A DNA stretch of 64,000 nt from an uncultured Spirochaetota bacterium (GTDB lineage: Bacteria; Spirochaetota; Spirochaetia; Treponematales; Rectinemataceae), in contig CAIJMU010000044.1 in the NCBI GenBank assembly GCA_903821875.1, forward strand, positions 1 to 64,000, in the 5' to 3' direction. The position numbers were made by a program, and so were the translations under genes. This document shows positions 1-64,000 of the stretch, piece by piece. Positions within the stretch are counted from its first letter, which is position 1. Each line of letters starts with the position of its first letter. The notes beneath the pieces were generated by a model. That model was not told the origin of the DNA. It did not search any database and saw nothing but the letters and a program-made list of their open reading frames with translations.

Positions 1-61
1 CCAGTGACCCTTTGTTCATCCGGAGGGTCGGAAATCTATGTAGTCGTTTTAGGGAGTCTTT

Positions 62-823
62 GTGAAATCTCGTTTCCCGGCGATCCTTGCTTATCTCGCG
101 GTCCTGGCCGCGGGTCTCGCGCTTTCCGCCTGCCAGCCGGTCACAGCTTGAACTACGTTTTCTTTGCCCAATGGCGTTACCCTGAGCGCCGCAGAGGTCG
201 ATCGCCTGCAAGCTCTTCAGCCCGAAGTTGACAGAATCACCTCGCGCGTCGCTGGCTCGCGTGCCTTAAGCGCACTGGGCGAGACCGATCACAAAGCCAT
301 CATCGCGGCAGAAATCGACCTTCTGAAGAAGGAATTCGGTGACGGCTGGAAGAAATTCTATCTGATCCGTCGCGAAAGCGCTTCCTATGATCCAAAGACC
401 ATGCAGATTATTGCTACGGAAGCTCCGAAGTGGATCGATCCGACCGAGAACAGCTCTGTCGCTTCCCGCTCCACCTTGGAAACCGTCATTGCAGCACCGT
501 TGGTAATGAGGATGAGCAGGTGGTACCACTGGCTTCCTTGGCAGTGGTGGAATCAGGGCCAGACTGAAACCGGCAGTTATACTGGTCTTTTCTATGCTTG
601 GGTTGGCATACCCGCTTCATCTATCATGGTTGGACCTATTGTCGACGCAAATGGTACCATAAACCAGGATAGCCAATCTAATTCAAGTCTTATTTCAAGA
701 GATGGATGGATACGCTATGGGCTCTACGATGGTCGTCAGCTTCCCTGCAATATCACTTACCGCGCTCAGTTCACCGGAACGCCCGGTCTGGACACCGGCG
801 ATGTTGTTAAGTCCTGGAAATGA
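62..823 (+). pseudogene. Lipoprotein gene interrupted by an in-frame TGA
   Basis: A GTG at 62, five bases after an AGGGAG ribosome site (51-56), opens a lipoprotein signal peptide ending in LALSAC (lipobox Cys codon at 131-133). The frame hits TGA at 149-151, six codons past the Cys, then runs open in the same phase to 823. The downstream part alone (a TTG at 164 has no ribosome site) is 219 residues, Trp-rich in the middle (RWYHWLPWQWW), and I do not recognise its family. Seen: signal peptide and body are in one phase, split by one stop. Inferred: a nonsense mutation in a surface lipoprotein gene, or a sequencing error. Without the stop it would be about 253 residues. Confidence 0.6.
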
Positions 824-897
824 CAAGCCATTTCCCCAGTGAAATGTAATTTATAGCCACAGATCCTTAAGTCCGTGGCCCCGACTTGAAAGGCATA

Positions 898-1779
898 ATG
901 AAGAGAACCCTTTCCCTGTTTTTTTTCATCCTCTGTTGCGGCGTGTTTGCTCAGGCTCACAATCACCCCCTCTTTCTTACCCAGGGCCAAGGCCTTGCAG
1001 GATACACTTTTTATACTTCGATGGGACAAGAGTCTTTTATGACTCTTGACGCAGAGAACGGCGTTGCAAGGAAGCTCTTAGTGACCGTAGGGAGCGGCGA
1101 CGGCACAACGCCCTGGGCTGGGGATGCCCTTTCCTTCGAGTATGCCATTTTCGATGGAATCTCCCTTGGAGCGACAACCAGTGGTCCTCAAATGCTTGGA
1201 CTATGGGGACTGCTAGGCGGGAATTGGGTTATCGAAGGCATTATCTCTTCTTCCTTCGATCTCAGCGCGCTTATCCTGTCGGAGCGCTCGAACCACCGAC
1301 TCTTTGGCCTATTCTTGAATCTCGATGCGGCCCTCGATCCCGTCTACTCTAATCATGGTTGGGGCTTCGGATTGACGACTTTCCTTTCGACCCTGAGCCT
1401 CAACTGGAGGGGGATGGATACCAAGGCCTTAGCCGTAATCCCCTACCTCGACTTCAAGGCCAAATTCAACAAAGCCAATCCTTTTTATCCCAAGGATTGG
1501 CTAACCCCGGCGAACTATGCCGATATTCCGGACCAGCTCGGCTATGTCAAAGCCAGCGACTACTCATGCAGTATTTCCTATGCTTCCTACTACCTGGTGG
1601 CGGCCGGTGTCGATATCATCGCTTTCGAGCATTACCTTTTCTATGTGGGATTGAATTTCCCCATAGCTTCCGTCAGCTATGACACTTCGAACAATCCCAT
1701 TTTTTGGTCTTTGGGGCCCAATCTGAATACCCTATTCGACATCAGGCACTGGGAGTTTGAGTTCAAGTACTTGCTCTGA
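898..1779 (+). CDS. Secreted or outer-membrane protein of unknown family
   Basis: 293 residues. The ATG at 898 follows AAAGG (889-893), so it is preferred to the TTG at 886. The N-terminus MKRTLSLFFFILCCGVFAQA is a clear signal peptide with an AQA cleavage site. The mature part alternates short Gly-rich and aromatic stretches and ends in aromatic and Leu residues (FEFKYLL), which suggests an outer-membrane beta-barrel; no domain is recognised. It precedes the NHL lipoprotein and the omptin-family gene on the same strand, probably co-transcribed. Function unknown. Confidence 0.7.
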   Translation: MKRTLSLFFFILCCGVFAQAHNHPLFLTQGQGLAGYTFYTSMGQESFMTLDAENGVARKLLVTVGSGDGTTPWAGDALSFEYAIFDGISLGATTSGPQMLGLWGLLGGNWVIEGIISSSFDLSALILSERSNHRLFGLFLNLDAALDPVYSNHGWGFGLTTFLSTLSLNWRGMDTKALAVIPYLDFKAKFNKANPFYPKDWLTPANYADIPDQLGYVKASDYSCSISYASYYLVAAGVDIIAFEHYLFYVGLNFPIASVSYDTSNNPIFWSLGPNLNTLFDIRHWEFEFKYLL

Positions 1780-1891
1780 ACCTGCAAGATTCTCGCCTTG
1801 TTGCGGCTGTCGGGAAGAAGCCAACGCTGTGATAGGCTTATTCGTGCCGAGACTGGGTTGTTCATGCAAGCGAATGGAAAAGAGGAAGAAA

Positions 1892-2947
1892 TTGGTTGGG
1901 AGAAGGACAGGTGGCAATGAGTCTCTAGCCGTTGCTACGATAGTGACCCTAGTTACCGGCATTTTGCTCTCGGCCTGCTCGCAGTCGATGGTGCCGGGAG
2001 GGGTGTTTCAGAGCTTCGGTTATGGCCGCCTCGTCGCATTCAATGGCAAGCCCGCCAAGGATAGCCTCAAGTATCCCCGCGGCTTGGCGCTGGACGTATC
2101 GGGACGAATCTTTGTCGCCGATGCGCGGAACAAGCGGATCGTCATGATGGAAGCGCTCTCAGCCAGCTCCTGGACCGTCTTTCCGACCGACGCTACGCCA
2201 CAGGGGGATCGTTTTGTCGACCCCGAGGGAATCGCTATCGGCCCAGGGGGTGACCTCTGGGTCGCGGATGCAGGGCTTCAGCGCGTAGTGCGGCTAAAGA
2301 TGGCCGACTGGCAGGGAGGGATGCCCACCTTCGATTACTTCAGCTCCGTTACCGTGGCAGGCACGAGCTATCCGCTTTCCTTCCCGACCGGACTTGCCAT
2401 CAGCGGCACGACCCTCTACCTGACAGACCCTGGTACTGAATTCCCCAAGAATACACCAAGGATCTTCAAGATTGACATAAGCGTCGATCTTGCCAGCGCA
2501 ATTCATGTCGCAACGGGCTTGGCCTTGCTAGGCTCGAAGGGCACTGGGAAGTTCCAATTCTCCTTTCCGCGCGGCATAGCAGTGGACGCCAGCGGCGAGC
2601 ATGTCTACATCACTGACGAGGTCAACTACCGCGTCGTCCGCATGAAGTCCGATTTGGCTTCTTCGTGGACGACCCTTGGATCCCGGGGGAACGGCTCGAG
2701 GCAGTTCATCTCGCCCCAGGCCATTGCGACGGACTCAAGCGGAAGACTGTACATTGTCGATTCGGGCAATTATTGGATTGTCAGGATCGATGACATGATC
2801 GGTGCTGGCTGGACTCGCTATGGCTTCCAGAGTTCGAGCGCAGCAATCACCGACAATGTCTACCCTGCCTGGGTGGCAGTCGACCCCGTCTCGTCGGCAA
2901 TCTATGTGACCGACGATCAGAATTATCAAGTCGCCGAGTTTGAATAA
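1892..2947 (+). CDS. NHL-repeat beta-propeller lipoprotein
   Basis: About 351 residues. A TTG at 1892 is chosen because AGAGGA (1881-1886) sits at good distance; an in-frame ATG at 1874 lacks a ribosome site. The signal peptide ends in GILLSAC, a lipobox. Six NHL-type repeats follow, each with a [FY]P.G[IL]A.D..G..[YF]V.D..N.R[IV]V-like core, for example KYPRGLALD, FSFPRGIAVD, FISPQAIATD. NHL propellers bind protein or carbohydrate ligands; the ligand cannot be read from sequence. The stop lies 3 bases before the omptin-family gene, so the two are very likely one operon. Confidence 0.8.
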   Translation: MVGRRTGGNESLAVATIVTLVTGILLSACSQSMVPGGVFQSFGYGRLVAFNGKPAKDSLKYPRGLALDVSGRIFVADARNKRIVMMEALSASSWTVFPTDATPQGDRFVDPEGIAIGPGGDLWVADAGLQRVVRLKMADWQGGMPTFDYFSSVTVAGTSYPLSFPTGLAISGTTLYLTDPGTEFPKNTPRIFKIDISVDLASAIHVATGLALLGSKGTGKFQFSFPRGIAVDASGEHVYITDEVNYRVVRMKSDLASSWTTLGSRGNGSRQFISPQAIATDSSGRLYIVDSGNYWIVRIDDMIGAGWTRYGFQSSSAAITDNVYPAWVAVDPVSSAIYVTDDQNYQVAEFE

Positions 2948-2950
2948 GCC

Positions 2951-3937
2951 ATGAACCAGGCATCCACTTTCCTTGCAAGGTTTCTCTTTCTGCTACTGAT
3001 TATCGGCATCGGAATATCGGACATCTTCGGCAACGAATCCGCCGAAGCCTATCCCGTTGTGGTTCTCGAGTCGAGCTTCGGACTCATGTTCGGCACTGCG
3101 ACGCAAGAGGTCATCTTTCAGGATTACAAGCTGAGCGAGCTCGACTGGTCCTCGATCCCGCTTTTTTACTTTGGCTCTTCCCTCGAGCTTCGTTTTCCCA
3201 CTGGCCTCATTTCCCGTTTCGGGGTCGCCTACGCCCTGAGCGGACACAGCGGAAGCATGACCGACTCTGATTGGAAAAATTATGACAATGTGTTGACCAA
3301 TTTCAGCAGCTCCGAAAGCTGGACCGAAAAGGCTTACATTCTAAGCATCGAATTGACCTATGACTTTGCACTTTCGGAAACCCTCGTCATCGAGCCTCTG
3401 ATCTCGGTTGGCTATCAGGAATTCGGCTGGACCTCCCGCGGCGGATCCTACTGGTATCCCGTGGAGGTCTTTCCCCCTCTTCCGGACGGCACAATTACCA
3501 CGGGTCCCGTAACGCCGATCTCGAGCAACACCCCATTCGCGAATCTCCATACCACAGGGATCATCTATGAGCAGCGGAGCATCTACCTTGGCTTCGGGTT
3601 CTCCCTGATATGGCGACCGAGCGCCAGTCTCGAATTCGAGACCTCTCTATCCGCGACGCCCCTTGTGACTATGGAGAGCAAGGACGAACATACCTTCAGG
3701 AAGCTTGTTTTCGCTGGCACCCTTGGCGGAGGTCTCGTGCTAAGGCCCGAGTTCCGTTTCGAATATAGGGTTTCCGATTCTCTCGGGATCAACCTGGACC
3801 TCGAGTATCTGGGCCTTCAGGGTCTAGCTGGCGGCATAGGGGTGAGCGACGATCAAGGAAACTTCCTTGGTGCGGAAGACGCGAAAGATAGTTTCGCCGC
3901 CCTGAAATCGCAGGTCTCGCTCAGGGTTCGGCTGTAG
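2951..3937 (+). CDS. Omptin-family outer-membrane aspartyl protease
   Basis: 328 residues with a signal peptide (hydrophobic about 9-25). Several blocks match the OmpT/Pla family in order: YKLSELDW (59-66), MTDSDW (103-108), GYQEFGW then RGGSYWY (154-169), and SKDEH (243-247). The Asp pair D105/D107 and the D245/H247 pair correspond to the two catalytic dyads of omptins (Asp83/Asp85 and Asp210/His212 in OmpT), so the active site looks complete. The C-terminus (LKSQVSLRVRL) fits a barrel end strand. Omptins cleave peptides at the cell surface. The start follows the NHL gene by 3 bases, with a weak ribosome site, implying coupled translation. Confidence 0.75.
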   Translation: MNQASTFLARFLFLLLIIGIGISDIFGNESAEAYPVVVLESSFGLMFGTATQEVIFQDYKLSELDWSSIPLFYFGSSLELRFPTGLISRFGVAYALSGHSGSMTDSDWKNYDNVLTNFSSSESWTEKAYILSIELTYDFALSETLVIEPLISVGYQEFGWTSRGGSYWYPVEVFPPLPDGTITTGPVTPISSNTPFANLHTTGIIYEQRSIYLGFGFSLIWRPSASLEFETSLSATPLVTMESKDEHTFRKLVFAGTLGGGLVLRPEFRFEYRVSDSLGINLDLEYLGLQGLAGGIGVSDDQGNFLGAEDAKDSFAALKSQVSLRVRL

Positions 3938-4015
3938 TCCGATATGCAAGGGCAATCGCCTTCCCCCCTGCCGCACACTTTCCGAAAAGACGCCCGAGTT
4001 CGGCAAGGCCTTCGA

Positions 4016-4200
4016 TCATTTCCTCATCCTTGAGCTCAAGTGGCGGGCATGGGCTTCGCTGCGGTGGTAGACCAACTTCCCGGCTTGCAGGACTCGATAG
4101 AACGTCGAAGCGGAACTGAGGTAAATGCCCTTCTCCCGATGGGACGCGGGAAGGCTCCTCCTTAACGGTCTTGTCGAGTCAACAGAAGTATGCATAATCA
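4016..4200 (-). pseudogene. Remnant of an IS3-type transposase
   Basis: The minus strand encodes HREKGIYLSSASTFYRVLQ followed by a basic HR-rich stretch. This resembles the helix-turn-helix segment before the catalytic core in IS3-family OrfB proteins (a GIY..S.ST.YR.L pattern). No DDE core, inverted repeats or partner OrfA are visible, and the frame stops at 4016. I read it as a decayed fragment in the gap between the omptin-family and small lipoprotein genes. The match is by memory of the pattern, so moderate confidence only. Confidence 0.4.
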
Positions 4201-4250
4201 CCAGACAGCAGATAAATGTTCGATAGCAATCTGAAATCCGGAGGATCGAC

Positions 4251-4592
4251 ATGACTACCAGAAGAGCGGTTAACGTGTTGTTCGCAAAGGCTTCAATACT
4301 AGGATTGCTGTTGACAACGAAGCTGGCATCATGCGCATACTTTCCGGGCGCCCAGGAAATCGCAGTCTCTGCGATTCCACCTAACTCCATAAGTATTCAA
4401 AACAATGCGGCACTATCAACATTGCGCGGTTTGACCATTGATATTGTACGAGACGGAAATGTCGTGCATACGATTGTGTATGAGGGCGCTATTCCAGCTG
4501 GCATGCATGATGGGTACATCCTGAGCGATTTCGTCATGCAGAGTGTAGATACGATACAGGCAAGGAATGCCGTTTTTTCGCATGATATGTAG
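4251..4592 (+). CDS. Small putative lipoprotein
   Basis: 113 residues. ATG at 4251 preceded by a strong GGAGGA (4240-4245) at 5-base spacing. The N-terminal hydrophobic stretch (ILGLLLTTKLASC) ends in a possible lipobox, LASC. The rest is a single small beta-rich segment without recognised domain. Base composition is lower in GC than most of the window. Function unknown; it may be a cell-surface or immunity-like protein. Confidence 0.55.
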   Translation: MTTRRAVNVLFAKASILGLLLTTKLASCAYFPGAQEIAVSAIPPNSISIQNNAALSTLRGLTIDIVRDGNVVHTIVYEGAIPAGMHDGYILSDFVMQSVDTIQARNAVFSHDM

Positions 4593-4705
4593 ATTCAAAG
4601 CAGCGAGATTGGTGATAGGACAAAGGCAGTTCTTGTTTTGGAACTCGCAAAGGCCGCCATGGGAGCGAGATCATCATATTTAAGCGAAACCCGCCAGGTA
4701 CCCGG

Positions 4706-6253
4706 CTATTCCGTCTCCCAGCCCTCGATGTTGCGCGACTCTGCGTCGAAAACGATGCCTACCTGATGGAGCGGCCGACTATCGCTGCGGTATTTTTCCG
4801 CATAGCCCCGCTCCTGTAGCTGGGCAAGCGGGCGCTTGTCGCCACTTTTATCGAGGCTCTTCACCTTGAATTCGAAGATCCAGATTCCCTTTGCGGACTT
4901 TACCGTCAGATCGATCCTCCCCTTGTTTGTCACATCCTCGGGGATGACCTCGAAGCCCACCGACGCAAAGCAGGCATACACGACGCTCGCGTAATAGCCC
5001 TCAAAACCGGAGAGGCGATTCTTTCGGTACCAGTCGTGGGGAATCGATGCAAAAAAGGAGTGTATAACCTCCCGCAGGGTATCGGTGTCGCCAGAATCCA
5101 TCGCGCGCCTCAACCTGTTGTCGACTGGAGGGCTTTCGCTTCCTCGCAAGTTGCCAAGGAGGCTGCGACTGAAGGCACTGCGGACTTCGCGGTTGGGAAA
5201 ACCAAGCCGATAGCTGATTCCCTCGTCGGAGTTGCTGGACCATTCCTTGATGGTAAGGTACCCGGCCTGGAACAGGACTGTTTCCGGGCGGAGATTTTCG
5301 ATGTCGAAGGAGCCCAGGAGTTCCTCATCGGTGACAAGTCCGTCCAATTCCGGCAGAGTTCGCGGTTTTTCAGCCAGGAGCTTGAGGAGAAAAGTGGGCG
5401 TACCCGTCTCGAACCACCAGGCTTTGTAGATACGCTCGTCGAGGAAGAGGAGGATATCGAAGGGGTTGTAAACGGTATCTCCCGTCCAGGAGTAGCCATT
5501 GTACCAGACTCTCATCGCATCCATGTCCAGGCCCTCAAGATAATCGCTGAACGCCGTCTCGAGATCGGCTTGGGTGTAGCCGCAGATCGCCGAATAGCGG
5601 GCATCCACGGTGAGGTCCTTGAGATTGTTGAGACCCGAAAAAATCCCGGTCTTGGCGAACTTACTCACTCCGGTGAGGAAGACAAAGCGGAGCCATGGGT
5701 CCAGGGACTTGAATGAACCGTAAAGATCCTTGAGCATATCGCGTAGCTCGATAGCAAGCTTGGGATTTTCAAGGTTGTCCAGGATGGGCTTATCGTACTC
5801 ATCGATGAGAATCACCACCTTTTCGCCGCTCGCCTCGGAGACATGCCGCAGCAAGGCCTCAAAGCGGCCACCGATAGTTCCCGCAGGCAGGGTGAAGGAC
5901 CAGGTTTTCGCCCATTGCGCGAAAAGCTCCTCGATGCGTGCAGTCAATGCCTCCACCGATCGCGATGGTGAAAGCGACCAATCAATTCGAAGCACCGGAT
6001 GTTTGCGGGACCAATCCCAGCCCGATTCTGGGCTGTCCAGATAGAGGCCAGTGAACAATTCCCTTCTCCCGGAAAAGGCGCTGTCGAGGGTATCGACGAA
6101 GAGACTCTTGCCGAAACGCCTGGGTCGGGAGAGGAAGAAATACTTGCCTTCAGAAAGCATGGCTATGAAATGAGTCTTATCGACATAGGCATAGCCGCTG
6201 TTCCTGACCGCCGAAAAGGTCTGGATGCCGATGGGAAGCTTGGCCTTGCTCAT
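4706..6253 (-). CDS. AAA-ATPase-like protein with PD-(D/E)XK nuclease C-terminus
   Basis: 515 residues, the usual length for this family. N-terminal YVDKTHFI and the P-loop RPRRFGKS (about 44-51) with Walker B VVILIDEYDKP (about 147-157) mark the AAA-ATPase-like domain. The C-terminal third carries GRIDLTVK...IWIFEFKV, a D-(x)n-ExK nuclease core. These two-domain proteins are common, often multicopy, in anaerobic bacteria and their role is unsettled; mobile-element or defence functions have been suggested. It is divergent from the second AAA+ gene at 6419, and the long palindrome at 6362-6395 lies between them. Confidence 0.85.
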   Translation of the reverse strand: MSKAKLPIGIQTFSAVRNSGYAYVDKTHFIAMLSEGKYFFLSRPRRFGKSLFVDTLDSAFSGRRELFTGLYLDSPESGWDWSRKHPVLRIDWSLSPSRSVEALTARIEELFAQWAKTWSFTLPAGTIGGRFEALLRHVSEASGEKVVILIDEYDKPILDNLENPKLAIELRDMLKDLYGSFKSLDPWLRFVFLTGVSKFAKTGIFSGLNNLKDLTVDARYSAICGYTQADLETAFSDYLEGLDMDAMRVWYNGYSWTGDTVYNPFDILLFLDERIYKAWWFETGTPTFLLKLLAEKPRTLPELDGLVTDEELLGSFDIENLRPETVLFQAGYLTIKEWSSNSDEGISYRLGFPNREVRSAFSRSLLGNLRGSESPPVDNRLRRAMDSGDTDTLREVIHSFFASIPHDWYRKNRLSGFEGYYASVVYACFASVGFEVIPEDVTNKGRIDLTVKSAKGIWIFEFKVKSLDKSGDKRPLAQLQERGYAEKYRSDSRPLHQVGIVFDAESRNIEGWETE

Positions 6254-6361
6254 TGTCGCAGTGTACGACTTTTCCTCTGGGCTGGAAATGGTGCGCCGGG
6301 CTTCGAGTTCGTTGTCCGACTTGACAAAATCCTTTCAGGGAAGCACTGTTCACGCAAACAG

Positions 6362-6395
6362 CGCTAATATTGTGATATATTTCACAATTTTAGCG
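6362..6395. promoter_or_regulatory. 34-bp palindromic operator candidate with CRP-like core
   Basis: The element is symmetric about 6378/6379. Outer arms CGCTAA/TTAGCG flank a core TTGTGA-N6-TCACAA (6370-6387). Only the pairs 6368/6389 and 6376/6381 fail to match. The core is an exact fit to the CRP/FNR-type consensus TGTGA-N6-TCACA. It sits in an AT-rich divergent intergenic region, 24 bases before the ATG at 6419 and 109 bases from the opposite gene, so it could control both. Confidence 0.55.
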
Positions 6396-6418
6396 ATATT
6401 TGTGTGACGCGAGGTACT

Positions 6419-7753
6419 ATGGAAAGGGCAACCCTACAAGAGCTCGTGGAGTGGAAAACCTCCCCGAACCGAAAGCCACTCATCCTAAAGGGAGTCCGGC
6501 AATCTGGAAAAACCTGGCTGCTTCAGCATTTCGGAGCGATGCACTACCGAGATGTCGCGTATTTCAGCTTCGATGAGCAACCCGACCTCAAGCAGTTTTT
6601 CGAACTCGACAAGGATCCCGAAAGGATCCTCCGCAATCTCTCGATAGTACGGGGTTCGCCGATCGAGGCTGGACAGACTCTCGTGATTTTCGACGAGATC
6701 CAGGAATGCAACGCTGCCCTCAACAGCTTGAAATACTTCTGCGAGAAGGCGCCGGCCTACCATATTGCCTGTGCCGGTTCCCTCCTCGGGGTCGCGCTCT
6801 CGAAGCCTGCCGGTTTCCCGGTCGGAAAGGTCGATTTTCTCCATGTTCACCCGCTGGGCTTTACAGAGTTCCTCCGCGGGACAGGCGAGACAGAGCTTGC
6901 TTGCTATGTCGAGTCCATCGAAACCATCGAGCCCCTGCCTGAGCTTTTCTTCAAGCGGCTTTCAGAATACCTTAAGTACTATTTCATTACGGGCGGCATG
7001 CCCGAGGTCGTCGAACGATGGCGAGAGACGGGCGACGTGGCGATCGTGCAGAAGACCCTTTCGAACCTGCTGGACGCCTACGAACGGGATTTTGCCAAGC
7101 ACGCGGAACGAAGCGACTTTCCGAAGCTTTCCCTCATCTGGCATTCGATTCCCTCGCAGCTGGGGAGGGACAACAAGAAGTTCCTCTACCGTGCGATCAA
7201 GGAAGGGGCACGGGCGCGTGAATACGAGGATGCCCTGCAATGGCTCTGCGACGCGGGCCTCACCTACAAGCTTTCAAGGGTTGAGAAACCGGCTCTGCCG
7301 CTTCCTGCCTACGACGACATTTCGTCCTTCAAGCTCTATGCCTGCGACGTCGGACTGCTCCGACGGCTCGCGGGGCTCCCAGCCTCGGCCTTTGGCGAGG
7401 GGACACGCTTGTTTACGGAATTCAAGGGATCCTTGAGTGAGAATTTTGTTCTGCAAACTCTTGATCGCCAACTCGAAGTGATGCCGCGCTACTGGACTGA
7501 CGGAAAAGGCCGGGCCGAGGTCGACTTCGTTGTCCAGGTTGAAAATGATATCATCCCTATCGAGGTCAAGGCAGGAACCAGCACCGAAAGCCGCAGTCTC
7601 GCTTCATGGGCCCAGCGTTTCCCGGAGAAGGCTGGACTCCGTGTCCGCTTTTCGATGCGAAATCTCAAACGTGATGGCACCCTGCTCAACATCCCCTTAT
7701 TCCTGGCAGACCGGAGCATCGCGCTGATTTCCAAGGCGAATGCCTCTGGATAA
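6419..7753 (+). CDS. AAA+ ATPase with DUF4143 (AAA_14 family)
   Basis: 444 residues. ATG at 6419 is preferred (GAGGT just upstream); a GTG at 6404 is in frame. P-loop GVRQSGKTWLL (about 23-33), Walker B LVIFDEIQE (about 92-100), and a C-terminal DUF4143 region ending in AEVDFVV...IPIEVKAG, a nuclease-like D..ExK signature. Family members are widespread predicted ATPases without agreed function, frequently near mobile or accessory genes. Here the partner across the operator is another ATPase/nuclease-like protein, which suggests one accessory module. Confidence 0.85.
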   Translation: MERATLQELVEWKTSPNRKPLILKGVRQSGKTWLLQHFGAMHYRDVAYFSFDEQPDLKQFFELDKDPERILRNLSIVRGSPIEAGQTLVIFDEIQECNAALNSLKYFCEKAPAYHIACAGSLLGVALSKPAGFPVGKVDFLHVHPLGFTEFLRGTGETELACYVESIETIEPLPELFFKRLSEYLKYYFITGGMPEVVERWRETGDVAIVQKTLSNLLDAYERDFAKHAERSDFPKLSLIWHSIPSQLGRDNKKFLYRAIKEGARAREYEDALQWLCDAGLTYKLSRVEKPALPLPAYDDISSFKLYACDVGLLRRLAGLPASAFGEGTRLFTEFKGSLSENFVLQTLDRQLEVMPRYWTDGKGRAEVDFVVQVENDIIPIEVKAGTSTESRSLASWAQRFPEKAGLRVRFSMRNLKRDGTLLNIPLFLADRSIALISKANASG

Positions 7754-7808
7754 GGGATTCACTCACGAAGAGGGGCTTCCCGGCAGCAACTGTGTGCAAT
7801 TGGAAAAC

Positions 7809-10328
7809 CTACCCCTGATAGTTCCGTATTGTCTTGGCCATCCTGAGGAGTTCGCGGCGCACGCGGCCGTTGAAGGATTCGGCGGGGAACTCCCCACGCT
7901 CGTTGAGGGTTCCGGCCTCGATGCCGGAGAGGACCTCGAGGCCCTCGTCGATGGTGGAGACCGCCCAGAGGTGGAACTGGCCCGCGCGGATGGCCTCCTG
8001 GATTTCCAGTGGCAGGACGAGGTTGACGATGTTGCGCCTCGGGAGCATGACCCCCTGCGTTCCGCTGAGGCCAGCCTGCTTGCAGACCCTGAAGAAGCCC
8101 TCGATCTTTTCGTTGATGCCGCCGACGGGCTGGACCTGGCCGATCTGGTTCATGGAACCGGAGACGGCAATGTCCTGGCGGAGGGGAATGCCGGAAATGG
8201 CCGACAGGAGGGCATAGACGGCCGTCGATGAGGCTGAATCGCCCTCGATGCCGGTGTAGGACTGCTCGAAGCAAATTGAAGCGGTGATGGCCAGGGGGAA
8301 GTCCCGGGCGTAACGGCTCCGGACAAAGCCTTCAACTATGAGGACTGCCTTGTCGTAGATCTCGCCGGAAAGGCCCGCCTCGCCCTCGATGTTGATGACA
8401 CCTGACTCACCGGGGCTCACCTGGGCGGAGATGACTGCGGGAAGGCCGAAGGCGTAGTAGCCGCGGTCGTGGACGGCCAGGCCGTTGAGGCGCCCGACGG
8501 CTGAGTCGCGGACCTGGAGGATGATCTCGCCTGAGACAATCATCTCCTCGATTTTTTCTTCTGCGAGATTGGCGAGCCGGGCCCGGGCGGCGACAGCCTG
8601 ACGGATGGCATGGGCATCGATGCTCGGGCGAGCGGTACTGCGTGCCATATAATCTGCCTCGCGGAGGAGGTCGGCAATGCTGCCGAAGCGGGTGGAAAGT
8701 CGGCGACGGTACTCTGAGAGGCGCACGCCCTCCTCGACAAGGGCGCCGAGCCCCTCGGTAGTGACGGGAAGGAGACCCTCCTCTCCGGAGACCTTGAGGG
8801 CAAAGGCCTCGTAGTCGCGGAGGCCCGCTCCCGTGCGCGGCATGGTCGAGTCGAACTCGGCGTGGATCTTGAACAGCTTCTGGAAGTCGGGGTCGGCCTG
8901 GTACAGCGCGTCGTAGGTACCTTCTCCACCGACGAAGATGACCTTCACGTCGGCGGGCACAGCCTCGGGCTTGAGCCAGGCGGCGGCTCCGTAGGGTCCC
9001 TCTCGCGGCTGGATCTCGACCTTGCCATCCTGGAGGGCGTGCTTGAGCCGCGTCCAGACCTCCTCGTCTGCAAGGATGTCCTCGGCACGGAGCACGAGAT
9101 AACCACCGGCAGCCGACAGGAAGGTTCCAGCCCTTATGCGGAGATAGGCGCTACGGCTGTCGCCGTCATCGTCGGGCTTGGGCTCCACGAAACCGAAGAG
9201 GTTGGAAAGGCTCGGGTGGTTTTCGACAACGACTGGCGCCCTGGTGACGCCGGAACGGTCGACGACGAGGTTCATGCCGTAGCGGGCAAGGGCGGGCGAG
9301 CGGCGCTTGCCCGGACGGCGTTCATTGCTGGAATCGCGGAACAGGAAGAGGTGGGAGAGGACGTCCTTTTCGAGGGCTTCCAGCCAGGCCTGCACCGGGG
9401 GCTCGGGCCATTCGAGGGAAAGCAGCCGCGTTTCATGGGTGACAAGGGGGGCGATGGCTGTTTCGCGGAGGTTCTTGATCTTTTCAGCCAGCTCGAGTCG
9501 GGAGCGCTTGAGCTCGGCGAAAATAACCTTCATTCGATCCATGTGCCCGTACCAGGAGGTACGGAGGGCGTTGTAGTCATCCTCGCTCATCGCTCCTGTG
9601 GCGACGAGATCCTGGAGCTTCTCGAAGCTGGTCTCCTCGAAGACAGCGTCGCCCTCGCCATCCCCTTCGATGCCGCTGAACTCAGGATCGACCTCGAGGC
9701 CCGGTCCCGGAGCGGGAACAGTGGCGCGGCGCAGCAGGGGAGCGATGTCCATGGCGCTGCCGCCACCCTCCCCTGCCACCTGGACTGCACGGAAACCGTC
9801 AGCTGCAAGTACCGCCTCAAAGGCTGAAAGCCTGGCATTTTCTGCCTTCTCGCAGGCCCCCTCGAGCTCGGCCTCCGCTTTTTTCTGCGACTCGCTCTCG
9901 GTCTGGAGGCGGACAGTCTCCTTGAGGGACTCCACCAGGCGGTGGAGGGCCTTCTTGAAATCGCGGCCCCTGCCAGCAGGAAAAAAGAGCATTCGAGGTG
10001 CGAGGGGTGCCTCGAAATCAAAGACAAAACCTATGTCGTGGAGGCGGGCAAGACCATCAGGCTCCTCGGCGAGGACGCCAAGGACACCGGTGCGGCGGCC
10101 GGTCCCGGGGGCGCCCGATACCCAGACATTGTAGCCCTTGGCACGGATGCGGATGCCCATGCGGAGGGCCTCGAGGGCACGCGGTTGCCCGATGAGCTTG
10201 GCGCCCCAGGCCTCTGGAACCCCACTTCCCTCGCCTTCGCCAGCAGCAGCCCGCGCCTGGACGGACTCCTGTGCGAAGCTGACAGAAAAGTCAGTATCTC
10301 CGGGGCCCAGCTCGAAGCGACTCGCCAT
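7809..10328 (-). CDS. Lon-like ATP-dependent protease (AAA_32 type)
   Basis: 839 residues from the ATG at 10328, which has AAGGAG 7 bases upstream; an ATG at 10358 overlaps the preceding stop (ATGA) and is the alternative. N-terminal AAA_32-like domain with SGAPGTGRRT, an Arg variant of the Walker A Lys seen in this family. A central helical region leads to a C-terminal Lon protease domain with the Ser/Lys dyad in EGDSASS and NEKIEGFF. It belongs to the LonB/LonC-like branch and not to classic Lon. Likely degrades or processes cytoplasmic proteins. It follows the propeller-NodB gene with coupled translation. Confidence 0.85.
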   Translation of the reverse strand: MASRFELGPGDTDFSVSFAQESVQARAAAGEGEGSGVPEAWGAKLIGQPRALEALRMGIRIRAKGYNVWVSGAPGTGRRTGVLGVLAEEPDGLARLHDIGFVFDFEAPLAPRMLFFPAGRGRDFKKALHRLVESLKETVRLQTESESQKKAEAELEGACEKAENARLSAFEAVLAADGFRAVQVAGEGGGSAMDIAPLLRRATVPAPGPGLEVDPEFSGIEGDGEGDAVFEETSFEKLQDLVATGAMSEDDYNALRTSWYGHMDRMKVIFAELKRSRLELAEKIKNLRETAIAPLVTHETRLLSLEWPEPPVQAWLEALEKDVLSHLFLFRDSSNERRPGKRRSPALARYGMNLVVDRSGVTRAPVVVENHPSLSNLFGFVEPKPDDDGDSRSAYLRIRAGTFLSAAGGYLVLRAEDILADEEVWTRLKHALQDGKVEIQPREGPYGAAAWLKPEAVPADVKVIFVGGEGTYDALYQADPDFQKLFKIHAEFDSTMPRTGAGLRDYEAFALKVSGEEGLLPVTTEGLGALVEEGVRLSEYRRRLSTRFGSIADLLREADYMARSTARPSIDAHAIRQAVAARARLANLAEEKIEEMIVSGEIILQVRDSAVGRLNGLAVHDRGYYAFGLPAVISAQVSPGESGVINIEGEAGLSGEIYDKAVLIVEGFVRSRYARDFPLAITASICFEQSYTGIEGDSASSTAVYALLSAISGIPLRQDIAVSGSMNQIGQVQPVGGINEKIEGFFRVCKQAGLSGTQGVMLPRRNIVNLVLPLEIQEAIRAGQFHLWAVSTIDEGLEVLSGIEAGTLNERGEFPAESFNGRVRRELLRMAKTIRNYQG

Positions 10329-10354
10329 GGCGATTTCTCCTTCTTCTTCCATCC

Positions 10355-12706
10355 TCATTCCGCGTGCTCGATCAAGGATGAAACGGGGACGATCGAATAG
10401 CCTGCCCCGCGAAGGTTGTCAATGAGAAGGGCGAGGTCGTTGAACAGATAGTCGTCACGGCCACCCTCCGGGGCCCCGAGCCTGATCGGGATGATCGAGC
10501 CCGGCAGTACCTTCGCCATGATGTCCTCGATGATGCGGTGGGAGGAGCGGTAGGAACCCGGAATCCGGACAGCCTCGACCCGTCCGATCCAGTCCAGGGG
10601 ATCGATGTCGCGCCCGATAAAGGTATAATTCATGGAGGCTCCGGCCGCGACGATCTCTCCGCCGTTGGCGTACCAGGGGGTATGCCAGAGGAGGGACAGT
10701 TCACGGTTGGAAGCCTGGAACCAGTCATCCTCTGCCCGCGCGAGGCCGCGGCGGAGGTACTCGCGGTCGGCTGCGAGGCGGGCGTCGGTCGGGTCGACGA
10801 TGGCAAAGAACATCGAACCGACTTCGTGGCCGGAATCAGCCAGGAGTCGCGAGGCCCCCGGCTCCCTCCGCATGAACTCCCCATTCACAAAGAAAGTCGA
10901 CTTGATGCCACCATCAGCCAGGACGGCGAGGGTCGAGACGAGTCCCTCGGTGCCGTCCATAAGGTCGAAGGTGAGGGCCACCTCGCGGCGCCTGATGCGG
11001 GAACCGTGGTCGAATACAGGGCTGTCCAGGCTCTGGTTGCGGTCAGGGAAGGGTGCCCAGGTTGCCTTGGGCACCGGGAAGAGGGGCCGGGTACCAAGAT
11101 TCCTGATTGCCCGGATCATCACATTGTTGCGGTAGGGTCCCGAGGAAAGGGCGTCGAGGTAGACCCTCCACTCGGTGGAGGTGGGAGTGACCTCAAGGTG
11201 GCCTGGCGTGGCAACCATCTCCCAGGCGGTAGGGGATGGTGCGACAGCGCCAGGAAGTATTTTCGAAGCTGCAGCTGCCCTGCCGAGGGCTGGTGCCTGC
11301 CTCCGGTAGCCTGCGGTACCGACGGAAGCGACCATGGTCCCATCCTCGGTCCAGCCAAAGTCTTCGGCACGGGAGAGGGCGACTGGAGTGCGCTTGCCTG
11401 TAACCGTATCCCAGACCTCGATGAGATCCCGGCCAGCGACGACGAGGCGGCTATCGTCCCGCCAGAGAGCGTGCAGCGAATCGGGAGCATCGAGGATGGC
11501 CAGCTGCTTCCAGGTACTATAGGCCCTCACCGTGACCGTCGACGCCCCGACAACCACGACCTTGCTCTCGTCGGGACTCAGCCTGATTTCGATGGCATTG
11601 CCTGCGTCCAGCTCGGTGACCGGAGGGGCCAGATTCAGGACAGTCGGATCAGCCGGGGCCGGGAAGCGATAGGCTCCTGCGATGCTCGACTTGCCCCGAA
11701 TCGTGTACGTGAACACTGTGACGTCCCCGCCTGTCGGCCACAGCACCGAACGGACACGGGTCCCCCCCTGGAGGAAGAGGTGGGGAATGGCATTGACCTG
11801 GGCCTTCATTCCGAAATCATCGGGGTCGAGGTAGACGAGGAAGAGGCTCCTCCCTCCCTTCGAGAAGATGATGCGCTTTCCATCCCTGGCAACCCAGTAG
11901 TCATCGAAATTGGGATCGAAGGGAAAGGGGATCTTCCCTGCGAGGGTTCCCATGCCGGCTATGCCCTGGTAGAGGGCCTGGGTGAAAAACTCAGCCTGGA
12001 GGATGCGGTAGAGAGCGGTGCCCCGGAGGTACCACAGGCTTCCGTCCGCCGCCCAGCGCAGCGACTCGATCCTGCCCAGGCCAATGCGGCGGAAAGACTC
12101 ATCGAGGATTCGGCCCGAGATGAGCTGCTCAAGCGAGTAATAGTACAGGGAGCCGCTCTTTGAGTAGACGAAATAGCGCGAGTCGGGAGACCAGCGGGCA
12201 GGCAGGCGATCGACCGAGTATTCGACAGACTCTATGGCAGTGGTCCGCGCACCCGAGCGGGAGTCGAAGAGCACGAGGCGGGCGTAGGCTGCGGAGACCG
12301 CCTCGGTCTCGAGGACCCAGATGCCGTCGGGGCTCGTCTCGGAGGGAGGGAGCTCTCCGAGGACGATCGGCGAACCACGCTCGAAGGCGGGAAAGCCGGG
12401 CACCACTGTCGGATTGCGGAGCTCTGCATCGGTGCGGAACAGGCCAAAGCGGTTTCGGATCTCGAGGCGCTGCCCAGAGTCCACGAGGCTCACGGTCTCA
12501 GGATAGAAGGTGAGACTGCGGATGTCACCGCTTCCTGGATCAGAGGCGAAAAGGGCGTCATACGAGCCGCCTCCCGGCAATCCAGTACGCGCGGCGAAGA
12601 GGAGGACCCCCGATTTCGAGAAGTCGGGTCCGCGGAACTCGACGTCGGCAAAGAGGGGAGCGACCAGGGCACCCGCGATGATAAAGCCCAGCATTCGTGC
12701 ATTCAT
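10355..12706 (-). CDS. Beta-propeller / NodB-type deacetylase-like fusion
   Basis: 783 residues with a short signal peptide (MNARMLGFIIAGALVAPLFA). Residues about 30-500 hold TolB/WD40-like strands (RWSPDSRYFVY, RLSPDESKVVVVG, ALWRDDSRLVVAG). The last 230 residues are a polysaccharide-deacetylase fold: TFDLMDG aligns with motif 1 TFDDG and GHEVGSMFF with motif 2, but the metal-binding H..xxH of motif 2 is absent and motif 3 reads LLWHTPWY. Export to the envelope is likely. Deacetylase activity is doubtful; a binding or structural role on glycan is the alternative. Overlaps the Lon-like gene by ATGA. Confidence 0.7.
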   Translation of the reverse strand: MNARMLGFIIAGALVAPLFADVEFRGPDFSKSGVLLFAARTGLPGGGSYDALFASDPGSGDIRSLTFYPETVSLVDSGQRLEIRNRFGLFRTDAELRNPTVVPGFPAFERGSPIVLGELPPSETSPDGIWVLETEAVSAAYARLVLFDSRSGARTTAIESVEYSVDRLPARWSPDSRYFVYSKSGSLYYYSLEQLISGRILDESFRRIGLGRIESLRWAADGSLWYLRGTALYRILQAEFFTQALYQGIAGMGTLAGKIPFPFDPNFDDYWVARDGKRIIFSKGGRSLFLVYLDPDDFGMKAQVNAIPHLFLQGGTRVRSVLWPTGGDVTVFTYTIRGKSSIAGAYRFPAPADPTVLNLAPPVTELDAGNAIEIRLSPDESKVVVVGASTVTVRAYSTWKQLAILDAPDSLHALWRDDSRLVVAGRDLIEVWDTVTGKRTPVALSRAEDFGWTEDGTMVASVGTAGYRRQAPALGRAAAASKILPGAVAPSPTAWEMVATPGHLEVTPTSTEWRVYLDALSSGPYRNNVMIRAIRNLGTRPLFPVPKATWAPFPDRNQSLDSPVFDHGSRIRRREVALTFDLMDGTEGLVSTLAVLADGGIKSTFFVNGEFMRREPGASRLLADSGHEVGSMFFAIVDPTDARLAADREYLRRGLARAEDDWFQASNRELSLLWHTPWYANGGEIVAAGASMNYTFIGRDIDPLDWIGRVEAVRIPGSYRSSHRIIEDIMAKVLPGSIIPIRLGAPEGGRDDYLFNDLALLIDNLRGAGYSIVPVSSLIEHAE

Positions 12707-12751
12707 GTCATACCTACCCGGTTCATTATCGGCATATTGGCCTGAATTTCC

Positions 12752-15499
12752 TCATTTGAGGGGGACCTCGGCGCTCAACTCGGAAGCGACGAAGCCGTCC
12801 ACGAGTAAGAGGAGCCTGACGCGCCCCCTCGCTTCGCCTTTTCCATAAGAGATCGCCACGCGGGAAAGGAGGCCCCCCGCGTTCGTCTCGATGGCCGTCC
12901 TCTGGGTGTAGGATAAGGGCAGAGGCAGACCCGTGTCCGCTTCCACAAGGAGGAGGCTGTACACGTGGCTGTCCTTCGCCAGGCCCGAGCCCGACAGCTC
13001 CACGGCGGCCTCATCGGAAGCAATTGCGACTTTCAAGGCACCGATGTCGGCGCTGGTGAAGGATGGGGCCTCCTGATGTGCGTCAAGCTCAAGGCCCCCG
13101 AACACGGCCATCTTCCCCGAGTCGAACTCCGACATGCCCATCAGCTTGAGAAAGGGCCCATAGAAGGAGATGCGGTCGCAGAGGGCGACGGCGGCGAGCT
13201 GGGCCTGGACAAAGGGCCCGCCGGCCCTGGGCAACGAACCCGCCGAGAGGCGATAGCTGCCGAAGGGCATGTCCCATGAACCCACGAAGTTGATGCTGAA
13301 GCCCTTGTGGTCATGGAGGGTGAGGACCCCGCCATCATTTTCGACTATCAGGGGGAAGCGCAGGGCCTGGGAAGGATCGGGCACGACGCGGCTATCCTTG
13401 CCGCCTCCGCTGGCATCGGGGATTTTCTTTCCTGCAATGACCCAGGCCAAGGCCCGCGAGCCCGGAGCCTCGCCCTCCCCCGTCGGCAGCGGGCCGATGA
13501 CATAGGCGAGATAGTGGAGGCTGTCGAAACCTATCTGGTTCCAGGAGGGCAGCATCGAGGGGTTGGGGGCCGCCAGGCGCTCGAGCCCGAAAACAGTCGT
13601 CGCCTCCCCGGGCATCACAGGCATGCCCGAAGGCCCGGCAGGCAGGGTCCAGGCTACGGGCCCGGCGCTTCGCCTCTCCACATCGAAGGTAAAATCCCCC
13701 CGGAAGACCCCGCCCTGGCGCCCCCCGAAGAACTTGAGGCCAAAGCGGGAAAGGTCCCGCTTCCAGCTGCCTTCGATGCTGAAAACGAGCCTGCCGCCCG
13801 GAGGCGGTGCCCACTCCGTAGTGGGCACAATTGTGAGGAAACGGCGGTTGGCACCGACCTGCAGGGCAAAGGCCGGCTTTCCGGCGATGGTCACCTTCAC
13901 GCTGCCTGGGTCGATGGCCGACAGAAGGGTATCTCCACCCTCCCGGGCGAGAAGCGTGAAGGCGAGGGCCTGGTTTGCGGCGATCGATGCGGGTGGGCGC
14001 GGCGACAGCTCTCCGAAGGCACCGGTCCACAGGAGGTAGGTTCCCTCGTCGGGAATGCCCTCGCCCCCAGCTTCGCCTATGGCGCTGTCGGCGCCAAGGG
14101 ATGCAGCGCTCGCGGAGGACAGAGCGGTCGCGCCTGCCGCGGCCCTCCCCGCTTCAAGAAGGGGCCAGTCCCAGGGGACGAAGAAGATGCCCCCCGACTC
14201 GCCTGCGACCACAATGCCATCCGGTCCGAGGGCAGGTGATGCGTTGAGGTCATTGCGTGGACCATCGATGCAGCGGTAGCTCCAGCGCAGCCTCCCGTCG
14301 CTCTCGAGGCAGATGAGGCGACCGTCGCCGGTACCCACGTAGATGCGATCGTCTCCGTCCACTGCGGGCGAGGAGCGTATCGGCTCGAGCGTGTCGAAGG
14401 CCCACTCCTGCCTGCCCGTGCGGGGGTCTATCGCGTAGACTGTCCCGTCGGCCGAGCTCTGGATCAGGGTGCCGTCGGAGAGCTGGGCAGGCGAGGCGTA
14501 GATGTGGTCGCGCGTGCCGAAGCTCCACAGCTCTTTCCCCGAATCCTGGGCGAAGGCACGCAGGTAGCCGTCAAAGCCTCCGAGAACGAGGGCGCCGCGG
14601 GCGCTCGAGCTGGTCAGGAGGGGCGTCGCCGCGACCGTCCCGAGGCCGCCAGCCGTCCAGAGCGGCTTGCCGCCCTTGATATCGAAGGCGAATACATTAT
14701 TAATTGCGATGAAATCGCTGCCGAAGAAGAGCCGCCCCGTCCCTGCGTTGATGGCCGGCAGGGACCAGACCATCTCGTTCCCGAGGTATTGGCCCTTTCT
14801 TTTCCCGCTGTCCCGGTCGAGGACGTAGACAAGGTGGTTGTCGTTGGGCGCCAGTATCGAGCCGTCGGGCAGAATGCCGGCATTTCCCTCGAACCAGGAC
14901 ACGTTGTGGAGCTCGACTCCGAATTCCTTCTTCATCTCGGCCGGGCCCTGGGCCTCAAAGGTCCACTTCACCCTTCCCGTCGCACGGTCGGCGCAGTAGA
15001 ACAATCCGTCCCCCGCGCCGAAATACACCTTCCCGGCATCGTCGAGGAGGGCCGATGAATCGATGATGCCACCCGTAGTGATCTTCCATTTCAGCCCGCC
15101 ATCCCTCCCAAGCGCATAGAAATTCCCGTCGGCCGAGCCAATATAGACCGTTCCTTCGGCGTCGATGACCGGCGAGCTGAATATCCCCTTGCCCGTGGCA
15201 AAGGTCCAGGGGCGGGCTTCGGGACTGCCGTCTGAGGGGTGGGCCCCCGAGGGTCTGACACCGCTTCTGCCGCTCTGGAGGGCATCCGCACGGAACTTGG
15301 GCCAGGGGCTCGTGGGGTCGAGGGGAAGGACCGGGGCTGGAGAAGCAGTGGCCGGGTCGGGAAGGAAGTCATAGCTGCCGAAGGGAAAGCCAGCGACAAC
15401 GAACAGCGCAAGCCCGACGATGAGAAAAAAACCGAGGATTGCGAAGAAATTCCTGAAAAGACCGCGGCCCCTTCGGGGCTTGCCTGGGCTAGGTTGCAT
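12752..15499 (-). CDS. Membrane-anchored PQQ-type beta-propeller protein
   Basis: 915 residues from ATG 15499; an upstream in-frame TTG is possible. A single N-terminal membrane segment (FFAILGFFLIVGLALFVVAGF) follows a basic tail. Residues about 70-440 contain six or more PQQ/WD-like blades (SSPVIDAEGTVYIGSADGNF, GTVYAIDPRTGRQEWAFDT). The C-terminal half is beta-rich and unrecognised. Such propellers act as scaffolds or sensors at the cell surface; there is no sign that PQQ is bound. It ends 45 bases before the propeller-NodB gene on the same strand, so the three leftward genes may form one unit. Confidence 0.75.
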   Translation of the reverse strand: MQPSPGKPRRGRGLFRNFFAILGFFLIVGLALFVVAGFPFGSYDFLPDPATASPAPVLPLDPTSPWPKFRADALQSGRSGVRPSGAHPSDGSPEARPWTFATGKGIFSSPVIDAEGTVYIGSADGNFYALGRDGGLKWKITTGGIIDSSALLDDAGKVYFGAGDGLFYCADRATGRVKWTFEAQGPAEMKKEFGVELHNVSWFEGNAGILPDGSILAPNDNHLVYVLDRDSGKRKGQYLGNEMVWSLPAINAGTGRLFFGSDFIAINNVFAFDIKGGKPLWTAGGLGTVAATPLLTSSSARGALVLGGFDGYLRAFAQDSGKELWSFGTRDHIYASPAQLSDGTLIQSSADGTVYAIDPRTGRQEWAFDTLEPIRSSPAVDGDDRIYVGTGDGRLICLESDGRLRWSYRCIDGPRNDLNASPALGPDGIVVAGESGGIFFVPWDWPLLEAGRAAAGATALSSASAASLGADSAIGEAGGEGIPDEGTYLLWTGAFGELSPRPPASIAANQALAFTLLAREGGDTLLSAIDPGSVKVTIAGKPAFALQVGANRRFLTIVPTTEWAPPPGGRLVFSIEGSWKRDLSRFGLKFFGGRQGGVFRGDFTFDVERRSAGPVAWTLPAGPSGMPVMPGEATTVFGLERLAAPNPSMLPSWNQIGFDSLHYLAYVIGPLPTGEGEAPGSRALAWVIAGKKIPDASGGGKDSRVVPDPSQALRFPLIVENDGGVLTLHDHKGFSINFVGSWDMPFGSYRLSAGSLPRAGGPFVQAQLAAVALCDRISFYGPFLKLMGMSEFDSGKMAVFGGLELDAHQEAPSFTSADIGALKVAIASDEAAVELSGSGLAKDSHVYSLLLVEADTGLPLPLSYTQRTAIETNAGGLLSRVAISYGKGEARGRVRLLLLVDGFVASELSAEVPLK

Positions 15500-15610
15500 G
15501 TCCCGAACTGTAGGGCCGACAGCCCTGGAGGACAAGGTCTATCGTGGTTGGAGTTCCTCGATCAGGGCAGGGGCCCTCGCTACATGACACATTCTCTGAT
15601 TTTGTCCTTA

Positions 15611-15637
15611 TTGAACAATGCGGGGAAAAATTATAAA
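15611..15637 (+). promoter_or_regulatory. Possible promoter of nifJ
   Basis: TTGAAC (15611-15616) and TATAAA (15632-15637) are separated by 15 bases, shorter than ideal. A small hairpin GCCCG-CAAT-CGGGC follows in the leader (15663-15676). It is the only sigma70-like pair I see in the divergent gap. Confidence 0.35.
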
Positions 15638-15713
15638 CTTCCCCCGCCCACCACTGGGCATCGCCCGCAATCGGGCGCCATCCCCAACTTTCCTTCCGCA
15701 AGGATATATAGCT

Positions 15714-18700
15714 ATGTCCGACTCGACCAAGAAAATGGTGATGATCGACGGTAACACCGCCGCTGCCCACGTCGCCCACGCCGTGAGCGAGGTCATCGCC
15801 ATCTACCCGATCACGCCCTCCTCCAACATGGGCGAACTTTCCGACGAATACTCGGCAGCGGGACGGAAGAACATCTGGGGAACCGTGCCCCAGGTCGTGG
15901 AAATGCAGTCCGAAGCCGGCGCCGCCGGTGCGGTCCACGGGGCCCTCACCACGGGAGCCCTCTCCACAACCTTCACCGCATCCCAGGGTCTCCTCCTCAT
16001 GATCCCGAACATGTACAAGATCGCGGGAGAGGCGACTCCCACCGTCTTCCACATTGCCGCCCGCGCCATCGCATCCCAGGGCCTCTCGATCTTCGGCGAC
16101 CACCAGGACGTCATGGCCGCCCGCCAGACCGGCTGGGCCATGCTCGCTTCCAACAATGTCCAGGAGGTCATGGACACGGCCCTCATCGCCCACGCGGCGA
16201 CCCTGGAAACCAAGGTCCCCTTCCTCCACTTCTTCGATGGCTTCCGCACCTCCCACGAGGTGCAGAAGGTCGAGGAGTCGAGCTACGAGCTCATGCGCCA
16301 GATGATCTCCGACGAGGCTGTCCGCACCCACCGCGCACGCGGCCTCAACCCCGAAAGCCCGATGATCCGCGGCACGGCCCAGAACCCCGATGTCTACTTC
16401 GCCAGCCGCGAGGCAGCCAGCAAGTTCATCGCAAAGGTCCCCGAGATCGTGCAGGCCCAGTTCGACAAGTTCGCGAAGCTCACCGGCCGCCAGTACCGCC
16501 TCTTCGACTACGTGGGCGCCCCCGACGCCGATCGCGTCATCATCGTGATGGGGTCTGGAAGCGATGTCGTCGAGGAGACTGTCAGCCACTTTGTCGCCAC
16601 GGGCGAGAAAGTCGGAGTACTGAAGGTCCGGCTCTTCAGGCCCTTCAGCATCGAGCATTTCATCAAGGCTCTCCCCGCGACCACGAAATCCATCGCAGTG
16701 CTCGACCGAACCAAGGAGCCCGGAGCCCTCGGCGAGCCCATGTACGAGGACATCCGTACGGCGATCGGCGAGGCCATGGAAGGCAAGACAGCCGCGTTCA
16801 AAACCTGGCCCACCGTCATCGGCGGCCGCTACGGACTCGGTTCCTTCGAGTTCACCCCCGCGATGGTCAAGGCGGTCTTCGACGAGCTCAGGAAGCCCGC
16901 ACCGAAGAACCATTTCACAGTCGGCATCAACGACGACGTGATGCACACGAGTCTTTCCTTCGACGATACCTTCCTTATCCCGAGCCCCGGCGCCACCGAG
17001 TGCATCTTCTACGGCCTCGGCGCCGACGGCACTGTCGGCGCAAACAAGAACTCCATCAAGATCATCGGAGACGACACCGACTTCAACGCCCAGGGCTACT
17101 TCGTCTATGACTCCAAGAAGTCCGGATCCTACACGGTGTCGCACCTCCGCTTCGGGCCCGGCAAGATGACCAAGCCCTACCTCGTGGCCGCTGCCGATTT
17201 CATCGCCTGCCACAAGTTCAATTTCCTCGAGAAGTTCGACATGCTCGCCAACGCCAAGACCGGCGGCGTCTTCCTCCTCAACAGCCCCTTCGCCGCCGAC
17301 AAGGTGTGGGACCAGATCCCCGTGGAGGTGCAGAAGCGCATAATTGACAAGAAGCTCCGTTTCTACGTGATCGACGGCACCGACCTCGCCGACAAGGCGG
17401 GGATGAGCGGCCGCATCAACACCATCATGCAGACCGCCTTCTTCAAGATCTCCGGCGTCCTGCCCGAGGTCGAAGCACTCAAGCTCATCAAGAAGTACAC
17501 CGAGAAGACCTATGCCAGAAAGGGCGCCGACGTCGTGGCCAGGAACATCGAGGCCATCGACATGGCCGGATCCAACATCCACGAGGTGAAGATCGGATCC
17601 GCCGACAGCAAGAAGACGATGATCGCTCCCGTCACCGACAACGCACCCACCTTCGTCAAGGAAGTCATTGGTGAGATCATCGCCACCCGCGGCGACAAGA
17701 TCCCCGTAAGCGCCCTTCCCGATGACGGGACCTTCCCCTCCGGCACCACCCGCTACGAGAAGCGCAACATCGCAGAGAAGATCCCCGTGTGGGAACCCGA
17801 CCTCTGCATCCAGTGCGCCCAGTGCAACCTGGTCTGCCCCCACGCTGTCATCCGCATCAAGGTCTACCAGCCCGAGCTCCTCGCCAAGGCTCCTGCGACC
17901 TTCAAGAGCGCCGACCCCAAGCCCTTCTTCAAGGAATTCCCCGGCCAGAAGGTCACCATCCAGGTCAGCCCCGAGGACTGCACCGGATGCGGCCTGTGCA
18001 TCGCTTCCTGTCCGGCCAAGGACAAGGCCAACCCCAGCCGCAAGGCCATCAACTTCGGTGTACAGAGCGAGCTCCGCGTTGCCGAAGCAGCCAATTGGGA
18101 CTTCTTCATGTCCCTCCCCAACCCCGATGTCACCAAGGTCAATCCCGCCTCCATCGTCGGCACCCAGATCCGCCAGCCACTCTTCGAGTTCTCAGGTGCC
18201 TGCGCGGGCTGCGGCGAGACGCCCTACATCAAGCTCATGAGCCAGCTCTTCGGCGACCACGCCGTCATCGCCAATGCGACCGGCTGCTCCTCGATCTACG
18301 GAGGCAACCTCCCGACCACTCCCTGGTCCCGCCGCGACGACGGGAAAGGACCCAGTTGGGCCAATTCCCTCTTCGAGGACGCGGCCGAGTTCGGCTACGG
18401 CATGAGCCTGACCGTCGAGAAGACATCCGCCTTCGCCCGCGAGATGCTCGGCGAATACAAGGGCAAGGGCGTTCCATCGGCCCTGGCCGACAGGATCATG
18501 GGCAACCCCCAGTCGAGCGATGCCCTCATCGAGGAGCAGCGCGCCAATGTCACCGAGCTCAAGAAGGAGCTCGCCAAGGTCAAGGAGGGCTGGGCAGCCA
18601 ACCTCGCATCCGTAGCGGATGAAGGCTTCGTGAAGAAGTCGGTCTGGATCATCGGCGGGGATGGCTGGGCCTACGACATCGGTTTCGGCGGCCTCGACCA

Positions 18701-19286
18701 CGTCATCGCCTCCGGTCGCAACGTCAACATCCTGGTCCTGGACACCGAGCTTTACTCCAACACAGGCGGGCAGGCCTCCAAGGCGACACCATTCGGTTCA
18801 ATTGCCAAGTTCGCGACGAGCGGCAAGGACATCGGCAAGAAGGACCTCGGCATGATCGCCATGTCCTACGGCTACGTCTACGTCGCCCAGGTCGCCCTCG
18901 GTGCCAACTACCTCCAGGTCATCAAGGCCTTCCGCGAAGCCGAAGCCTACGACGGCCCCTCGATCATCATCGCCTACTCCCACTGCATCAACCACGGCAT
19001 CGACATGCAGAAGGGCCTGTCCCAGCAGAAGACCATGGTGGAATCCGGCACCTGGCCCCTCTTCCGCTACGATCCCCGCCTCGTGGCCGAGGGGAAAAAC
19101 CCCTTCCAGCTCGACTCCAAGGAACCCCAGAGCGAGAAGATCCCTGAGTACATGTACAACGAGGTCCGCTTCAAGAGCCTCCGCGACTCCAACCCCGAAC
19201 GCGCCGCCATGCTGATCGAGAAGCAGAAGACCATGGTCGCCCGCAGGTGGAGGGAGTACAAGTACTTAGCTGACAGGACGTTCTGA
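15714..19286 (+). CDS. nifJ: Pyruvate:ferredoxin (flavodoxin) oxidoreductase, single chain
   Basis: 1190 residues, the normal size for one-chain PFOR. ATG at 15714 with AAGGA nine bases upstream. Domains run in the classic order: N-terminal pyrimidine-binding domain, domain II, gamma domain, EKR-containing linker, two [4Fe-4S] clusters (CIQCAQCNLVC and CTGCGLCIASC), then the TPP-binding domain with GDGWAYDIGFGG and SNTGGQ. It oxidises pyruvate with CoA to acetyl-CoA and CO2 and reduces ferredoxin in the cytoplasm. It stands alone between a possible promoter and a strong terminator. Its ferredoxin output suits the hydrogenase and Ehr operons nearby. Confidence 0.97.
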   Translation: MSDSTKKMVMIDGNTAAAHVAHAVSEVIAIYPITPSSNMGELSDEYSAAGRKNIWGTVPQVVEMQSEAGAAGAVHGALTTGALSTTFTASQGLLLMIPNMYKIAGEATPTVFHIAARAIASQGLSIFGDHQDVMAARQTGWAMLASNNVQEVMDTALIAHAATLETKVPFLHFFDGFRTSHEVQKVEESSYELMRQMISDEAVRTHRARGLNPESPMIRGTAQNPDVYFASREAASKFIAKVPEIVQAQFDKFAKLTGRQYRLFDYVGAPDADRVIIVMGSGSDVVEETVSHFVATGEKVGVLKVRLFRPFSIEHFIKALPATTKSIAVLDRTKEPGALGEPMYEDIRTAIGEAMEGKTAAFKTWPTVIGGRYGLGSFEFTPAMVKAVFDELRKPAPKNHFTVGINDDVMHTSLSFDDTFLIPSPGATECIFYGLGADGTVGANKNSIKIIGDDTDFNAQGYFVYDSKKSGSYTVSHLRFGPGKMTKPYLVAAADFIACHKFNFLEKFDMLANAKTGGVFLLNSPFAADKVWDQIPVEVQKRIIDKKLRFYVIDGTDLADKAGMSGRINTIMQTAFFKISGVLPEVEALKLIKKYTEKTYARKGADVVARNIEAIDMAGSNIHEVKIGSADSKKTMIAPVTDNAPTFVKEVIGEIIATRGDKIPVSALPDDGTFPSGTTRYEKRNIAEKIPVWEPDLCIQCAQCNLVCPHAVIRIKVYQPELLAKAPATFKSADPKPFFKEFPGQKVTIQVSPEDCTGCGLCIASCPAKDKANPSRKAINFGVQSELRVAEAANWDFFMSLPNPDVTKVNPASIVGTQIRQPLFEFSGACAGCGETPYIKLMSQLFGDHAVIANATGCSSIYGGNLPTTPWSRRDDGKGPSWANSLFEDAAEFGYGMSLTVEKTSAFAREMLGEYKGKGVPSALADRIMGNPQSSDALIEEQRANVTELKKELAKVKEGWAANLASVADEGFVKKSVWIIGGDGWAYDIGFGGLDHVIASGRNVNILVLDTELYSNTGGQASKATPFGSIAKFATSGKDIGKKDLGMIAMSYGYVYVAQVALGANYLQVIKAFREAEAYDGPSIIIAYSHCINHGIDMQKGLSQQKTMVESGTWPLFRYDPRLVAEGKNPFQLDSKEPQSEKIPEYMYNEVRFKSLRDSNPERAAMLIEKQKTMVARRWREYKYLADRTF

Positions 19287-19318
19287 GTTTTCCGCGCACT
19301 CGATATATCTGAATAGTG

Positions 19319-19352
19319 AGAGGGCCTCCCGGCTTGGGAGGCCCTCTTTTTC
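19319..19352 (+). terminator. Rho-independent terminator of nifJ
   Basis: Perfect 12-bp stem (AGAGGGCCTCCC at 19319-19330 with GGGAGGCCCTCT at 19336-19347), loop GGCTT, then a T tract. Confidence 0.92.
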
Positions 19353-19392
19353 GTGGCAGGGATGCTGCCCGTGGCCCTCCGCGTGGCCTGGA

Positions 19393-19905
19393 TCATGAAA
19401 ACACAAACCAGCAGATATCGTTACGCGATGCCTGGTCATCAAGGACGAGTTGCCTGATCCGCTCCGGGAGCTGGACACGTTGCCACGCGCATTCAATCCG
19501 GCCGGCTTCTTCCCTGGCGGCATGCCCCCCTGAGGCCTGCGCCGCCCTGATCCCATAGGCCGCTGCGCCGAGCTCATGGGCCGCAACGTGGGCGACAGCG
19601 GCTGCCTGGCCGGCTGAAAGGGCGGCTTCCTTCGCCGCGCCAGTCAATCCCCGTGCCGCCGCGTTGGAATGGTAGGCGGCAATCTTGGCCTCGTTCACCC
19701 TGATCTCCCGGCGCGCCCATGCCTTCGCCGCGTCGATCGCCTCGCGCGGTCGTGGGTCGGCAGGACAGGCCTCTTCGAAATGAAGGAGGACGTGCAAGGC
19801 GCAGAGGGCCGCCCAGGAAGCCAGGAGGCGATGATCCTCATCCAGCAAGGTTCCCCCACGGCGGTCGAGGATGAATCGTGGATCGCGGATCCTGGGCAGT
19901 ATCAT
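19393..19905 (-). CDS. Putative immunity protein (Imm5-like)
   Basis: 170 residues. Start at 19905 chosen for the GGAGGAGGA directly upstream; longer in-frame starts lack it. The N-terminus RIRDPRFI...RGGTLLDEDHRLLASWA and the later AAVAHVAAHELGAAAYGIRA match the Ala-rich helical proteins annotated as putative immunity proteins (Imm5). The family is linked by context to polymorphic toxins, but no toxin gene is adjacent here, so it may be an orphan or have another role. It lies between the nifJ terminator and VapBC. Confidence 0.6.
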   Translation of the reverse strand: MILPRIRDPRFILDRRGGTLLDEDHRLLASWAALCALHVLLHFEEACPADPRPREAIDAAKAWARREIRVNEAKIAAYHSNAAARGLTGAAKEAALSAGQAAAVAHVAAHELGAAAYGIRAAQASGGHAAREEAGRIECAWQRVQLPERIRQLVLDDQASRNDICWFVFS

Positions 19906-20074
19906 GCTTCCTCCTCCTATGAAATCCATGGCTGATTGCCTCAGGAAGGAAACAGCGGTTTCGAAAGCCTGGGGCAAGGCATCCCACCTGAATTTTTTCG
20001 ACAAGTCGCAGCATAGCCTGTACAGAGATTTCTCCAGAGAGCCCTTCGACCTCCTCGACCCCGCCCTCGGCCCC

Positions 20075-20473
20075 TCAGTACATCCTCAGTTCCGGAATCG
20101 CTTTTGCCATATTGGTAAAATCCCTGTCGTTGTGGAGAAGGAGGAGATCATTCTCGATGGCTGTCTGGGCGATGAGAAGGTCGATGGTACTGCGGATGGT
20201 GATGCCAGCCTTACGGCAGACGAAGTTGAGGTAGGCGGCTTTTTCGAAGGAACGCTTGCCTTCCTTCAGTTGATATTGCGGGATGGTTTCGAAGTACTCC
20301 CTGAGTTTGTCGAATTCCGCCACCGTGGCAGCGCCTTGCAACACTTCCTGATAGATGAATTCATTGATGCCGTAGGGCAGGCGCCGCTCCAGGATTTCCG
20401 AAAAGGCAGACACGCGATCGTTGGAGTTGCCTTTCAAGAAATCGATGAGCACCGAGGTATCGACCAGAATCAT
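20075..20473 (-). CDS. vapC: VapC-type PIN-domain toxin
   Basis: 132 residues. The N-terminus MILVDTSVLIDFLKG holds the first acidic PIN residue (D5); later acidic positions are in STIDLLIAQTA and HNDRDF. PIN toxins are Mg-dependent RNases that typically cut tRNA or rRNA. The start overlaps the VapB stop by 4 bases (ATGA), the usual antitoxin-first arrangement. Confidence 0.9.
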   Translation of the reverse strand: MILVDTSVLIDFLKGNSNDRVSAFSEILERRLPYGINEFIYQEVLQGAATVAEFDKLREYFETIPQYQLKEGKRSFEKAAYLNFVCRKAGITIRSTIDLLIAQTAIENDLLLLHNDRDFTNMAKAIPELRMY

Positions 20474-20676
20474 TCAGTGGTCCGCATCACCTTGTAGTCA
20501 TAGGCATTGTCAAAAGAAATCCGACCCTGGATTTCGCGAAGGTCCTTGACCTTGCGGGAGGTGACGAATTCCCGGAGCGCCACTTCGATCAATTCCCGTT
20601 TGGTATGAATGCTTTCGGCTAGTTCGAAGGCTTCGGCGACAAGGTTGTCATCCAGAACGATGTTGGTTCGCACCAT
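20470..20676 (-). CDS. vapB: VapB-type antitoxin
   Basis: 68 residues from the ATG at 20676, which has AGGAGG four bases upstream; the longer frame has no ribosome site. MVRTNIVLDDNLVAEAFELA is the ribbon-helix-helix DNA-binding head of this VapB group; the tail (KDLREIQGRISFD) would wrap VapC. It should autoregulate the pair through the palindrome over its own start (20672-20697). Confidence 0.88.
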   Translation of the reverse strand: MVRTNIVLDDNLVAEAFELAESIHTKRELIEVALREFVTSRKVKDLREIQGRISFDNAYDYKVMRTTE

Positions 20677-20721
20677 ACACCTCCTGATGTGTATGGTAGT
20701 ACACCAATGGTACCAGGTCAA
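20672..20721 (-). promoter_or_regulatory. vapBC promoter with operator over the start codon
   Basis: On the minus strand TTGACC (20716-20721), 17 bases, TACCAT (20693-20698). A perfect inverted repeat with 9-bp arms ACCATACAC/GTGTATGGT (20672-20680 and 20689-20697) spans the -10 box to the ATG, and the Shine-Dalgarno lies in its 8-base loop. Confidence 0.6.
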
Positions 20722-20801
20722 GTTCCGGCTTTTCCCCTAGTACACCGCAACTGCTCCCTCTGCGACTCCTCCACAGACAGCCGTTCCCCGGCAGCATCAA
20801 T

Positions 20802-20834
20802 AAAAAGGCCGTCCAGGGGCATTCCCGGACGGCC
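20802..20834 (-). terminator. Terminator of the hydCBA operon
   Basis: On the minus strand an 8-bp stem GGCCGTCC/GGACGGCC (20827-20834 with 20807-20814) with inner GGG/CCC pairs, followed by TTTTT (20802-20806). It lies 69 bases beyond the hydA stop. Confidence 0.85.
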
Positions 20835-20902
20835 CGGCGCCAATTGCGCCTAACTTTGCCACTACTCGTCCCCATCCCCTACCCGGGACAGGGACGGGAT
20901 TC

Positions 20903-22678
20903 TCAGACCTTGCGGGCCTTGTACTTCGTGTGCAGGAGTCCGTGCGAGAGATGTCCGAGGGGCTTGCCGAGGAAATCTGCGTAGAGGGCGCCGATGGCCG
21001 GGTTCTCGTGGGATTTCCGAATCGGCAGCCTGAGATCCTCGACATACATGGCCTTGTTGCGGCGGAGGCGTTTCGCCGCGTCGATGTTGACGGGCTGACC
21101 GCCACCGCCTATGCAGCCGCCGGGACAGGTCATGACTTCTATGAAGGCGTAGGGACTCTTCCCCGCAGCGATCTCATCGAGGATGATGCGGGCCTTGCCG
21201 AGGGTGTGGACCACAGCTACACGGACCTTCGTGCCGTCGAGGTCGACCTCCGCCTCCTTTACTCCTTCGAGGCCGCGCACGGCCGTGAAGTCGAGGGAGG
21301 GAAGGCTACGCTTGGTGACGAGTTCGTAGACTGTCCTGAGCGCGGCTTCCATGACACCGCCTGTGGTGCCGAAAATGGTGGCCGCCCCGGTCGAGCGTCC
21401 GAGGGGATCGTCAAAGTCTTCCTCGGGGAGCGTAGCGAGATCGATGCCTGCTCCCCGTATCATCCGGGCGAGTTCCCGGGTCGTCAGCGCCCAGTCGACA
21501 TCGGCGAAGGGCTTCTCGGGGACCGTACCCTTTTCCTTCCACCACTGCCAGGCTCCCACCATCTCGGGCCTTCCAGCCTCGCGCTTCTTGGCGGTGCAGG
21601 GCATGATGGACACAACTCCGACATTCGCCGGATCCAGGCCGGCCTTTTCCGCCCAGAAGGTCTTGGCGATGGCTCCGAACATCTGCTGGGGGCTCTTGCA
21701 GGTCGACAGGTGGGGCAGGAGCGCGGGATAGAAGGTCTCGATGAAGCCGATCCAGCCCGGGGAGCAGCTGGTGATCATCGGGAGGGTGCCGCCACCGGAA
21801 ATGCGGGCGAGGAGTTCGCTGCCCTCCTCCATGATGGTGAGGTCAGCGGCGAACTGGGTATCGAAAACCTTGTCGAAGCCCAGCCGGCGCAGGGCTGCGA
21901 CCATTTTTCCAGTGACAAGGGTGCCCGCTTCCAGCCCCAGGGCCTCGCCCAGGGATGCGCGGATGGCCGGAGCCGTCTGTACTACGATGGTCTTTTTCGG
22001 GTCGGCCAGGGCACGCCAGACTGCGGCAGTCTCGTCGCGCTCTATGATGGCCCCAGTCGGGCAGACGACCGAGCACTGGCCGCACTGGACGCAGGGGCTC
22101 CCCGCCAGGCCGCGGTCCATGAAGGCCGCGATGCGCGTCCGCGAGCCGCGGCCGGCAAAGTCGATGGCCGACACGGTCTGGACATCCTTACACACGGCCA
22201 CGCAGCGCCCGCAGAGTATGCACTTGTCATTGTCACGCACCAGGCCCGCGACACTCCGGTCAATTGGTAGCTTCTTTTTGGTGCGGGGGAAGCGGATCTC
22301 CCGGATGCCCAGGCGCTCCGAAAGGCTCTGGAGCTCGCAGGTCCCGTTCCTCGCGCAGGTCAGGCAGTCCTGGGGGTGGTTGGCAAGGATGAGCTCGACC
22401 GCCGTCTTCCTGGCCCGAAGGACCCGGGGTCCGGTGGTGTTGACCTTCATGCCCTGTGCGGCCTTCTGCACGCAGGAACGCAAGAGCGAACGCGCTCCCT
22501 CGACCTCCACGAGGCAGACCCCGCAGGACGCATTTGAGCACACGCCCTCGAGGTAGCAGAGGGTCGGCACGAAGGCCCCCGCGGAGGCGCAGGCCTCAAG
22601 GAGGCTCGTGCCGGCCGGCACGGCGGTCTCCTGTCCATTGATTGTCAGTGTTATGATGGTATCTTTCCTGTCGTTCAT
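20903..22678 (-). CDS. hydA: NAD(P)H-dependent [FeFe] hydrogenase, catalytic subunit
   Basis: 591 residues from the ATG at 22678 (GGGGGGA upstream); an ATG at 22693 overlaps the hydB stop. N-terminal plant-type [2Fe-2S] domain, the HPQDCLTC...C (His/Cys3) cluster, two [4Fe-4S] motifs (CILCGRCVAVC, CVQCGQCSVVC), then the H-cluster domain: L1 TSCSPGW (about 303-309), L2 MPCTAKK (about 359-365), L3 TCPGGCIGGGG (about 517-527). One of the paired L1 cysteines is Ser. It makes or uses H2 in the cytoplasm, with electrons from HydB/HydC and, in bifurcating homologues, ferredoxin. Last gene of the operon. Confidence 0.93.
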   Translation of the reverse strand: MNDRKDTIITLTINGQETAVPAGTSLLEACASAGAFVPTLCYLEGVCSNASCGVCLVEVEGARSLLRSCVQKAAQGMKVNTTGPRVLRARKTAVELILANHPQDCLTCARNGTCELQSLSERLGIREIRFPRTKKKLPIDRSVAGLVRDNDKCILCGRCVAVCKDVQTVSAIDFAGRGSRTRIAAFMDRGLAGSPCVQCGQCSVVCPTGAIIERDETAAVWRALADPKKTIVVQTAPAIRASLGEALGLEAGTLVTGKMVAALRRLGFDKVFDTQFAADLTIMEEGSELLARISGGGTLPMITSCSPGWIGFIETFYPALLPHLSTCKSPQQMFGAIAKTFWAEKAGLDPANVGVVSIMPCTAKKREAGRPEMVGAWQWWKEKGTVPEKPFADVDWALTTRELARMIRGAGIDLATLPEEDFDDPLGRSTGAATIFGTTGGVMEAALRTVYELVTKRSLPSLDFTAVRGLEGVKEAEVDLDGTKVRVAVVHTLGKARIILDEIAAGKSPYAFIEVMTCPGGCIGGGGQPVNIDAAKRLRRNKAMYVEDLRLPIRKSHENPAIGALYADFLGKPLGHLSHGLLHTKYKARKV

Positions 22679-22689
22679 GTCATCCCCCC

Positions 22690-25600
22690 TCATTCCTCGA
22701 TCGCGGCCACGCTGCGGTGGGCCTCGGCCTCGGGCACAGGCGCCGAGAGCGGACGCCTCGAGCGCTTGCGGACGTCGCAGCGGAGGCAGCGATCGGCCTC
22801 GATGCGAGCCTGCTCGCCCGTATAGCCCCGCGATATCTCCACAAAGCTCCTCACCCGTTCGTGGGAAGAGAGCTGCGCGGGCCGACCTGCCTTGGCCGAA
22901 GCGGTCTCCAGGGGAATCTCCATGCGGTACTCGAAGTGCCTGAACAGGCTCGCCCAGCGGCTGTCCGATGGGGTCCTTCCTGTCTCGGTCATCATTCCGC
23001 CGGTGAGCTTGATGTCGATGAATTTCGCGGCTCGTTTAGCCAGTCCCATGGCCTCCGAAGCAGTGGCGGGACCGGTGACGACATCACCCGCAGCCCAGAC
23101 AGACGGCGCAGCCTCGAGGGTGAAGGGATCGACGATGATCCTTCCGTCCTTGGTCTTCTTGATGCCGAGGTCCTCCACCCCGGGGACTTCCACGCGCTCG
23201 CCCACGGCCACGATGACGGCCGTGCAGGGAAGCTCGAAGCACTCGCCAGAGGGCTCCGGTATGGGCCTGCCGCTCCAGTCGATCGCGCCGGGCTTCATCT
23301 TCTCTGCCTTCAGCGCACGGACGCGGCCGTTCTCGCCGATGAGGATCTCGACGGGCCGTGTCATCGCGAGTATCTCGATTCCCTCCTCGAGGGCGCCCTC
23401 GAGTTCGTCGATGTCCGCAGGCATGTCGCCGCGTGCACGGCGGTAGATCACGGTGACCCTGGCGCCTTCGCGCACTGCCGAACGGGCGGCGTCGATGGCG
23501 GAGTTTCCTCCACCGACTATGATGACTTCGTAGCCGATCGGCGGCTTGCTGTCCGAGGCGATCGCTGCGAGGAAGTCGCAGCCGGCCATGACACCGGGAA
23601 TATCCTCGCCGGGAATGCCGAGGGGGATGGAACTATGGGCTCCTACCGAAATGAGGACAGCATCGTTGCCTTCGCGGAGTCTCTTCCAGGAGAGGTCCTT
23701 TCCTATCCTTGTGCCCATCACGAACTCGACCCCGAGTTTTTTAATGAGGCCGGTTTCCTTGGCCAGGACGGCACGCGGCAGCCGGTAGGCGGGGATGCCC
23801 CACCGCGGAATGCCGCCTATCTCGTCGGATGCGTCATAAACGCGGACCCTGTGGCCAAGGCGGACAAGCCAGAAGGCTGCCGCGAGGCCGGCGGGACCGG
23901 CTCCGACGATGGCTATGTTCTTTCCCGTCGGCGGCAGCTTCTCCTTGAGAAGGCGGGCGTAGACGGCCTTTTCCCGTCCCAATTGGTACATCGTGTCGGC
24001 AAGGTAGCGGTGGATCTCGCCCTGGCCCACCGGCTCGTCGAGGGCATCGCGCCTGCAGCGCATCCTGCAGTGGAAGCGGCAGATTCGACCGATGGTGCCG
24101 GGGAAGGGGTTCTCGCGGAGGGTGAGCTCGAAGGCGTCCTCGATGCGGTTTTCCTTGAGGAGCTGGAGGTAGCCGGGGATGTTCATGTGGAGGGGGCAGG
24201 AGTTCTCGCAGAGGGCGTGGTAGAGGTCCTCGCAGACCCCCGCTTCGCAGCGTTTCTCGGTGATATGACGTTCGTATTCCTCGCGGAAGTACTGGAGCGT
24301 CGTGAGGACCGGGTTCGCGGCCGTCTGCCCAAGGCCACAGAGGGCCGAGTCGCGGATGGTCTCCGCGAGGTCCTGGAGGAGGTCGAGGTCCTCGAGCTTC
24401 GCCTCGCCCGCGGAGATGGTCTGGAGTATGCGGTGCATCTGCGCGAGGCCCTCGCGGCAGGCTGTGCACTTGCCACAGGACTCGCCAGCGGTGAAGCCCG
24501 TAAAGTAGCGTGCGACGTCTACCATGCAGTTATCCTGGTCCATGGCGACCATGCCGCCCGAACCCATGATGGCCCCGATCTTCGCGAGTTCCTCGTAGTC
24601 GATGGGAGTGCCGAAACCGGTCGCCGGGATGCAGCCGCCCGAGGGGCCGCCCGACTGGATGGCCTTGATGCGCTTGCGCGGACCCGCGCCTCCGCCCATG
24701 CTGTAGATCATTGATTCGAGCTTTGTGCCGAGGGGCAGCTCGACGAGGCCGGTATTCTTGACCTTGCCAACGAGGCTGAAGACCTTGGTACCCGTGCTCG
24801 TCTTCGTGCCGTGGCCCGCGAACCAATCGCCTCCCTTGGCTACGATGAGCGGAATATTGCACCAGGTCTCGACATTGTTGATGTTGGTAGGTGCTCCCTC
24901 AAGGCCGCGCTCCGCCGGGTAGGGGGGGCGGGGCAGGGGTCTTCCAGCCTTGCCCTCCGCGCTGGCGATGAGGGCTGTCTCCTCGCCGCAGACAAAGGCA
25001 CCCGCGCCGGAGACGATCTCGATGTCAAATCCGAATTTTGAACCAAGTATGTCCTTCCCCAGGAGGCCGGCGGCGCGTGCCGCAAGCACTGCCCCTCGGA
25101 GGCGCTCCACTGCCAGCGGATACTCGGCCCGGGCGTAGACAATGCCCTCGGACGCGCCGGTGGCGTAGGCACCGAGTATCATGCCCTCGACCAGCGAATG
25201 CGGGTCTGACTCGATCTCGTTGCGGTTCATGTAGGCACCGGGGTCGCCCTCGTCGGCATTGCAGATGATGACCTTGCGTGTGCCGGGAGAGCCGGCTTTC
25301 GCCAGCATGTCCCACTTCTTCCAGGTCGGATATCCCGCTCCGCCACGGCCACGGAGGAGGGCTTTTTTCACTTCTTCTATCACGCCAGCGCCATCCATCG
25401 AACCGAGGGCCTTCTCGAGCGCCGAGTATCCGCCCACGGCCAGGTACTCCTCGATGCTTTCGGGGTCTATGAGGCCGGCGTCGCGGAGCACGAGCTTGAG
25501 CTGGCCCTTGAAAAAGGACAGTTCATTCCAGTTGGGAAGAAAGGCGTAATCGACGCCGAAGTCGGTCTTCGAGGTGTAGAAGTCCCAGGACTCGATCTTG

Positions 25601-25947
25601 GCTACTGCCTTGTGGGCCAGGCGGTCAAAGGATGCATCATCAGCCACGGCCTCGACGAGGCGTTTCGCCCTGGCAGCCTTGACCTCGGTGAAGAGGAGGA
25701 GGGGTTTGCCAGGCCGGTAGGCCATAACCAGGGGCTCCTCGGCGCAAAAACCGAAGCAACCAACCCTTCGGAGCATGACCTCCGACTTCATCCCTTTTAT
25801 TTCCTTCGCAAGGGCCGCGAAAAGTTCCTTTGCCCCATTGCCAATGCCACAGGTCCCGAGGCCGACAGAGAGGGCCGGAGTCGCGGGCAGGATCCTCGCA
25901 AGGCCAGCCTTGCGCAGGGCCTCCAGTTTCTTTGTGGAAGTGCTCAT
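22690..25947 (-). CDS. hydB: Hydrogenase flavoprotein HydB (NuoF-like) fused to a GltD/NfnB-like module
   Basis: 1085 residues; ordinary HydB is about 600. Order: thioredoxin-like ferredoxin domain (1-100; only C33, C64 and C68 stand where four ligands are usual), NuoF-type NADH/FMN domain (GRGGAGYPTWKKW at 200-212, CNADEGDPGAY at 229-239), SLBB, [4Fe-4S] CGKCTAC (491-497). A second half follows: Fer4_20-like cysteines (572-631), then FAD/NAD(P) Rossmann folds (VGAGPAGLAAA at 681, a later VGGGNSAIDAA, AAGDVVTG) as in glutamate synthase small subunit and NfnB. It overlaps hydC and hydA by ATGA. NADH dehydrogenase for the hydrogenase; the extra module may admit NADPH. Confidence 0.9.
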   Translation of the reverse strand: MSTSTKKLEALRKAGLARILPATPALSVGLGTCGIGNGAKELFAALAKEIKGMKSEVMLRRVGCFGFCAEEPLVMAYRPGKPLLLFTEVKAARAKRLVEAVADDASFDRLAHKAVAKIESWDFYTSKTDFGVDYAFLPNWNELSFFKGQLKLVLRDAGLIDPESIEEYLAVGGYSALEKALGSMDGAGVIEEVKKALLRGRGGAGYPTWKKWDMLAKAGSPGTRKVIICNADEGDPGAYMNRNEIESDPHSLVEGMILGAYATGASEGIVYARAEYPLAVERLRGAVLAARAAGLLGKDILGSKFGFDIEIVSGAGAFVCGEETALIASAEGKAGRPLPRPPYPAERGLEGAPTNINNVETWCNIPLIVAKGGDWFAGHGTKTSTGTKVFSLVGKVKNTGLVELPLGTKLESMIYSMGGGAGPRKRIKAIQSGGPSGGCIPATGFGTPIDYEELAKIGAIMGSGGMVAMDQDNCMVDVARYFTGFTAGESCGKCTACREGLAQMHRILQTISAGEAKLEDLDLLQDLAETIRDSALCGLGQTAANPVLTTLQYFREEYERHITEKRCEAGVCEDLYHALCENSCPLHMNIPGYLQLLKENRIEDAFELTLRENPFPGTIGRICRFHCRMRCRRDALDEPVGQGEIHRYLADTMYQLGREKAVYARLLKEKLPPTGKNIAIVGAGPAGLAAAFWLVRLGHRVRVYDASDEIGGIPRWGIPAYRLPRAVLAKETGLIKKLGVEFVMGTRIGKDLSWKRLREGNDAVLISVGAHSSIPLGIPGEDIPGVMAGCDFLAAIASDSKPPIGYEVIIVGGGNSAIDAARSAVREGARVTVIYRRARGDMPADIDELEGALEEGIEILAMTRPVEILIGENGRVRALKAEKMKPGAIDWSGRPIPEPSGECFELPCTAVIVAVGERVEVPGVEDLGIKKTKDGRIIVDPFTLEAAPSVWAAGDVVTGPATASEAMGLAKRAAKFIDIKLTGGMMTETGRTPSDSRWASLFRHFEYRMEIPLETASAKAGRPAQLSSHERVRSFVEISRGYTGEQARIEADRCLRCDVRKRSRRPLSAPVPEAEAHRSVAAIEE

Positions 25948-26471
25948 TTCGGGCCTCCCTTGCGGAGCTTGGCGAGGGCAGAAACGAGACGACCCACCGT
26001 CATCCGGGACATCATCTCACCGTCGATCTCCACGACCGGCGCAAGGGCACATTGCCCGAAACAGGCGACGGTGCGCACCGTGGCAAAGCCGTCGAGGGTT
26101 GTGGCGGAATTCTCCTCCTCCTCGCGGAAGTCCTCGATGCCGAGGCGGTCCACGGCTTCCACGAGAAGTTCGAGGGAGCCTCGCGTGTGGCAGGCCGTGC
26201 CCCGGCATACTACGACCGAGTGGAGTCCCTGGGGTTTCAGGTTGAAGTAGGAGTAAAACGTGGCGACGGAGTAGACCTGGGATAGCGGGAGGTCGAGGCC
26301 CTCGGCGATCTGCCTCAGGCTGATCTCCGAAAGGTAGCGGTGCTCTTCGAGCCCCTGAGCCTCTTCGAGTATCCCTAGAAGGGCCCCGGGCCGCCCCTGC
26401 TTTTTCTTGATGATCGCATCGAGACTGTTGCGCTCGACGTTTTTTACCTGGGCCTGACTCGCCGCGGACAT
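25944..26471 (-). CDS. hydC: Hydrogenase subunit HydC (NuoE-like [2Fe-2S] protein)
   Basis: 175 residues. ATG at 26471 with GGGAGG upstream. Helical N-terminus (HRYLSEISLRQIAEGLDLPLSQVYSVATFY) typical of NuoE/HoxE, then thioredoxin-fold [2Fe-2S] ligands CRGTAC and CFGQC. It passes electrons between HydB and HydA. First gene of hydCBA, coupled to hydB by ATGA. Confidence 0.93.
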   Translation of the reverse strand: MSAASQAQVKNVERNSLDAIIKKKQGRPGALLGILEEAQGLEEHRYLSEISLRQIAEGLDLPLSQVYSVATFYSYFNLKPQGLHSVVVCRGTACHTRGSLELLVEAVDRLGIEDFREEEENSATTLDGFATVRTVACFGQCALAPVVEIDGEMMSRMTVGRLVSALAKLRKGGPK

Positions 26472-26519
26472 GATGCCTCCCTTAAGAAGATGATTGGGAT
26501 CGGAACGTCGTGAGTGTTC

Positions 26520-26548
26520 AGGATAACATTAAGATAAATATATATCAA
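26520..26548 (-). promoter_or_regulatory. Probable hydCBA promoter
   Basis: Minus strand TTGATA (26543-26548), 17-base spacer, TATCCT (26520-26525), in an AT-rich tract about 50 bases upstream of hydC. Only a half match to a Rex-like TGTTAA is seen nearby (26574-26579), so redox control cannot be claimed. Confidence 0.45.
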
Positions 26549-26862
26549 TATATAATTACTCAGAAAATCGCACTGTTAAGGCATTTTTTGCGCTATACTT
26601 GGTATGGATCGTGCTACTAGATAAATGCTCGGGCTGAGGGGACGCGCCTGAAAATAGCTCGTTTTCCCGCTTATGAGACCTGGAGTGATTCCTGCCAGAG
26701 GAACCAGGGCCGATTGACGGCCGAAAGCGCAGGGAGTAGCCTCATTGTAGGTGTATATTTTAGTTTACTGATTGGCAGCAACAGGAAACGGCGTGGGATC
26801 ATGGCGCACCGTGGAAACCTTGTTTCACCATGAGGGCCTTTTCTACAAATAGGAGGAAGTCC
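26549..26862. other. Intergenic region between hydC and the OmpA-like gene
   Basis: About 310 bases between divergent genes. The left end is AT-rich and holds the hyd promoter. On the plus strand TTGACG-17-TAGCCT near 26717 is a weak promoter candidate for the OmpA-like lipoprotein. No RNA gene, repeat or ORF is convincing. Confidence 0.4.
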
Positions 26863-28218
26863 ATGAACCGATTCAGCATCGCCTCACTTGCGCTCTCTGG
26901 CCTCATCCTTGTCGGTTGTGCTACTGGAACCGACGCCTTCAAGAAGCAGATCTCCGAGCAGGAGGGCACCATAGCCAACCTGAAAAGCCAGCTTGAGGAG
27001 CAGAACCGCGTCGCGATGACCGATCTCAAGAACCAGGTTGCGGCGCGTGACGGAAGCATCCAGGATCTGGAGGCCAAGCTCGCCATCTCGCAGAAAAGCC
27101 TTGACGACCTTGCCCAGAAGGTTGCTGCGCTCCAGGCTGATCTCGATGCCTACATGCCCTTACAAGCCAAGGTTGCGGACCTCCAGGCAGAGCTGGCAGC
27201 CAAGGATTCGACGATCGCGCAATATGCAGCAGGCGATTCCAAGCTCCAGGACCTCCTTAAGCGCTTCGACCAGGTCCAGAAGCAGCTCGGCGAACTTCAG
27301 ACACAGCTTTCAGCACGGGAGGCTACGCTCAAGGACCTCCGGCAGCAGGCCGCGATCAAGGATGCGATGATCAAGGATCTCCAGGACCAGAAGCTCGCCA
27401 GCGAGTCACAGATAGCCAGGCTCACAAATGACGCCGACCAGGCGGTTCTCCGTATCAATGCCTTCGAAAAGCAGGGCAAGGACCTCGCATCGCGGCAGTC
27501 AGAGCTCGATGCCCTCAAGGCGAAGCTCACCGAACTCCAGAAGACGAACGCAGGCCTCCTTTCCGACCTGGAGGCCTTCAAGACGGGCAATACCCGTAAC
27601 CAGGCCTCCTACCTCTCGCAGATCGACTCCCTCAACAAGGACAAGAGCGCGCTTCAGGACCAGGTCGACACGCTGAGCAGGAAATACAACGATGCCATCG
27701 AACAACCTGCCCGCGACCTCGACTCACGGGTCTCGGAGATCAAGAAGATCATGGCCGATCCTATTGGCAAAGGCAACGTCGAGATCAGGCGCTACAGGGA
27801 TGTGCTGGTCATCTCGGTCAAGGACTCCGTCCTCTTCCCTCCCGACAGCGCCCGGCTCCAGAGCGAGAGCATCGCAATCCTCAAGGCCCTGTCGCAGGTC
27901 TTCAAGCTCATGCCTGACCGCATGGTACGGGTCGAGGGCAACACGGCAGTGGCGATCTCGAGCGCTGAAGCCCTGCGCGCCTATCCGACTTCCTGGCATC
28001 TCGGCTCATCCCGGGCTGCCAACGTGGTCCGATACCTGCAAGAGGAATGCTCGGTCGATCCTCGCAAGCTGGTAGCCGTATCCCGCGGCGAGTACAACCC
28101 CAAGTCGGACAATGCCAGCGAGGCGGGCAAGATGATCAACAGGCGTGTCGAGTTTGTCATGGTCGCCAAGGCAATGTATGAGATCAACCAGCTCGTACCG
28201 ATAGCGACCGGCGACTGA
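26863..28218 (+). CDS. Coiled-coil lipoprotein with OmpA-like domain
   Basis: 451 residues. ATG at 26863 has AGGAGGA upstream. The signal peptide ends in LILVGC (lipobox). Residues about 25-290 are one long heptad-rich coiled coil (KSQLEEQNRV, AELAAKDSTIA, repeated DLQ/ALK units). The last 140 residues form an OmpA/MotB-like peptidoglycan-binding domain: VLFPPDSARL, SSRAANVVRYL, and the terminal NRRVEFVM. It likely ties the outer membrane or periplasmic structures to the wall. Monocistronic. Confidence 0.85.
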   Translation: MNRFSIASLALSGLILVGCATGTDAFKKQISEQEGTIANLKSQLEEQNRVAMTDLKNQVAARDGSIQDLEAKLAISQKSLDDLAQKVAALQADLDAYMPLQAKVADLQAELAAKDSTIAQYAAGDSKLQDLLKRFDQVQKQLGELQTQLSAREATLKDLRQQAAIKDAMIKDLQDQKLASESQIARLTNDADQAVLRINAFEKQGKDLASRQSELDALKAKLTELQKTNAGLLSDLEAFKTGNTRNQASYLSQIDSLNKDKSALQDQVDTLSRKYNDAIEQPARDLDSRVSEIKKIMADPIGKGNVEIRRYRDVLVISVKDSVLFPPDSARLQSESIAILKALSQVFKLMPDRMVRVEGNTAVAISSAEALRAYPTSWHLGSSRAANVVRYLQEECSVDPRKLVAVSRGEYNPKSDNASEAGKMINRRVEFVMVAKAMYEINQLVPIATGD

Positions 28219-28234
28219 AGCCGGTCGGGCCCCA

Positions 28235-28310
28235 GCGCAGCAGCCCGCTAGCGCAGCTGCCCGCTGTGCCGCAGCTACCCGCTGCGCCGCAGCTGCCCGC
28301 TGCGCAGGCT
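28235..28310. repeat. Degenerate 18-bp tandem repeat
   Basis: Three to four units of a GCAGCTGCCCGCTGCGCC-like 18-mer follow the OmpA-like gene and run into the 3' end of the NuoB-like gene on the other strand, where they encode its last residues (GSLRSGQLRRSG). The tail of that subunit therefore looks repeat-derived. Confidence 0.6.
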
Positions 28311-29066
28311 CCCGACGAGCCTGAGGAGGCCGTCGAGGATCGTGAGCGGGTGCGGCGGGCAACCCGGGATCCAGAGGTCGACGGGGAGCATCGAGCCTGC
28401 GCCGTCAAGGGTCTCGGGGCGGTCGCGGTAAAGGCCGCCTGAGATTGCGCAGGCTCCCACCGCGATCGCGACCTTGGGTTCGGGGATGGCGTCCCAGGTC
28501 TTCCTCAGCGCCAGTTCCATGTTTTTCGTTACCGGCCCTGTCACCAGGACGCCGTCGGCGTGGCGGGGAGAGGCGACAAACTGGATGCCAAAGCGCCCAA
28601 GGTCCCAGCCGACAGTATTGAGTACATTGGTATCGGCCTCGCAGGCGTTGCAGCCGCCTGCCGAAACCTGGCGCAGCTTGAGCGAGCGGCCCAGGAGCCT
28701 CTTGAGTTCCTTGCCCATCGCATGAGCGAGTTCAAGATCATTTCCTCCCGCCCCGAGAACGAGGTCCCCACGCCGCGAGGTCGAAAGCCTGTGGTCCTTG
28801 CCGAAGGCGATCGAGCCCTCCGGACAGGCCCCCTCGCAATCGCCGCAGAAGAGGCAGCGGCCAAGGTCCAGGCTGAGGGCCGGTGACAGGCAGAGCGCCT
28901 CCGTGGGACAGGCAGCCAGGCAGGCAGACTCCGCACATCCATCACAATTGCTTCCATCCAGGGCTGGCAGGCCCCTGAAGCGCTCGGGCAGGGGCGGCGG
29001 CGAACCCTTGGGATACCGCATCGTCCTGTGGCCCTGCTGAAGGCGGGCCATCATGGCCTTGATCAT
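28275..29066 (-). CDS. Ehr complex small subunit: two-[4Fe-4S] ferredoxin plus NuoB-like domain
   Basis: 263 residues, ATG at 29066 with AAGGAG seven bases upstream. N-terminal ferredoxin domain with CDGCAESACLAACP and CLFCGDCEGACP (about 40-85). The C-terminal domain is NuoB/HycG-like with all four proximal-cluster cysteines: GGCNAC (two), VGACAISGG and PGCPPHP. In group 4 hydrogenases and complex I this subunit passes electrons to the large subunit at the cytoplasmic face. The built-in ferredoxin domain points to ferredoxin as donor or acceptor. Last gene of the operon, 24 bases after the large subunit. Confidence 0.85.
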   Translation of the reverse strand: MIKAMMARLQQGHRTMRYPKGSPPPLPERFRGLPALDGSNCDGCAESACLAACPTEALCLSPALSLDLGRCLFCGDCEGACPEGSIAFGKDHRLSTSRRGDLVLGAGGNDLELAHAMGKELKRLLGRSLKLRQVSAGGCNACEADTNVLNTVGWDLGRFGIQFVASPRHADGVLVTGPVTKNMELALRKTWDAIPEPKVAIAVGACAISGGLYRDRPETLDGAGSMLPVDLWIPGCPPHPLTILDGLLRLVGSLRSGQLRRSG

Positions 29067-29090
29067 CGGATGCTCCTTCGCTTCGCCGGC

Positions 29091-30644
29091 CTACAGGTCA
29101 TGGCCGCAATAGGAGAGGTTGAAGCTCTTGTTGCAGAGCGGAAAGTCCGAGATCTCCTGGCCACGCAGCGCGCGGGCGAGTCCCGACCAATTGTGAAAGG
29201 ATGGATCCACCACCTTGTAGCGGAGGAAGGACCCCTCGTCCCCGGTCAGCGCGACATGGCAGACCTCGCCGCGCCAGCCCTCGACGAGGGTCACCACGAG
29301 CCTCGAGGCCGCGGGCGCGCCCACGGGGTTTCGTGCCTTCCCTCCGGGCATGCCCTCGAGGCGCTCGCGGATGAAGGCGATGGAACGCTGGATCTCGAGC
29401 CAGCGTACATGCGCCCGCGCCAGGACATCCCCGCTCTCGGCTGTCGCGACAGGTACGTGGGCAAAGCGCCAGATGCCCGAGGGGTTGTCGGCGCGCGCGT
29501 CGCGGGCCAGGCCGGAGGCTCGTGCGGCAACACCGACGAGGCCGAGTTCCACTGCCACCTCGCGCGTGAGGCGCCCGGTATCCTCGAGCCTCGCCATCAC
29601 CGAGGAGCTGTCCCAGAGCAGCGACACCGCAACCGTGACATCCTTTTCCGCAGCAGCCAGGCGGGAAAGGAGGGCCCCCCGCTCTGCCTCGTCCAGATCA
29701 TGGTCAACACCGCCCGAAGCCACATAGCCTCGCCCGAAGCGGTTGCCGCAGAGGATCGCCGTCAAGTTCAGGAAGTCGCCACGAATTCGGCCGCAATAGC
29801 TCGAAGTCGGAAGATAGCCGATGTCCCCCGCAATGGCACCGAGGTCGCCCGTGTGATTGGCCAGGCGCTCGAGCTCGAGGGCGATGGCCCGGAGGGTGTC
29901 GGCCCGGGGGGAGCTCCTGGCTCCGGCGAGGGCCTCGTGGACCTGCGCGTGCGCCGTCGCATGTGCGATGCTCGTGTCCCCGGCGATGGTTTCGGCCAGG
30001 CGCATCGAGCGGTTCCCGGGCAAGCCCGCAGGCTTCCCTGCCAGCGATGCCTCGAGGCCCCGGTGCTGGTAGCCCAGGGCGATCTCGAGGTGGAAGACCG
30101 TCTCTCCATGGCACTGAAAGCGGAAGTGCCCCGGTTCGATGATCCCGGCGTGCACTGGTCCGACGGCGACCTCGTGGACCTCGTCTCCCTCGACGCGATA
30201 GAAATCCCCCACGGCCGGCGGAATGGGCGCGTGGCGGTCGCGGCCCCAGGCGTCGGATTCTGTCCAACTATGATGATACCGCACAGGCTTCAACCAGGGG
30301 TGCCCCTCGGGAACGAGGCCGTACTGTTCGGCGATTTCACGTTCGAAGAGCTGGACCTGGGGGAAGGCGGTGGCGATGGAGGGGAAGCCCCCCTCCACGG
30401 GAAGGGTCCTGGCCGCGACGAGCCCGTTGGCCGCGTCGTCCGCGAGCACGGCGACGAGGCCGATGCCGCGTCCGCCCGCTATCCCCTCATAGTTGGTACC
30501 GAAATATGCAATGACCCGCTTGCCCTTCCCTATGCCCTCCCCTATGCCGGAGGCGAGGGCCTCCGCCGCAAGCAGCGGCAGGGAAGAGAGGTCCACGGCC
30601 TTTCCGTTGACCAGGGGCGCGAAGGAATCGATATGCGTGCTCAT
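29091..30644 (-). CDS. Ehr complex large subunit, NuoCD/HycE-like without NiFe cysteines
   Basis: 517 residues. The ATG at 30644 overlaps the preceding stop (ATGA). N-terminal NuoC-like domain (about 1-125), then the NuoD/HycE fold. In [NiFe] hydrogenases two CxxC pairs hold the metals; here the first is AGDT (221-224, within LAETIAGDTSIAH) and the second is DPSFHN (480-485) where DPCxxC is expected. All four ligands are gone, so it cannot be a hydrogenase subunit. Homologues with this loss form energy-converting-hydrogenase-related (Ehr) complexes of unknown redox substrate. The surrounding operon supplies a full ion-pumping membrane arm. Confidence 0.88.
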   Translation of the reverse strand: MSTHIDSFAPLVNGKAVDLSSLPLLAAEALASGIGEGIGKGKRVIAYFGTNYEGIAGGRGIGLVAVLADDAANGLVAARTLPVEGGFPSIATAFPQVQLFEREIAEQYGLVPEGHPWLKPVRYHHSWTESDAWGRDRHAPIPPAVGDFYRVEGDEVHEVAVGPVHAGIIEPGHFRFQCHGETVFHLEIALGYQHRGLEASLAGKPAGLPGNRSMRLAETIAGDTSIAHATAHAQVHEALAGARSSPRADTLRAIALELERLANHTGDLGAIAGDIGYLPTSSYCGRIRGDFLNLTAILCGNRFGRGYVASGGVDHDLDEAERGALLSRLAAAEKDVTVAVSLLWDSSSVMARLEDTGRLTREVAVELGLVGVAARASGLARDARADNPSGIWRFAHVPVATAESGDVLARAHVRWLEIQRSIAFIRERLEGMPGGKARNPVGAPAASRLVVTLVEGWRGEVCHVALTGDEGSFLRYKVVDPSFHNWSGLARALRGQEISDFPLCNKSFNLSYCGHDL

Positions 30645-32092
30645 GCCTGGCCACCCACGAGGGCTGCCGCCTCGCGGAGGAGGGCTGCAAGGGGCTCCGG
30701 CACCGCGATGCCGAGGAAGAGCGTGATGGCCATGAGGGCCACCAGCGGTGCTGCGGTCAGGAACCCGTCGCGGTAGGCTGTGGTCAACGCGTCCTCGGGG
30801 GGCCTTCCCTGGGTCACCTTGAGCACGGTCCGACCCATCCCGATGAACACAACGAAGAGGAAGACCAGGAAGGCGGCGGCCACGAGGGGATGACCGCTGG
30901 CGAAGGCGCCGTTCAGGATGGAAAACTCGCTGACGAAGGGGCCGAAGGGAGGGGAACCCGTAATCGCCAGGAAGGCCGCGAGGAAGAGCCCACCCGACAG
31001 GGGGAGCCTCCGCAAAGCGCCCCGCACCTGGGCGATGTTCTTGCTCGCGTAGGCCCTGTGGATATTGCCCGCCGAAAGGAAAAGCACTCCCTTGGTGACA
31101 CCGTTGGTCAGCACGTGCAGCATCGTCCCGAAAAGCGCCGGCGCGCCGAGCCCGAGGCCGATCATCAGTATTCCCATGTGTTCCACGCTCGAATAGGCGA
31201 GCATGCGCTTGAAGTCGCGTTGGCCGATCATGAAGAGTCCCGCGACCGCCATGGAGAAGAGGCCCATTCCCAACAGGAGGCGCGAGGCGAAGGCCGCCTC
31301 CCCCGCCCTTGATACCACGATGTAGAAGCGCAGGAAGGCGAGGAAGGCGATGCTGGTCACCCCTCCGGCGAACACGGCTCCGACGACGCCGGGTGCCTCG
31401 CCGTAGGCATCGGGCTTCCATGTATGCATGGGCGCGAGGCCCATCTTCGTCCCGTAGCCCACGAGTGCGAGCACGAAGGCCACACGCAGCCAGGGCTTCG
31501 AGACCGGCGCACCGATGACGCACAGGGCGTCGAAGGAGAGGCTGGCCTGCCCCCCTCCGACGAGCGTGGCGTAGGCCACGAAAAAGGTTCCAAGAAGGGC
31601 CAGGGCTATGCCGACCGAACCGACAAGGAGGAATTTCCAGGTTGCCTCGATGCTGCGCTTGGAATTGTTGAAGTAGATGAGGGGGGCGGTCGCCAGGGTT
31701 GTTGCCTCGATCGCGACCCAGGTCAGGCCCATGTTCCTCGACCAGGACACGACCGTCGCTCCAGCCAAAAAGCCCAATAGTCCGGCGATGAAGACGCGGT
31801 TCGGGCGCTCCTGGCGATAGCGGAGGTAGCCCACTGCGTAGATGGAGCAGGCTGCGAACACGAGGCTCACGACCAGGAGTATCACCTTTCCGATCGCGTC
31901 AAGGCCGAGGAGGGGATACTCTCCGGGAAGCGCGGACAGGGAATCGGCGCCGGGCGCCAGGAGGGCGAAAGCAGTGAGGGCGAGATGGCCGAGGCCGGCT
32001 ACCGGCAGCACCAGGGGTCGTAGCCTGTTGGACGGGATGAGGGCCCCGACGGCGGCGAGGAGGAGCGGAAGCAGGATCATCGCAAGTGCCAC
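30641..32092 (-). CDS. HyfF/NuoN-like antiporter subunit of the Ehr complex
   Basis: 483 residues, about 14 membrane helices. Conserved charged pump residues are visible: Glu in WVAIEATTLA, Lys in GYGTKMGLAPMH, Lys in TNGVTKGVLF. AAGGAG precedes the ATG at 32092. These Mrp/NuoLMN-type subunits move protons or Na+ when the redox arm turns over. It is four bases downstream of the HyfE-like gene and overlaps the large subunit gene. Confidence 0.88.
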   Translation of the reverse strand: MALAMILLPLLLAAVGALIPSNRLRPLVLPVAGLGHLALTAFALLAPGADSLSALPGEYPLLGLDAIGKVILLVVSLVFAACSIYAVGYLRYRQERPNRVFIAGLLGFLAGATVVSWSRNMGLTWVAIEATTLATAPLIYFNNSKRSIEATWKFLLVGSVGIALALLGTFFVAYATLVGGGQASLSFDALCVIGAPVSKPWLRVAFVLALVGYGTKMGLAPMHTWKPDAYGEAPGVVGAVFAGGVTSIAFLAFLRFYIVVSRAGEAAFASRLLLGMGLFSMAVAGLFMIGQRDFKRMLAYSSVEHMGILMIGLGLGAPALFGTMLHVLTNGVTKGVLFLSAGNIHRAYASKNIAQVRGALRRLPLSGGLFLAAFLAITGSPPFGPFVSEFSILNGAFASGHPLVAAAFLVFLFVVFIGMGRTVLKVTQGRPPEDALTTAYRDGFLTAAPLVALMAITLFLGIAVPEPLAALLREAAALVGGQA

Positions 32093-32096
32093 CGGT

Positions 32097-32750
32097 TCAC
32101 TCCTTCAGGGTAACGAGGTCGCGGGTATCCATCGACGAGAAGGCCTCGTTGATGTGGTTCGTGATGATCGAGATCACGAAGACGCCGACGAAGAGGTCGA
32201 GCAAGGCGCCCATCTCGACGACGAAGGGGATGGCCTCGACCAGGAGCATCCCGAAGAGGTAGATGCCGTTCTCGAGCACGAGGTAGCCAATCACCTGCGA
32301 GATGGCCTTCCATCTCGTCGTAAGTATTATGAATCCGACCAGGACAGTCGCCATCGAGGCCGGCACGATGAGGGTACCGGGCTGGCTGGCCGCCATGCCC
32401 ATCCTGCCCGAGAACACGAGGGCCAGGGCCGTCCCCGCAGCACCGAGCAGCACCGAGGGAAGGAAGCCCACCAGCGGCTCCACCTCGCGCTTTATGGCCG
32501 CAGAGCGCAGGGAGCGGCGCATGATCGCGGGTATGGCCAGCCCCTTGAGCGCGATGGCTGCCCCCGCGGCAAGGAGAACCGCCGCCGAGGGGGCCCCGCC
32601 GCCGCCCCAGTGGAGGAGGAGTGGCACCACGCCCAGGAGGGCACCCTGCACCGCGACGATCCTGATGACCGAGGCGATGCGGCTCGTCCCCAGCGCGAAG
32701 AGGTTCAGGATCATCACAATTACGATTATCGCGTTCAGGAAATCGGTCAC
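32097..32750 (-). CDS. HyfE-like membrane subunit of the Ehr complex
   Basis: 217 residues, six to seven membrane helices, GTG start at 32750 with AGGTGA upstream. The C-terminal part (ISQVIGYLVLENGIYLFGML) contains the buried Glu typical of HyfE/NuoK-type subunits that link the NuoH-like core to the antiporter subunits. Gaps of 4 bases to both neighbours show tight operon packing. Confidence 0.85.
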   Translation of the reverse strand: MTDFLNAIIVIVMILNLFALGTSRIASVIRIVAVQGALLGVVPLLLHWGGGGAPSAAVLLAAGAAIALKGLAIPAIMRRSLRSAAIKREVEPLVGFLPSVLLGAAGTALALVFSGRMGMAASQPGTLIVPASMATVLVGFIILTTRWKAISQVIGYLVLENGIYLFGMLLVEAIPFVVEMGALLDLFVGVFVISIITNHINEAFSSMDTRDLVTLKE

Positions 32751-32754
32751 CGCG

Positions 32755-33663
32755 TCACCTCACCAGCAATACGAAAGCCGAGCCCGCGCACAGGAGGGCT
32801 CCGGTCAGGAACCAGGGAACCCTGCCCATGCGGAAACGCGCCATGACCGATTCGATCACGCCGATGACGATCGAGATGCCCGCGAGGCCCGCGGCAAAAA
32901 GGATCCAGTCGAGCGCAGCCACGCCGATGCGGAAGGGCATCACGACATGGAGGAGGACCGATGAAAGCACGAAGAGACGCAGGGCCGCCGAGTAGAGGAC
33001 TGCGCCCAGGAGGGGCCCTGAGTGGTCGAGGACCATGACTTCGTGGATCATCGTGAGCTCCAGGTGCGTGTTCGGGTCATCCACGGGGATGCGCGAGGTC
33101 TCGGCCAGGAGGACTATGCCCAGGGCCAGTCCCACGAGGACCAGGGGAGCGGCTGTCGCGGTCGAGAAGCCGCCCTCTGGCCCGAGGAGGAGACCGTTGA
33201 GGTCGAGGGCACCGGAAAGCCTCGCGAGGGCCAGCAGGGACAAAAAGAAGGCGGGCTCGGAGAGGATGGCAAAGGTCACTTCGCGCGAGGCACCCATGCC
33301 TTCGAAGGCAGAACCCGTATCGAGGGCCGCCGAGGTGGTGAAGAAGCGCGCAAGTCCGAAGAGGTAGGCAAAGAGCACCAGGTCCCCTGCAAAGCCGAAG
33401 GGCGAGCGGAAGGGGCCGTAGGGAACAAGACTACCCGCAACGAGGATGGCGGCGAGCGTCACCGCTGGCCCGGCGATGAAGACCCAACTGGTCGTCGAGC
33501 TCAGCACTATGCCCTTCCCGGCCAGCTTGACGATGTCCCTCCAGCTCTGGAGGAGGGGCGGTCCCTTCCTGCCCGCAAATACCGATTTCACGCGATTGAT
33601 GAGCCCGAGCATCAGGGGAGGTACCAGGAGGAGGAAGGCGAAACGGATAATTGTGTCTATCAT
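32755..33663 (-). CDS. NuoH/HyfC-like membrane subunit of the Ehr complex
   Basis: 302 residues, about eight membrane helices, ATG at 33663 overlapping the upstream stop (ATGA). GRKGPPLLQSWRDIVKL near the N-terminus and AETSRIPVDDPNTHLELTMIHE in the middle are signature loops of NuoH/HycD/EchB, the subunit that couples the redox module to the membrane arm. Acidic loop residues needed for coupling are retained. Confidence 0.9.
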   Translation of the reverse strand: MIDTIIRFAFLLLVPPLMLGLINRVKSVFAGRKGPPLLQSWRDIVKLAGKGIVLSSTTSWVFIAGPAVTLAAILVAGSLVPYGPFRSPFGFAGDLVLFAYLFGLARFFTTSAALDTGSAFEGMGASREVTFAILSEPAFFLSLLALARLSGALDLNGLLLGPEGGFSTATAAPLVLVGLALGIVLLAETSRIPVDDPNTHLELTMIHEVMVLDHSGPLLGAVLYSAALRLFVLSSVLLHVVMPFRIGVAALDWILFAAGLAGISIVIGVIESVMARFRMGRVPWFLTGALLCAGSAFVLLVR

Positions 33664-35735
33664 GGGATTCCTGCCCCCCAGACCAGGAGTACTACGGTGA
33701 CTGCGAGCACATAGGCGAGATACATCTGCGTCTGTCCTTGCTGGAGGATCTTCGCGCGGCCGAGCTGCCGGCTCGCGAAGGCGAACAGGGGCCTGAGTGC
33801 GAGGTCGAGGACCGGGTCCGGAGCCTCGCGGGAAAAGGAGGACGGCCCGGGCAGGGCTCCCTTGGGCAGCCTTGCCTCGCGGCGGAAATGCAGCAGCACC
33901 GACAGGCTCCTCGCCGGGAATTCGGCGAAGGACGAGGCTGTGTACTGCATGCGCGCGGTCGGAGCCGCATAGCCGCAGTCCCAGGTGGGAACCGCTGCAG
34001 CAGGCCCGCCCGGGACTGAGGCGCCGCGGCGTCCTGCGCTGCGGCGTGCTTCGCCGCGGCGCCCTGCGCTGCGGCGTGCTTCGCCGAGGCGCGCTCTGCC
34101 AACGCGGCGCCAGAGGAGAAGGCCGATGGCGAGGGCAAGGGCAAGAAGGACGACAGCGGCAAGAGTGAGGGGCAGGGTCGGGGCGAGGGCGGAGAGGGAG
34201 CCGGCTTCGGATGGCATGGCGGCCCATGCAGCGGCCGCAGCCCCTGCCAAGCCCACAAAGGGCGCGGGAAGGAGGCCGATGGCGAGGCAGGCTGCTGCAA
34301 GCGCAATCATGGGCAGGAGCATTGTCGCACAGGGATCCTTCCTGTCGATTCCTTCCACTGGTTCAGTCCGCGCCGTCCCGAGGAAGACAGTTCCGAAGAC
34401 GCGGACAAAGCCTGCGAGGGCGATCGCTCCGACGATGGCCAGGACGGCTGCGCCTGCGCCGACTGCAGGCAGGGCCACGACGCCGCCCTGCACGCTCCTC
34501 CAGAATCCGAGGTACATGAGCCACTCCCCCACGAAGCCATTCAGCGGCGGGAGGGCGGAAATCGCCACGCAGCCCAGGCCGAAGAGGAGGGCAGAGACCG
34601 GCATGGTGCGTGCGAGAGCCCCCATACGGTCGATATTCCGTGTCCCGCTCGCATGGATGACCGCGCCCGCGTCGAGGAAGAGGAGGGACTTGAACAGGCC
34701 ATGGTTCCAGACGTGGAGGAGGGCTCCCCCCATGCCCAGGAGGGTGAGGTCAACCCGCCCCGAGGCCCGACCCAGGAGCGCAAGCCCGCCACCCATCGCA
34801 ATTATGCCCATGTTTTCCACGCTCGAGTAGGCCAGCACGCGCTTCAGGTCCCGCCCGGCGATGGACCAGGAGATGCCCGCGAGGGCGGAAAGGGCACCGA
34901 AACCCAGGAGGGTCCAGCCGTACCAGAGTTCGGGCCTGGGGAGAAGGGACGACATGCGGAAAATCCCATAGATCCCGAGCTTTATCATCACGCCGGACAT
35001 CAGGGCCGAAACGTGGCTCGGCGCGTTGGCGTGCGCCCCGGGAAGCCAGAAGTGGAGGGGCACGAGGCCCGCCTTCATGCCGAAGCCGACAAGGGAGAGG
35101 GCGAAGAGGGTTCCCGCCGCTGCCGCCCCGAGGCCCGGTGCCGCCTCGAGCGTGAAGGAACCGGTGGCGCTGCGCCAAAACGCGAACATCGCGAAGAGGA
35201 AGAGTGTCCCGACGTGGGTTGCCACGAGGTAGACCCAGCCGGCACGCCTGACCTCCGGATTGTCCGACTCCACCGTGGCCGCGAGCCAGGAGGCGAGGGC
35301 CATGAGTTCCCAGGCCACGAGGAAGAGCACGGCGTCACGCGCTACCAGCACGAGGGCCATGGCCGCGACCAGGATTCCCCAGGACAGGCCGAGCCTCCGC
35401 CAGTTGCCCGGATGCGCGGATGCCTTCCAGTAACCCAGGCCGTAGACCGAGCCGAGCGCCCCGATGGCGAACACAGGGGCGAGGAAGGCGGCCGACAGAC
35501 CATCGAGATCCGCAAGGAAGGCACCCGAGGGGAGGAACCAGGGGAGGCTCACATATGTATTGGTTGTTTCGCCCAACGAGAAGGCAATCCCGGCAAGCCC
35601 GAGGAGGCTGCCGGCGGACAGGAGGACAGTTGTCGAGACCTGCCGGGCCCGCTCCGGCAATGGCAGGAGCCAGGGAAGGAGCCCGCTCAGTGCCGAGAGG
35701 GCTATCGCGAAGAGTATGAGGGTCATCCCCGACAT
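33660..35735 (-). CDS. HyfB/NuoL-like antiporter subunit (proximal copy) with Arg-rich repeat insert
   Basis: 691 residues from the ATG at 35735 (weak GGCGGA upstream; an ATG at 35726 is also possible). Antiporter core with Glu in VAWELMALASW, Lys in GFGMKAGLVPLHFWLPGAHA, and HVWNHGLFKSLLF. After the last core helix comes a cytoplasmic basic stretch with two tandem GEARRSAGRR units, then a conserved DCGYA segment and a final helix as in HyfB-type proteins. It is a paralogue of the next upstream gene. Confidence 0.88.
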   Translation of the reverse strand: MSGMTLILFAIALSALSGLLPWLLPLPERARQVSTTVLLSAGSLLGLAGIAFSLGETTNTYVSLPWFLPSGAFLADLDGLSAAFLAPVFAIGALGSVYGLGYWKASAHPGNWRRLGLSWGILVAAMALVLVARDAVLFLVAWELMALASWLAATVESDNPEVRRAGWVYLVATHVGTLFLFAMFAFWRSATGSFTLEAAPGLGAAAAGTLFALSLVGFGMKAGLVPLHFWLPGAHANAPSHVSALMSGVMIKLGIYGIFRMSSLLPRPELWYGWTLLGFGALSALAGISWSIAGRDLKRVLAYSSVENMGIIAMGGGLALLGRASGRVDLTLLGMGGALLHVWNHGLFKSLLFLDAGAVIHASGTRNIDRMGALARTMPVSALLFGLGCVAISALPPLNGFVGEWLMYLGFWRSVQGGVVALPAVGAGAAVLAIVGAIALAGFVRVFGTVFLGTARTEPVEGIDRKDPCATMLLPMIALAAACLAIGLLPAPFVGLAGAAAAAWAAMPSEAGSLSALAPTLPLTLAAVVLLALALAIGLLLWRRVGRARLGEARRSAGRRGEARRSAGRRGASVPGGPAAAVPTWDCGYAAPTARMQYTASSFAEFPARSLSVLLHFRREARLPKGALPGPSSFSREAPDPVLDLALRPLFAFASRQLGRAKILQQGQTQMYLAYVLAVTVVLLVWGAGIP
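33985..34100. repeat. 30-bp tandem repeat inside the HyfB-like gene
   Basis: Two near-identical 30-bp units plus partial flanks (GGCGNCCTGCGCTGCGGCGT and following bases) encode GEARRSAGRR twice on the minus strand. In frame, so it lengthens a basic loop without breaking the gene. Confidence 0.75.
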
Positions 35736-35757
35736 TCCGCCATCCTGGAAGCTCTCC

Positions 35758-37788
35758 TCATCTGCCGGCGACCAGGTCGGCGAGCATGTCACCGAAGGGG
35801 ACCAGCGTGCACAGGAGGGCCAGCAGCGTCACCAATACATAGAGTACGTACATCTGGGTCTGTCCCTGCTGGAAGCGCCGGAACCACTGGATCCGCGACT
35901 CTGCCTTCCGCATGAAGGGAATGACCATGCGGTCGAGGGATGCGTCATCCACATGGCTATGCATCCCTGTGGCACCGGGGAAGGAACCTTCGATGCGGGG
36001 AATGTGGAACCGTGGCCTCAAAGCCCAGGAAAAGAGGCCTACAATCGACGCTGCGAAGGAGGAAGCGCCGTATTGCATGCGGGGTCCCGGCTTCGCGTAG
36101 CCGCAATCCCAGGTCCCCTGCCCCCTCCTTACGCGCCTGCCCACGAGGAAGGAAAGGCCGAGAAAGGCCAGCGTCACGACTGCCGCGAACACAAGGCTTC
36201 CAAAGGCCAGTGCCGACACCGGTGCCAGCGACATGAGTCCGGAGCGGTCCACTCCCGTTCCGAGCGGAAGGCTGCGGATTACCCTGTCGAGGAGGGGGGC
36301 CCAGATTCCCGGCAGGACACCGATGGCGATGCACAGCATAGCCAGGATACCCATCGGAACAAGCATCGAGGGGGGCGACTCGCGGAGACCGGGCCGCTGG
36401 GTGGTCCTCGGTGCCCCGAGGAAGATCGCGCCGTAGACTTTCACGAAGCAGGCCAGCGCCAGGGCACCAGTGGTCGCGAGGGCCGCAGCCACCAGGAGGG
36501 GTCCGGAATCCACAGCGCCGGGGTAGCGCGAGCCGACAAAGGCTGCGAGGTACAGGAGAAACTCGCTCATGAAGCCGTTGAGGGGTGGCAGCCCCGCGAT
36601 TGCGATCGAGCCGACCAGGAAGAAGCCGGCGGTCCAGGGCATCGCAGCCGCAAGCCCGCCGAGCCTGTCGGGGGACCTCGTGCCCGTGCGCGACACCACC
36701 GAGCCCGCCCCGAGGAAGAGGAGGGACTTGAAAATCGCGTGGTTCCACACGTGAAGGAGGGCCGCTCCCATTCCGAGCACCGCTACCAGGCCGCGCCCGC
36801 TGGAAACCCCGATCAGCCCGAGCCCGAACCCCATCAGTATTATGCCTATATTTTCCACGCTGTGGTAGGCGAGGAGGCGCTTGAGGTCGTGCTGTCCCAT
36901 GGCGAAGGCGACGCCGAGCACGGAGCTCGCGGCACCGACGGCGAGCACGGCCCAGCCCCAGGACGGTGCCGGTTCACCGAGCATGAAGGTAAAACGCATG
37001 AGACCGTAGATGCCCATCTTGAGGACCACGCCCGACAGGAGGGCCGAGACATGGCTCGGGGCCGCTGCATGGGCGCCAGGCAGCCAGAAGTGGAGCGGCA
37101 TCGCTCCTGCCTTGAGGGAGAACACCAGGAGTGCGAGGAGGAAGAGGGCGCCTCGCGTAGCCGGGCCGAGGGCGGCTCCTGCGGCAGCGTCGAAGGCGAA
37201 GGAACCCGTCACCGTCCGCCAGAGCGCGAAGAGGGCGAAGAGCACGAGGGTACCTGCATGGGTCGCCAGAAGGTAGACAAGACCTGCACTCCGGGCCTCG
37301 GCACTCTCGTCGTCGATGCCTATCAGGAAAAAGGCAGAGAGGGCCATCGCCTCCCAGCCCAGGATGAAGGAGAAGGCATCCGACGAGACCACGAGGACGG
37401 CCATCCCGGCCACGAGCGTTCCGAGGAAGACCGACATCCTCCTGGCGGTCCTTGGGTTGCGGACAGCGGGTCGATAGGAGCTTCCATACAGTGCGCTCAT
37501 CCCGCCCACGAGGAATACAGGCACGAGGAAGAAGGCTGACAGCGGGTCGATCCTCATACCTGGTAGATTCCCTGCGGGCCAGGGCAGGGCAGGAAGCGCG
37601 CGGATGGATCCGGGCTGCAAGAGGGCGAGGAGGGCCCCTGCAATGCCAAGGACAGCCGCCAGGAGCATCCCAGATGTCGCGACCACTTGTCCCTTCCGGG
37701 AGCCCCGTCGCATGGCAAGCGAGGGCAATCCGCTCGCGGCCGCGAAGGCGATCGCGAGCAGTGTCAGGGATGAGGCCGGATCAGGCAT
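35758..37788 (-). CDS. HyfB/NuoL-like antiporter subunit (distal copy)
   Basis: 676 residues from the ATG at 37788, which overlaps the regulator gene by 8 bases. Same architecture as its neighbour without the basic repeat: Glu in ILGWEAMALSAFF, Lys in VFSLKAGAMPLHFWLPGAHA, HVWNHAIFKSLLF, then DCGYAKPGPRMQY and a terminal helix. Two adjacent HyfB paralogues plus a HyfF-like gene give three ion channels per complex, like the membrane arm of complex I or formate hydrogenlyase-2. Confidence 0.88.
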   Translation of the reverse strand: MPDPASSLTLLAIAFAAASGLPSLAMRRGSRKGQVVATSGMLLAAVLGIAGALLALLQPGSIRALPALPWPAGNLPGMRIDPLSAFFLVPVFLVGGMSALYGSSYRPAVRNPRTARRMSVFLGTLVAGMAVLVVSSDAFSFILGWEAMALSAFFLIGIDDESAEARSAGLVYLLATHAGTLVLFALFALWRTVTGSFAFDAAAGAALGPATRGALFLLALLVFSLKAGAMPLHFWLPGAHAAAPSHVSALLSGVVLKMGIYGLMRFTFMLGEPAPSWGWAVLAVGAASSVLGVAFAMGQHDLKRLLAYHSVENIGIILMGFGLGLIGVSSGRGLVAVLGMGAALLHVWNHAIFKSLLFLGAGSVVSRTGTRSPDRLGGLAAAMPWTAGFFLVGSIAIAGLPPLNGFMSEFLLYLAAFVGSRYPGAVDSGPLLVAAALATTGALALACFVKVYGAIFLGAPRTTQRPGLRESPPSMLVPMGILAMLCIAIGVLPGIWAPLLDRVIRSLPLGTGVDRSGLMSLAPVSALAFGSLVFAAVVTLAFLGLSFLVGRRVRRGQGTWDCGYAKPGPRMQYGASSFAASIVGLFSWALRPRFHIPRIEGSFPGATGMHSHVDDASLDRMVIPFMRKAESRIQWFRRFQQGQTQMYVLYVLVTLLALLCTLVPFGDMLADLVAGR

Positions 37789-38470
37789 CGCGGGTGGCAG
37801 CGAGTCCGGCTTCGAGGGATGCGAGGATGCCGAGCAGCTCTTCGCTCCCCGCGCCCGCCTGCAGGGTCTTCCTGAAGGACTCATCGCGGAGGGCGTAGCC
37901 GAGCCGGGACAGGATGTGGAGATGGTCACGCACGGTCGGGCTTACGATGGCGAAGATAGTGTCGACGGGCTTGCCGTCGATGGCCTTGAAGTCCACGGGG
38001 CGCTCGAGGAAGCAGAGGGTGACCGTCGGATGGGGCACCTGGAAGACGAGGGGATCCCGGACGTGCGGGATCGCGATGCCATCCCCGATTCCCGTCGAGC
38101 CGAGGTTCTCCCGGGCAAGCATGATCTCGTAGAGGTAGTCACGGTCGACATCCTCGGGCAGGGGGAGGCAGTCAACAACAGAACGGAGCACGCTCGCCTG
38201 GTCATCGCCGCCGAGACCGCGCACGATGCCTCCCGAGCCCAGGGCGCCGAGGAGGGTCGGGAGTTCTCCCTGTCCCCTGGAACCACCTTCGAAGAGGGCG
38301 GGGTCGACCTTCATGCCGCGTCCCGTTGCCCATTCAAGGAGCTCGGCGCGATCCACACGCCATTCTTCACCGACCCCGACCGCAGGCATCTCGCCCTGCT
38401 TGATCCATCGGTAGATCTGATCCTCATCGACGCCGAGGACCTCGGCAGCCTTTTTCACTGATACCTGCAT
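37781..38470 (-). CDS. HTH-PTS EIIA(Ntr-like) fusion regulator heading the Ehr operon
   Basis: 229 residues from the ATG at 38470. Residues about 1-50 are an excisionase/MerR-type helix-turn-helix (MQVSVKKAAEVLGVDEDQIYRWIKQGEMP). Residues about 85-225 are a PtsN-like EIIA domain with the phosphorylatable His in GIAIPHVRDP (about 132). Such a protein could bind DNA or a partner depending on phosphoryl flow from the PTS. It is the first gene of the Ehr operon and overlaps the next by 8 bases. No ribosome site precedes the ATG, which fits the near-leaderless promoter at 38481-38509. Confidence 0.82.
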   Translation of the reverse strand: MQVSVKKAAEVLGVDEDQIYRWIKQGEMPAVGVGEEWRVDRAELLEWATGRGMKVDPALFEGGSRGQGELPTLLGALGSGGIVRGLGGDDQASVLRSVVDCLPLPEDVDRDYLYEIMLARENLGSTGIGDGIAIPHVRDPLVFQVPHPTVTLCFLERPVDFKAIDGKPVDTIFAIVSPTVRDHLHILSRLGYALRDESFRKTLQAGAGSEELLGILASLEAGLAATRDA

Positions 38471-38480
38471 AGGTAGAATG

Positions 38481-38509
38481 ATTTTGGCAAGAGCGGGCAT
38501 GAGTGTCAA
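38481..38509 (-). promoter_or_regulatory. Promoter of the Ehr operon, giving a near-leaderless mRNA
   Basis: Minus strand TTGACA (38504-38509), exact consensus, 17-base spacer, CAAAAT (38481-38486). The ATG is 10 bases beyond the -10 box, leaving a leader of only about 3-5 bases and no ribosome site. Confidence 0.55.
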
Positions 38510-38546
38510 CGATTGCAGGCCGAATAGGCGATGGAAAGCCCCTATA

Positions 38547-39203
38547 TCATGACTTGACTGCGCTCTGGCTGCCTGCCTGCAGGGCCGGCAACACCATTAC
38601 GCGGCAGAATTCGAGGCCTTCGCCTATGAGGTCAAAGCCTGCATCGGAGATGGCCCAGTCGAGGAAAACCGAACGAAACGCCCTGTTGTAAAAGAGAGCA
38701 AGGCGTTCTGCCTCGATGTCAGGACGTATCGAACCCTCCGACTGCCCGTCCAGGATGATGCCGAGCACAAGCTCGTGGAGGTAGCGGGAAGGATCGACGA
38801 GGACCTTCCTGGTGGAGGCGTCCATGATGGTGTTGGCGTACAGCAGCTTGAGGGTCCGGACTCCGACCTTGTCACGCACATAACGTGTCTGAGCCCGCGT
38901 AAAGGCCAGGAGGCGCGCAGGGGCCCCGACATAGCGGCGCAGGTTGCGCGCATAGCGGCGATAGAAATCGTCGATGGCCGAGAACTCAGCGGCAAGGATA
39001 TCGCCCTTGGATGCGAAGTGGTTGTAGAAGTTGCCCTTTGCGGTTCCGGCTTCCCCTGCGATCTCGCCGATGGTCACGGCCTCGAAGCCCTTTTCCCTGA
39101 AGAGCCTGATGGCTGCATCAAAGAGGGCCTGCTTCGTGGCCTGTGCCTGGAGCGTCCGCCGGTTCGGGCTTTCCTCGCTTTTCCCCATCCGGAAAGCTTG
39201 CAT
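38547..39203 (-). CDS. TetR-family transcriptional regulator
   Basis: About 218 residues; ATG at 39203 or 39188, neither with a strong ribosome site. TetR helix-turn-helix: TKQALFDAAIRLFREKGFEAVTIGEIAGEAGTAKGNFYNHFASK (read in pieces; recognition helix TAKGNFYNHF). The C-terminal ligand-binding part is generic. Divergent from the SDR gene, its probable target; GGTCACTGACC at 39355-39365 is a possible operator. Confidence 0.85.
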   Translation of the reverse strand: MQAFRMGKSEESPNRRTLQAQATKQALFDAAIRLFREKGFEAVTIGEIAGEAGTAKGNFYNHFASKGDILAAEFSAIDDFYRRYARNLRRYVGAPARLLAFTRAQTRYVRDKVGVRTLKLLYANTIMDASTRKVLVDPSRYLHELVLGIILDGQSEGSIRPDIEAERLALFYNRAFRSVFLDWAISDAGFDLIGEGLEFCRVMVLPALQAGSQSAVKS

Positions 39204-39306
39204 GGCAATCCGGATTCCGTCAACGGGAAAAGACGAATGGTTCGCATAACTAACGAAGAACATTTTTTTGCTGATCCCTCTGTATGGCCGAAACTCAGGA
39301 TACCCT

Positions 39307-39365
39307 TTGACAGCAGAGAAATCCCGCGCTAAGCTGATTCAAGCATTCAATCACGGTCACTGACC
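39307..39365 (+). promoter_or_regulatory. Possible SDR promoter and TetR operator
   Basis: TTGACA (39307-39312), 17 bases, TAAGCT (39330-39335). Downstream, GGTCA-C-TGACC (39355-39365) is a perfect 11-bp palindrome between the expected start site and the SDR ATG, well placed for repression. Confidence 0.35.
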
Positions 39366-39444
39366 ACAGTCATCGAAATGCGGGTCTTTCCGTGGGGACC
39401 CGCCCGCCGGGAACACCGGCCGCGCGGCATGCGGAGGAGGCATC

Positions 39445-40236
39445 ATGGAACTCAGGGGAGCAGTTGCGGTAATCACGGGAGGAGCGAGCGGCATCGGGGA
39501 GGCTATCGCCCTCCGGCTCGCGAAGGACGGGGTTTCCATCGTCATCGGCGACATGAACCAGGTGGGCATCGACCGGGTCGTCGCAGATATCAAGAAAGCC
39601 GGAGGCAAGGCTGTCGGCACGGTCACGAACGTCACCGATGATGCTGCGGTCGGAGCCCTCATGGACTGCGCAGTCAGGGAATTCGGACAGATCAATTTCG
39701 TCGTTCCCTGCGCCGGCATCATCAAGGACGGCCTCATGCTCTCCACCGACAAGGAGACCGGCAAGGTCAAGAAGTTCCTTTCCACCGCTGATTTCCGCGC
39801 TGTCGTCGAGGTCAACCTCATCGGCTCCTTCATCACGCTGCGCGAGGCCGCACAACGCATGGTGGACAACAAATGGAAGGGCTGCCTCTTCACGATCTCC
39901 TCCATCCAGAAGGAGGGCGGGATAGGTCAGATCAACTACTCATCGACCAAGGCTGCCGTAGCACTCTGGCCCAAGATCCTCGTGGGCGAGTTCCACATGA
40001 AGGGCATCACTGGCATCCGTGTGGTTTCCATCGCCCCTGGATACGTCGGTACGCCGATGGTAAAGGGCATGGACCAGGGTGCCCTGGCCAAGATCGTACA
40101 GGGCGTGAATCTCGGACGGCTCATTGAGCCTGGGGAAATCGCGGACGCTGTGGCCTTCGCCTCGGCGAACGATGCAGTCAATGCCACCTGCATTGAAGTC
40201 GCCGGTGGCATGATTACGGGGCTGCTGGCGAAGTAG
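39445..40236 (+). CDS. Short-chain dehydrogenase/reductase (SDR)
   Basis: 263 residues; ATG at 39445 with GGAGGAGG upstream. NAD(P)-binding TGGASGIG (about 11-18), structural VPCAGI in place of NNAG, catalytic Ser in TISSIQ and the Tyr/Lys pair in NYSSTKAAV. D40 after the second strand (VIGDMN) favours NAD(H). Substrate not deducible; family members act on sugars, steroids, or acyl-ACP. Divergent from a TetR gene, so probably inducible. Confidence 0.9.
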   Translation: MELRGAVAVITGGASGIGEAIALRLAKDGVSIVIGDMNQVGIDRVVADIKKAGGKAVGTVTNVTDDAAVGALMDCAVREFGQINFVVPCAGIIKDGLMLSTDKETGKVKKFLSTADFRAVVEVNLIGSFITLREAAQRMVDNKWKGCLFTISSIQKEGGIGQINYSSTKAAVALWPKILVGEFHMKGITGIRVVSIAPGYVGTPMVKGMDQGALAKIVQGVNLGRLIEPGEIADAVAFASANDAVNATCIEVAGGMITGLLAK

Positions 40237-40246
40237 GGGGAACCCC

Positions 40247-42271
<2,025 letters not shown>

Positions 42272-42274
42272 TGC

Positions 42275-43963
42275 TCAGCGCTTCGCTTTGAAGGCCAGGG
42301 GCTGTACAGCGGAGGCGGCACCCACAGTGAGGTCGCGGATGGATCCCGGCGAGGGGGGAATCAGCTCGAGCTTTCCGGCCTCGTGGCGATAGAGGAAGTT
42401 TTCCCAGACTCCCGTGCCGTCGTAGCGAAAGGATACCACTCCCTCCCAGGAGGTCTGGAGGGCAGGAGCCAGCACGAGGCGTACCGTAGCCTCGCCAGAG
42501 GCGGTACCCTTGTCGACGGCGCCAAGGTCATCGGGGAGGTAGGAGGGCGGCACAAGCATGATGTCAGTCCAGGTGAATCGGCCCGAACGCGAGAGCACGA
42601 GCTCGGAGGTCGGGAGAGCCTGGGCCTCCGTGCCGGCTCCGGACGGGGTCGCGCCTTCGGCCAGAACCACTGCAGGATCGACCGGAAGGGCCTCGGGGAT
42701 CATGGTCCATGATTCCCCCGAGGAAAGGAAGGCTGAAAGGCCATTGAGCCTCCGCGTCTCCTCGACACGGATCGCGTCCCGCAAATCGGTACCAAGTACG
42801 ACGAATATGGCCTGGGTGGCGGTTGCGGAGGGAGGCGCGGAGGCCGGATCGGAACCGGAGTCCACGGGGGACTCGGCGGCTGTCGCGACGACGGGCGCGG
42901 AGGGAGCAGCAGCCGTGCTCCCCTCGGCTGAGTTTCCACCCGAGGCCGAGCCAGGGGGAGGAGTGCCAGGTTCGGGAGCGCCACTGGGCCTGGATGAGGC
43001 AGGCTGTCTGGAAGGCTGGGTCGGCTGCGTCTGCTGAGGCCGCTGGGGAGCCGTCAAGACGAAGGGATTGGCCCCCAGGTCCATTGCCACCGTATCCGCC
43101 CGGGTCTCGCCGCCGGACCAGTCGGCGATCATCCGCCGGTCACCCTCGAAACGGATGCGGAGCGGCGTGCCCTCGAAGACAAAGTCTCCCCCCGATTGGG
43201 CGATGGAGCTGTAATTGAACACTTCCGAAACGGCGGGCAATTCAATACGGATCTGGCGTCGCACAGAATCCGCGAAAAATCCATAGCGGGGGGACACGAC
43301 ATCGAGGTCGACCCGACCCTCGTCGATCATGGCCTGGAAGTACTCGGCCCTCCAGTTGCGGGAGAACACGAGATCGACATTCTTTGCCGAATCGCCCGGG
43401 GAGGTGGAAGCGGTGCTGGGCGGGGACTCGGTGAGCTCGTCATACATGCGCATGGTGTTTGAAAAGACAAAGCCCTTCGTACCATCCTCAGTCACGATCC
43501 TGTACCACTGTCCCTCCAGGACTTCGTCGCCCGAACTGACTAGCTCTCCGACAGCCGGGGAGAGGACCTTGACCGACTGTCCTTCGCGCAGGCGGTAGAC
43601 CCGTTTGCTGGCATTGGTGGCCTTGTCACGCACCGGGAGGCCGTCGCGGTTGGCGAAAAGATAGCTCGTGAGCAAGTTGCCAAAGTCCTTCAGGGCCTTC
43701 TCCGCCTGCCCCCTGGAACGGTACAGGTCGATCTGCCAGAGGGGGACTTCGATCTTCTTCGTGCTGCCGGGAACACCGACAACGTAGAGCTTCTCGATGT
43801 TCGACTTGATGTAGATGGGCACGACTGCGCCTGCGTGGAGCCCGGATCCGGGATTGGACCACAGGAGGACTCCCCAGCCGAGATAGCGGGAACAGGAACT
43901 CGGCGCAAGCGCAAGCAAGGCAGCGGCGAGGAGGATGGTTTTCGGGAATCGGGACCTGCGCAT
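42275..43963 (-). CDS. SH3-domain lipoprotein
   Basis: 562 residues. The signal peptide ends in LALAPSSC, a relaxed lipobox. A bacterial SH3 domain lies at about 105-175 (GLPVRDKATNASKRVYRLREGQSVKVL ... GQWYRIVTEDGTKGFVF read in pieces). Residues about 320-400 are a Pro/Ser/Ala/Gln-rich linker. The C-terminal part is beta-rich and unrecognised. SH3 domains of this type bind cell-wall peptides, so an envelope role is likely. Adjacent to, and possibly co-transcribed with, the ABC-F gene. Confidence 0.75.
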   Translation of the reverse strand: MRRSRFPKTILLAAALLALAPSSCSRYLGWGVLLWSNPGSGLHAGAVVPIYIKSNIEKLYVVGVPGSTKKIEVPLWQIDLYRSRGQAEKALKDFGNLLTSYLFANRDGLPVRDKATNASKRVYRLREGQSVKVLSPAVGELVSSGDEVLEGQWYRIVTEDGTKGFVFSNTMRMYDELTESPPSTASTSPGDSAKNVDLVFSRNWRAEYFQAMIDEGRVDLDVVSPRYGFFADSVRRQIRIELPAVSEVFNYSSIAQSGGDFVFEGTPLRIRFEGDRRMIADWSGGETRADTVAMDLGANPFVLTAPQRPQQTQPTQPSRQPASSRPSGAPEPGTPPPGSASGGNSAEGSTAAAPSAPVVATAAESPVDSGSDPASAPPSATATQAIFVVLGTDLRDAIRVEETRRLNGLSAFLSSGESWTMIPEALPVDPAVVLAEGATPSGAGTEAQALPTSELVLSRSGRFTWTDIMLVPPSYLPDDLGAVDKGTASGEATVRLVLAPALQTSWEGVVSFRYDGTGVWENFLYRHEAGKLELIPPSPGSIRDLTVGAASAVQPLAFKAKR

Positions 43964-44145
43964 CTCGGGAAAGTCTATACTTTCGACGCGGGATTGGACA
44001 AGGATATGCCCGGGAGTCGTGCCTGCCCCTTCATCCGGGGTCGGTTTTCACGGACAGGGGCTTTCGGCTATAGTCGCGTGCATATCCCCGCCAGAACTAC
44101 TCCGAAGGCCCGACGCGCGCGGGCCGCGCCCAAGAAAGGCCCAAC

Positions 44146-45762
44146 GTGGACGAACTCGAAACGCAGCTCCGAAGGCGACTCACCTTCGCAATCATCTCCC
44201 ACCCCGACTCGGGCAAGACGACAATCACCGAGAAACTCCTCCTCTTCGGTGGAGCCATAAACATAGCCGGCGCAGTAAAGGGCTCGAAGCAGAGCCGTTC
44301 TTCGGTATCCGATTTCATGGCGATCGAGAAGGAGCGAGGCATCTCGATCAGCACCTCGGTGATGGGCTTCGAATACAGGGGCCGCAAGGTCAACCTCCTC
44401 GATACGCCCGGCCACGCCGACTTTTCCGAGGACACCTACCGCGGCCTCTCCGCCGTCGACTCCGCCCTCCTGGTCATCGACTCGGTGAAGGGCGTCGAGG
44501 AGCGCACACGCCGCCTCTGCGAAGTCTGCCGCATGCGTCATACCCCCATCGCTACCTTCATGAACAAGCTCGACCGCGAGGGCAAGGACCCGATGGAGCT
44601 CATGGACGAAACCGAGCGTGAGCTCCGCATCGGCGTCCGGCCCGTGACCTGGCCCATCGGACAGGGCCGCAACTTCAAGGGCGTGTACAACCTCGTCGAG
44701 AGGAAGCTCCATCTCTTCTTCCCCGGCGAGATCCAGAGGCCGATAGACATAGTTACGATCAACGACCTGGCCGATCCGCTGCTCGACGAGAAGGTCGGTC
44801 CTTCCCTGGCCCACAGGCTCCGCGAGGAAGTGGCCCTGCTTTCCGGCGTATACCCTGCCTTCACCGTAGAGGAATACCTGGCCGGTACCGCGACGCCGGT
44901 GTTCTTCGGCTCCGCGCTCAACAACTTCGGCGTCCGCGAGCTCCTCGATACCCTCACCGACATTGCGCCCCACCCGACGCCAAAGAAGGGCGAGGAGAGG
45001 ATGGTCGATCCAGGCGAGGAGCGCTTCTCGGGCTTCATCTTCAAGATCCACGCCAACATGAACCCGAGGCACCGTGACCGCGTAGCCTTTCTCCGCGTCT
45101 GCTCGGGCTCCTTCGAACGCAACAAGACCTACTTCCACGTACGGAGCGGCAAACCCTTCAGGACGGGCAACCCGACGGCCTTCATGGCCCAGGACAGCGA
45201 GATCATCAGCGAGGCATGGCCCGGCGACATCGTCGGCATCCATGACACGGGCACTTTCAAGATAGGCGACACCATCACCGAGGGCGAGACCTTGAACTTC
45301 AAGGGAATACCCAGCTTCTCGCCCCAGATCTTCAGGTCGATCCTGAACGCCGACCCGCTCAAGGAGAAGCAGTACCACAAGGGATTGAACCAATTGGCAG
45401 AAGAAGGTGTAGTACAGATATTCTCGAAACCCCACCATCCCAACCTGCGTGTCCTGGGCGTCGTCGGGCAGCTCCAGCTCGAGGTGCTCCAGTACCGCAT
45501 GGAGCACGAATACACTGCAAAATGCGTCTACAAGCCCATCGATTTCACGATTGCCCACTGGATCACCTCGGAGGACCAGAAGGCGCTCCGCGATTTCCTG
45601 GACGACAATTCGAAGAGGATCCTCGTCGACATCAGGGGCACGCACATCTTCATGTCCGACTCGGACTGGTTCTTCGAGCGTGTAAAGGGGAACAACCCGA
45701 AGATCCGCTTCTACGGCACCTCGGAAATGGTGGAGGACAGGGACTCGGCTTTCATGGCCTGA
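44146..45762 (+). CDS. prfC: Peptide chain release factor 3
   Basis: 538 residues, standard RF3 length. GTG start at 44146 with GAAAGG six bases upstream. G-domain motifs: G1 SHPDSGKTT, G2/G3 region ERGISISTSVM and DTPGHADFSEDTYR, G4 MNKLDREG. Domains II and III follow (PVFFGSALNNFGV; QLQLEVLQYRMEHEY). RF3 is the GTPase that recycles RF1/RF2 after stop-codon decoding. Confidence 0.95.
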   Translation: MDELETQLRRRLTFAIISHPDSGKTTITEKLLLFGGAINIAGAVKGSKQSRSSVSDFMAIEKERGISISTSVMGFEYRGRKVNLLDTPGHADFSEDTYRGLSAVDSALLVIDSVKGVEERTRRLCEVCRMRHTPIATFMNKLDREGKDPMELMDETERELRIGVRPVTWPIGQGRNFKGVYNLVERKLHLFFPGEIQRPIDIVTINDLADPLLDEKVGPSLAHRLREEVALLSGVYPAFTVEEYLAGTATPVFFGSALNNFGVRELLDTLTDIAPHPTPKKGEERMVDPGEERFSGFIFKIHANMNPRHRDRVAFLRVCSGSFERNKTYFHVRSGKPFRTGNPTAFMAQDSEIISEAWPGDIVGIHDTGTFKIGDTITEGETLNFKGIPSFSPQIFRSILNADPLKEKQYHKGLNQLAEEGVVQIFSKPHHPNLRVLGVVGQLQLEVLQYRMEHEYTAKCVYKPIDFTIAHWITSEDQKALRDFLDDNSKRILVDIRGTHIFMSDSDWFFERVKGNNPKIRFYGTSEMVEDRDSAFMA

Positions 45763-45824
45763 GGTCGGCGCAGCCCGGGCGGGGTCGCCGGCGGGTCGGC
45801 CAAGGCTCAGCGGAGCCCGCGGAC

Positions 45825-46610
45825 TCAGCGGAGGCCGGTGATCGCCCTGAGGAAATTGACTCCTCTCCGGACAAGCCGCTCGCTCTGGCCCACCCTCGCC
45901 TGCGAGAGCAGCTTTGCACCCGGTTCATGCGCATCGAGATCGACGCTCGTGCGCAGGGCTCCATCGGGGAGACCGTCCATCCTGACCCTGCAGGTTGACA
46001 GGAATCCTGCATTGTTCCAGATCGGCAGGAGCTCCGACCAGACCGCCAGCTGGCTCAGGTCGAGGCTCGCTTTTCCGGAGTTGCGGAGAAGGATCTCGCA
46101 GCGCACCAGGATGCCCCCGGCCCGCGGCCCTGAGGCGGAGGTGCGCAGTTCCTCGATGCTCATCGGATCGAGGGCCATGGGCATGGCCAGGCAGAGTGAG
46201 CCGTCCATGCGGTCTCCGAACCAGGTGTTCGACAGGAGGACCGGGCGCCATTCTCCAGCGAATTCCCCTGTAGCAAGCTCGAAACGGAGGGAGGCAGGGA
46301 GGTCGACGAGGAAGCGGGTCTCAAGGCCTCCCATCAGGCTGACGTCATTGCGCGCTGATATGAGGAAGGGCTGGGTCGGCATCACGGGCCTGAGCGCGAT
46401 CGATCGCGACCTGGCAACCGTCACGAGGAGGGGAAAATCGGGCTCGCCCCCGGCCGGATATGGACCCTTTGCCAGAGGACACACCTCCGAAAGGCGGATG
46501 GGCTTCACGCCCAGGCGCCATTCATCGCCAGTCCGGGACAGCCAGACCTCTGCCCCGTTGATGTCCCAGCGATACCAGATGCCCTCTATCGGCTCGAAGT
46601 AATCCCACAT
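45825..46610 (-). CDS. DUF432-like protein
   Basis: 261 residues from the ATG at 46610 (MWDYFEPIEGIWYRWDING); the open frame extends upstream but with non-protein-like sequence. Mostly beta-strands, no signal peptide. It resembles DUF432 proteins of unknown role; that family assignment is from memory of general pattern and is uncertain. No ribosome site is clear. Divergent from the MCP-hemerythrin gene at 46775. Confidence 0.55.
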   Translation of the reverse strand: MWDYFEPIEGIWYRWDINGAEVWLSRTGDEWRLGVKPIRLSEVCPLAKGPYPAGGEPDFPLLVTVARSRSIALRPVMPTQPFLISARNDVSLMGGLETRFLVDLPASLRFELATGEFAGEWRPVLLSNTWFGDRMDGSLCLAMPMALDPMSIEELRTSASGPRAGGILVRCEILLRNSGKASLDLSQLAVWSELLPIWNNAGFLSTCRVRMDGLPDGALRTSVDLDAHEPGAKLLSQARVGQSERLVRRGVNFLRAITGLR

Positions 46611-46774
46611 TGGTACATTGTCCGACAGGTGAAGCCAGGATGGCAAGCAGGAGCGAAAAATCCCGTGTTGGATATTGGAAGCCGGTTCGGCTACAATGCA
46701 GCTTGCAGGAATCAGGCGGATCGCGCTTCGTGGGCTGGTCCGGGAACGCCGAAAAGTGGAACCGTGGAGGCATA

Positions 46775-48757
46775 ATGGCCAATGCATCGACTCAGGGGCA
46801 GCGCCAGGGCATCAGCTCGATCGTATCTATCGCGGTACTGCTTATTTCCATCGCTGCAGCGATGTTCCTTCCGGGCCTGGTCATTCCCCTCGGAGCCCTT
46901 GCCCTCGTGGCGAGCCTGGTCATCTCCTGGCTCCTCCTTGTTGCTCCTCGTCGCGCGGCCCTGGCCGCAGCCGAAGAGGCAGGGCATGCCCTGACGATGG
47001 CGAGCGCCTGCAATGACGAGGTCCTCGATATCCTGAAAAAGAGCAGGGACCACCAGGAGGAACTGGCCGGCCATGTCCTCGACACTATCAAGCTGGCGGC
47101 AATCGCGAGCGACAAGAACATCGAGATGCAGGGCTCGGTCGAAGCCTTCCAGGATGACTTCCTCCTCGGCCGCAAGGCTGTCGGCTCCATCAATGAACTG
47201 GTGCAGCGCTTCGATGGGCAGGTAGCCCAGCTCGCCCTCGCGTCGCAGCAGTCCGCGGCTGCCTCCGAGGAGATGGCGGCCTCCATCGAGCGGATGAGTT
47301 CCGAATCAGGAGCCCGCTATGAGGAAATCAAGGACCTCGCCAGCCTCTCACGCGACGGGCAGGCGGAGATGCGATCGAGCATCGACATCATCAAGCGCGT
47401 GGTCTCCTCCATCGACACCCTCAACTCGTTCATCTCCACCATCAACGATATCGCCGGGCGAACCTCCCTCCTTGCGATGAATGCAGCCATCCAGGCTGCC
47501 CACGCGGGAGAGGCGGGCCGCGGCTTCGCAGTCGTCGCCGGTGAGGTCCGGAAGCTCGCAGCCTCCTCCTCGGACAGCGCGCAGGCCATCTCGGGGCGCC
47601 TCGCGGACCTCATCGCCTCCATCAAGAAGGCGGAAGCCACCTCGCAGGCAAGCGCGGAAATCTTCGCCACCGTCGAAGACCGTGTGCAACGCGCCACGGA
47701 CTCCTTCCTGGAGATCAAGAATGGCACGAGCGAGCTGGCCCTGGCTGGCCGCGAGATCCGCGATGCCATCTCCTCGCTCAACGAGGTCAGTTCGGAGATC
47801 AAGGGAGCCAGCGGCGAGGCCAGCGGCGAAGTAAGATCCCTCGACTCGCGCTTTTCGCACCTGGAGTCTGCGACGCGTTCCATCGCCGAAACCATGGAAA
47901 TAGTTACCAGCAATTTCAACGATGTCAACTTCAATGCTCTCACCATCGCCCAGAGCGATGTCGAGCAGCTCAGGCTCTCCGGCGCCGCGCTGGTAGCCAG
48001 CGGAGTCCCCCCTCTCGAAGCAAGTTCGCTGTCCACCATCCTCAAGCTCCAGCACCGTGCCTGGGTTGCCAGGGTCAACGCGGCCATCCATGGCAAGGTG
48101 AAGGTCGACGCCTCCAAGGCAGGAGACCACGCGTCATGCGAACTCGGCGTCTGGCTGGCCGGCCCCGCGAAGAAGGAGGTCGGCGACCTGCCCGAACTCG
48201 CTGAACTCGCCACGAAGCACAGGGCAATGCACGAACGCGCAGCCCGTATCATCACCGATTTCAACGCCGGGAAGTCTGGCAACATCGATTCCGAGAACCG
48301 CAAGCTCGGCGAAGACACCGACCTGGTCATCGACCTGATCGGCAAGGTCTTCAGGCAGCGCCGGGGCGGCTTCATGTCCTGGCGAAGGGAGTACGAGGTC
48401 GGCAACGGAACAATAGACGCACAACACCAGCGCCTGGTTGCCCTCATCAACAAGCTGGCAGAAGCCATGGACTCGGGACTCGGCCGGGATGCCCTCGGCG
48501 GGATCCTCGCAGAACTGATCAATTACACGGCCACCCACTTCAAGGACGAGGAGGCCATCTTCTCCGCTACCGGCTATCCCGACACCAGGGCGCACCGTGG
48601 ACAGCACGAAGACCTCGTGAAACAGGTCCTTAAGCTGCGCGACGACTTCCAGAGCGGCGCCTCGGTCCTGTCGGCCGGAACGCTCGCCTTCCTCAAGGAC
48701 TGGCTGAACGGCCACATCCTGGGCACCGACCAAGGTTATGTGAAATATCTGAAGTAG
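46775..48757 (+). CDS. Methyl-accepting protein with CZB and bacteriohemerythrin domains
   Basis: 660 residues; ATG at 46775 with GTGGAGG upstream. Two closely spaced N-terminal membrane helices (about 14-57) with almost no periplasmic loop, so sensing is cytoplasmic. MCP signalling hairpin with its tip at about 225-262 (AGRTSLLAMNAAIQAAHAGE). CZB zinc domain with H427, C455, H482, H486. C-terminal hemerythrin di-iron domain with H551, H588, E592, H607/H611 and the final H..D of NGHILGTD. It should steer motility in response to O2, NO or redox and zinc/hypochlorite-like cues. Confidence 0.92.
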   Translation: MANASTQGQRQGISSIVSIAVLLISIAAAMFLPGLVIPLGALALVASLVISWLLLVAPRRAALAAAEEAGHALTMASACNDEVLDILKKSRDHQEELAGHVLDTIKLAAIASDKNIEMQGSVEAFQDDFLLGRKAVGSINELVQRFDGQVAQLALASQQSAAASEEMAASIERMSSESGARYEEIKDLASLSRDGQAEMRSSIDIIKRVVSSIDTLNSFISTINDIAGRTSLLAMNAAIQAAHAGEAGRGFAVVAGEVRKLAASSSDSAQAISGRLADLIASIKKAEATSQASAEIFATVEDRVQRATDSFLEIKNGTSELALAGREIRDAISSLNEVSSEIKGASGEASGEVRSLDSRFSHLESATRSIAETMEIVTSNFNDVNFNALTIAQSDVEQLRLSGAALVASGVPPLEASSLSTILKLQHRAWVARVNAAIHGKVKVDASKAGDHASCELGVWLAGPAKKEVGDLPELAELATKHRAMHERAARIITDFNAGKSGNIDSENRKLGEDTDLVIDLIGKVFRQRRGGFMSWRREYEVGNGTIDAQHQRLVALINKLAEAMDSGLGRDALGGILAELINYTATHFKDEEAIFSATGYPDTRAHRGQHEDLVKQVLKLRDDFQSGASVLSAGTLAFLKDWLNGHILGTDQGYVKYLK

Positions 48758-48767
48758 GATAATGCTG

Positions 48768-48828
48768 GCGGCTCAGCCCCTGCCCCTCATTCCGACCAGC
48801 CAGCATTGTCTCGTCTGCAGGTCTGCCA
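48768..48828. repeat. Inverted repeat and partial duplication between convergent genes
   Basis: Just past the MCP stop, AATGCTGGC and GCCAGCATT form perfect 9-bp arms with a 30-base loop. On the minus strand the last codons of the zinc-ribbon gene (MLAGRHEG) are echoed downstream by a 24-bp imperfect copy (MLAGRNEG). It may act as a two-way terminator, but no T tract is present. Confidence 0.35.
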
Positions 48829-49074
48829 TTACCCCTCATGCCGCCCTGCCAACATGGTTTCAAGTTCAACCTCCATGTCGGCGAGGCGGGATTCGAGGTC
48901 GTGGATGCGTTCGTCGACGACGGCGCGTTCGGCCTTTTTTTCGAGCTTGGAGAAGGGGTCGGCGAGGAGGGCGGCGAGATCGGCCGGTCGGCCGAGGTCG
49001 GTGCCGCAATAGGGACAGTAGCTGAAGTCCGCAAGCACCAGCCGCCGGCAGTTCACGCAGAAGTCCACCTTCAT
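48829..49074 (-). CDS. Small zinc-ribbon protein
   Basis: 81 residues; ATG at 49074 with AAGGA upstream. One zinc ribbon, CVNC...CPYC (6-23), followed by a helical coiled-coil tail rich in Glu/Leu. It starts 10 bases after the PIN-PhoH stop and is surely in that operon, so it may assist the ATPase/RNase. Function otherwise unknown. Confidence 0.8.
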   Translation of the reverse strand: MKVDFCVNCRRLVLADFSYCPYCGTDLGRPADLAALLADPFSKLEKKAERAVVDERIHDLESRLADMEVELETMLAGRHEG

Positions 49075-49084
49075 GGCGCCGTCC

Positions 49085-50419
49085 TTACAGGAGGCTCGCC
49101 GCGAGTTCGGCGAGCTCCGAGCGCTCGGAGCGCTGCAGTGTCACATGGCCGTAGAGCCGCTGGCCCTTGAAGGCCTCGACAAGGTATGAGAGCCCGTTCG
49201 AGTTCGCATCCAGATACATGTTGTCGATCTGCTCCGGATCGCCCGCGAGCACGACCTTGGTGTTTTCCCCGGCCCGCGAGACGAGGGTCTTGACCTCGTG
49301 TGGCGTGAGGTTCTGCGCCTCGTCGATGATGATGTAGAGGTTGGGCAGGCTGCGTCCGCGGATGAAGGAGAGGGCTTCGATCTCGAGGACCTTTTCCTTG
49401 ACGAGCTGGTCGATGCTCTTGCAATTAGGACGATGATACACGCCGAGGATCTGCTCGAGGTTGTCGAAGATGGGCTGCATCCAGGCGGACATCTTGGCGG
49501 ATTTTTCTCCGGGAAGGTAACCGATGTCCTTGCCGACGGGCACCACGGGTCGCGTAACGAGCATCCTCGAGTACTTATGTTCTTCGATGGTCTTCCTGAG
49601 GCCCGCCGCGATCGCGAGGAGGGTCTTGCCTGTGCCGGCCTTGCCCACCAGCGTGACGAGTTTTACCGAGTCGTCCAGGAGAAGTTCTATGGCGACACGC
49701 TGCCGGTCATTCAGAGGCGAAATGCCGCATACATTGCCCTCCCAGGCGGAGATGGGCGAGAGCCGGAGCCCCTCACGATCCTGTCGCACAAGCCGTCCCC
49801 GCCCCGAGTTACGCTCTCGAAGATAGGCGAACTCATTGGGCTGGAATCGCTCTTTCCAGGCCAGCTCGCCCGCAGCTTCGAGCTTGGCCAATGAATCAAC
49901 ACTGACATCGATCTCCCGGATGCCCTGGTAGAGGGTGGCGATGTCGACCTTCTGCTTTTCGTAGTCGACTGTCCTGAGTCCGAGCGCCGTCGCCTTGACC
50001 CGGGCGTTGATATCCTTCGAGACGAAAAAGACGCGCCTGCCCTCCAGTTGGAGGGCCCAGGCGCAGAGGATGATCTTGTTGTCCATCCTGTCCATGGCAA
50101 TGCCCTCGGGAAGATCCTTGGGCAATTTATAGGAGACCTTGAGGATAGACCCGTTCTCGAGCCTTACCCCATCCTGTAGATTGCCCTTGCGCAGCGTCGA
50201 GGCGATGAAACGGATCGCGTCACGCGCCGACTTTCCCCGCTGGTCGGGGAAGGACTTGAGTTTGTCGAGTTCTTCAAGCACCTCGAGGGGTATGATGATT
50301 TCGTTGTCCCGGAAGGACATGATCGCTTCCGGATAGTGGATGAGCACATTGGTGTCGAGAACAAAGGTTTTGATCCTCTTGTTTTCTTCCCTAACATTGA
50401 CTTGTTCATCGGACATCAT
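49085..50419 (-). CDS. PIN-PhoH family ATPase/ribonuclease
   Basis: 444 residues from the ATG pair at 50419/50416 (GAGGGG upstream). N-terminal PIN domain (TFVLDTNVLIHYP, DRMDNKIILCA, FVSKDINARVKA). The C-terminal PhoH ATPase has Walker A GKAGTGKTLLA (about 263-273) and Walker B LYIIIDEAQN. This PIN-PhoH layout (PhoH2/YlaK-like) is an ATP-driven RNA helicase/RNase in tested relatives. Operon with the zinc-ribbon gene. Confidence 0.92.
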   Translation of the reverse strand: MMSDEQVNVREENKRIKTFVLDTNVLIHYPEAIMSFRDNEIIIPLEVLEELDKLKSFPDQRGKSARDAIRFIASTLRKGNLQDGVRLENGSILKVSYKLPKDLPEGIAMDRMDNKIILCAWALQLEGRRVFFVSKDINARVKATALGLRTVDYEKQKVDIATLYQGIREIDVSVDSLAKLEAAGELAWKERFQPNEFAYLRERNSGRGRLVRQDREGLRLSPISAWEGNVCGISPLNDRQRVAIELLLDDSVKLVTLVGKAGTGKTLLAIAAGLRKTIEEHKYSRMLVTRPVVPVGKDIGYLPGEKSAKMSAWMQPIFDNLEQILGVYHRPNCKSIDQLVKEKVLEIEALSFIRGRSLPNLYIIIDEAQNLTPHEVKTLVSRAGENTKVVLAGDPEQIDNMYLDANSNGLSYLVEAFKGQRLYGHVTLQRSERSELAELAASLL

Positions 50420-50443
50420 CTTCAGCCCCTCACTCTGCTCCAA

Positions 50444-50857
50444 TCATCGCGCATGGTGCGCTGTTTGGCAAAGGCATTGTTGCAGCTGCTGGGAGGCCTT
50501 CTGGATTGCAGGGTGGGGATTGTCGGGCTTGGCGGCAAGGAATCAGAACAGGACACTAGGCAGGTGAATGATGCCAGTTCCTGTTTAGGATGAAGGAAGC
50601 GTAGATTAATGAAATGAGTTGAGGAATAGCAGAACACAGAACGAGAGGAAGGCGGGTTTCGCCTATGGAGCGTTAGGCGAAATCCTAAAAGCTCAAGAGT
50701 GGAGAAAGAGCGCCCGGACCTCCGGCCGACGGGCGCAAGAGAAGAATATTCCTTTCAAGTTTGCATTGCTATTAGCTCAAAGCTGTTCTCAGTATCAATA
50801 ATGCTTATTATGTTATAGAAATATCTATTCTCAAAAGCCTATTGCTTTTCCAGACGG
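50444..50857. other. Intergenic repeat-rich region before yefM
   Basis: About 410 bases without a convincing gene. GTTTCGCCTA/TTAGGCGAAAT at 50656-50681 is an imperfect hairpin containing GTTAGGC, the core consensus of integron attC sites. A second hairpin lies at 50710-50736. GC falls sharply toward the right. The yefM promoter and operator begin at 50842. Confidence 0.5.
50710..50740 (+). repeat. Hairpin repeat, copy 1
   Basis: 7-bp arms GCGCCCG/CGGGCGC around a 13-base loop ending in TCCGGCCGA. Its partner at 51454-51480 keeps the loop core and the pairing but with different stem bases. Confidence 0.65.
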
Positions 50858-50875
50858 AGTACAATATATTGTACT
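50842..50875 (+). promoter_or_regulatory. yefM-yoeB promoter and 18-bp palindromic operator
   Basis: TTGCTT (50842-50847), 17 bases, TATATT (50865-50870). The -10 box lies inside a perfect 18-bp palindrome, AGTACAATATATTGTACT (50858-50875). Known YefM operators use TGTACA-type half sites, so autorepression is likely. Confidence 0.65.
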
Positions 50876-50893
50876 AGAGAAATGGAGGAAGCA

Positions 50894-51151
50894 ATGGACG
50901 CAGTATCATATTCCGATTTGAGGCAGAACCTTAAATCCTATATGGATAAGGTATACATAGATCATGACCCATTGATCATTACCAGGAAGAACAATGAAAA
51001 CCTTGTCCTATTGTCTATTGAGGAATACAACAGCCTTATAGAAACAAGCTACCTTCTGGGCAATGAAGCAAATGCAGAGCACCTAAGAAAATCAATCCAA
51101 CAATATGAAAAGGGAAAGGCCAAAAAGAGAGAGCTTCTGAAAGATGAATAA
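50894..51151 (+). CDS. yefM: YefM-type antitoxin
   Basis: 85 residues from the ATG at 50894, preceded by GGAGGAAG; an ATG at 50882 is in frame. AVSYSDLRQNLKSYMDKVY and LVLLSIEEYNSLIET are the Phd/YefM N-terminal DNA-binding fold; the charged tail (YEKGKAKKRELLKDE) would block YoeB. Overlaps yoeB by 8 bases. GC content is far below the window average, a sign of transfer. Confidence 0.93.
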   Translation: MDAVSYSDLRQNLKSYMDKVYIDHDPLIITRKNNENLVLLSIEEYNSLIETSYLLGNEANAEHLRKSIQQYEKGKAKKRELLKDE

Positions 51152-51404
51152 GCTATTTACTGATGAAGCCTGGAAAGATTATGTATTTTGGTTCGAGAAT
51201 GATAAGAAGCTCTTGAAAAAAATCAACAACTTGGTAAAGGAAATAGATAGGACTCCATTTGAAGGCATAGGAAAGCCAGAACCATTGAAATACGATATGA
51301 AAGGCTACTGGTCCAGACGCATTGACCATGAGCATAGACTAGTATATGCAGTAGAAAAAGACGCAATTATTTATATTGCTTTCAGATTCCATTACTCGAA
51401 ATAG
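51144..51404 (+). CDS. yoeB: YoeB-type ribosome-dependent mRNA interferase
   Basis: 86 residues, complete. Matches YoeB along its length: LFTDEAWKDYVFW, INNLVKEIDRTPFEGIGKPEPLKYDMKGYWSRRIDHEHRLVY (in pieces) and the terminal FRFHYSK. Catalytic E (in PFEGIGKPEPL), R and H/Y C-terminal residues are retained. It cleaves mRNA in the ribosomal A site. Confidence 0.93.
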   Translation: MNKLFTDEAWKDYVFWFENDKKLLKKINNLVKEIDRTPFEGIGKPEPLKYDMKGYWSRRIDHEHRLVYAVEKDAIIYIAFRFHYSK

Positions 51405-51453
51405 GGAATAGGGAATTATAAAGAAATTAAAATGCTACATAATGTCAAGTATC

Positions 51454-51484
51454 CGCGCCGGGCTTCCGGCCGACGGCGCGCATG
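51454..51484 (+). repeat. Hairpin repeat, copy 2
   Basis: 7-bp arms CGCGCCG/CGGCGCG (51454-51460, 51474-51480) with a 13-base loop ending in TCCGGCCGA as in copy 1; flanking ATT(T)CCTT also resembles copy 1. The two copies are in the same orientation and bracket yefM-yoeB. Confidence 0.65.
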
Positions 51485-51509
51485 CTATAAATTTCCTTCC
51501 AGGACTATC

Positions 51510-51573
51510 GCCTAACACCCAGTCCAGGCTCGTCGGTCGCTGCGCTCACCCACATTGCCAAACGAGCTCGAGA
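51510..51573 (+). repeat. attC-like repeat, copy 1
   Basis: Begins GCCTAAC (51510-51516), fitting the attC inverse core RYYYAAC, and contains GCTCGTCGGTCGCTGCGCTC (51528-51547), identical to 52311-52330. The tail ACATTGCC...ACGAGCTCGAG is also shared with copy 2. No matching GTTRRRY is found at the other end. Confidence 0.55.
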
Positions 51574-51585
51574 ACGGTGAATATC

Positions 51586-51894
51586 CTAAAAAAGCAAACC
51601 ATAGTTACGCTTCCCATAAATAGACCTATGGATTTGAACTTCCGCATCGATAACGGTATAAAATAGCAAGTAATTATCTATTGGAATCATTCTATACCCT
51701 AAGCTACTTAAGAACGGATCCTTTACCAAAGGATATATGAATGGATTATCTGATAGGATATCAATGCATTTCAGGATCTTATCCAGAAGCTGATTCGGAG
51801 AAACCTTCAAATGATTTTCTATATAGTCAATTGTATCAGCTATATCAGATTCGGCATTAGAATATAAAAGAACGATGTACCTAGCGCTTTTCAT
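51586..51894 (-). CDS. RelE/ParE-family toxin
   Basis: 102 residues. Plasmid-stabilisation fold: YIVLLYSNAESDIADTIDYIENHL, then GYRMIPIDNYLLFYTVIDAEVQIHRSIYGKRNY (in pieces). Closer to ParE/RelE-like toxins with the R-x-x-x-Y ending than to YoeB. Start overlaps the antitoxin stop by 4 bases. AT-rich like yefM-yoeB. Confidence 0.88.
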   Translation of the reverse strand: MKSARYIVLLYSNAESDIADTIDYIENHLKVSPNQLLDKILKCIDILSDNPFIYPLVKDPFLSSLGYRMIPIDNYLLFYTVIDAEVQIHRSIYGKRNYGLLF

Positions 51895-52148
51895 GATTTC
51901 ATCATTGCCTTTATTGCCCTTTTTGCATCCTTTCCTTTTTCTCCAGCAGCTATTGCTTTTCTTGCTTCTTCAAGTTTTTGATAAAGCTCTAGCTGAGCTA
52001 GCTGCCTTTCATAATGGTCAAGCGACATTACAACCATATCTCCTATTCCATTCTTGGTAAGAAACACAGGCTCGTCATCAGAATGAACGGCTTCTGATAT
52101 CTGTGTAAAATTGTTCCGTAGGTCCGAAATTGGTCGAATGACAGGCAT
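51891..52148 (-). CDS. Phd/YefM-family antitoxin
   Basis: 85 residues; ATG at 52148 with AAGGAG upstream. IRPISDLRNNFTQISEAVH and VFLTKNGIGDMVVMSLDHYERQ are typical of the Phd fold that pairs with RelE/ParE toxins. The Lys/Ala-rich tail would neutralise the toxin. Likely autoregulated through palindrome 52158-52169. Confidence 0.9.
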   Translation of the reverse strand: MPVIRPISDLRNNFTQISEAVHSDDEPVFLTKNGIGDMVVMSLDHYERQLAQLELYQKLEEARKAIAAGEKGKDAKRAIKAMMKS

Positions 52149-52157
52149 ATAAGCTCC

Positions 52158-52169
52158 TTATCATGATAA
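52158..52169. promoter_or_regulatory. 12-bp palindrome before the Phd-type antitoxin
   Basis: TTATCATGATAA, a perfect palindrome just upstream of the ribosome site of the gene starting at 52148, with further ATCAT/ATGAT half sites up to 52186. Probable autoregulatory operator. Confidence 0.5.
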
Positions 52170-52292
52170 TGATACTATAATGATAGCCAATATGGCAAGC
52201 ATAAGTAAAGTGTTACTGATAAAAGAAACAATAGGGATCACCCTTGCCATCCATGGCAAGGGCGATATTAAAAAAGCCCGGAAATATCCAGC

Positions 52293-52414
52293 ACCTAACA
52301 CCGTGCCCACGCTCGTCGGTCGCTGCGCTCCCTCCTCGGGGATTCGCTCGACGCGGCAGGCGCAGTCGCGGTCACCTACATTTGCCTGGCCAGGCTACGG
52401 ACGAGCTTGAGTCG
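52293..52414 (+). repeat. attC-like repeat, copy 2
   Basis: Starts ACCTAAC (52293-52299; RYYYAAC), shares the 20-mer at 52311-52330 with copy 1 at the same distance, then carries about 45 extra bases before the common tail (TCACCTACATT...ACGAGCTTGAG). With copy 1 it brackets the Phd/RelE pair in direct orientation. Confidence 0.55.
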
Positions 52415-52467
52415 CATAGACAAAGGGCCTGCCATCGCCGATGATGCACCGCCGGAGGAATGCCGCC

Positions 52468-52779
52468 ATGTTGCCCAGTTTCCTGACCAAGCCCTCGCCG
52501 AAGCTGCTGAACGGAATCATCATTGGCCTTGCCCTCCTCCTCGTGGGAATGGGCGGGCTCGGCTTTATCGGGATCAAGCTCCCTGCTACGGTGGCTTCCA
52601 CGGTATCGGATGTCGCCTTCGTCACGGCCATCCTGGTCTACTTATACAGCAGGAGGCTTCGAACAGAGGCAGCGAAGGCAGCCAAGGCCAAGGAAGCTGA
52701 GGCCATCACTGCGGCCAACCCGGAGGGCCAGGCTGATCCGGCAAGCTCAGAGGGTCGGTCGAACTCATCGTCAAGCTGA
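52468..52779 (+). CDS. Small two-helix membrane protein
   Basis: 103 residues; ATG at 52468 with GGAGGA upstream. Two membrane helices (GIIIGLALLLVGMGGLGFIG and VAFVTAILVYLY), then a hydrophilic Ala/Glu/Ser-rich cytoplasmic tail. Not recognised. It lies 149 bases before the acetyltransferase gene, same strand. Confidence 0.6.
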   Translation: MLPSFLTKPSPKLLNGIIIGLALLLVGMGGLGFIGIKLPATVASTVSDVAFVTAILVYLYSRRLRTEAAKAAKAKEAEAITAANPEGQADPASSEGRSNSSSS

Positions 52780-52928
52780 GTCCGCCCAGGGCCAGCCGTG
52801 AAAGGACAGAGCCGTTCTCGGGAGTCAATGCCGGAGCTACAGGACCTGGCCAGAGTAAAGCACAAGGCATAGTGAAGCGTGGCTGACTTTGCTACACTCT
52901 GCCCTTTGGAAACGGAGGCGGACAAAGA

Positions 52929-54299
52929 ATGAGCTGTGAAGAGTTGACCATGAGGGACGAGATAGACCTCATCCGACAGGCCTTTTCCTATGCTCAGCGC
53001 TTCAAGGGTTCGGTCTTCGTGTTCAGGATCGGCTCGCGCCTCATTGACGGGCCCTCCTTCCCCAGCCTCCTCCGCGACCTCACCCTCCTCCATGAAAACG
53101 GGATCAGGATTGTCCTTGTGCCCTCGGGGGGGACACGGATCGACGAGCTCCTTGCCGCCAACGGCATCGAGACCCGCCGCGTCAACGGCCTGCGCGTCTC
53201 GCCTCCCGAGGCCATGCCCCTCATCCAGATGGCTGCCTTCGATACGGCGACACGGCTCATGAACCAACTCGCACGGAACGGCGTCGAGGCCGTGATCAGC
53301 AACTGGGTGCGCGCCAGGGCCTGCGGCGTTATTGGCGGCGTCGACTTCCAGAGGACGGGCCTCGTAGACAAGGTCTACGTCGACCTCCTCGTCCGCTCGA
53401 TGGACGACGACTTTGTCCCCATCCTCCCCTGCATAGGCTGGAGCTCCATCGGGGAAACCTACAATATCTCGTCAGTGGACCTCGCGACCCGGCTTGCCGT
53501 CGGGCTCAAGGCACGGAAGCTCTTCTTCCTCACCGAGGGCGAGCCTTTGTCCCTCATGCTCATAGACCCCTCACGCGAGGGCATAGGCGTCCACGACGGC
53601 TGCGTGAGCAGGATGACGCCCCAGGCAGCGGCTTCGATCGCCGAAGACCCTTCTGTCGCCATGGCTCCCTCGGACCGCGACATACTCGTCCACAGCGTCG
53701 CCGCCTGCAAGGAAGGAGTCGAGCGCATCCATATAATTGACGGAGACATGGACGGCAGCGTCCTCAAGGAGATCTTCTCGTCCTGGGGCTATGGCATCAT
53801 GGTGCATAGCGACCCCTTCGAGAACATCAGGCCGATGCGTTCCGACGACATCGCCTTAGTCCTCCGCATCATGGAGGGTCCCGTCGAGCAGGGCATCCTC
53901 GTCAGGCGCACCGAGACCGACCTCCAGCGCCGCCTCGCCGACTACGCCGTCTTCGAGAGCGATGGTACCGTGCGGGGCTGCGGTGCCCTCTATCGCTTCC
54001 CTCCCGACAGGGGCGAGCTTGCCGCCATCGCCGTCGACCCGGGCTACGGACGCCAGGGCATCGGAGAGAGGATCGTGAAGTACCTCCTCGGTGAGGCGAG
54101 GAAGGCTGGCCTCGCTGGGGTCTTCCTCCTTACAACGAAGACGGCCGACTGGTTCCTCCGCCTCGGATTCGCCCCAGGGACTGTCGAGGATCTCCCTCCG
54201 GAGCGGCGCTCCACCTACGACATTACACGCAACAGCCGGATTTATACCCAGGGCCTTGGGAGGGGAAACTCCCAGGTCGGGGTGGGGGATGAGGCCTGA
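52929..54299 (+). CDS. argA: Amino-acid N-acetyltransferase (N-acetylglutamate synthase)
   Basis: 456 residues, ATG at 52929 with GGAGG upstream. N-terminal amino-acid-kinase-like domain (IRIVLVPSGGTRIDELLAANG, about 58-78; GVHDGCVSRMT) and C-terminal GNAT domain with acetyl-CoA loop VDPGYGRQGIGERIV and WFLRLGFAPG. This layout is ArgA: acetyl-CoA plus glutamate to N-acetylglutamate, first step of arginine synthesis. It stands alone between accessory modules. Confidence 0.88.
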   Translation: MSCEELTMRDEIDLIRQAFSYAQRFKGSVFVFRIGSRLIDGPSFPSLLRDLTLLHENGIRIVLVPSGGTRIDELLAANGIETRRVNGLRVSPPEAMPLIQMAAFDTATRLMNQLARNGVEAVISNWVRARACGVIGGVDFQRTGLVDKVYVDLLVRSMDDDFVPILPCIGWSSIGETYNISSVDLATRLAVGLKARKLFFLTEGEPLSLMLIDPSREGIGVHDGCVSRMTPQAAASIAEDPSVAMAPSDRDILVHSVAACKEGVERIHIIDGDMDGSVLKEIFSSWGYGIMVHSDPFENIRPMRSDDIALVLRIMEGPVEQGILVRRTETDLQRRLADYAVFESDGTVRGCGALYRFPPDRGELAAIAVDPGYGRQGIGERIVKYLLGEARKAGLAGVFLLTTKTADWFLRLGFAPGTVEDLPPERRSTYDITRNSRIYTQGLGRGNSQVGVGDEA

Positions 54300-54646
54300 C
54301 ATAAGCGGGATCGGTGGCTGTTCTGCGCGAAGCGTGCGCGATAGCGAACGCAAGAAATCCCGATCCGTAAACCGGCCATTGGAAGGGCGAGGTCCGCCAC
54401 TTCGACAGTGCAACGCTGCGCTTGCAGGAAAGGGGCGGGGGCCGCCCCGGTAGCAGAAGGAAAAGTTCAGCTACACATCCCGCCGCCGATATATGCGGCC
54501 CTGGTTCATCTATCAAGCCTATCCGGTGCGGTTGACGGCTAGGACTCATCTTGTCAGGCGATACGAAGTGTTCTCATCGCGGGGTCAGGGGCCTCGCCGA
54601 GCTCAGCCTAGCGAACGAAGTGAGTGTTCGCGCTGGTACGGGGGCC
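54300..54646. other. Intergenic region between argA and hicA
   Basis: About 350 bases with no convincing gene. GC-rich hairpins are present: GGGGCGG/CCGCCCC near 54433-54450 and GCGAAC/GTTCGC at 54611-54631. None has a T tract. No tRNA or known RNA recognised. Confidence 0.4.
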
Positions 54647-54682
54647 TTGACAGAATGTAACGCTAGCGCTACATTCTGTCAA
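54647..54682 (+). promoter_or_regulatory. hicAB promoter inside a 36-bp palindrome; leaderless start
   Basis: TTGACA (54647-54652), 17 bases, TACATT (54670-54675); six bases later the ATG. The region 54647-54682 is palindromic: 13-bp arms TTGACAGAATGTA/TACATTCTGTCAA around CGCTAGCG, with one mismatched pair (54660/54669). The predicted start site coincides with the ATG. Confidence 0.7.
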
Positions 54683-54870
54683 TGAAGGTCAGCGAGATCA
54701 TCCGGGAGATCACGGACGACGGCTGGGAGCATGTTCGGACCAAAGGAAGCCACCGCCAGTACCGGCATCCTTCGAAGCCAGGCCTCGTGACCGTCGCAGG
54801 CCATCCAGGCGATGACATCGACCGGGGGACGCTCAACAGCATCCGCAAGCAGGCTGGCCTGAAGGAGTAA
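54682..54870 (+). CDS. hicA: HicA-type mRNA interferase toxin
   Basis: 62 residues. KVSEIIREITDDGWEHVRTKGSHRQYRHP is the HicA dsRBD-like fold with the catalytic His in KGSHRQY (H26); HPGDDIDRGTLNSIRKQAGL completes it. No ribosome site; probably leaderless. Two bases separate it from hicB. Confidence 0.93.
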   Translation: MKVSEIIREITDDGWEHVRTKGSHRQYRHPSKPGLVTVAGHPGDDIDRGTLNSIRKQAGLKE

Positions 54871-54872
54871 CC

Positions 54873-55268
54873 ATGGACTATCTCATCATCATCGAGAAGA
54901 CCGGCACCGGGTACTCCGCGTACGCTCCTGACCTGCCCGGCTGTATCGCCACGGCTTCGACCGTCGTCGAGGCCCGCAGGCTCATGCGCGAGGGCATCGA
55001 GTTCCATATCGAAGGGCTCCGAATCGAGGGCTACTCCGTTCCGCTTCCCTCCTCCGAGGCCCTCTTCTTCACGGTCGCCGATACCGGTGAGGTCTGCCGG
55101 GAGACCGTCGTGGAGACGCTCTACGACATCAAGACCTTCGCTGCCCGCATGGGCGTCTCTCCCTCGACAGTCAGGGTCTACGCCCATCGCTATCACATCG
55201 GCCACAAGATGGGCCGCGGCTGGGTCTTCACCGAGCGGGACATTGCGCGCGTCCCCTCATGGGCCTGA
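54873..55268 (+). CDS. hicB: HicB-type antitoxin with C-terminal HTH
   Basis: 131 residues. N-terminal HicB fold (YLIIIEKTGTGYSAYAPDLPGCIATA; EARRLMREGIEFHIEGL). The C-terminal part (ETLYDIKTFAARMGVSPSTVRVYAHRYHIGHKMGRGWVF, in pieces) is a helix-turn-helix that should bind the palindrome upstream of hicA. Confidence 0.92.
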   Translation: MDYLIIIEKTGTGYSAYAPDLPGCIATASTVVEARRLMREGIEFHIEGLRIEGYSVPLPSSEALFFTVADTGEVCRETVVETLYDIKTFAARMGVSPSTVRVYAHRYHIGHKMGRGWVFTERDIARVPSWA

Positions 55269-55611
55269 CGTGATCACCCCCGAATGGGACCTCCAAAGGG
55301 TCATACTGCCGAGTCTTGAAGAAAGGCTGCGCGAGAGCGCATTTCGCTTCGCCAATACAGGGCGAAATGCGTTTTCGTGTCGCCAATGCACCGGACTCGG
55401 TAGTAAGGTCAGGCTTCTGGATTCAAATCGCCCGGATATGCATAGCCATGTCCGGAAATATTATAATACCAAATGTTATAGAGTCCGATCACCCGTGACC
55501 CTGCAACAAGCAGGAATTGATGCTGAACAAAAATGAATTACAGGGCTTTGAATCAATTACCTTCTTTTCATCTTTGAATTTCATGGAGAAAGATGTTGGC
55601 ATCGCAGGAAA
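55269..55611. other. Intergenic region after hicB
   Basis: No gene seen. CGCATTTCGC (55338-55347) and GCGAAATGCG (55362-55371) form a perfect 10-bp stem followed by TTTT, a possible hicAB terminator. The remainder to 55611 is AT-rich without recognised features. Confidence 0.45.
55338..55375 (+). terminator. Possible hicAB terminator
   Basis: 10-bp perfect stem, 14-base loop, four T residues, 70 bases after the hicB stop. Confidence 0.5.
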
Positions 55612-55785
55612 TCATGGGGCAGCCTCGCCGTCATGTGCGAGTTCCCGCCAGCGGTCTTCTGAAGCGAGAAAGGCGCCAAGGTTCACAGGATCCGGTGGAA
55701 TCCACAAACGAGATTCTTCATCTGCGGCTTGCTTCTTGAGCCGCTCATAGAGCCGATCAGGAAGCTGGATTTGGCTGCGCTTCAT
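55612..55785 (-). pseudogene. Truncated ribbon-helix-helix antitoxin
   Basis: 57 residues. MKRSQIQLPDRLYERLKKQA is the start of a CopG/RHH antitoxin, and the end (LGAFLASEDRWRELAHD) matches the C-terminus seen in such PIN-partner antitoxins, but the second helix and linker are missing: the frame jumps from AADEE to SRLWIPPDP. No toxin gene follows. I infer an internal in-frame deletion in an orphan antitoxin. Confidence 0.5.
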
Positions 55786-55885
55786 GCCATCAGTTCTACA
55801 GCTACACCAAATTGGCGTCAACTCAGCAAGATTCACAGAGTCACCACTGGTCACCATCACGTGGCGATCGCTCAACCCGCTGGCG

Positions 55886-56683
55886 CTAGCCGCGATCCCC
55901 AAGAATCGAGAGAAGGTGTTCCTTGGTGAGCAACATGAGATCCTCGCGCCGTTCGAGGAAGGGCTGGATGTCCGCGCGGATGGCGGAAAGGTCGAGGACT
56001 TCGAGGCGTGACCGGAGAGTGGCAGACCAGGATGTCGGAATCTCGCCACCTGTTAGCTGGAGCGCTGCTTCAAGGAAAGACTGCTTCGGCTCCACAGGAG
56101 GCCGACGGGAGCAGTACCAGAGGAGGTCGTACCAGTCGCGCCCCTTGTCGCGACCTCGGGTCAGGATGGCGTGTACCTTCCCCGCCATCATCGAGGGCAG
56201 GTCGTGGTGGCGGAGTCCGAACATGAAGTGGCGGGAAATCACCCGGGTTTCGGTTCCTGCGCCACGTGGTGGCGTGCTGTCGATTTCGAGCTTGATCGAG
56301 AGCTTCTCGGCCTTGTGACCGCTTAAGCCAGCCTCGAAGAGGATGCCGTGGACCCTGATCCATGCAGTATGGACAGCCTTCCTCTCGTTCCAGGTAATGT
56401 CGGCTTCAAAGCCCGAAAAAGCGAGGTCGCGCTTGAGTTTTGAAAGCCAGTCCCGGGGGGAGTAGCCAGCGGCTGATTCCATGGAGAAATCAAGGTCCTC
56501 TGACCAGCGGGGAAGGTCGTAGACAAAGCGGAGGGCGGTACCGCCCACGAAGGAAAGGCACTCAAAGGCCCGCGATTCGTGCAGGCTACGGAGGGCGAAG
56601 GCCTGAATGTACTCCCTGAGGATGTTGAGCCTGCGAAGGGGATCGCCTTCGCGTTGTGCGAGTTCGAGGGCTTCGTCCTTCAT
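55886..56683 (-). CDS. AbiEii-type nucleotidyltransferase toxin
   Basis: 265 residues. Nucleotidyltransferase core: FVGGTALRFVYDLPRWSEDLDFS (about 46-68, GG..LR and the D-x-D pair), later K/D motif KVHAILTRGRDKGRDWYDLLWY. This is the toxin of the AbiE abortive-infection system; relatives pyrimidylate tRNA acceptor stems. Overlaps the antitoxin gene by ATGA. Confidence 0.9.
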   Translation of the reverse strand: MKDEALELAQREGDPLRRLNILREYIQAFALRSLHESRAFECLSFVGGTALRFVYDLPRWSEDLDFSMESAAGYSPRDWLSKLKRDLAFSGFEADITWNERKAVHTAWIRVHGILFEAGLSGHKAEKLSIKLEIDSTPPRGAGTETRVISRHFMFGLRHHDLPSMMAGKVHAILTRGRDKGRDWYDLLWYCSRRPPVEPKQSFLEAALQLTGGEIPTSWSATLRSRLEVLDLSAIRADIQPFLERREDLMLLTKEHLLSILGDRG

Positions 56684-57318
56684 AGCTGCTCGTCCCCTTC
56701 CATCGATGAGGAGGCGAGTCTGGCAAGGGCTGAAGCAGCCCTCAGTAGCCGGGGCGAGCCGCTGCGACGTGCATGGGCTGCGACCTGGGCTACATCGAGG
56801 GCGCGGGTTTCGATGCGCATGGACTCAAGGCGCTCTTCATCCCACTCGCCGTGTTCGAGATGCCAGAGGTCGATAAGGGCCTTTTCGGGGGTCGCGATGC
56901 GTACATCCGCACCCACGATACTCTCCTTTTTGTAACCCCAGAATAGCGCCTGCTTGATGCTTCGATATCGATAGGAGCCGAAGGCGTTGTCGTAGGTGGC
57001 AGGAGGCTTCGGGCTCACGCTTGTCATTATTACTGCCTTCTCCGGGATGATGCCATGCCAGGAGAGGGCCCAGAGTTCTGAGAGATAAGAGGGGGCGTGG
57101 AGGATGCCAGCGAGGGCGGGAGCTGGCAGACTGCTGGGCCGGTAGCGTTCAGCAAAGGCATAGAAGCCGCGACGGAGTTCGATGACGCGCCCGCCTCGCC
57201 TATGCCGATACAGGGAGGTCCGCACCGACTCCTCCCCCTCCGGAAAGAGGAGGAGGACGGTCTGGTAGTCGAACCAGGGGAGGGTTCCGCACTGGCTTAG
57301 GAGCTCGTCAAATCGCAT
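56680..57318 (-). CDS. AbiEi-type antitoxin/repressor
   Basis: 212 residues. N-terminal winged helix (VLLLFPEGEESVRTSLYRHRRGGRVIELRRGFYAF, in pieces), then the AbiEi C-terminal domain (APSYLSELWALSWHGIIPE, IATPEKALIDLWHL). It neutralises AbiEii genetically and represses the operon through inverted repeats, present here at 57319-57358. The ATG has no ribosome site and lies 8 bases from the -10 box. Confidence 0.9.
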   Translation of the reverse strand: MRFDELLSQCGTLPWFDYQTVLLLFPEGEESVRTSLYRHRRGGRVIELRRGFYAFAERYRPSSLPAPALAGILHAPSYLSELWALSWHGIIPEKAVIMTSVSPKPPATYDNAFGSYRYRSIKQALFWGYKKESIVGADVRIATPEKALIDLWHLEHGEWDEERLESMRIETRALDVAQVAAHARRSGSPRLLRAASALARLASSSMEGDEQL

Positions 57319-57358
57319 TGATTGAGATAATAGGCTTTTTTGCTCATTATTTCAATCA
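57319..57358 (-). promoter_or_regulatory. abiE promoter and inverted-repeat operator
   Basis: Minus strand TTGAAA (57350-57355), 17 bases, TATTAT (57327-57332). Arms TGATTGAGATAAT (57319-57331) and ATTATTTCAATCA (57346-57358) match at 12 of 13 positions and cover both promoter boxes. Confidence 0.65.
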
Positions 57359-57474
57359 GAAAGACAGTTAGCCTCTGATGAGCTCCGGCGAGGCCAGGTC
57401 CAGGAACCTGCCACCAGAGGATCGCGGCGATCCTCTGATGACTGCCCTGGTGGGGGCTCCAATGCAAGCTCCTG

Positions 57475-58242
57475 TCAGTAGTTCGAAGTACTCTTCTGGC
57501 CGCTGATGATGAGGACACCAGAGCTGGTGCCAAGCCTCGTGGCTCCAGCGGCGATCATCAGCGCCGCATCCTCGAAGCTCCGGACGCCGCCCGAAGCCTT
57601 GACGCCCATCTTCGGCCCCACGGTCTGCCGCATGAGGACGATGTCCGCCACGGTGGCGCCACTTTTATTGAAGCCCGTCGAGGTCTTCACGAAATCGGCG
57701 CCTGTTTCCTTGGCCATCTGGCAGACAAGGACCTTTTCCTCGTCGGAAAGCAGGCATGTTTCAATTATGACCTTCAGCACTATGCCTTTCTTGCAGGCAT
57801 TCCGCACCGAAAGCATGTCATCCCGGACGCTCGTGTAGTCCTTGCCCTTCAGGGCGCCGACATTGATGACCATGTCTATCTCGGCTGCGCCGTTCTCGAT
57901 GGCCGTGCGCGCCTCGAAGGCCTTGGCCTTGGAGTCCATGGCACCGAGGGGAAAGCCGACGACGGAGCAGACATGTACTCCGCTGCCAGCGAGCCTTCTG
58001 GCGCAGTGCCCGACCCAGCTCGAGTTGACGCAGACCGAGTAGAAGTGGTGCTGCGCTGCCTCATCGCAGAGCGTGTCCACCTGGTCCGCTGTAGCCTCGG
58101 GCTTCAGAAGCGTGTGATCGATGTACTTGGGAAGATCGGAGGACTGAAGGGAGGGTCTCCCAGTCGGGCCGGCGGCCTCTACGCTGCCCAGACCCGCGGG
58201 GGCTTCCCCGATGTCCTTCTGTGTTTTCTGGTTCTGATCCAT
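57475..58242 (-). CDS. deoC: Deoxyribose-phosphate aldolase
   Basis: 255 residues; ATG at 58242 with GGGAGG upstream. IDHTLLKPEATADQVDTLCDEA (in pieces), VVGFPLGAM, Schiff-base Lys in GADFVKTSTGF, and KASGGVRSFEDA are all DeoC signatures. It splits 2-deoxyribose-5-phosphate into glyceraldehyde-3-phosphate and acetaldehyde. Downstream of the glycerol-1-phosphate dehydrogenase gene by 92 bases; co-transcription is possible. Confidence 0.95.
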   Translation of the reverse strand: MDQNQKTQKDIGEAPAGLGSVEAAGPTGRPSLQSSDLPKYIDHTLLKPEATADQVDTLCDEAAQHHFYSVCVNSSWVGHCARRLAGSGVHVCSVVGFPLGAMDSKAKAFEARTAIENGAAEIDMVINVGALKGKDYTSVRDDMLSVRNACKKGIVLKVIIETCLLSDEEKVLVCQMAKETGADFVKTSTGFNKSGATVADIVLMRQTVGPKMGVKASGGVRSFEDAALMIAAGATRLGTSSGVLIISGQKSTSNY

Positions 58243-58334
58243 CTGTTTTACGAGCCTCCCAGCTCATAGCGAGGCTAGGTTCCTTTCAGGATATTGTAAA
58301 GCAAAATAACCGGGACTGGGCGGTCGGCAAGAAA

Positions 58335-59678
58335 CTATGCAAAGCCCCTGAAATACGTCCGCCCATCCAGGATGATCGAGCAGATCGAATCGAGGGCTCC
58401 GATCTCGTAGAGGTAGTCGAGGACCGTATACCGGGTGCGGATCATCTGCGCATGGTGGATCCCGCGCCTGAACTCATCCCGGGTCAGGTCGATGTCACTG
58501 GCCTCGATCGGTGCCCCTACGGTCTTGAACATGGACCTGAGGAGCTCGAAGGGAAGGATCTGCCGCTCGACGACCGCGCGCACGCGGTCCCAGCCGTCCA
58601 GGATGGAGGCGCGTCTTTCAGCCAGTGCAGGGCCCTCCAGATGCTTCAGCCTGCATATCTCCAGGCTCTCCTGTAGTCCCGGACTTCCGCCGAAAAAGGA
58701 GCTGAGCTGGGCCTTCCTCCCCTCCCAGGCCAGCCGGGGCGCTCCCTCAAAGAACCCTCTCAGGTCCCTGACCTCCAGTTTGAGCATCTCAGTCATGATG
58801 GCGGTGCTGACCAGGCTGCCTACAGCCACCATGAAGCCATGGGAGGCATGCGGCCGGTGGGTAGCGAGCTTTCCCATTTCCCAGGCGTGGCTGAAGAGGT
58901 GGTCCGCGCCGCTGGCAGGACGAGAATCCTGGAGCTGTTGCATGGCCAGGCCCGTGGCAATGAGGCCAGAAAAAATCCCTTCCACAGCCACCGCGTCCCG
59001 GGAGGCGACCTTGGCCGGAGTCGCAAGTTCTTCCCTGAGATTGTCCTGGACCATGGACCAGACTTCCCTATCGATGGCCTGCACGCCGAGAGCGTCAGCG
59101 ATGAGCCAATCAGCTCCAGCGGTGACTTTGGCTGCCAGGTCACCGTAGCCAGAGGCGATCATCGGATAGGGTGCCTCACGGAGGATGATGCTGTCCGCCA
59201 CCACGGCGAGTGGCGCAGGACAGGGAAGGGTGCGCTTAAAGCCGCCCACCGTGATCGATGCCCCGAAGGAGGTATAACCGTCTACCGAAGGCGCCGTGGG
59301 AATTGAGAGATAGCGCTTTCCGCATTCGAAGGAAGCCCGCTTTACGATATCGTTGATGGTACCCGAGCCAAGGGAAATGCCTATCTGGTCATTGCCCTCA
59401 AGGAGGGCCCGGACCCGCGCTACGGAAAGGTCGTCGGCGTAGACCTCCGACTCCCCCCGGGCTGTCAGCTGTCCCGGAATCAGGAAGCCTTCAACCGGGT
59501 GCAGCCCCTCGGCTTCAAGCCCTGCCTGGAGTGCAGGCCCGGCTATAGCCCAGGTATTCCGGTCGGCGATGACGAGGGGACGATAGCCCTCCGGCCAAAG
59601 GCTCCGGAAGACTCCCGGCACGAGGTCCAAGGCTCCGTCCTTAATAATGAGTATTTCCGTATCTTTGGCCTTGGCCAT
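58335..59678 (-). CDS. sn-Glycerol-1-phosphate dehydrogenase (EgsA/AraM-like)
   Basis: 447 residues from the ATG at 59678, with AAAGGAG seven bases upstream. GSGTINDIVK (NAD-binding), PTAPSVDGYTS with a metal-binding Asp, and THRPHASHG with the paired His are typical of the G1P dehydrogenase/iron-alcohol-dehydrogenase superfamily. It reduces dihydroxyacetone phosphate to sn-glycerol-1-phosphate, the archaeal-type stereoisomer; the bacterial example in Bacillus (AraM) makes it for prenyl-glycerol lipids. No partner prenyltransferase is in view. Confidence 0.85.
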   Translation of the reverse strand: MAKAKDTEILIIKDGALDLVPGVFRSLWPEGYRPLVIADRNTWAIAGPALQAGLEAEGLHPVEGFLIPGQLTARGESEVYADDLSVARVRALLEGNDQIGISLGSGTINDIVKRASFECGKRYLSIPTAPSVDGYTSFGASITVGGFKRTLPCPAPLAVVADSIILREAPYPMIASGYGDLAAKVTAGADWLIADALGVQAIDREVWSMVQDNLREELATPAKVASRDAVAVEGIFSGLIATGLAMQQLQDSRPASGADHLFSHAWEMGKLATHRPHASHGFMVAVGSLVSTAIMTEMLKLEVRDLRGFFEGAPRLAWEGRKAQLSSFFGGSPGLQESLEICRLKHLEGPALAERRASILDGWDRVRAVVERQILPFELLRSMFKTVGAPIEASDIDLTRDEFRRGIHHAQMIRTRYTVLDYLYEIGALDSICSIILDGRTYFRGFA

Positions 59679-59874
59679 GGGCGGGCTCCTTTGGTCTGGG
59701 GGCGGGAGCCACCCTGGCGCGGATAGCTGCCACCCTGGGCGAACGCTCAGCATTTGTCGCATGGATCGCAGCCCACCGTCAGCCTTCGATGCCCCGCGCG
59801 CCCCCCCGATCCCGGGCGCGTGGACGACAGAGGGAGGCCACTTAGGGTAGGCTTTTACCCATCAAGGAAGGGAC

Positions 59875-61272
59875 ATGTCCGAAACGACCAAGACCGGCGC
59901 AAAGCAGGTAACTCCTGCCATGGTACTTCTGATAGCCACACTGGGCGCCTTCATGGGCAGCTTCGCCAATTCCTCGGTCAATGTCGCCCTGCCACCACTC
60001 GGCAAGGCCCTGGGGCTCGGGGGACTCGAACTCAACTGGGTGACCACTGCCTTTGTGCTGGGCTCGGCAGCATTTCTGCTGCCCATGGGTCGCCTCGGGG
60101 ACATCTTCGGGCGGAAGAGGCTCTACGCCCTGGGCATGGCGATCAACGCAATTGGTGCCATCCTGTCGAGCATCGCCCCCGGTGGGGCCTTCCTCATCGC
60201 GATGCGCGCCTTTTCCGGCCTCGGTGCCTCGATGATCGCCCCGACAGCCTCGACCCTCGTCGTCGCTGTCTATCCGCCCGAACAGCGGGGCCGCGTCCTG
60301 GGCATCATCGTCTCGGCGACCTACCTGGGTTTGTCGGCCGGGCCCTTCCTGGGCGGCTTCCTCACTGCCTATCTGGGCTGGCGTGGACTCTTCCTGATCC
60401 ACGGAGTCCTCGCCGTCCTTGTCCTCGTCCTCGTCGGCATCTTTCTCAAGGGTGAATGGCAGATTGCCAAGGGAGAGCCCATCGACTGGCAGGGCACGGT
60501 CATCTACGCCCTCGGCCTCTCGGCCCTCCTCATCGGTTTTTCTGCCCTGCCCGGAGTCCGTGGGATAGTCCTTCTCATTGCCGGCATCGCCGCCTTGGTG
60601 GCCTTTGTGTACTGGGAACGGGCGCATCGACACCCTCTTCTCGATCTGGGAATCTTCAAGGGCAACCGGGTCTTTGCCCTCTCCAACCTCGCCGCCTTGT
60701 TCAGCTATGGGGCCACCTTTTCGGTCGGCTTTTTCCTCAGCCTCTACCTTGAGGTAGTGCGCGGCATGCCGCCACAGAACGCGGGCCTCGTGATGATGGT
60801 ACAGCCCGTACTCATGGCTGTCTTCTCCCCCCTCACCGGAAGGCTCTCGGACCGTGTGGAGCCGCGCTTCCTGGCCTCAGCCGGCATGCTGCTGACCGCG
60901 CTGGGGCTGGCTGTGCTGGCCTCTATCGGCGTCGATTCACCGCTGCCGCTGATCATTGCCGCCCTCGTAAGCCTCGGCCTCGGTTTTGCCCTCTTCTCCT
61001 CGCCCAACACGAACGCGGTGATGGGAGCAGTCGAGCATCGGCACCTCAGCGTCGCCAGCGCGACCCTCTCCACGATGAGGGTTGTCGGAATGTCGGCTTC
61101 CATGGGCATAGCCTTGGTACTGTTTTCCCTCTTCCTGGGAAACAAGGCCATAGGAACCGAGACGATCCTTCCCTTCATGTCGGCCTTCCACCTGGCCTTT
61201 GTGATTTCAGCCGTCCTCTGCGTCTTCGGAGTCTTTTCTTCGCTCGCGAGGGGCAGGGTGACGAGGGCTTAA
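59875..61272 (+). CDS. MFS transporter, DHA2-like (14 helices)
   Basis: 465 residues, about 14 membrane helices, ATG at 59875 with AGGAAGGG upstream. MFS signatures: LPMGRLGDIFGRKRLY (motif A) and RAFSGLGASMIAPTAS. Exporters of this group expel drugs or metabolites with protons. Sandwiched between the divergent dehydrogenase and convergent ankyrin gene; specificity unknown. Confidence 0.9.
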   Translation: MSETTKTGAKQVTPAMVLLIATLGAFMGSFANSSVNVALPPLGKALGLGGLELNWVTTAFVLGSAAFLLPMGRLGDIFGRKRLYALGMAINAIGAILSSIAPGGAFLIAMRAFSGLGASMIAPTASTLVVAVYPPEQRGRVLGIIVSATYLGLSAGPFLGGFLTAYLGWRGLFLIHGVLAVLVLVLVGIFLKGEWQIAKGEPIDWQGTVIYALGLSALLIGFSALPGVRGIVLLIAGIAALVAFVYWERAHRHPLLDLGIFKGNRVFALSNLAALFSYGATFSVGFFLSLYLEVVRGMPPQNAGLVMMVQPVLMAVFSPLTGRLSDRVEPRFLASAGMLLTALGLAVLASIGVDSPLPLIIAALVSLGLGFALFSSPNTNAVMGAVEHRHLSVASATLSTMRVVGMSASMGIALVLFSLFLGNKAIGTETILPFMSAFHLAFVISAVLCVFGVFSSLARGRVTRA

Positions 61273-61315
61273 GGCATGGCCTCCTCCATGGCTGCGAAGG
61301 GCCAGCCTGCGCGGC

Positions 61316-62230
61316 TCACTCCGGCTCGATCGGCGGATAGGAGTCGAACAATTCCTTGAAGGCTGCGAGCTTGAAGAGCTTGGCGTAGGTCCGGGCAGAC
61401 ATGCCAAGCTTGTCGGCCCGGTCAGGGTCGGCACCGTGCTCAAGGAGAAGGCGGCAGCTCTCGAGATCCTGGCGACCCACGGCGATGACAAGGGCAGTTT
61501 GCCCGTCCTTGCTCTCGATGTTGGGATCTGATCCCTTGGCAAGAAAGAAGGCTACCTGTGCAGCTGGTCCAGACTTGGCTGCCTCCATGAGAGCGGTGTA
61601 GCCGCGGTCCTCGCTGCGCTCATTGATTGTCGCACCCCGCTCGAGGAGGAGCTTGACCACGCCCAGGCGACGGTGGCGCGTAGCGAGGCAGATCAGGGGC
61701 ACACCGTGCTTGTCGCGCGAGTTGGAGTTGAAACCCGATTCGAGGAAAAGTTCAACCGCGTGGATGTCACCGTCGGCAACGCTGCTGGAAAGGGCGTCGG
61801 CATGGTAGGAGATGCCGAGTTCGAGAAGGGCAGCGCGGGAGGCGAGCCTGGCATCTTCCATCCCCCATTCCTCGTGCTTCACCGTGAAGAAGGCGCGCAG
61901 TTCATCGAGATCCTCGAAAACCGGGAAGCCGCGAAGGTAGGGGGGAGGTTCCCATGAAGGATCGACCCTGAAGAGGGAGCAACCGTGGATCAGGGCGGCC
62001 GCGCTGCCGACCGCAAAGCCGAACCAGGTAGAGGACAGGCTATGGGCATCCGAGACAATGATGTAATGATCTGCCGCCTCGACATAGCCCTGGATCTTCT
62101 TCCGCTCGAGCCTGATCCAGTCTTCGGTGAAGGATAGCGCATAGGCGGGAATGCCCAGGTCCTTGAGGACCCTGAGGATGGGAACGAGCTGTTTCGTGTC
62201 TTCTCGCGAGCCAATGGCAGCTATCTTCAC
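61316..62230 (-). CDS. Ankyrin-repeat protein with possible TIR-like N-terminal domain
   Basis: 304 residues. Residues about 125-295 hold four to five ankyrin repeats (GVPLICLATRHRRLGVVKLLLERGA, DGQTALVIAVGRQDLESCRLLLEHGAD, in pieces). The first 105 residues form an alpha/beta domain: MKIAAIGSREDTKQL, then ADHYIIVSDAHSLSSTWFGFAVG, reminiscent of TIR or related nucleotide-hydrolase folds (strand, SxxSxxSxWxxxE-like region without the expected Glu). No signal peptide. Role unknown; a signalling or defence protein is possible. Confidence 0.65.
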   Translation of the reverse strand: MKIAAIGSREDTKQLVPILRVLKDLGIPAYALSFTEDWIRLERKKIQGYVEAADHYIIVSDAHSLSSTWFGFAVGSAAALIHGCSLFRVDPSWEPPPYLRGFPVFEDLDELRAFFTVKHEEWGMEDARLASRAALLELGISYHADALSSSVADGDIHAVELFLESGFNSNSRDKHGVPLICLATRHRRLGVVKLLLERGATINERSEDRGYTALMEAAKSGPAAQVAFFLAKGSDPNIESKDGQTALVIAVGRQDLESCRLLLEHGADPDRADKLGMSARTYAKLFKLAAFKELFDSYPPIEPE

Positions 62231-62336
62231 GGTGACCTTCCCGGGTCAGCGGCCGACCTGCGGGCAGATCGGTCTTCCCTACCCTCGATGATCGGCACAT
62301 CAGGCTGAAGTCTGAAGGGGTGCCGCCTCGGCGCGC

Positions 62337-63251
62337 CTATGGGAGCGCCGCGTTCCTCTGGAGAAGCTGGAGGATGTCGGCCCAATTGTCATGGGTTACG
62401 ACAAGTCGGGGAAGGGCGAAGGTATCGTTGAGGCCGGGGTTTGCATACACAAAGCCAGGCTTGACGGCGAAGGCTGCAGCGAAGCCCGCTTTTTCGACCT
62501 CATCCTCCGTGCGGGGAGAATAGGAGCCGTAGGGATAGGCATAGACCAGGACAAAGCGCCCCGAAAGGCCCTCCGCCCGTGCCTTGGACTTGTAGATCTC
62601 CTTCATGAACACCTCAGGCTGGGACCTGAAAAGCGCCTCGTTCACGTAGAGATGGTGATAGCCGTGCGCCCCTACGGGGATCCCCGTAGCCACCAGCTGT
62701 GCCAGGACTGTATCGGACATCGAGAAGTCAGTGGTTCCGAGGACGGCGGGATAGACAAAGAGGGTCGGGACGATTCCCCTCGGGACGAGCACACGCTCGA
62801 TAGCCCTCGGAACGGTCCGGTGGCCGTCGTCGATGGTCACTGCTATGTTCATCCGTCCGCTGATGTCGCCGGCCAATACCCTGTCGATCGTGATAAAGCG
62901 GTAGCCCAGGGCCTTGATGGTATCGAGTTGAGCGCCGAATTTGGCGAGGGAAAGGTCGGTGTTGATGTCAGGGGCACCGAGAAAGGTGTGCCAGCAGAGC
63001 ACGAGAACCCTGTCCGAAAGGTCCGAAGGCGCAAAGCCCTGCCGCCCGGAGGGGGCAATCCCATTGATTCCGACACTTTCAACGAAGGATAGGGGCCGTT
63101 CGAGGCTGGGACCCTGGTTCATCAAGGTCTCAGGGACACCTACCCTGACCGGCAGCCTAGCCGGTGGCAGGGCCCCCAGGGAGGCCGCAGAGGCGAGCCA
63201 GAGGAGACAGGCAGAGGCTGTAACCAGCCCATGCCCTGGTCGGTGTGCCAT
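62337..63251 (-). CDS. Exported polysaccharide deacetylase (NodB family)
   Basis: 304 residues with signal peptide (LVTASACLLWLASAASLGALP). NodB motifs intact: TIDDGH (catalytic Asp pair), GAHGYHHLY (metal His pair, H-x3-H), AYPYGSYS (motif 3). Acts on envelope or extracellular glycans, removing N- or O-acetyl groups. In contrast to the NodB-like domain of the gene at 10355-12706, metal ligands are retained here. Confidence 0.88.
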   Translation of the reverse strand: MAHRPGHGLVTASACLLWLASAASLGALPPARLPVRVGVPETLMNQGPSLERPLSFVESVGINGIAPSGRQGFAPSDLSDRVLVLCWHTFLGAPDINTDLSLAKFGAQLDTIKALGYRFITIDRVLAGDISGRMNIAVTIDDGHRTVPRAIERVLVPRGIVPTLFVYPAVLGTTDFSMSDTVLAQLVATGIPVGAHGYHHLYVNEALFRSQPEVFMKEIYKSKARAEGLSGRFVLVYAYPYGSYSPRTEDEVEKAGFAAAFAVKPGFVYANPGLNDTFALPRLVVTHDNWADILQLLQRNAALP

Positions 63252-63336
63252 CGGTATCTAGAATATCGGCTGCGAAGCGACCTGTCCACTCCGGTATCTG
63301 CCAGGCTTTCGACAGCGCTCCCGGCTCCGGCGGGTC

Positions 63337-63729
63337 CTATGAGAGGCTGACGAGGAGATCCCCCGTGTTCACCGAGGCTCCCTCGGCCACCCCAAGCGAG
63401 GCAACCGTCCCATCCTGGGGGCTGACGATCTCGTTTTCCATTTTCATGGCCTCGAGGATGAGGAGGACCTCTCCCTTCCTGACAGCCTGGCCTACGGCTA
63501 CCCGAAAGGCCATGACCGTGCCAGGCATGGGCGCCTTGACCTGGGCCGAGCCAGCGCTGGCAAGCGGGGCAGTCGCGGCGGGCGCATTCGGAGAAGAGGA
63601 AGGGGCGGCCTGGGGGGCAGCCGCCTGGGATGCAGCGGCATGCGGCGCAGAGGCGGCAGCCGCGCCCCCGACCTCCTCTACCTGAACATCATAACTCTGA
63701 CCATTCACGCTGATGCGGTATCGTTTCAT
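63337..63729 (-). CDS. Biotin carboxyl carrier subunit of a decarboxylase/carboxylase
   Basis: 130 residues from the ATG at 63729 (AAGGAG upstream). Short N-terminal strand region (MKRYRISVNGQSYDVQVEE), an Ala/Pro/Ser linker, and a biotinyl domain with the attachment Lys in EAMKMEN. Size and Ala/Pro linker match the gamma/alpha carrier of sodium-pumping glutaconyl-, methylmalonyl-CoA or oxaloacetate decarboxylases. The gene upstream looks like the matching membrane subunit. Confidence 0.85.
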   Translation of the reverse strand: MKRYRISVNGQSYDVQVEEVGGAAAASAPHAAASQAAAPQAAPSSSPNAPAATAPLASAGSAQVKAPMPGTVMAFRVAVGQAVRKGEVLLILEAMKMENEIVSPQDGTVASLGVAEGASVNTGDLLVSLS

Positions 63730-63745
63730 GCAGTTGTCTCCTTCG

Positions 63746-64000
63746 TTATTTCTGGTAGGCGCGGGCGAGGCGGTCGGCCCAGGACCATACAGGGGTATTG
63801 AATCCACCGAGGCCCTGGGCCGCGGCGATGTTGGTAATGCGGAACTTGTCGGGCGCAAGCCCGCTCGCCGCGGACACAGCCGCTGCGATGATTGCCACAA
63901 GAAGAGCGTCATCCGGGGAGGATTGGGAGGCCACTGCTTTGCCGCCGGAGGTTGCGGGGGTCGCTGAGCCAGTGGGCTCTCCCTCCCCAGTTCCCATCCC
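63746..64000 (-). CDS. Sodium-pump decarboxylase gamma/delta subunit (OadG-like), 3' part
   Basis: At least 84 residues; the 5' end is outside the window. The end (DDALLVAIIAAAVSAASG, FRITNIAAAQG, TPVWSWADRLARAYQK) matches the C-terminus of OadG/MmdD-type subunits, with a Gly/Ser/Pro-rich linker before it; the membrane helix would be upstream. The stop is 16 bases before the biotin carrier gene start, as expected for a decarboxylase operon. Confidence 0.65.
   Translation of the reverse strand, partial: GMGTGEGEPTGSATPATSGGKAVASQSSPDDALLVAIIAAAVSAASGLAPDKFRITNIAAAQGLGGFNTPVWSWADRLARAYQK

Follow-up and report, generated by a model that had tools for sequence, protein, structure and literature searches.

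A strictly spaced repeat array as the probable private operator of a DUF4143 ATPase gene

The DNA in front of a DUF4143 ATPase gene carries an array of tandem palindromes, and homologues of this gene in many bacterial phyla have the same strictly spaced layout, usually each with its own private sequence. Judging from these sequences, the site is probably the private operator of the gene that follows it: the gene's own product would bind the array and repress its own promoter, a reading to which we give a probability of about 0.7. The tandem sites probably let a very common defence-type gene recognise and control itself. A position directly upstream of the gene and a sequence private to that gene fit an autoregulatory operator, and we infer binding by the gene's own product from the way in which the motif tracks the protein.

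The array in the window

The window (the whole stretch of DNA that was analysed, 64 kb) holds the array between two genes that Pfam identifies as divergent ATPases. The features of this locus are:

4706-6253, minus strand: divergent gene with PF09820 (AAA-ATPase_like) and PDDEXK_9 (PF08011), from Pfam; probably outside the system
6350-6407, no strand: the whole 58-bp putative operator, 24 of 29 pairs matching
6350-6375, no strand: putative operator unit 1, TCACGCAAACAGCGCTAATATTGTGA, of the form TCAC-N6-AGCGCT-N6-GTGA; from the sequence and a genome search
6362-6395, no strand: the 34-bp palindrome noted first, at the junction of units 1 and 2
6370-6387, no strand: CRP-like TTGTGA-N6-TCACAA, an exact match at the junction
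6382-6407, no strand: putative operator unit 2, TCACAATTTTAGCGATATTTGTGTGA, 32 bp past unit 1; from the sequence and a genome search
6419-7753, plus strand: ATPase gene with AAA_14, a winged helix and DUF4143 (PD-(D/E)XK-like), from Pfam, PADLOC (PDC-S01), alignments and a model; start by homology

The first-pass annotation had described a 34-bp palindrome with an exact TTGTGA-N6-TCACAA core between the two divergent ATPase genes. This holds: in CGCTAATATTGTGATATATTTCACAATTTTAGCG, 15 of 17 pairs match. The intergenic region, shuffled 2000 times with its dinucleotides kept, never gave this many, and 20 shuffled versions of the whole window yielded no palindrome of this quality. The description was incomplete, however, as the dyad symmetry extends past the 34 bp to 58 bp. 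These contain two tandem 26-bp palindromes, TCAC-N6-AGCGMT-N6-GTGA, whose starts lie exactly 32 bp apart. The 34-bp palindrome is the middle of the pair, and the CRP-like core is the junction between both copies; the site is thus indeed larger than a simple CRP site, as had been remarked. Half-sites are found at 6350 (-), 6371 (+), 6382 (-) and 6403 (+), which gives spacings of 21/11/21. By eye, 16 of the 26 positions are identical between the two units, and the second unit ends 11 bp upstream of the ATG at 6419. No sigma-70-type consensus promoter was located in 6200-6480.

On the plus strand of the 4.68-Mb genome, TCAC-N6-AGCGNT-N6-GTGA occurs with zero mismatches only as units 1 and 2. The 34-bp core has no second copy within the window at 0-3 mismatches, its pattern was not found in 29 other genomes of the family at up to 3 mismatches, and the palindrome was seen at none of the 23 other AAA_14 loci inspected in the same genome. 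Conservation became visible only when the comparison was of spacing and not of letters.

The window has just one other palindrome of comparable quality, at 54648-54681 (16 of 17 pairs). It lies inside TTGACAGAATGTAACGCTAGCGCTACATTCTGTCAA and extends as far as the initiation codon of a small ORF that begins MKVSEIIREITDDGWEHVRTKGSHRQYRHPSKP, which is followed by an ORF at 54873 with MDYLIIIEKTGTGYSAYAPDLPGC. We take these two ORFs to resemble a HicA-HicB pair with an autoregulatory operator at the palindrome.

The open frame of the plus-strand gene spans 6404-7753. Since close homologues start with M-E-R, ATG 6419 is the most likely start, and not GTG 6404, which falls within the second unit of the palindrome. 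In the product, AAA_14 and DUF4143 are both above the curated Pfam cut-off (PF13635, 128.8 bits with a cut-off of 28.1; PF13173, 89.9 bits with a cut-off of 27), and the PADLOC model PDLC04786, for the candidate PDC-S01, is matched at E 6.9e-169. In this genome, AAA_14 is matched 26 times and PF09820 13 times (E <= 0.001).

Spacing and sequence across the gene family

Close homologues were collected as set A, which comprises 87 loci: 80 at 45-62% identity and 7 of 10 viral loci at 41-60% (the remaining viral loci, L169-L171, are truncated or 32% identical and were excluded). Judged by the titles of their records, the 80 loci come from Bacillota, Bacteroidota, Omnitrophota, Synergistaceae, Chlamydiae, Spirochaetia and Legionellaceae, among others, and one record is archaeal. 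Three homologues (L106, L115 and L143) have a stop codon within the matched stretch, at residues 209, 119 and 433, and are possibly decayed copies or sequencing errors.

For the lattice analysis, the DNA before the start codon of the 87 loci was used. In these upstreams, TGTGA recurs on the same strand at 32 bp in 58 pairs, at 33 bp in 12 and at 64 bp in 15. TGTGA is followed by TCACA at 11 bp in 25 pairs, TCACA by TGTGA at 21 bp in 22 pairs, and the summed spacings of 43 and 53 bp also occur. The 21/11/21 spacing of the window is therefore the lattice of its homologues. As these spacings are near whole turns of DNA, the half-sites would face one side of the helix. TGTGA is densest close to the gene, with 12-13 per kb within 100 bp of the start; the figure drops to 5.3 per kb between -150 and -100, and to 0.3-1.4 per kb farther upstream and in the gene itself. 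At 25 of 60 lattice loci, the exact GTGA sites that were listed are all direct repeats on a single strand, where degenerate partners may exist. A self-repeat test (p<=0.05), which was later superseded by the lag test, detected direct repeats in 43 and inverted repeats in 27 of the 87 upstreams. As controls, windows far upstream gave 3 of 75 for either kind of repeat, and stretches within the gene gave 3 of 87 direct and 1 of 87 inverted.

Control of both flanking genes, as proposed in the first-pass annotation, is not supported by these loci, as the layout follows the DUF4143 gene alone. A PF09820 relative is near only 1 of the 87 homologues, where it lies downstream, and is never divergent; the 8 upstreams of PF09820 paralogues in the same genome (shared region excluded) have no comparable repeat. 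Conservation in relatives is thus seen for the DUF4143 gene and not for the PF09820 gene, and the latter is probably not part of the operator system.

Two further sets were picked by protein domain, with no prior inspection of the promoters. The source of set B was 136 loci, namely 26 AAA_14 loci of the same genome (the window gene included, as L011) and 110 loci of the phylum; 108 had a Walker-A pattern and 150 bp upstream, 104 of these were distinct and 103 free of N. Set C started from 110 loci in 23 other genomes, each reached because it holds a set A homologue. Of these, 7 had no Walker-A pattern, and 80 distinct upstreams were left once repeated entries and genes already in set A or B had been dropped. 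PADLOC scans of ten more DUF4143 proteins from sets B and C identified every one as PDC-S01.

The criterion for a lattice, a direct repeat at 32/33 bp with a score of at least 9, is strict. It was reached by 34 of 103 upstreams in set B and 27 of 80 in set C. Dinucleotide shuffles gave means of 0.75 and 0.65 (maximum 3 and 2), other pairs of lags 0-5 of 103 and 0-3 of 80, and stretches inside the same genes 0 of 183. Likewise, 235 upstreams of other genes showed no peak at lag 32 (identity 0.275, median 0.274). When the 183 genes were grouped at 50% protein identity, 32 of the 87 clusters held at least one lattice gene. Genes with the N-terminal type of the window (WK within the first 22 residues) have the lattice in 25 of 38 cases, the remaining genes in 36 of 145. 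The strict threshold is missed by 122 of the 183 genes, and also by the units of the window itself, whose best score is 6, at a different lag.

In sets B and C, many members of a subfamily with ITGPRQSGKTT (for example L172-L184) are without a 32-bp repeat and have one inverted repeat that surrounds a TTGAC-like box shortly before the gene, which is perhaps a one-unit version of the lattice arrangement.

The gene also occurs on plasmids. Seven of 60 matching records were examined, all from named isolates (Fusobacterium animalis, Glaesserella parasuis, Bacteroides thetaiotaomicron, Segatella copri, Vibrio coralliilyticus, Acinetobacter towneri and Ruminococcus albus), and the best repeat was at 32, 33 or 66 bp in all seven, with a weak score of 8 in Ruminococcus albus. 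The Vibrio and Acinetobacter plasmid genes (L404 and L405) have a near-identical unit, TTTTATGCGCATAAAA, at 32 bp, and the products of both share about 34% identity with that of the window gene.

The repeated letters vary from gene to gene, even inside one genome, as in GACAATTCTAAAGTATTATTTAGAATTGTC (L199) and TTGCATTATTCGGTCGAAAAATG (L250). Differing units are likewise found among the lattice genes of a gammaproteobacterial MAG (G132, the genome of L145). This 2.1-Mb genome has 40 DUF4143 matches (25 in the genome of the window, 27 in G101), an extreme expansion with mutually different putative operators.

Motifs were compared with proteins for 85 set A sequences (window included) and the 103 of set B; set C was left out. 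Between different genomes, a motif likeness of at least 9 was found in 85% of 73 pairs at 70% protein identity or more, in 45% of 500 pairs at 50-70%, in 22% of 740 pairs at 40-50%, in 14% of 358 pairs at 30-40% and in 5-6% below 30%. In 31 pairs of paralogues from the same genome, the motifs were not clearly more alike than in pairs of equal identity across genomes. At positions -11 to -7 before GTGA, repeats agree at 0.44-0.55 within a locus compared to 0.25-0.44 between loci. The motif follows the protein rather than the genome, which is not what a host-wide regulator predicts; the suggestion of a dedicated regulator made in the first-pass annotation stands. Covariation between residues and motif in 57 loci was weak: a single column, S238, in the first helix of the predicted winged helix, reached 0.29 (95% permutation limit 0.27), and no protein domain was significant.

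The ATPase and other candidates for recognising the array

An AlphaFold2 model of the protein was built on 57 homologues and has a mean pLDDT of 92.5. Alignment A2 is a selection of homologues from which the three genes with a stop codon in the matched stretch were left out; in alignment A1, the row of L046 includes nine extra N-terminal residues. The model consists of an AAA+ part, a winged-helix-like part (about 234-308, from helices and strands) and a C-terminal part. E341, E367, E382 and K384 are invariant in the 57 homologues, and D369 is conserved in at least 90% of them. From this conservation, we take E341/E367/D369/E382/K384 to be the PD-(D/E)XK active-site pattern, within residues 330-444.

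Residues 1-319 of the model have the NBD-helical-winged helix fold of STAND/Orc-type AAA+ proteins. A sequence search of the PDB with the window protein found no relative. The closest solved folds are the archaeal ATPases PABY2304 (2qen; Z 16.7, rmsd 4.4 over 267 residues) and SSO1545 (2fna; Z 15.6), followed by NLR, CED-4 and Avs proteins, and the Foldseek list contains DNA-bound archaeal Orc1 (2v1u, 2qby). Winged helices in STAND proteins often make no DNA contact.

For the private operator, we propose the following mechanism. The two 26-bp palindromes, 32 bp or three DNA turns apart, would present four half-sites on one face of the helix. The Orc/STAND-like AAA+ ATPase could bind this array as an oligomer via its winged helix and, once bound, would repress its own promoter. 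Its nucleotide state, or titration by other DNA, might then release expression or the activity of the C-terminal nuclease-like domain.

Could another factor recognise the array? A separate dedicated repressor encoded elsewhere, for example by a neighbouring defence gene, seems unlikely to us. Array binding by the ATPase is something that we infer, and a repressor of defence islands, RptR, is described in the accessible part of PMC12255303. However, the motif goes with the ATPase across phyla and on plasmids. Moreover, the open frames upstream of the homologues have no fixed orientation (of the 75 loci with enough flank, 42 have one in the same and 19 one in the opposite direction, and 14 have none), and one repressor per paralogue would be required.

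We regard it as quite improbable that the junction is the site of a CRP/FNR-type global regulator, so that host CRP controls one or both genes. The TTGTGA-N6-TCACAA core is exact, and the CRP/FNR homologue that the first-pass annotation proposed to look for is indeed encoded in the genome: L077, an HTH_Crp_2 protein with the helix REVVSR, which resembles the recognition helix of E. coli CRP, RETVGR. The proposed genome search for further copies gave 72 occurrences of the core at up to 2 mismatches compared to 22 for the reversed control, but among the matches listed the only exact core is the window site. The core is the junction of tandem 26-bp palindromes, and the half-sites of relatives are 32 bp apart and, in the 25 of 60 lattice loci mentioned above, on one strand only, unlike a CRP dimer site. 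Many other genes of the family bear unrelated sequences on the same lattice, and the motif tracks the protein, not the genome. A CRP/FNR site was therefore rejected as the main reading, as its inverted-dimer arrangement is not kept in relatives, where the 32-bp direct spacing dominates. Given the CRP-like protein and the excess of cores, host CRP may make chance contacts with the junction. Independently of the array, L077 and the 72 matches suggest a separate CRP-type regulon in the source organism.

Iteron-like tandem repeats beside an Orc-like ATPase, in a gene present on plasmids and in viral contigs, would also suit a site of recombination or replication or the end of a mobile element. We consider this very unlikely, as the repeats cluster in the final 100-150 bp before the start codon and, with no second core in the window and no second zero-mismatch site of the unit in the genome, there is no paired end copy. 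Least credible is a role of the palindrome as RNA: a near-perfect dyad upstream of a gene could fold as a leader hairpin or attenuator, but many relatives have direct-repeat arrays without exact dyads, the spacing is in whole DNA turns, and neither an Rfam match (6200-6500) nor a terminator-like site was found at this locus.

If the array is the private operator of its gene, the gene-specific 32/33-bp lattice means that the PDC-S01 ATPase-nucleases are probably sequence-specific DNA binders. Reading a gene's own promoter would then give the likely target sequence of each PDC-S01 protein, the lattice would constrain the geometry of the bound oligomer, and the DNA specificity of the family would become directly testable. 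The many natural protein-operator pairs could also be used for learning winged-helix recognition.

More tentatively, PDC-S01 proteins might form a large class of DNA sensors that resemble NLR and Orc proteins and address themselves: each would read its own three-turn array, with gene-by-gene specificity, and array occupancy would be the trigger of the ATPase-nuclease. Were this so, diverged specificity would keep dozens of paralogues in one genome insulated from each other. The switch would be a loss of occupancy, brought about by an invader that titrates, cuts or replicates DNA or by the entry of an element with the same array.

Comparison with known systems

The window gene shares AAA_14, DUF4143 and the model match with PDC-S01, a phage-defence candidate of PADLOC. 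According to the accessible part of PMC12988326, PDC-S01 ranks fourth in frequency among the defences of prokaryotes and consists of an ATPase joined to a PD-(D/E)XK-family domain, and experimental validation is pending for most such candidates. It is the most frequent individual locus in rumen genomes (PMC13356809, accessible part), and an expression table for Thermus in the part of PMC4406477 that could be consulted includes an AAA_14/DUF4143 gene with 'HTH motifs'. The promoter repeat lattice is a feature added here, absent from the published description as far as it was accessible: no mention of a tested mechanism, promoter repeats, autoregulation or DNA specificity of PDC-S01 was found in that part of PMC12988326, nor of promoter repeats in those of PMC13356809 and PMC4406477. 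A description of the 32/33-bp lattice was not found in the literature searched either, a body of work that mostly lies outside subscription papers and preprints.

In autoregulated operators of toxin-antitoxin and defence genes, a defence-type gene has palindromic repeats at its own promoter, as in the window; AbiEi binds inverted repeats cooperatively (PMC7319586, accessible part). The window differs: its large ATPase-nuclease is encoded by a single gene that has no separate antitoxin, and the lattice is fixed at 32/33 bp with a sequence private to the gene. Repeats also adjoin the gene in the case of archaeal Orc1/Cdc6 at ORB origin repeats and of plasmid Rep at iterons, and Orc1 and the window ATPase have an AAA+ module with a winged helix in common. 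In contrast to both, the sites of the window occupy the promoter of the gene, where nothing points to an origin, and its family has a nuclease-like domain and many paralogues in the same genome with differing sites. With CRP/FNR sites, the window junction shares TGTGA-N6-TCACA, but the half-sites of its family lie on a 32-bp lattice, often in direct orientation, and their specificity goes with the ATPase. Autoregulatory operators as such are a known kind; here, they would show an unusually strict geometry that recurs across a very common gene family.
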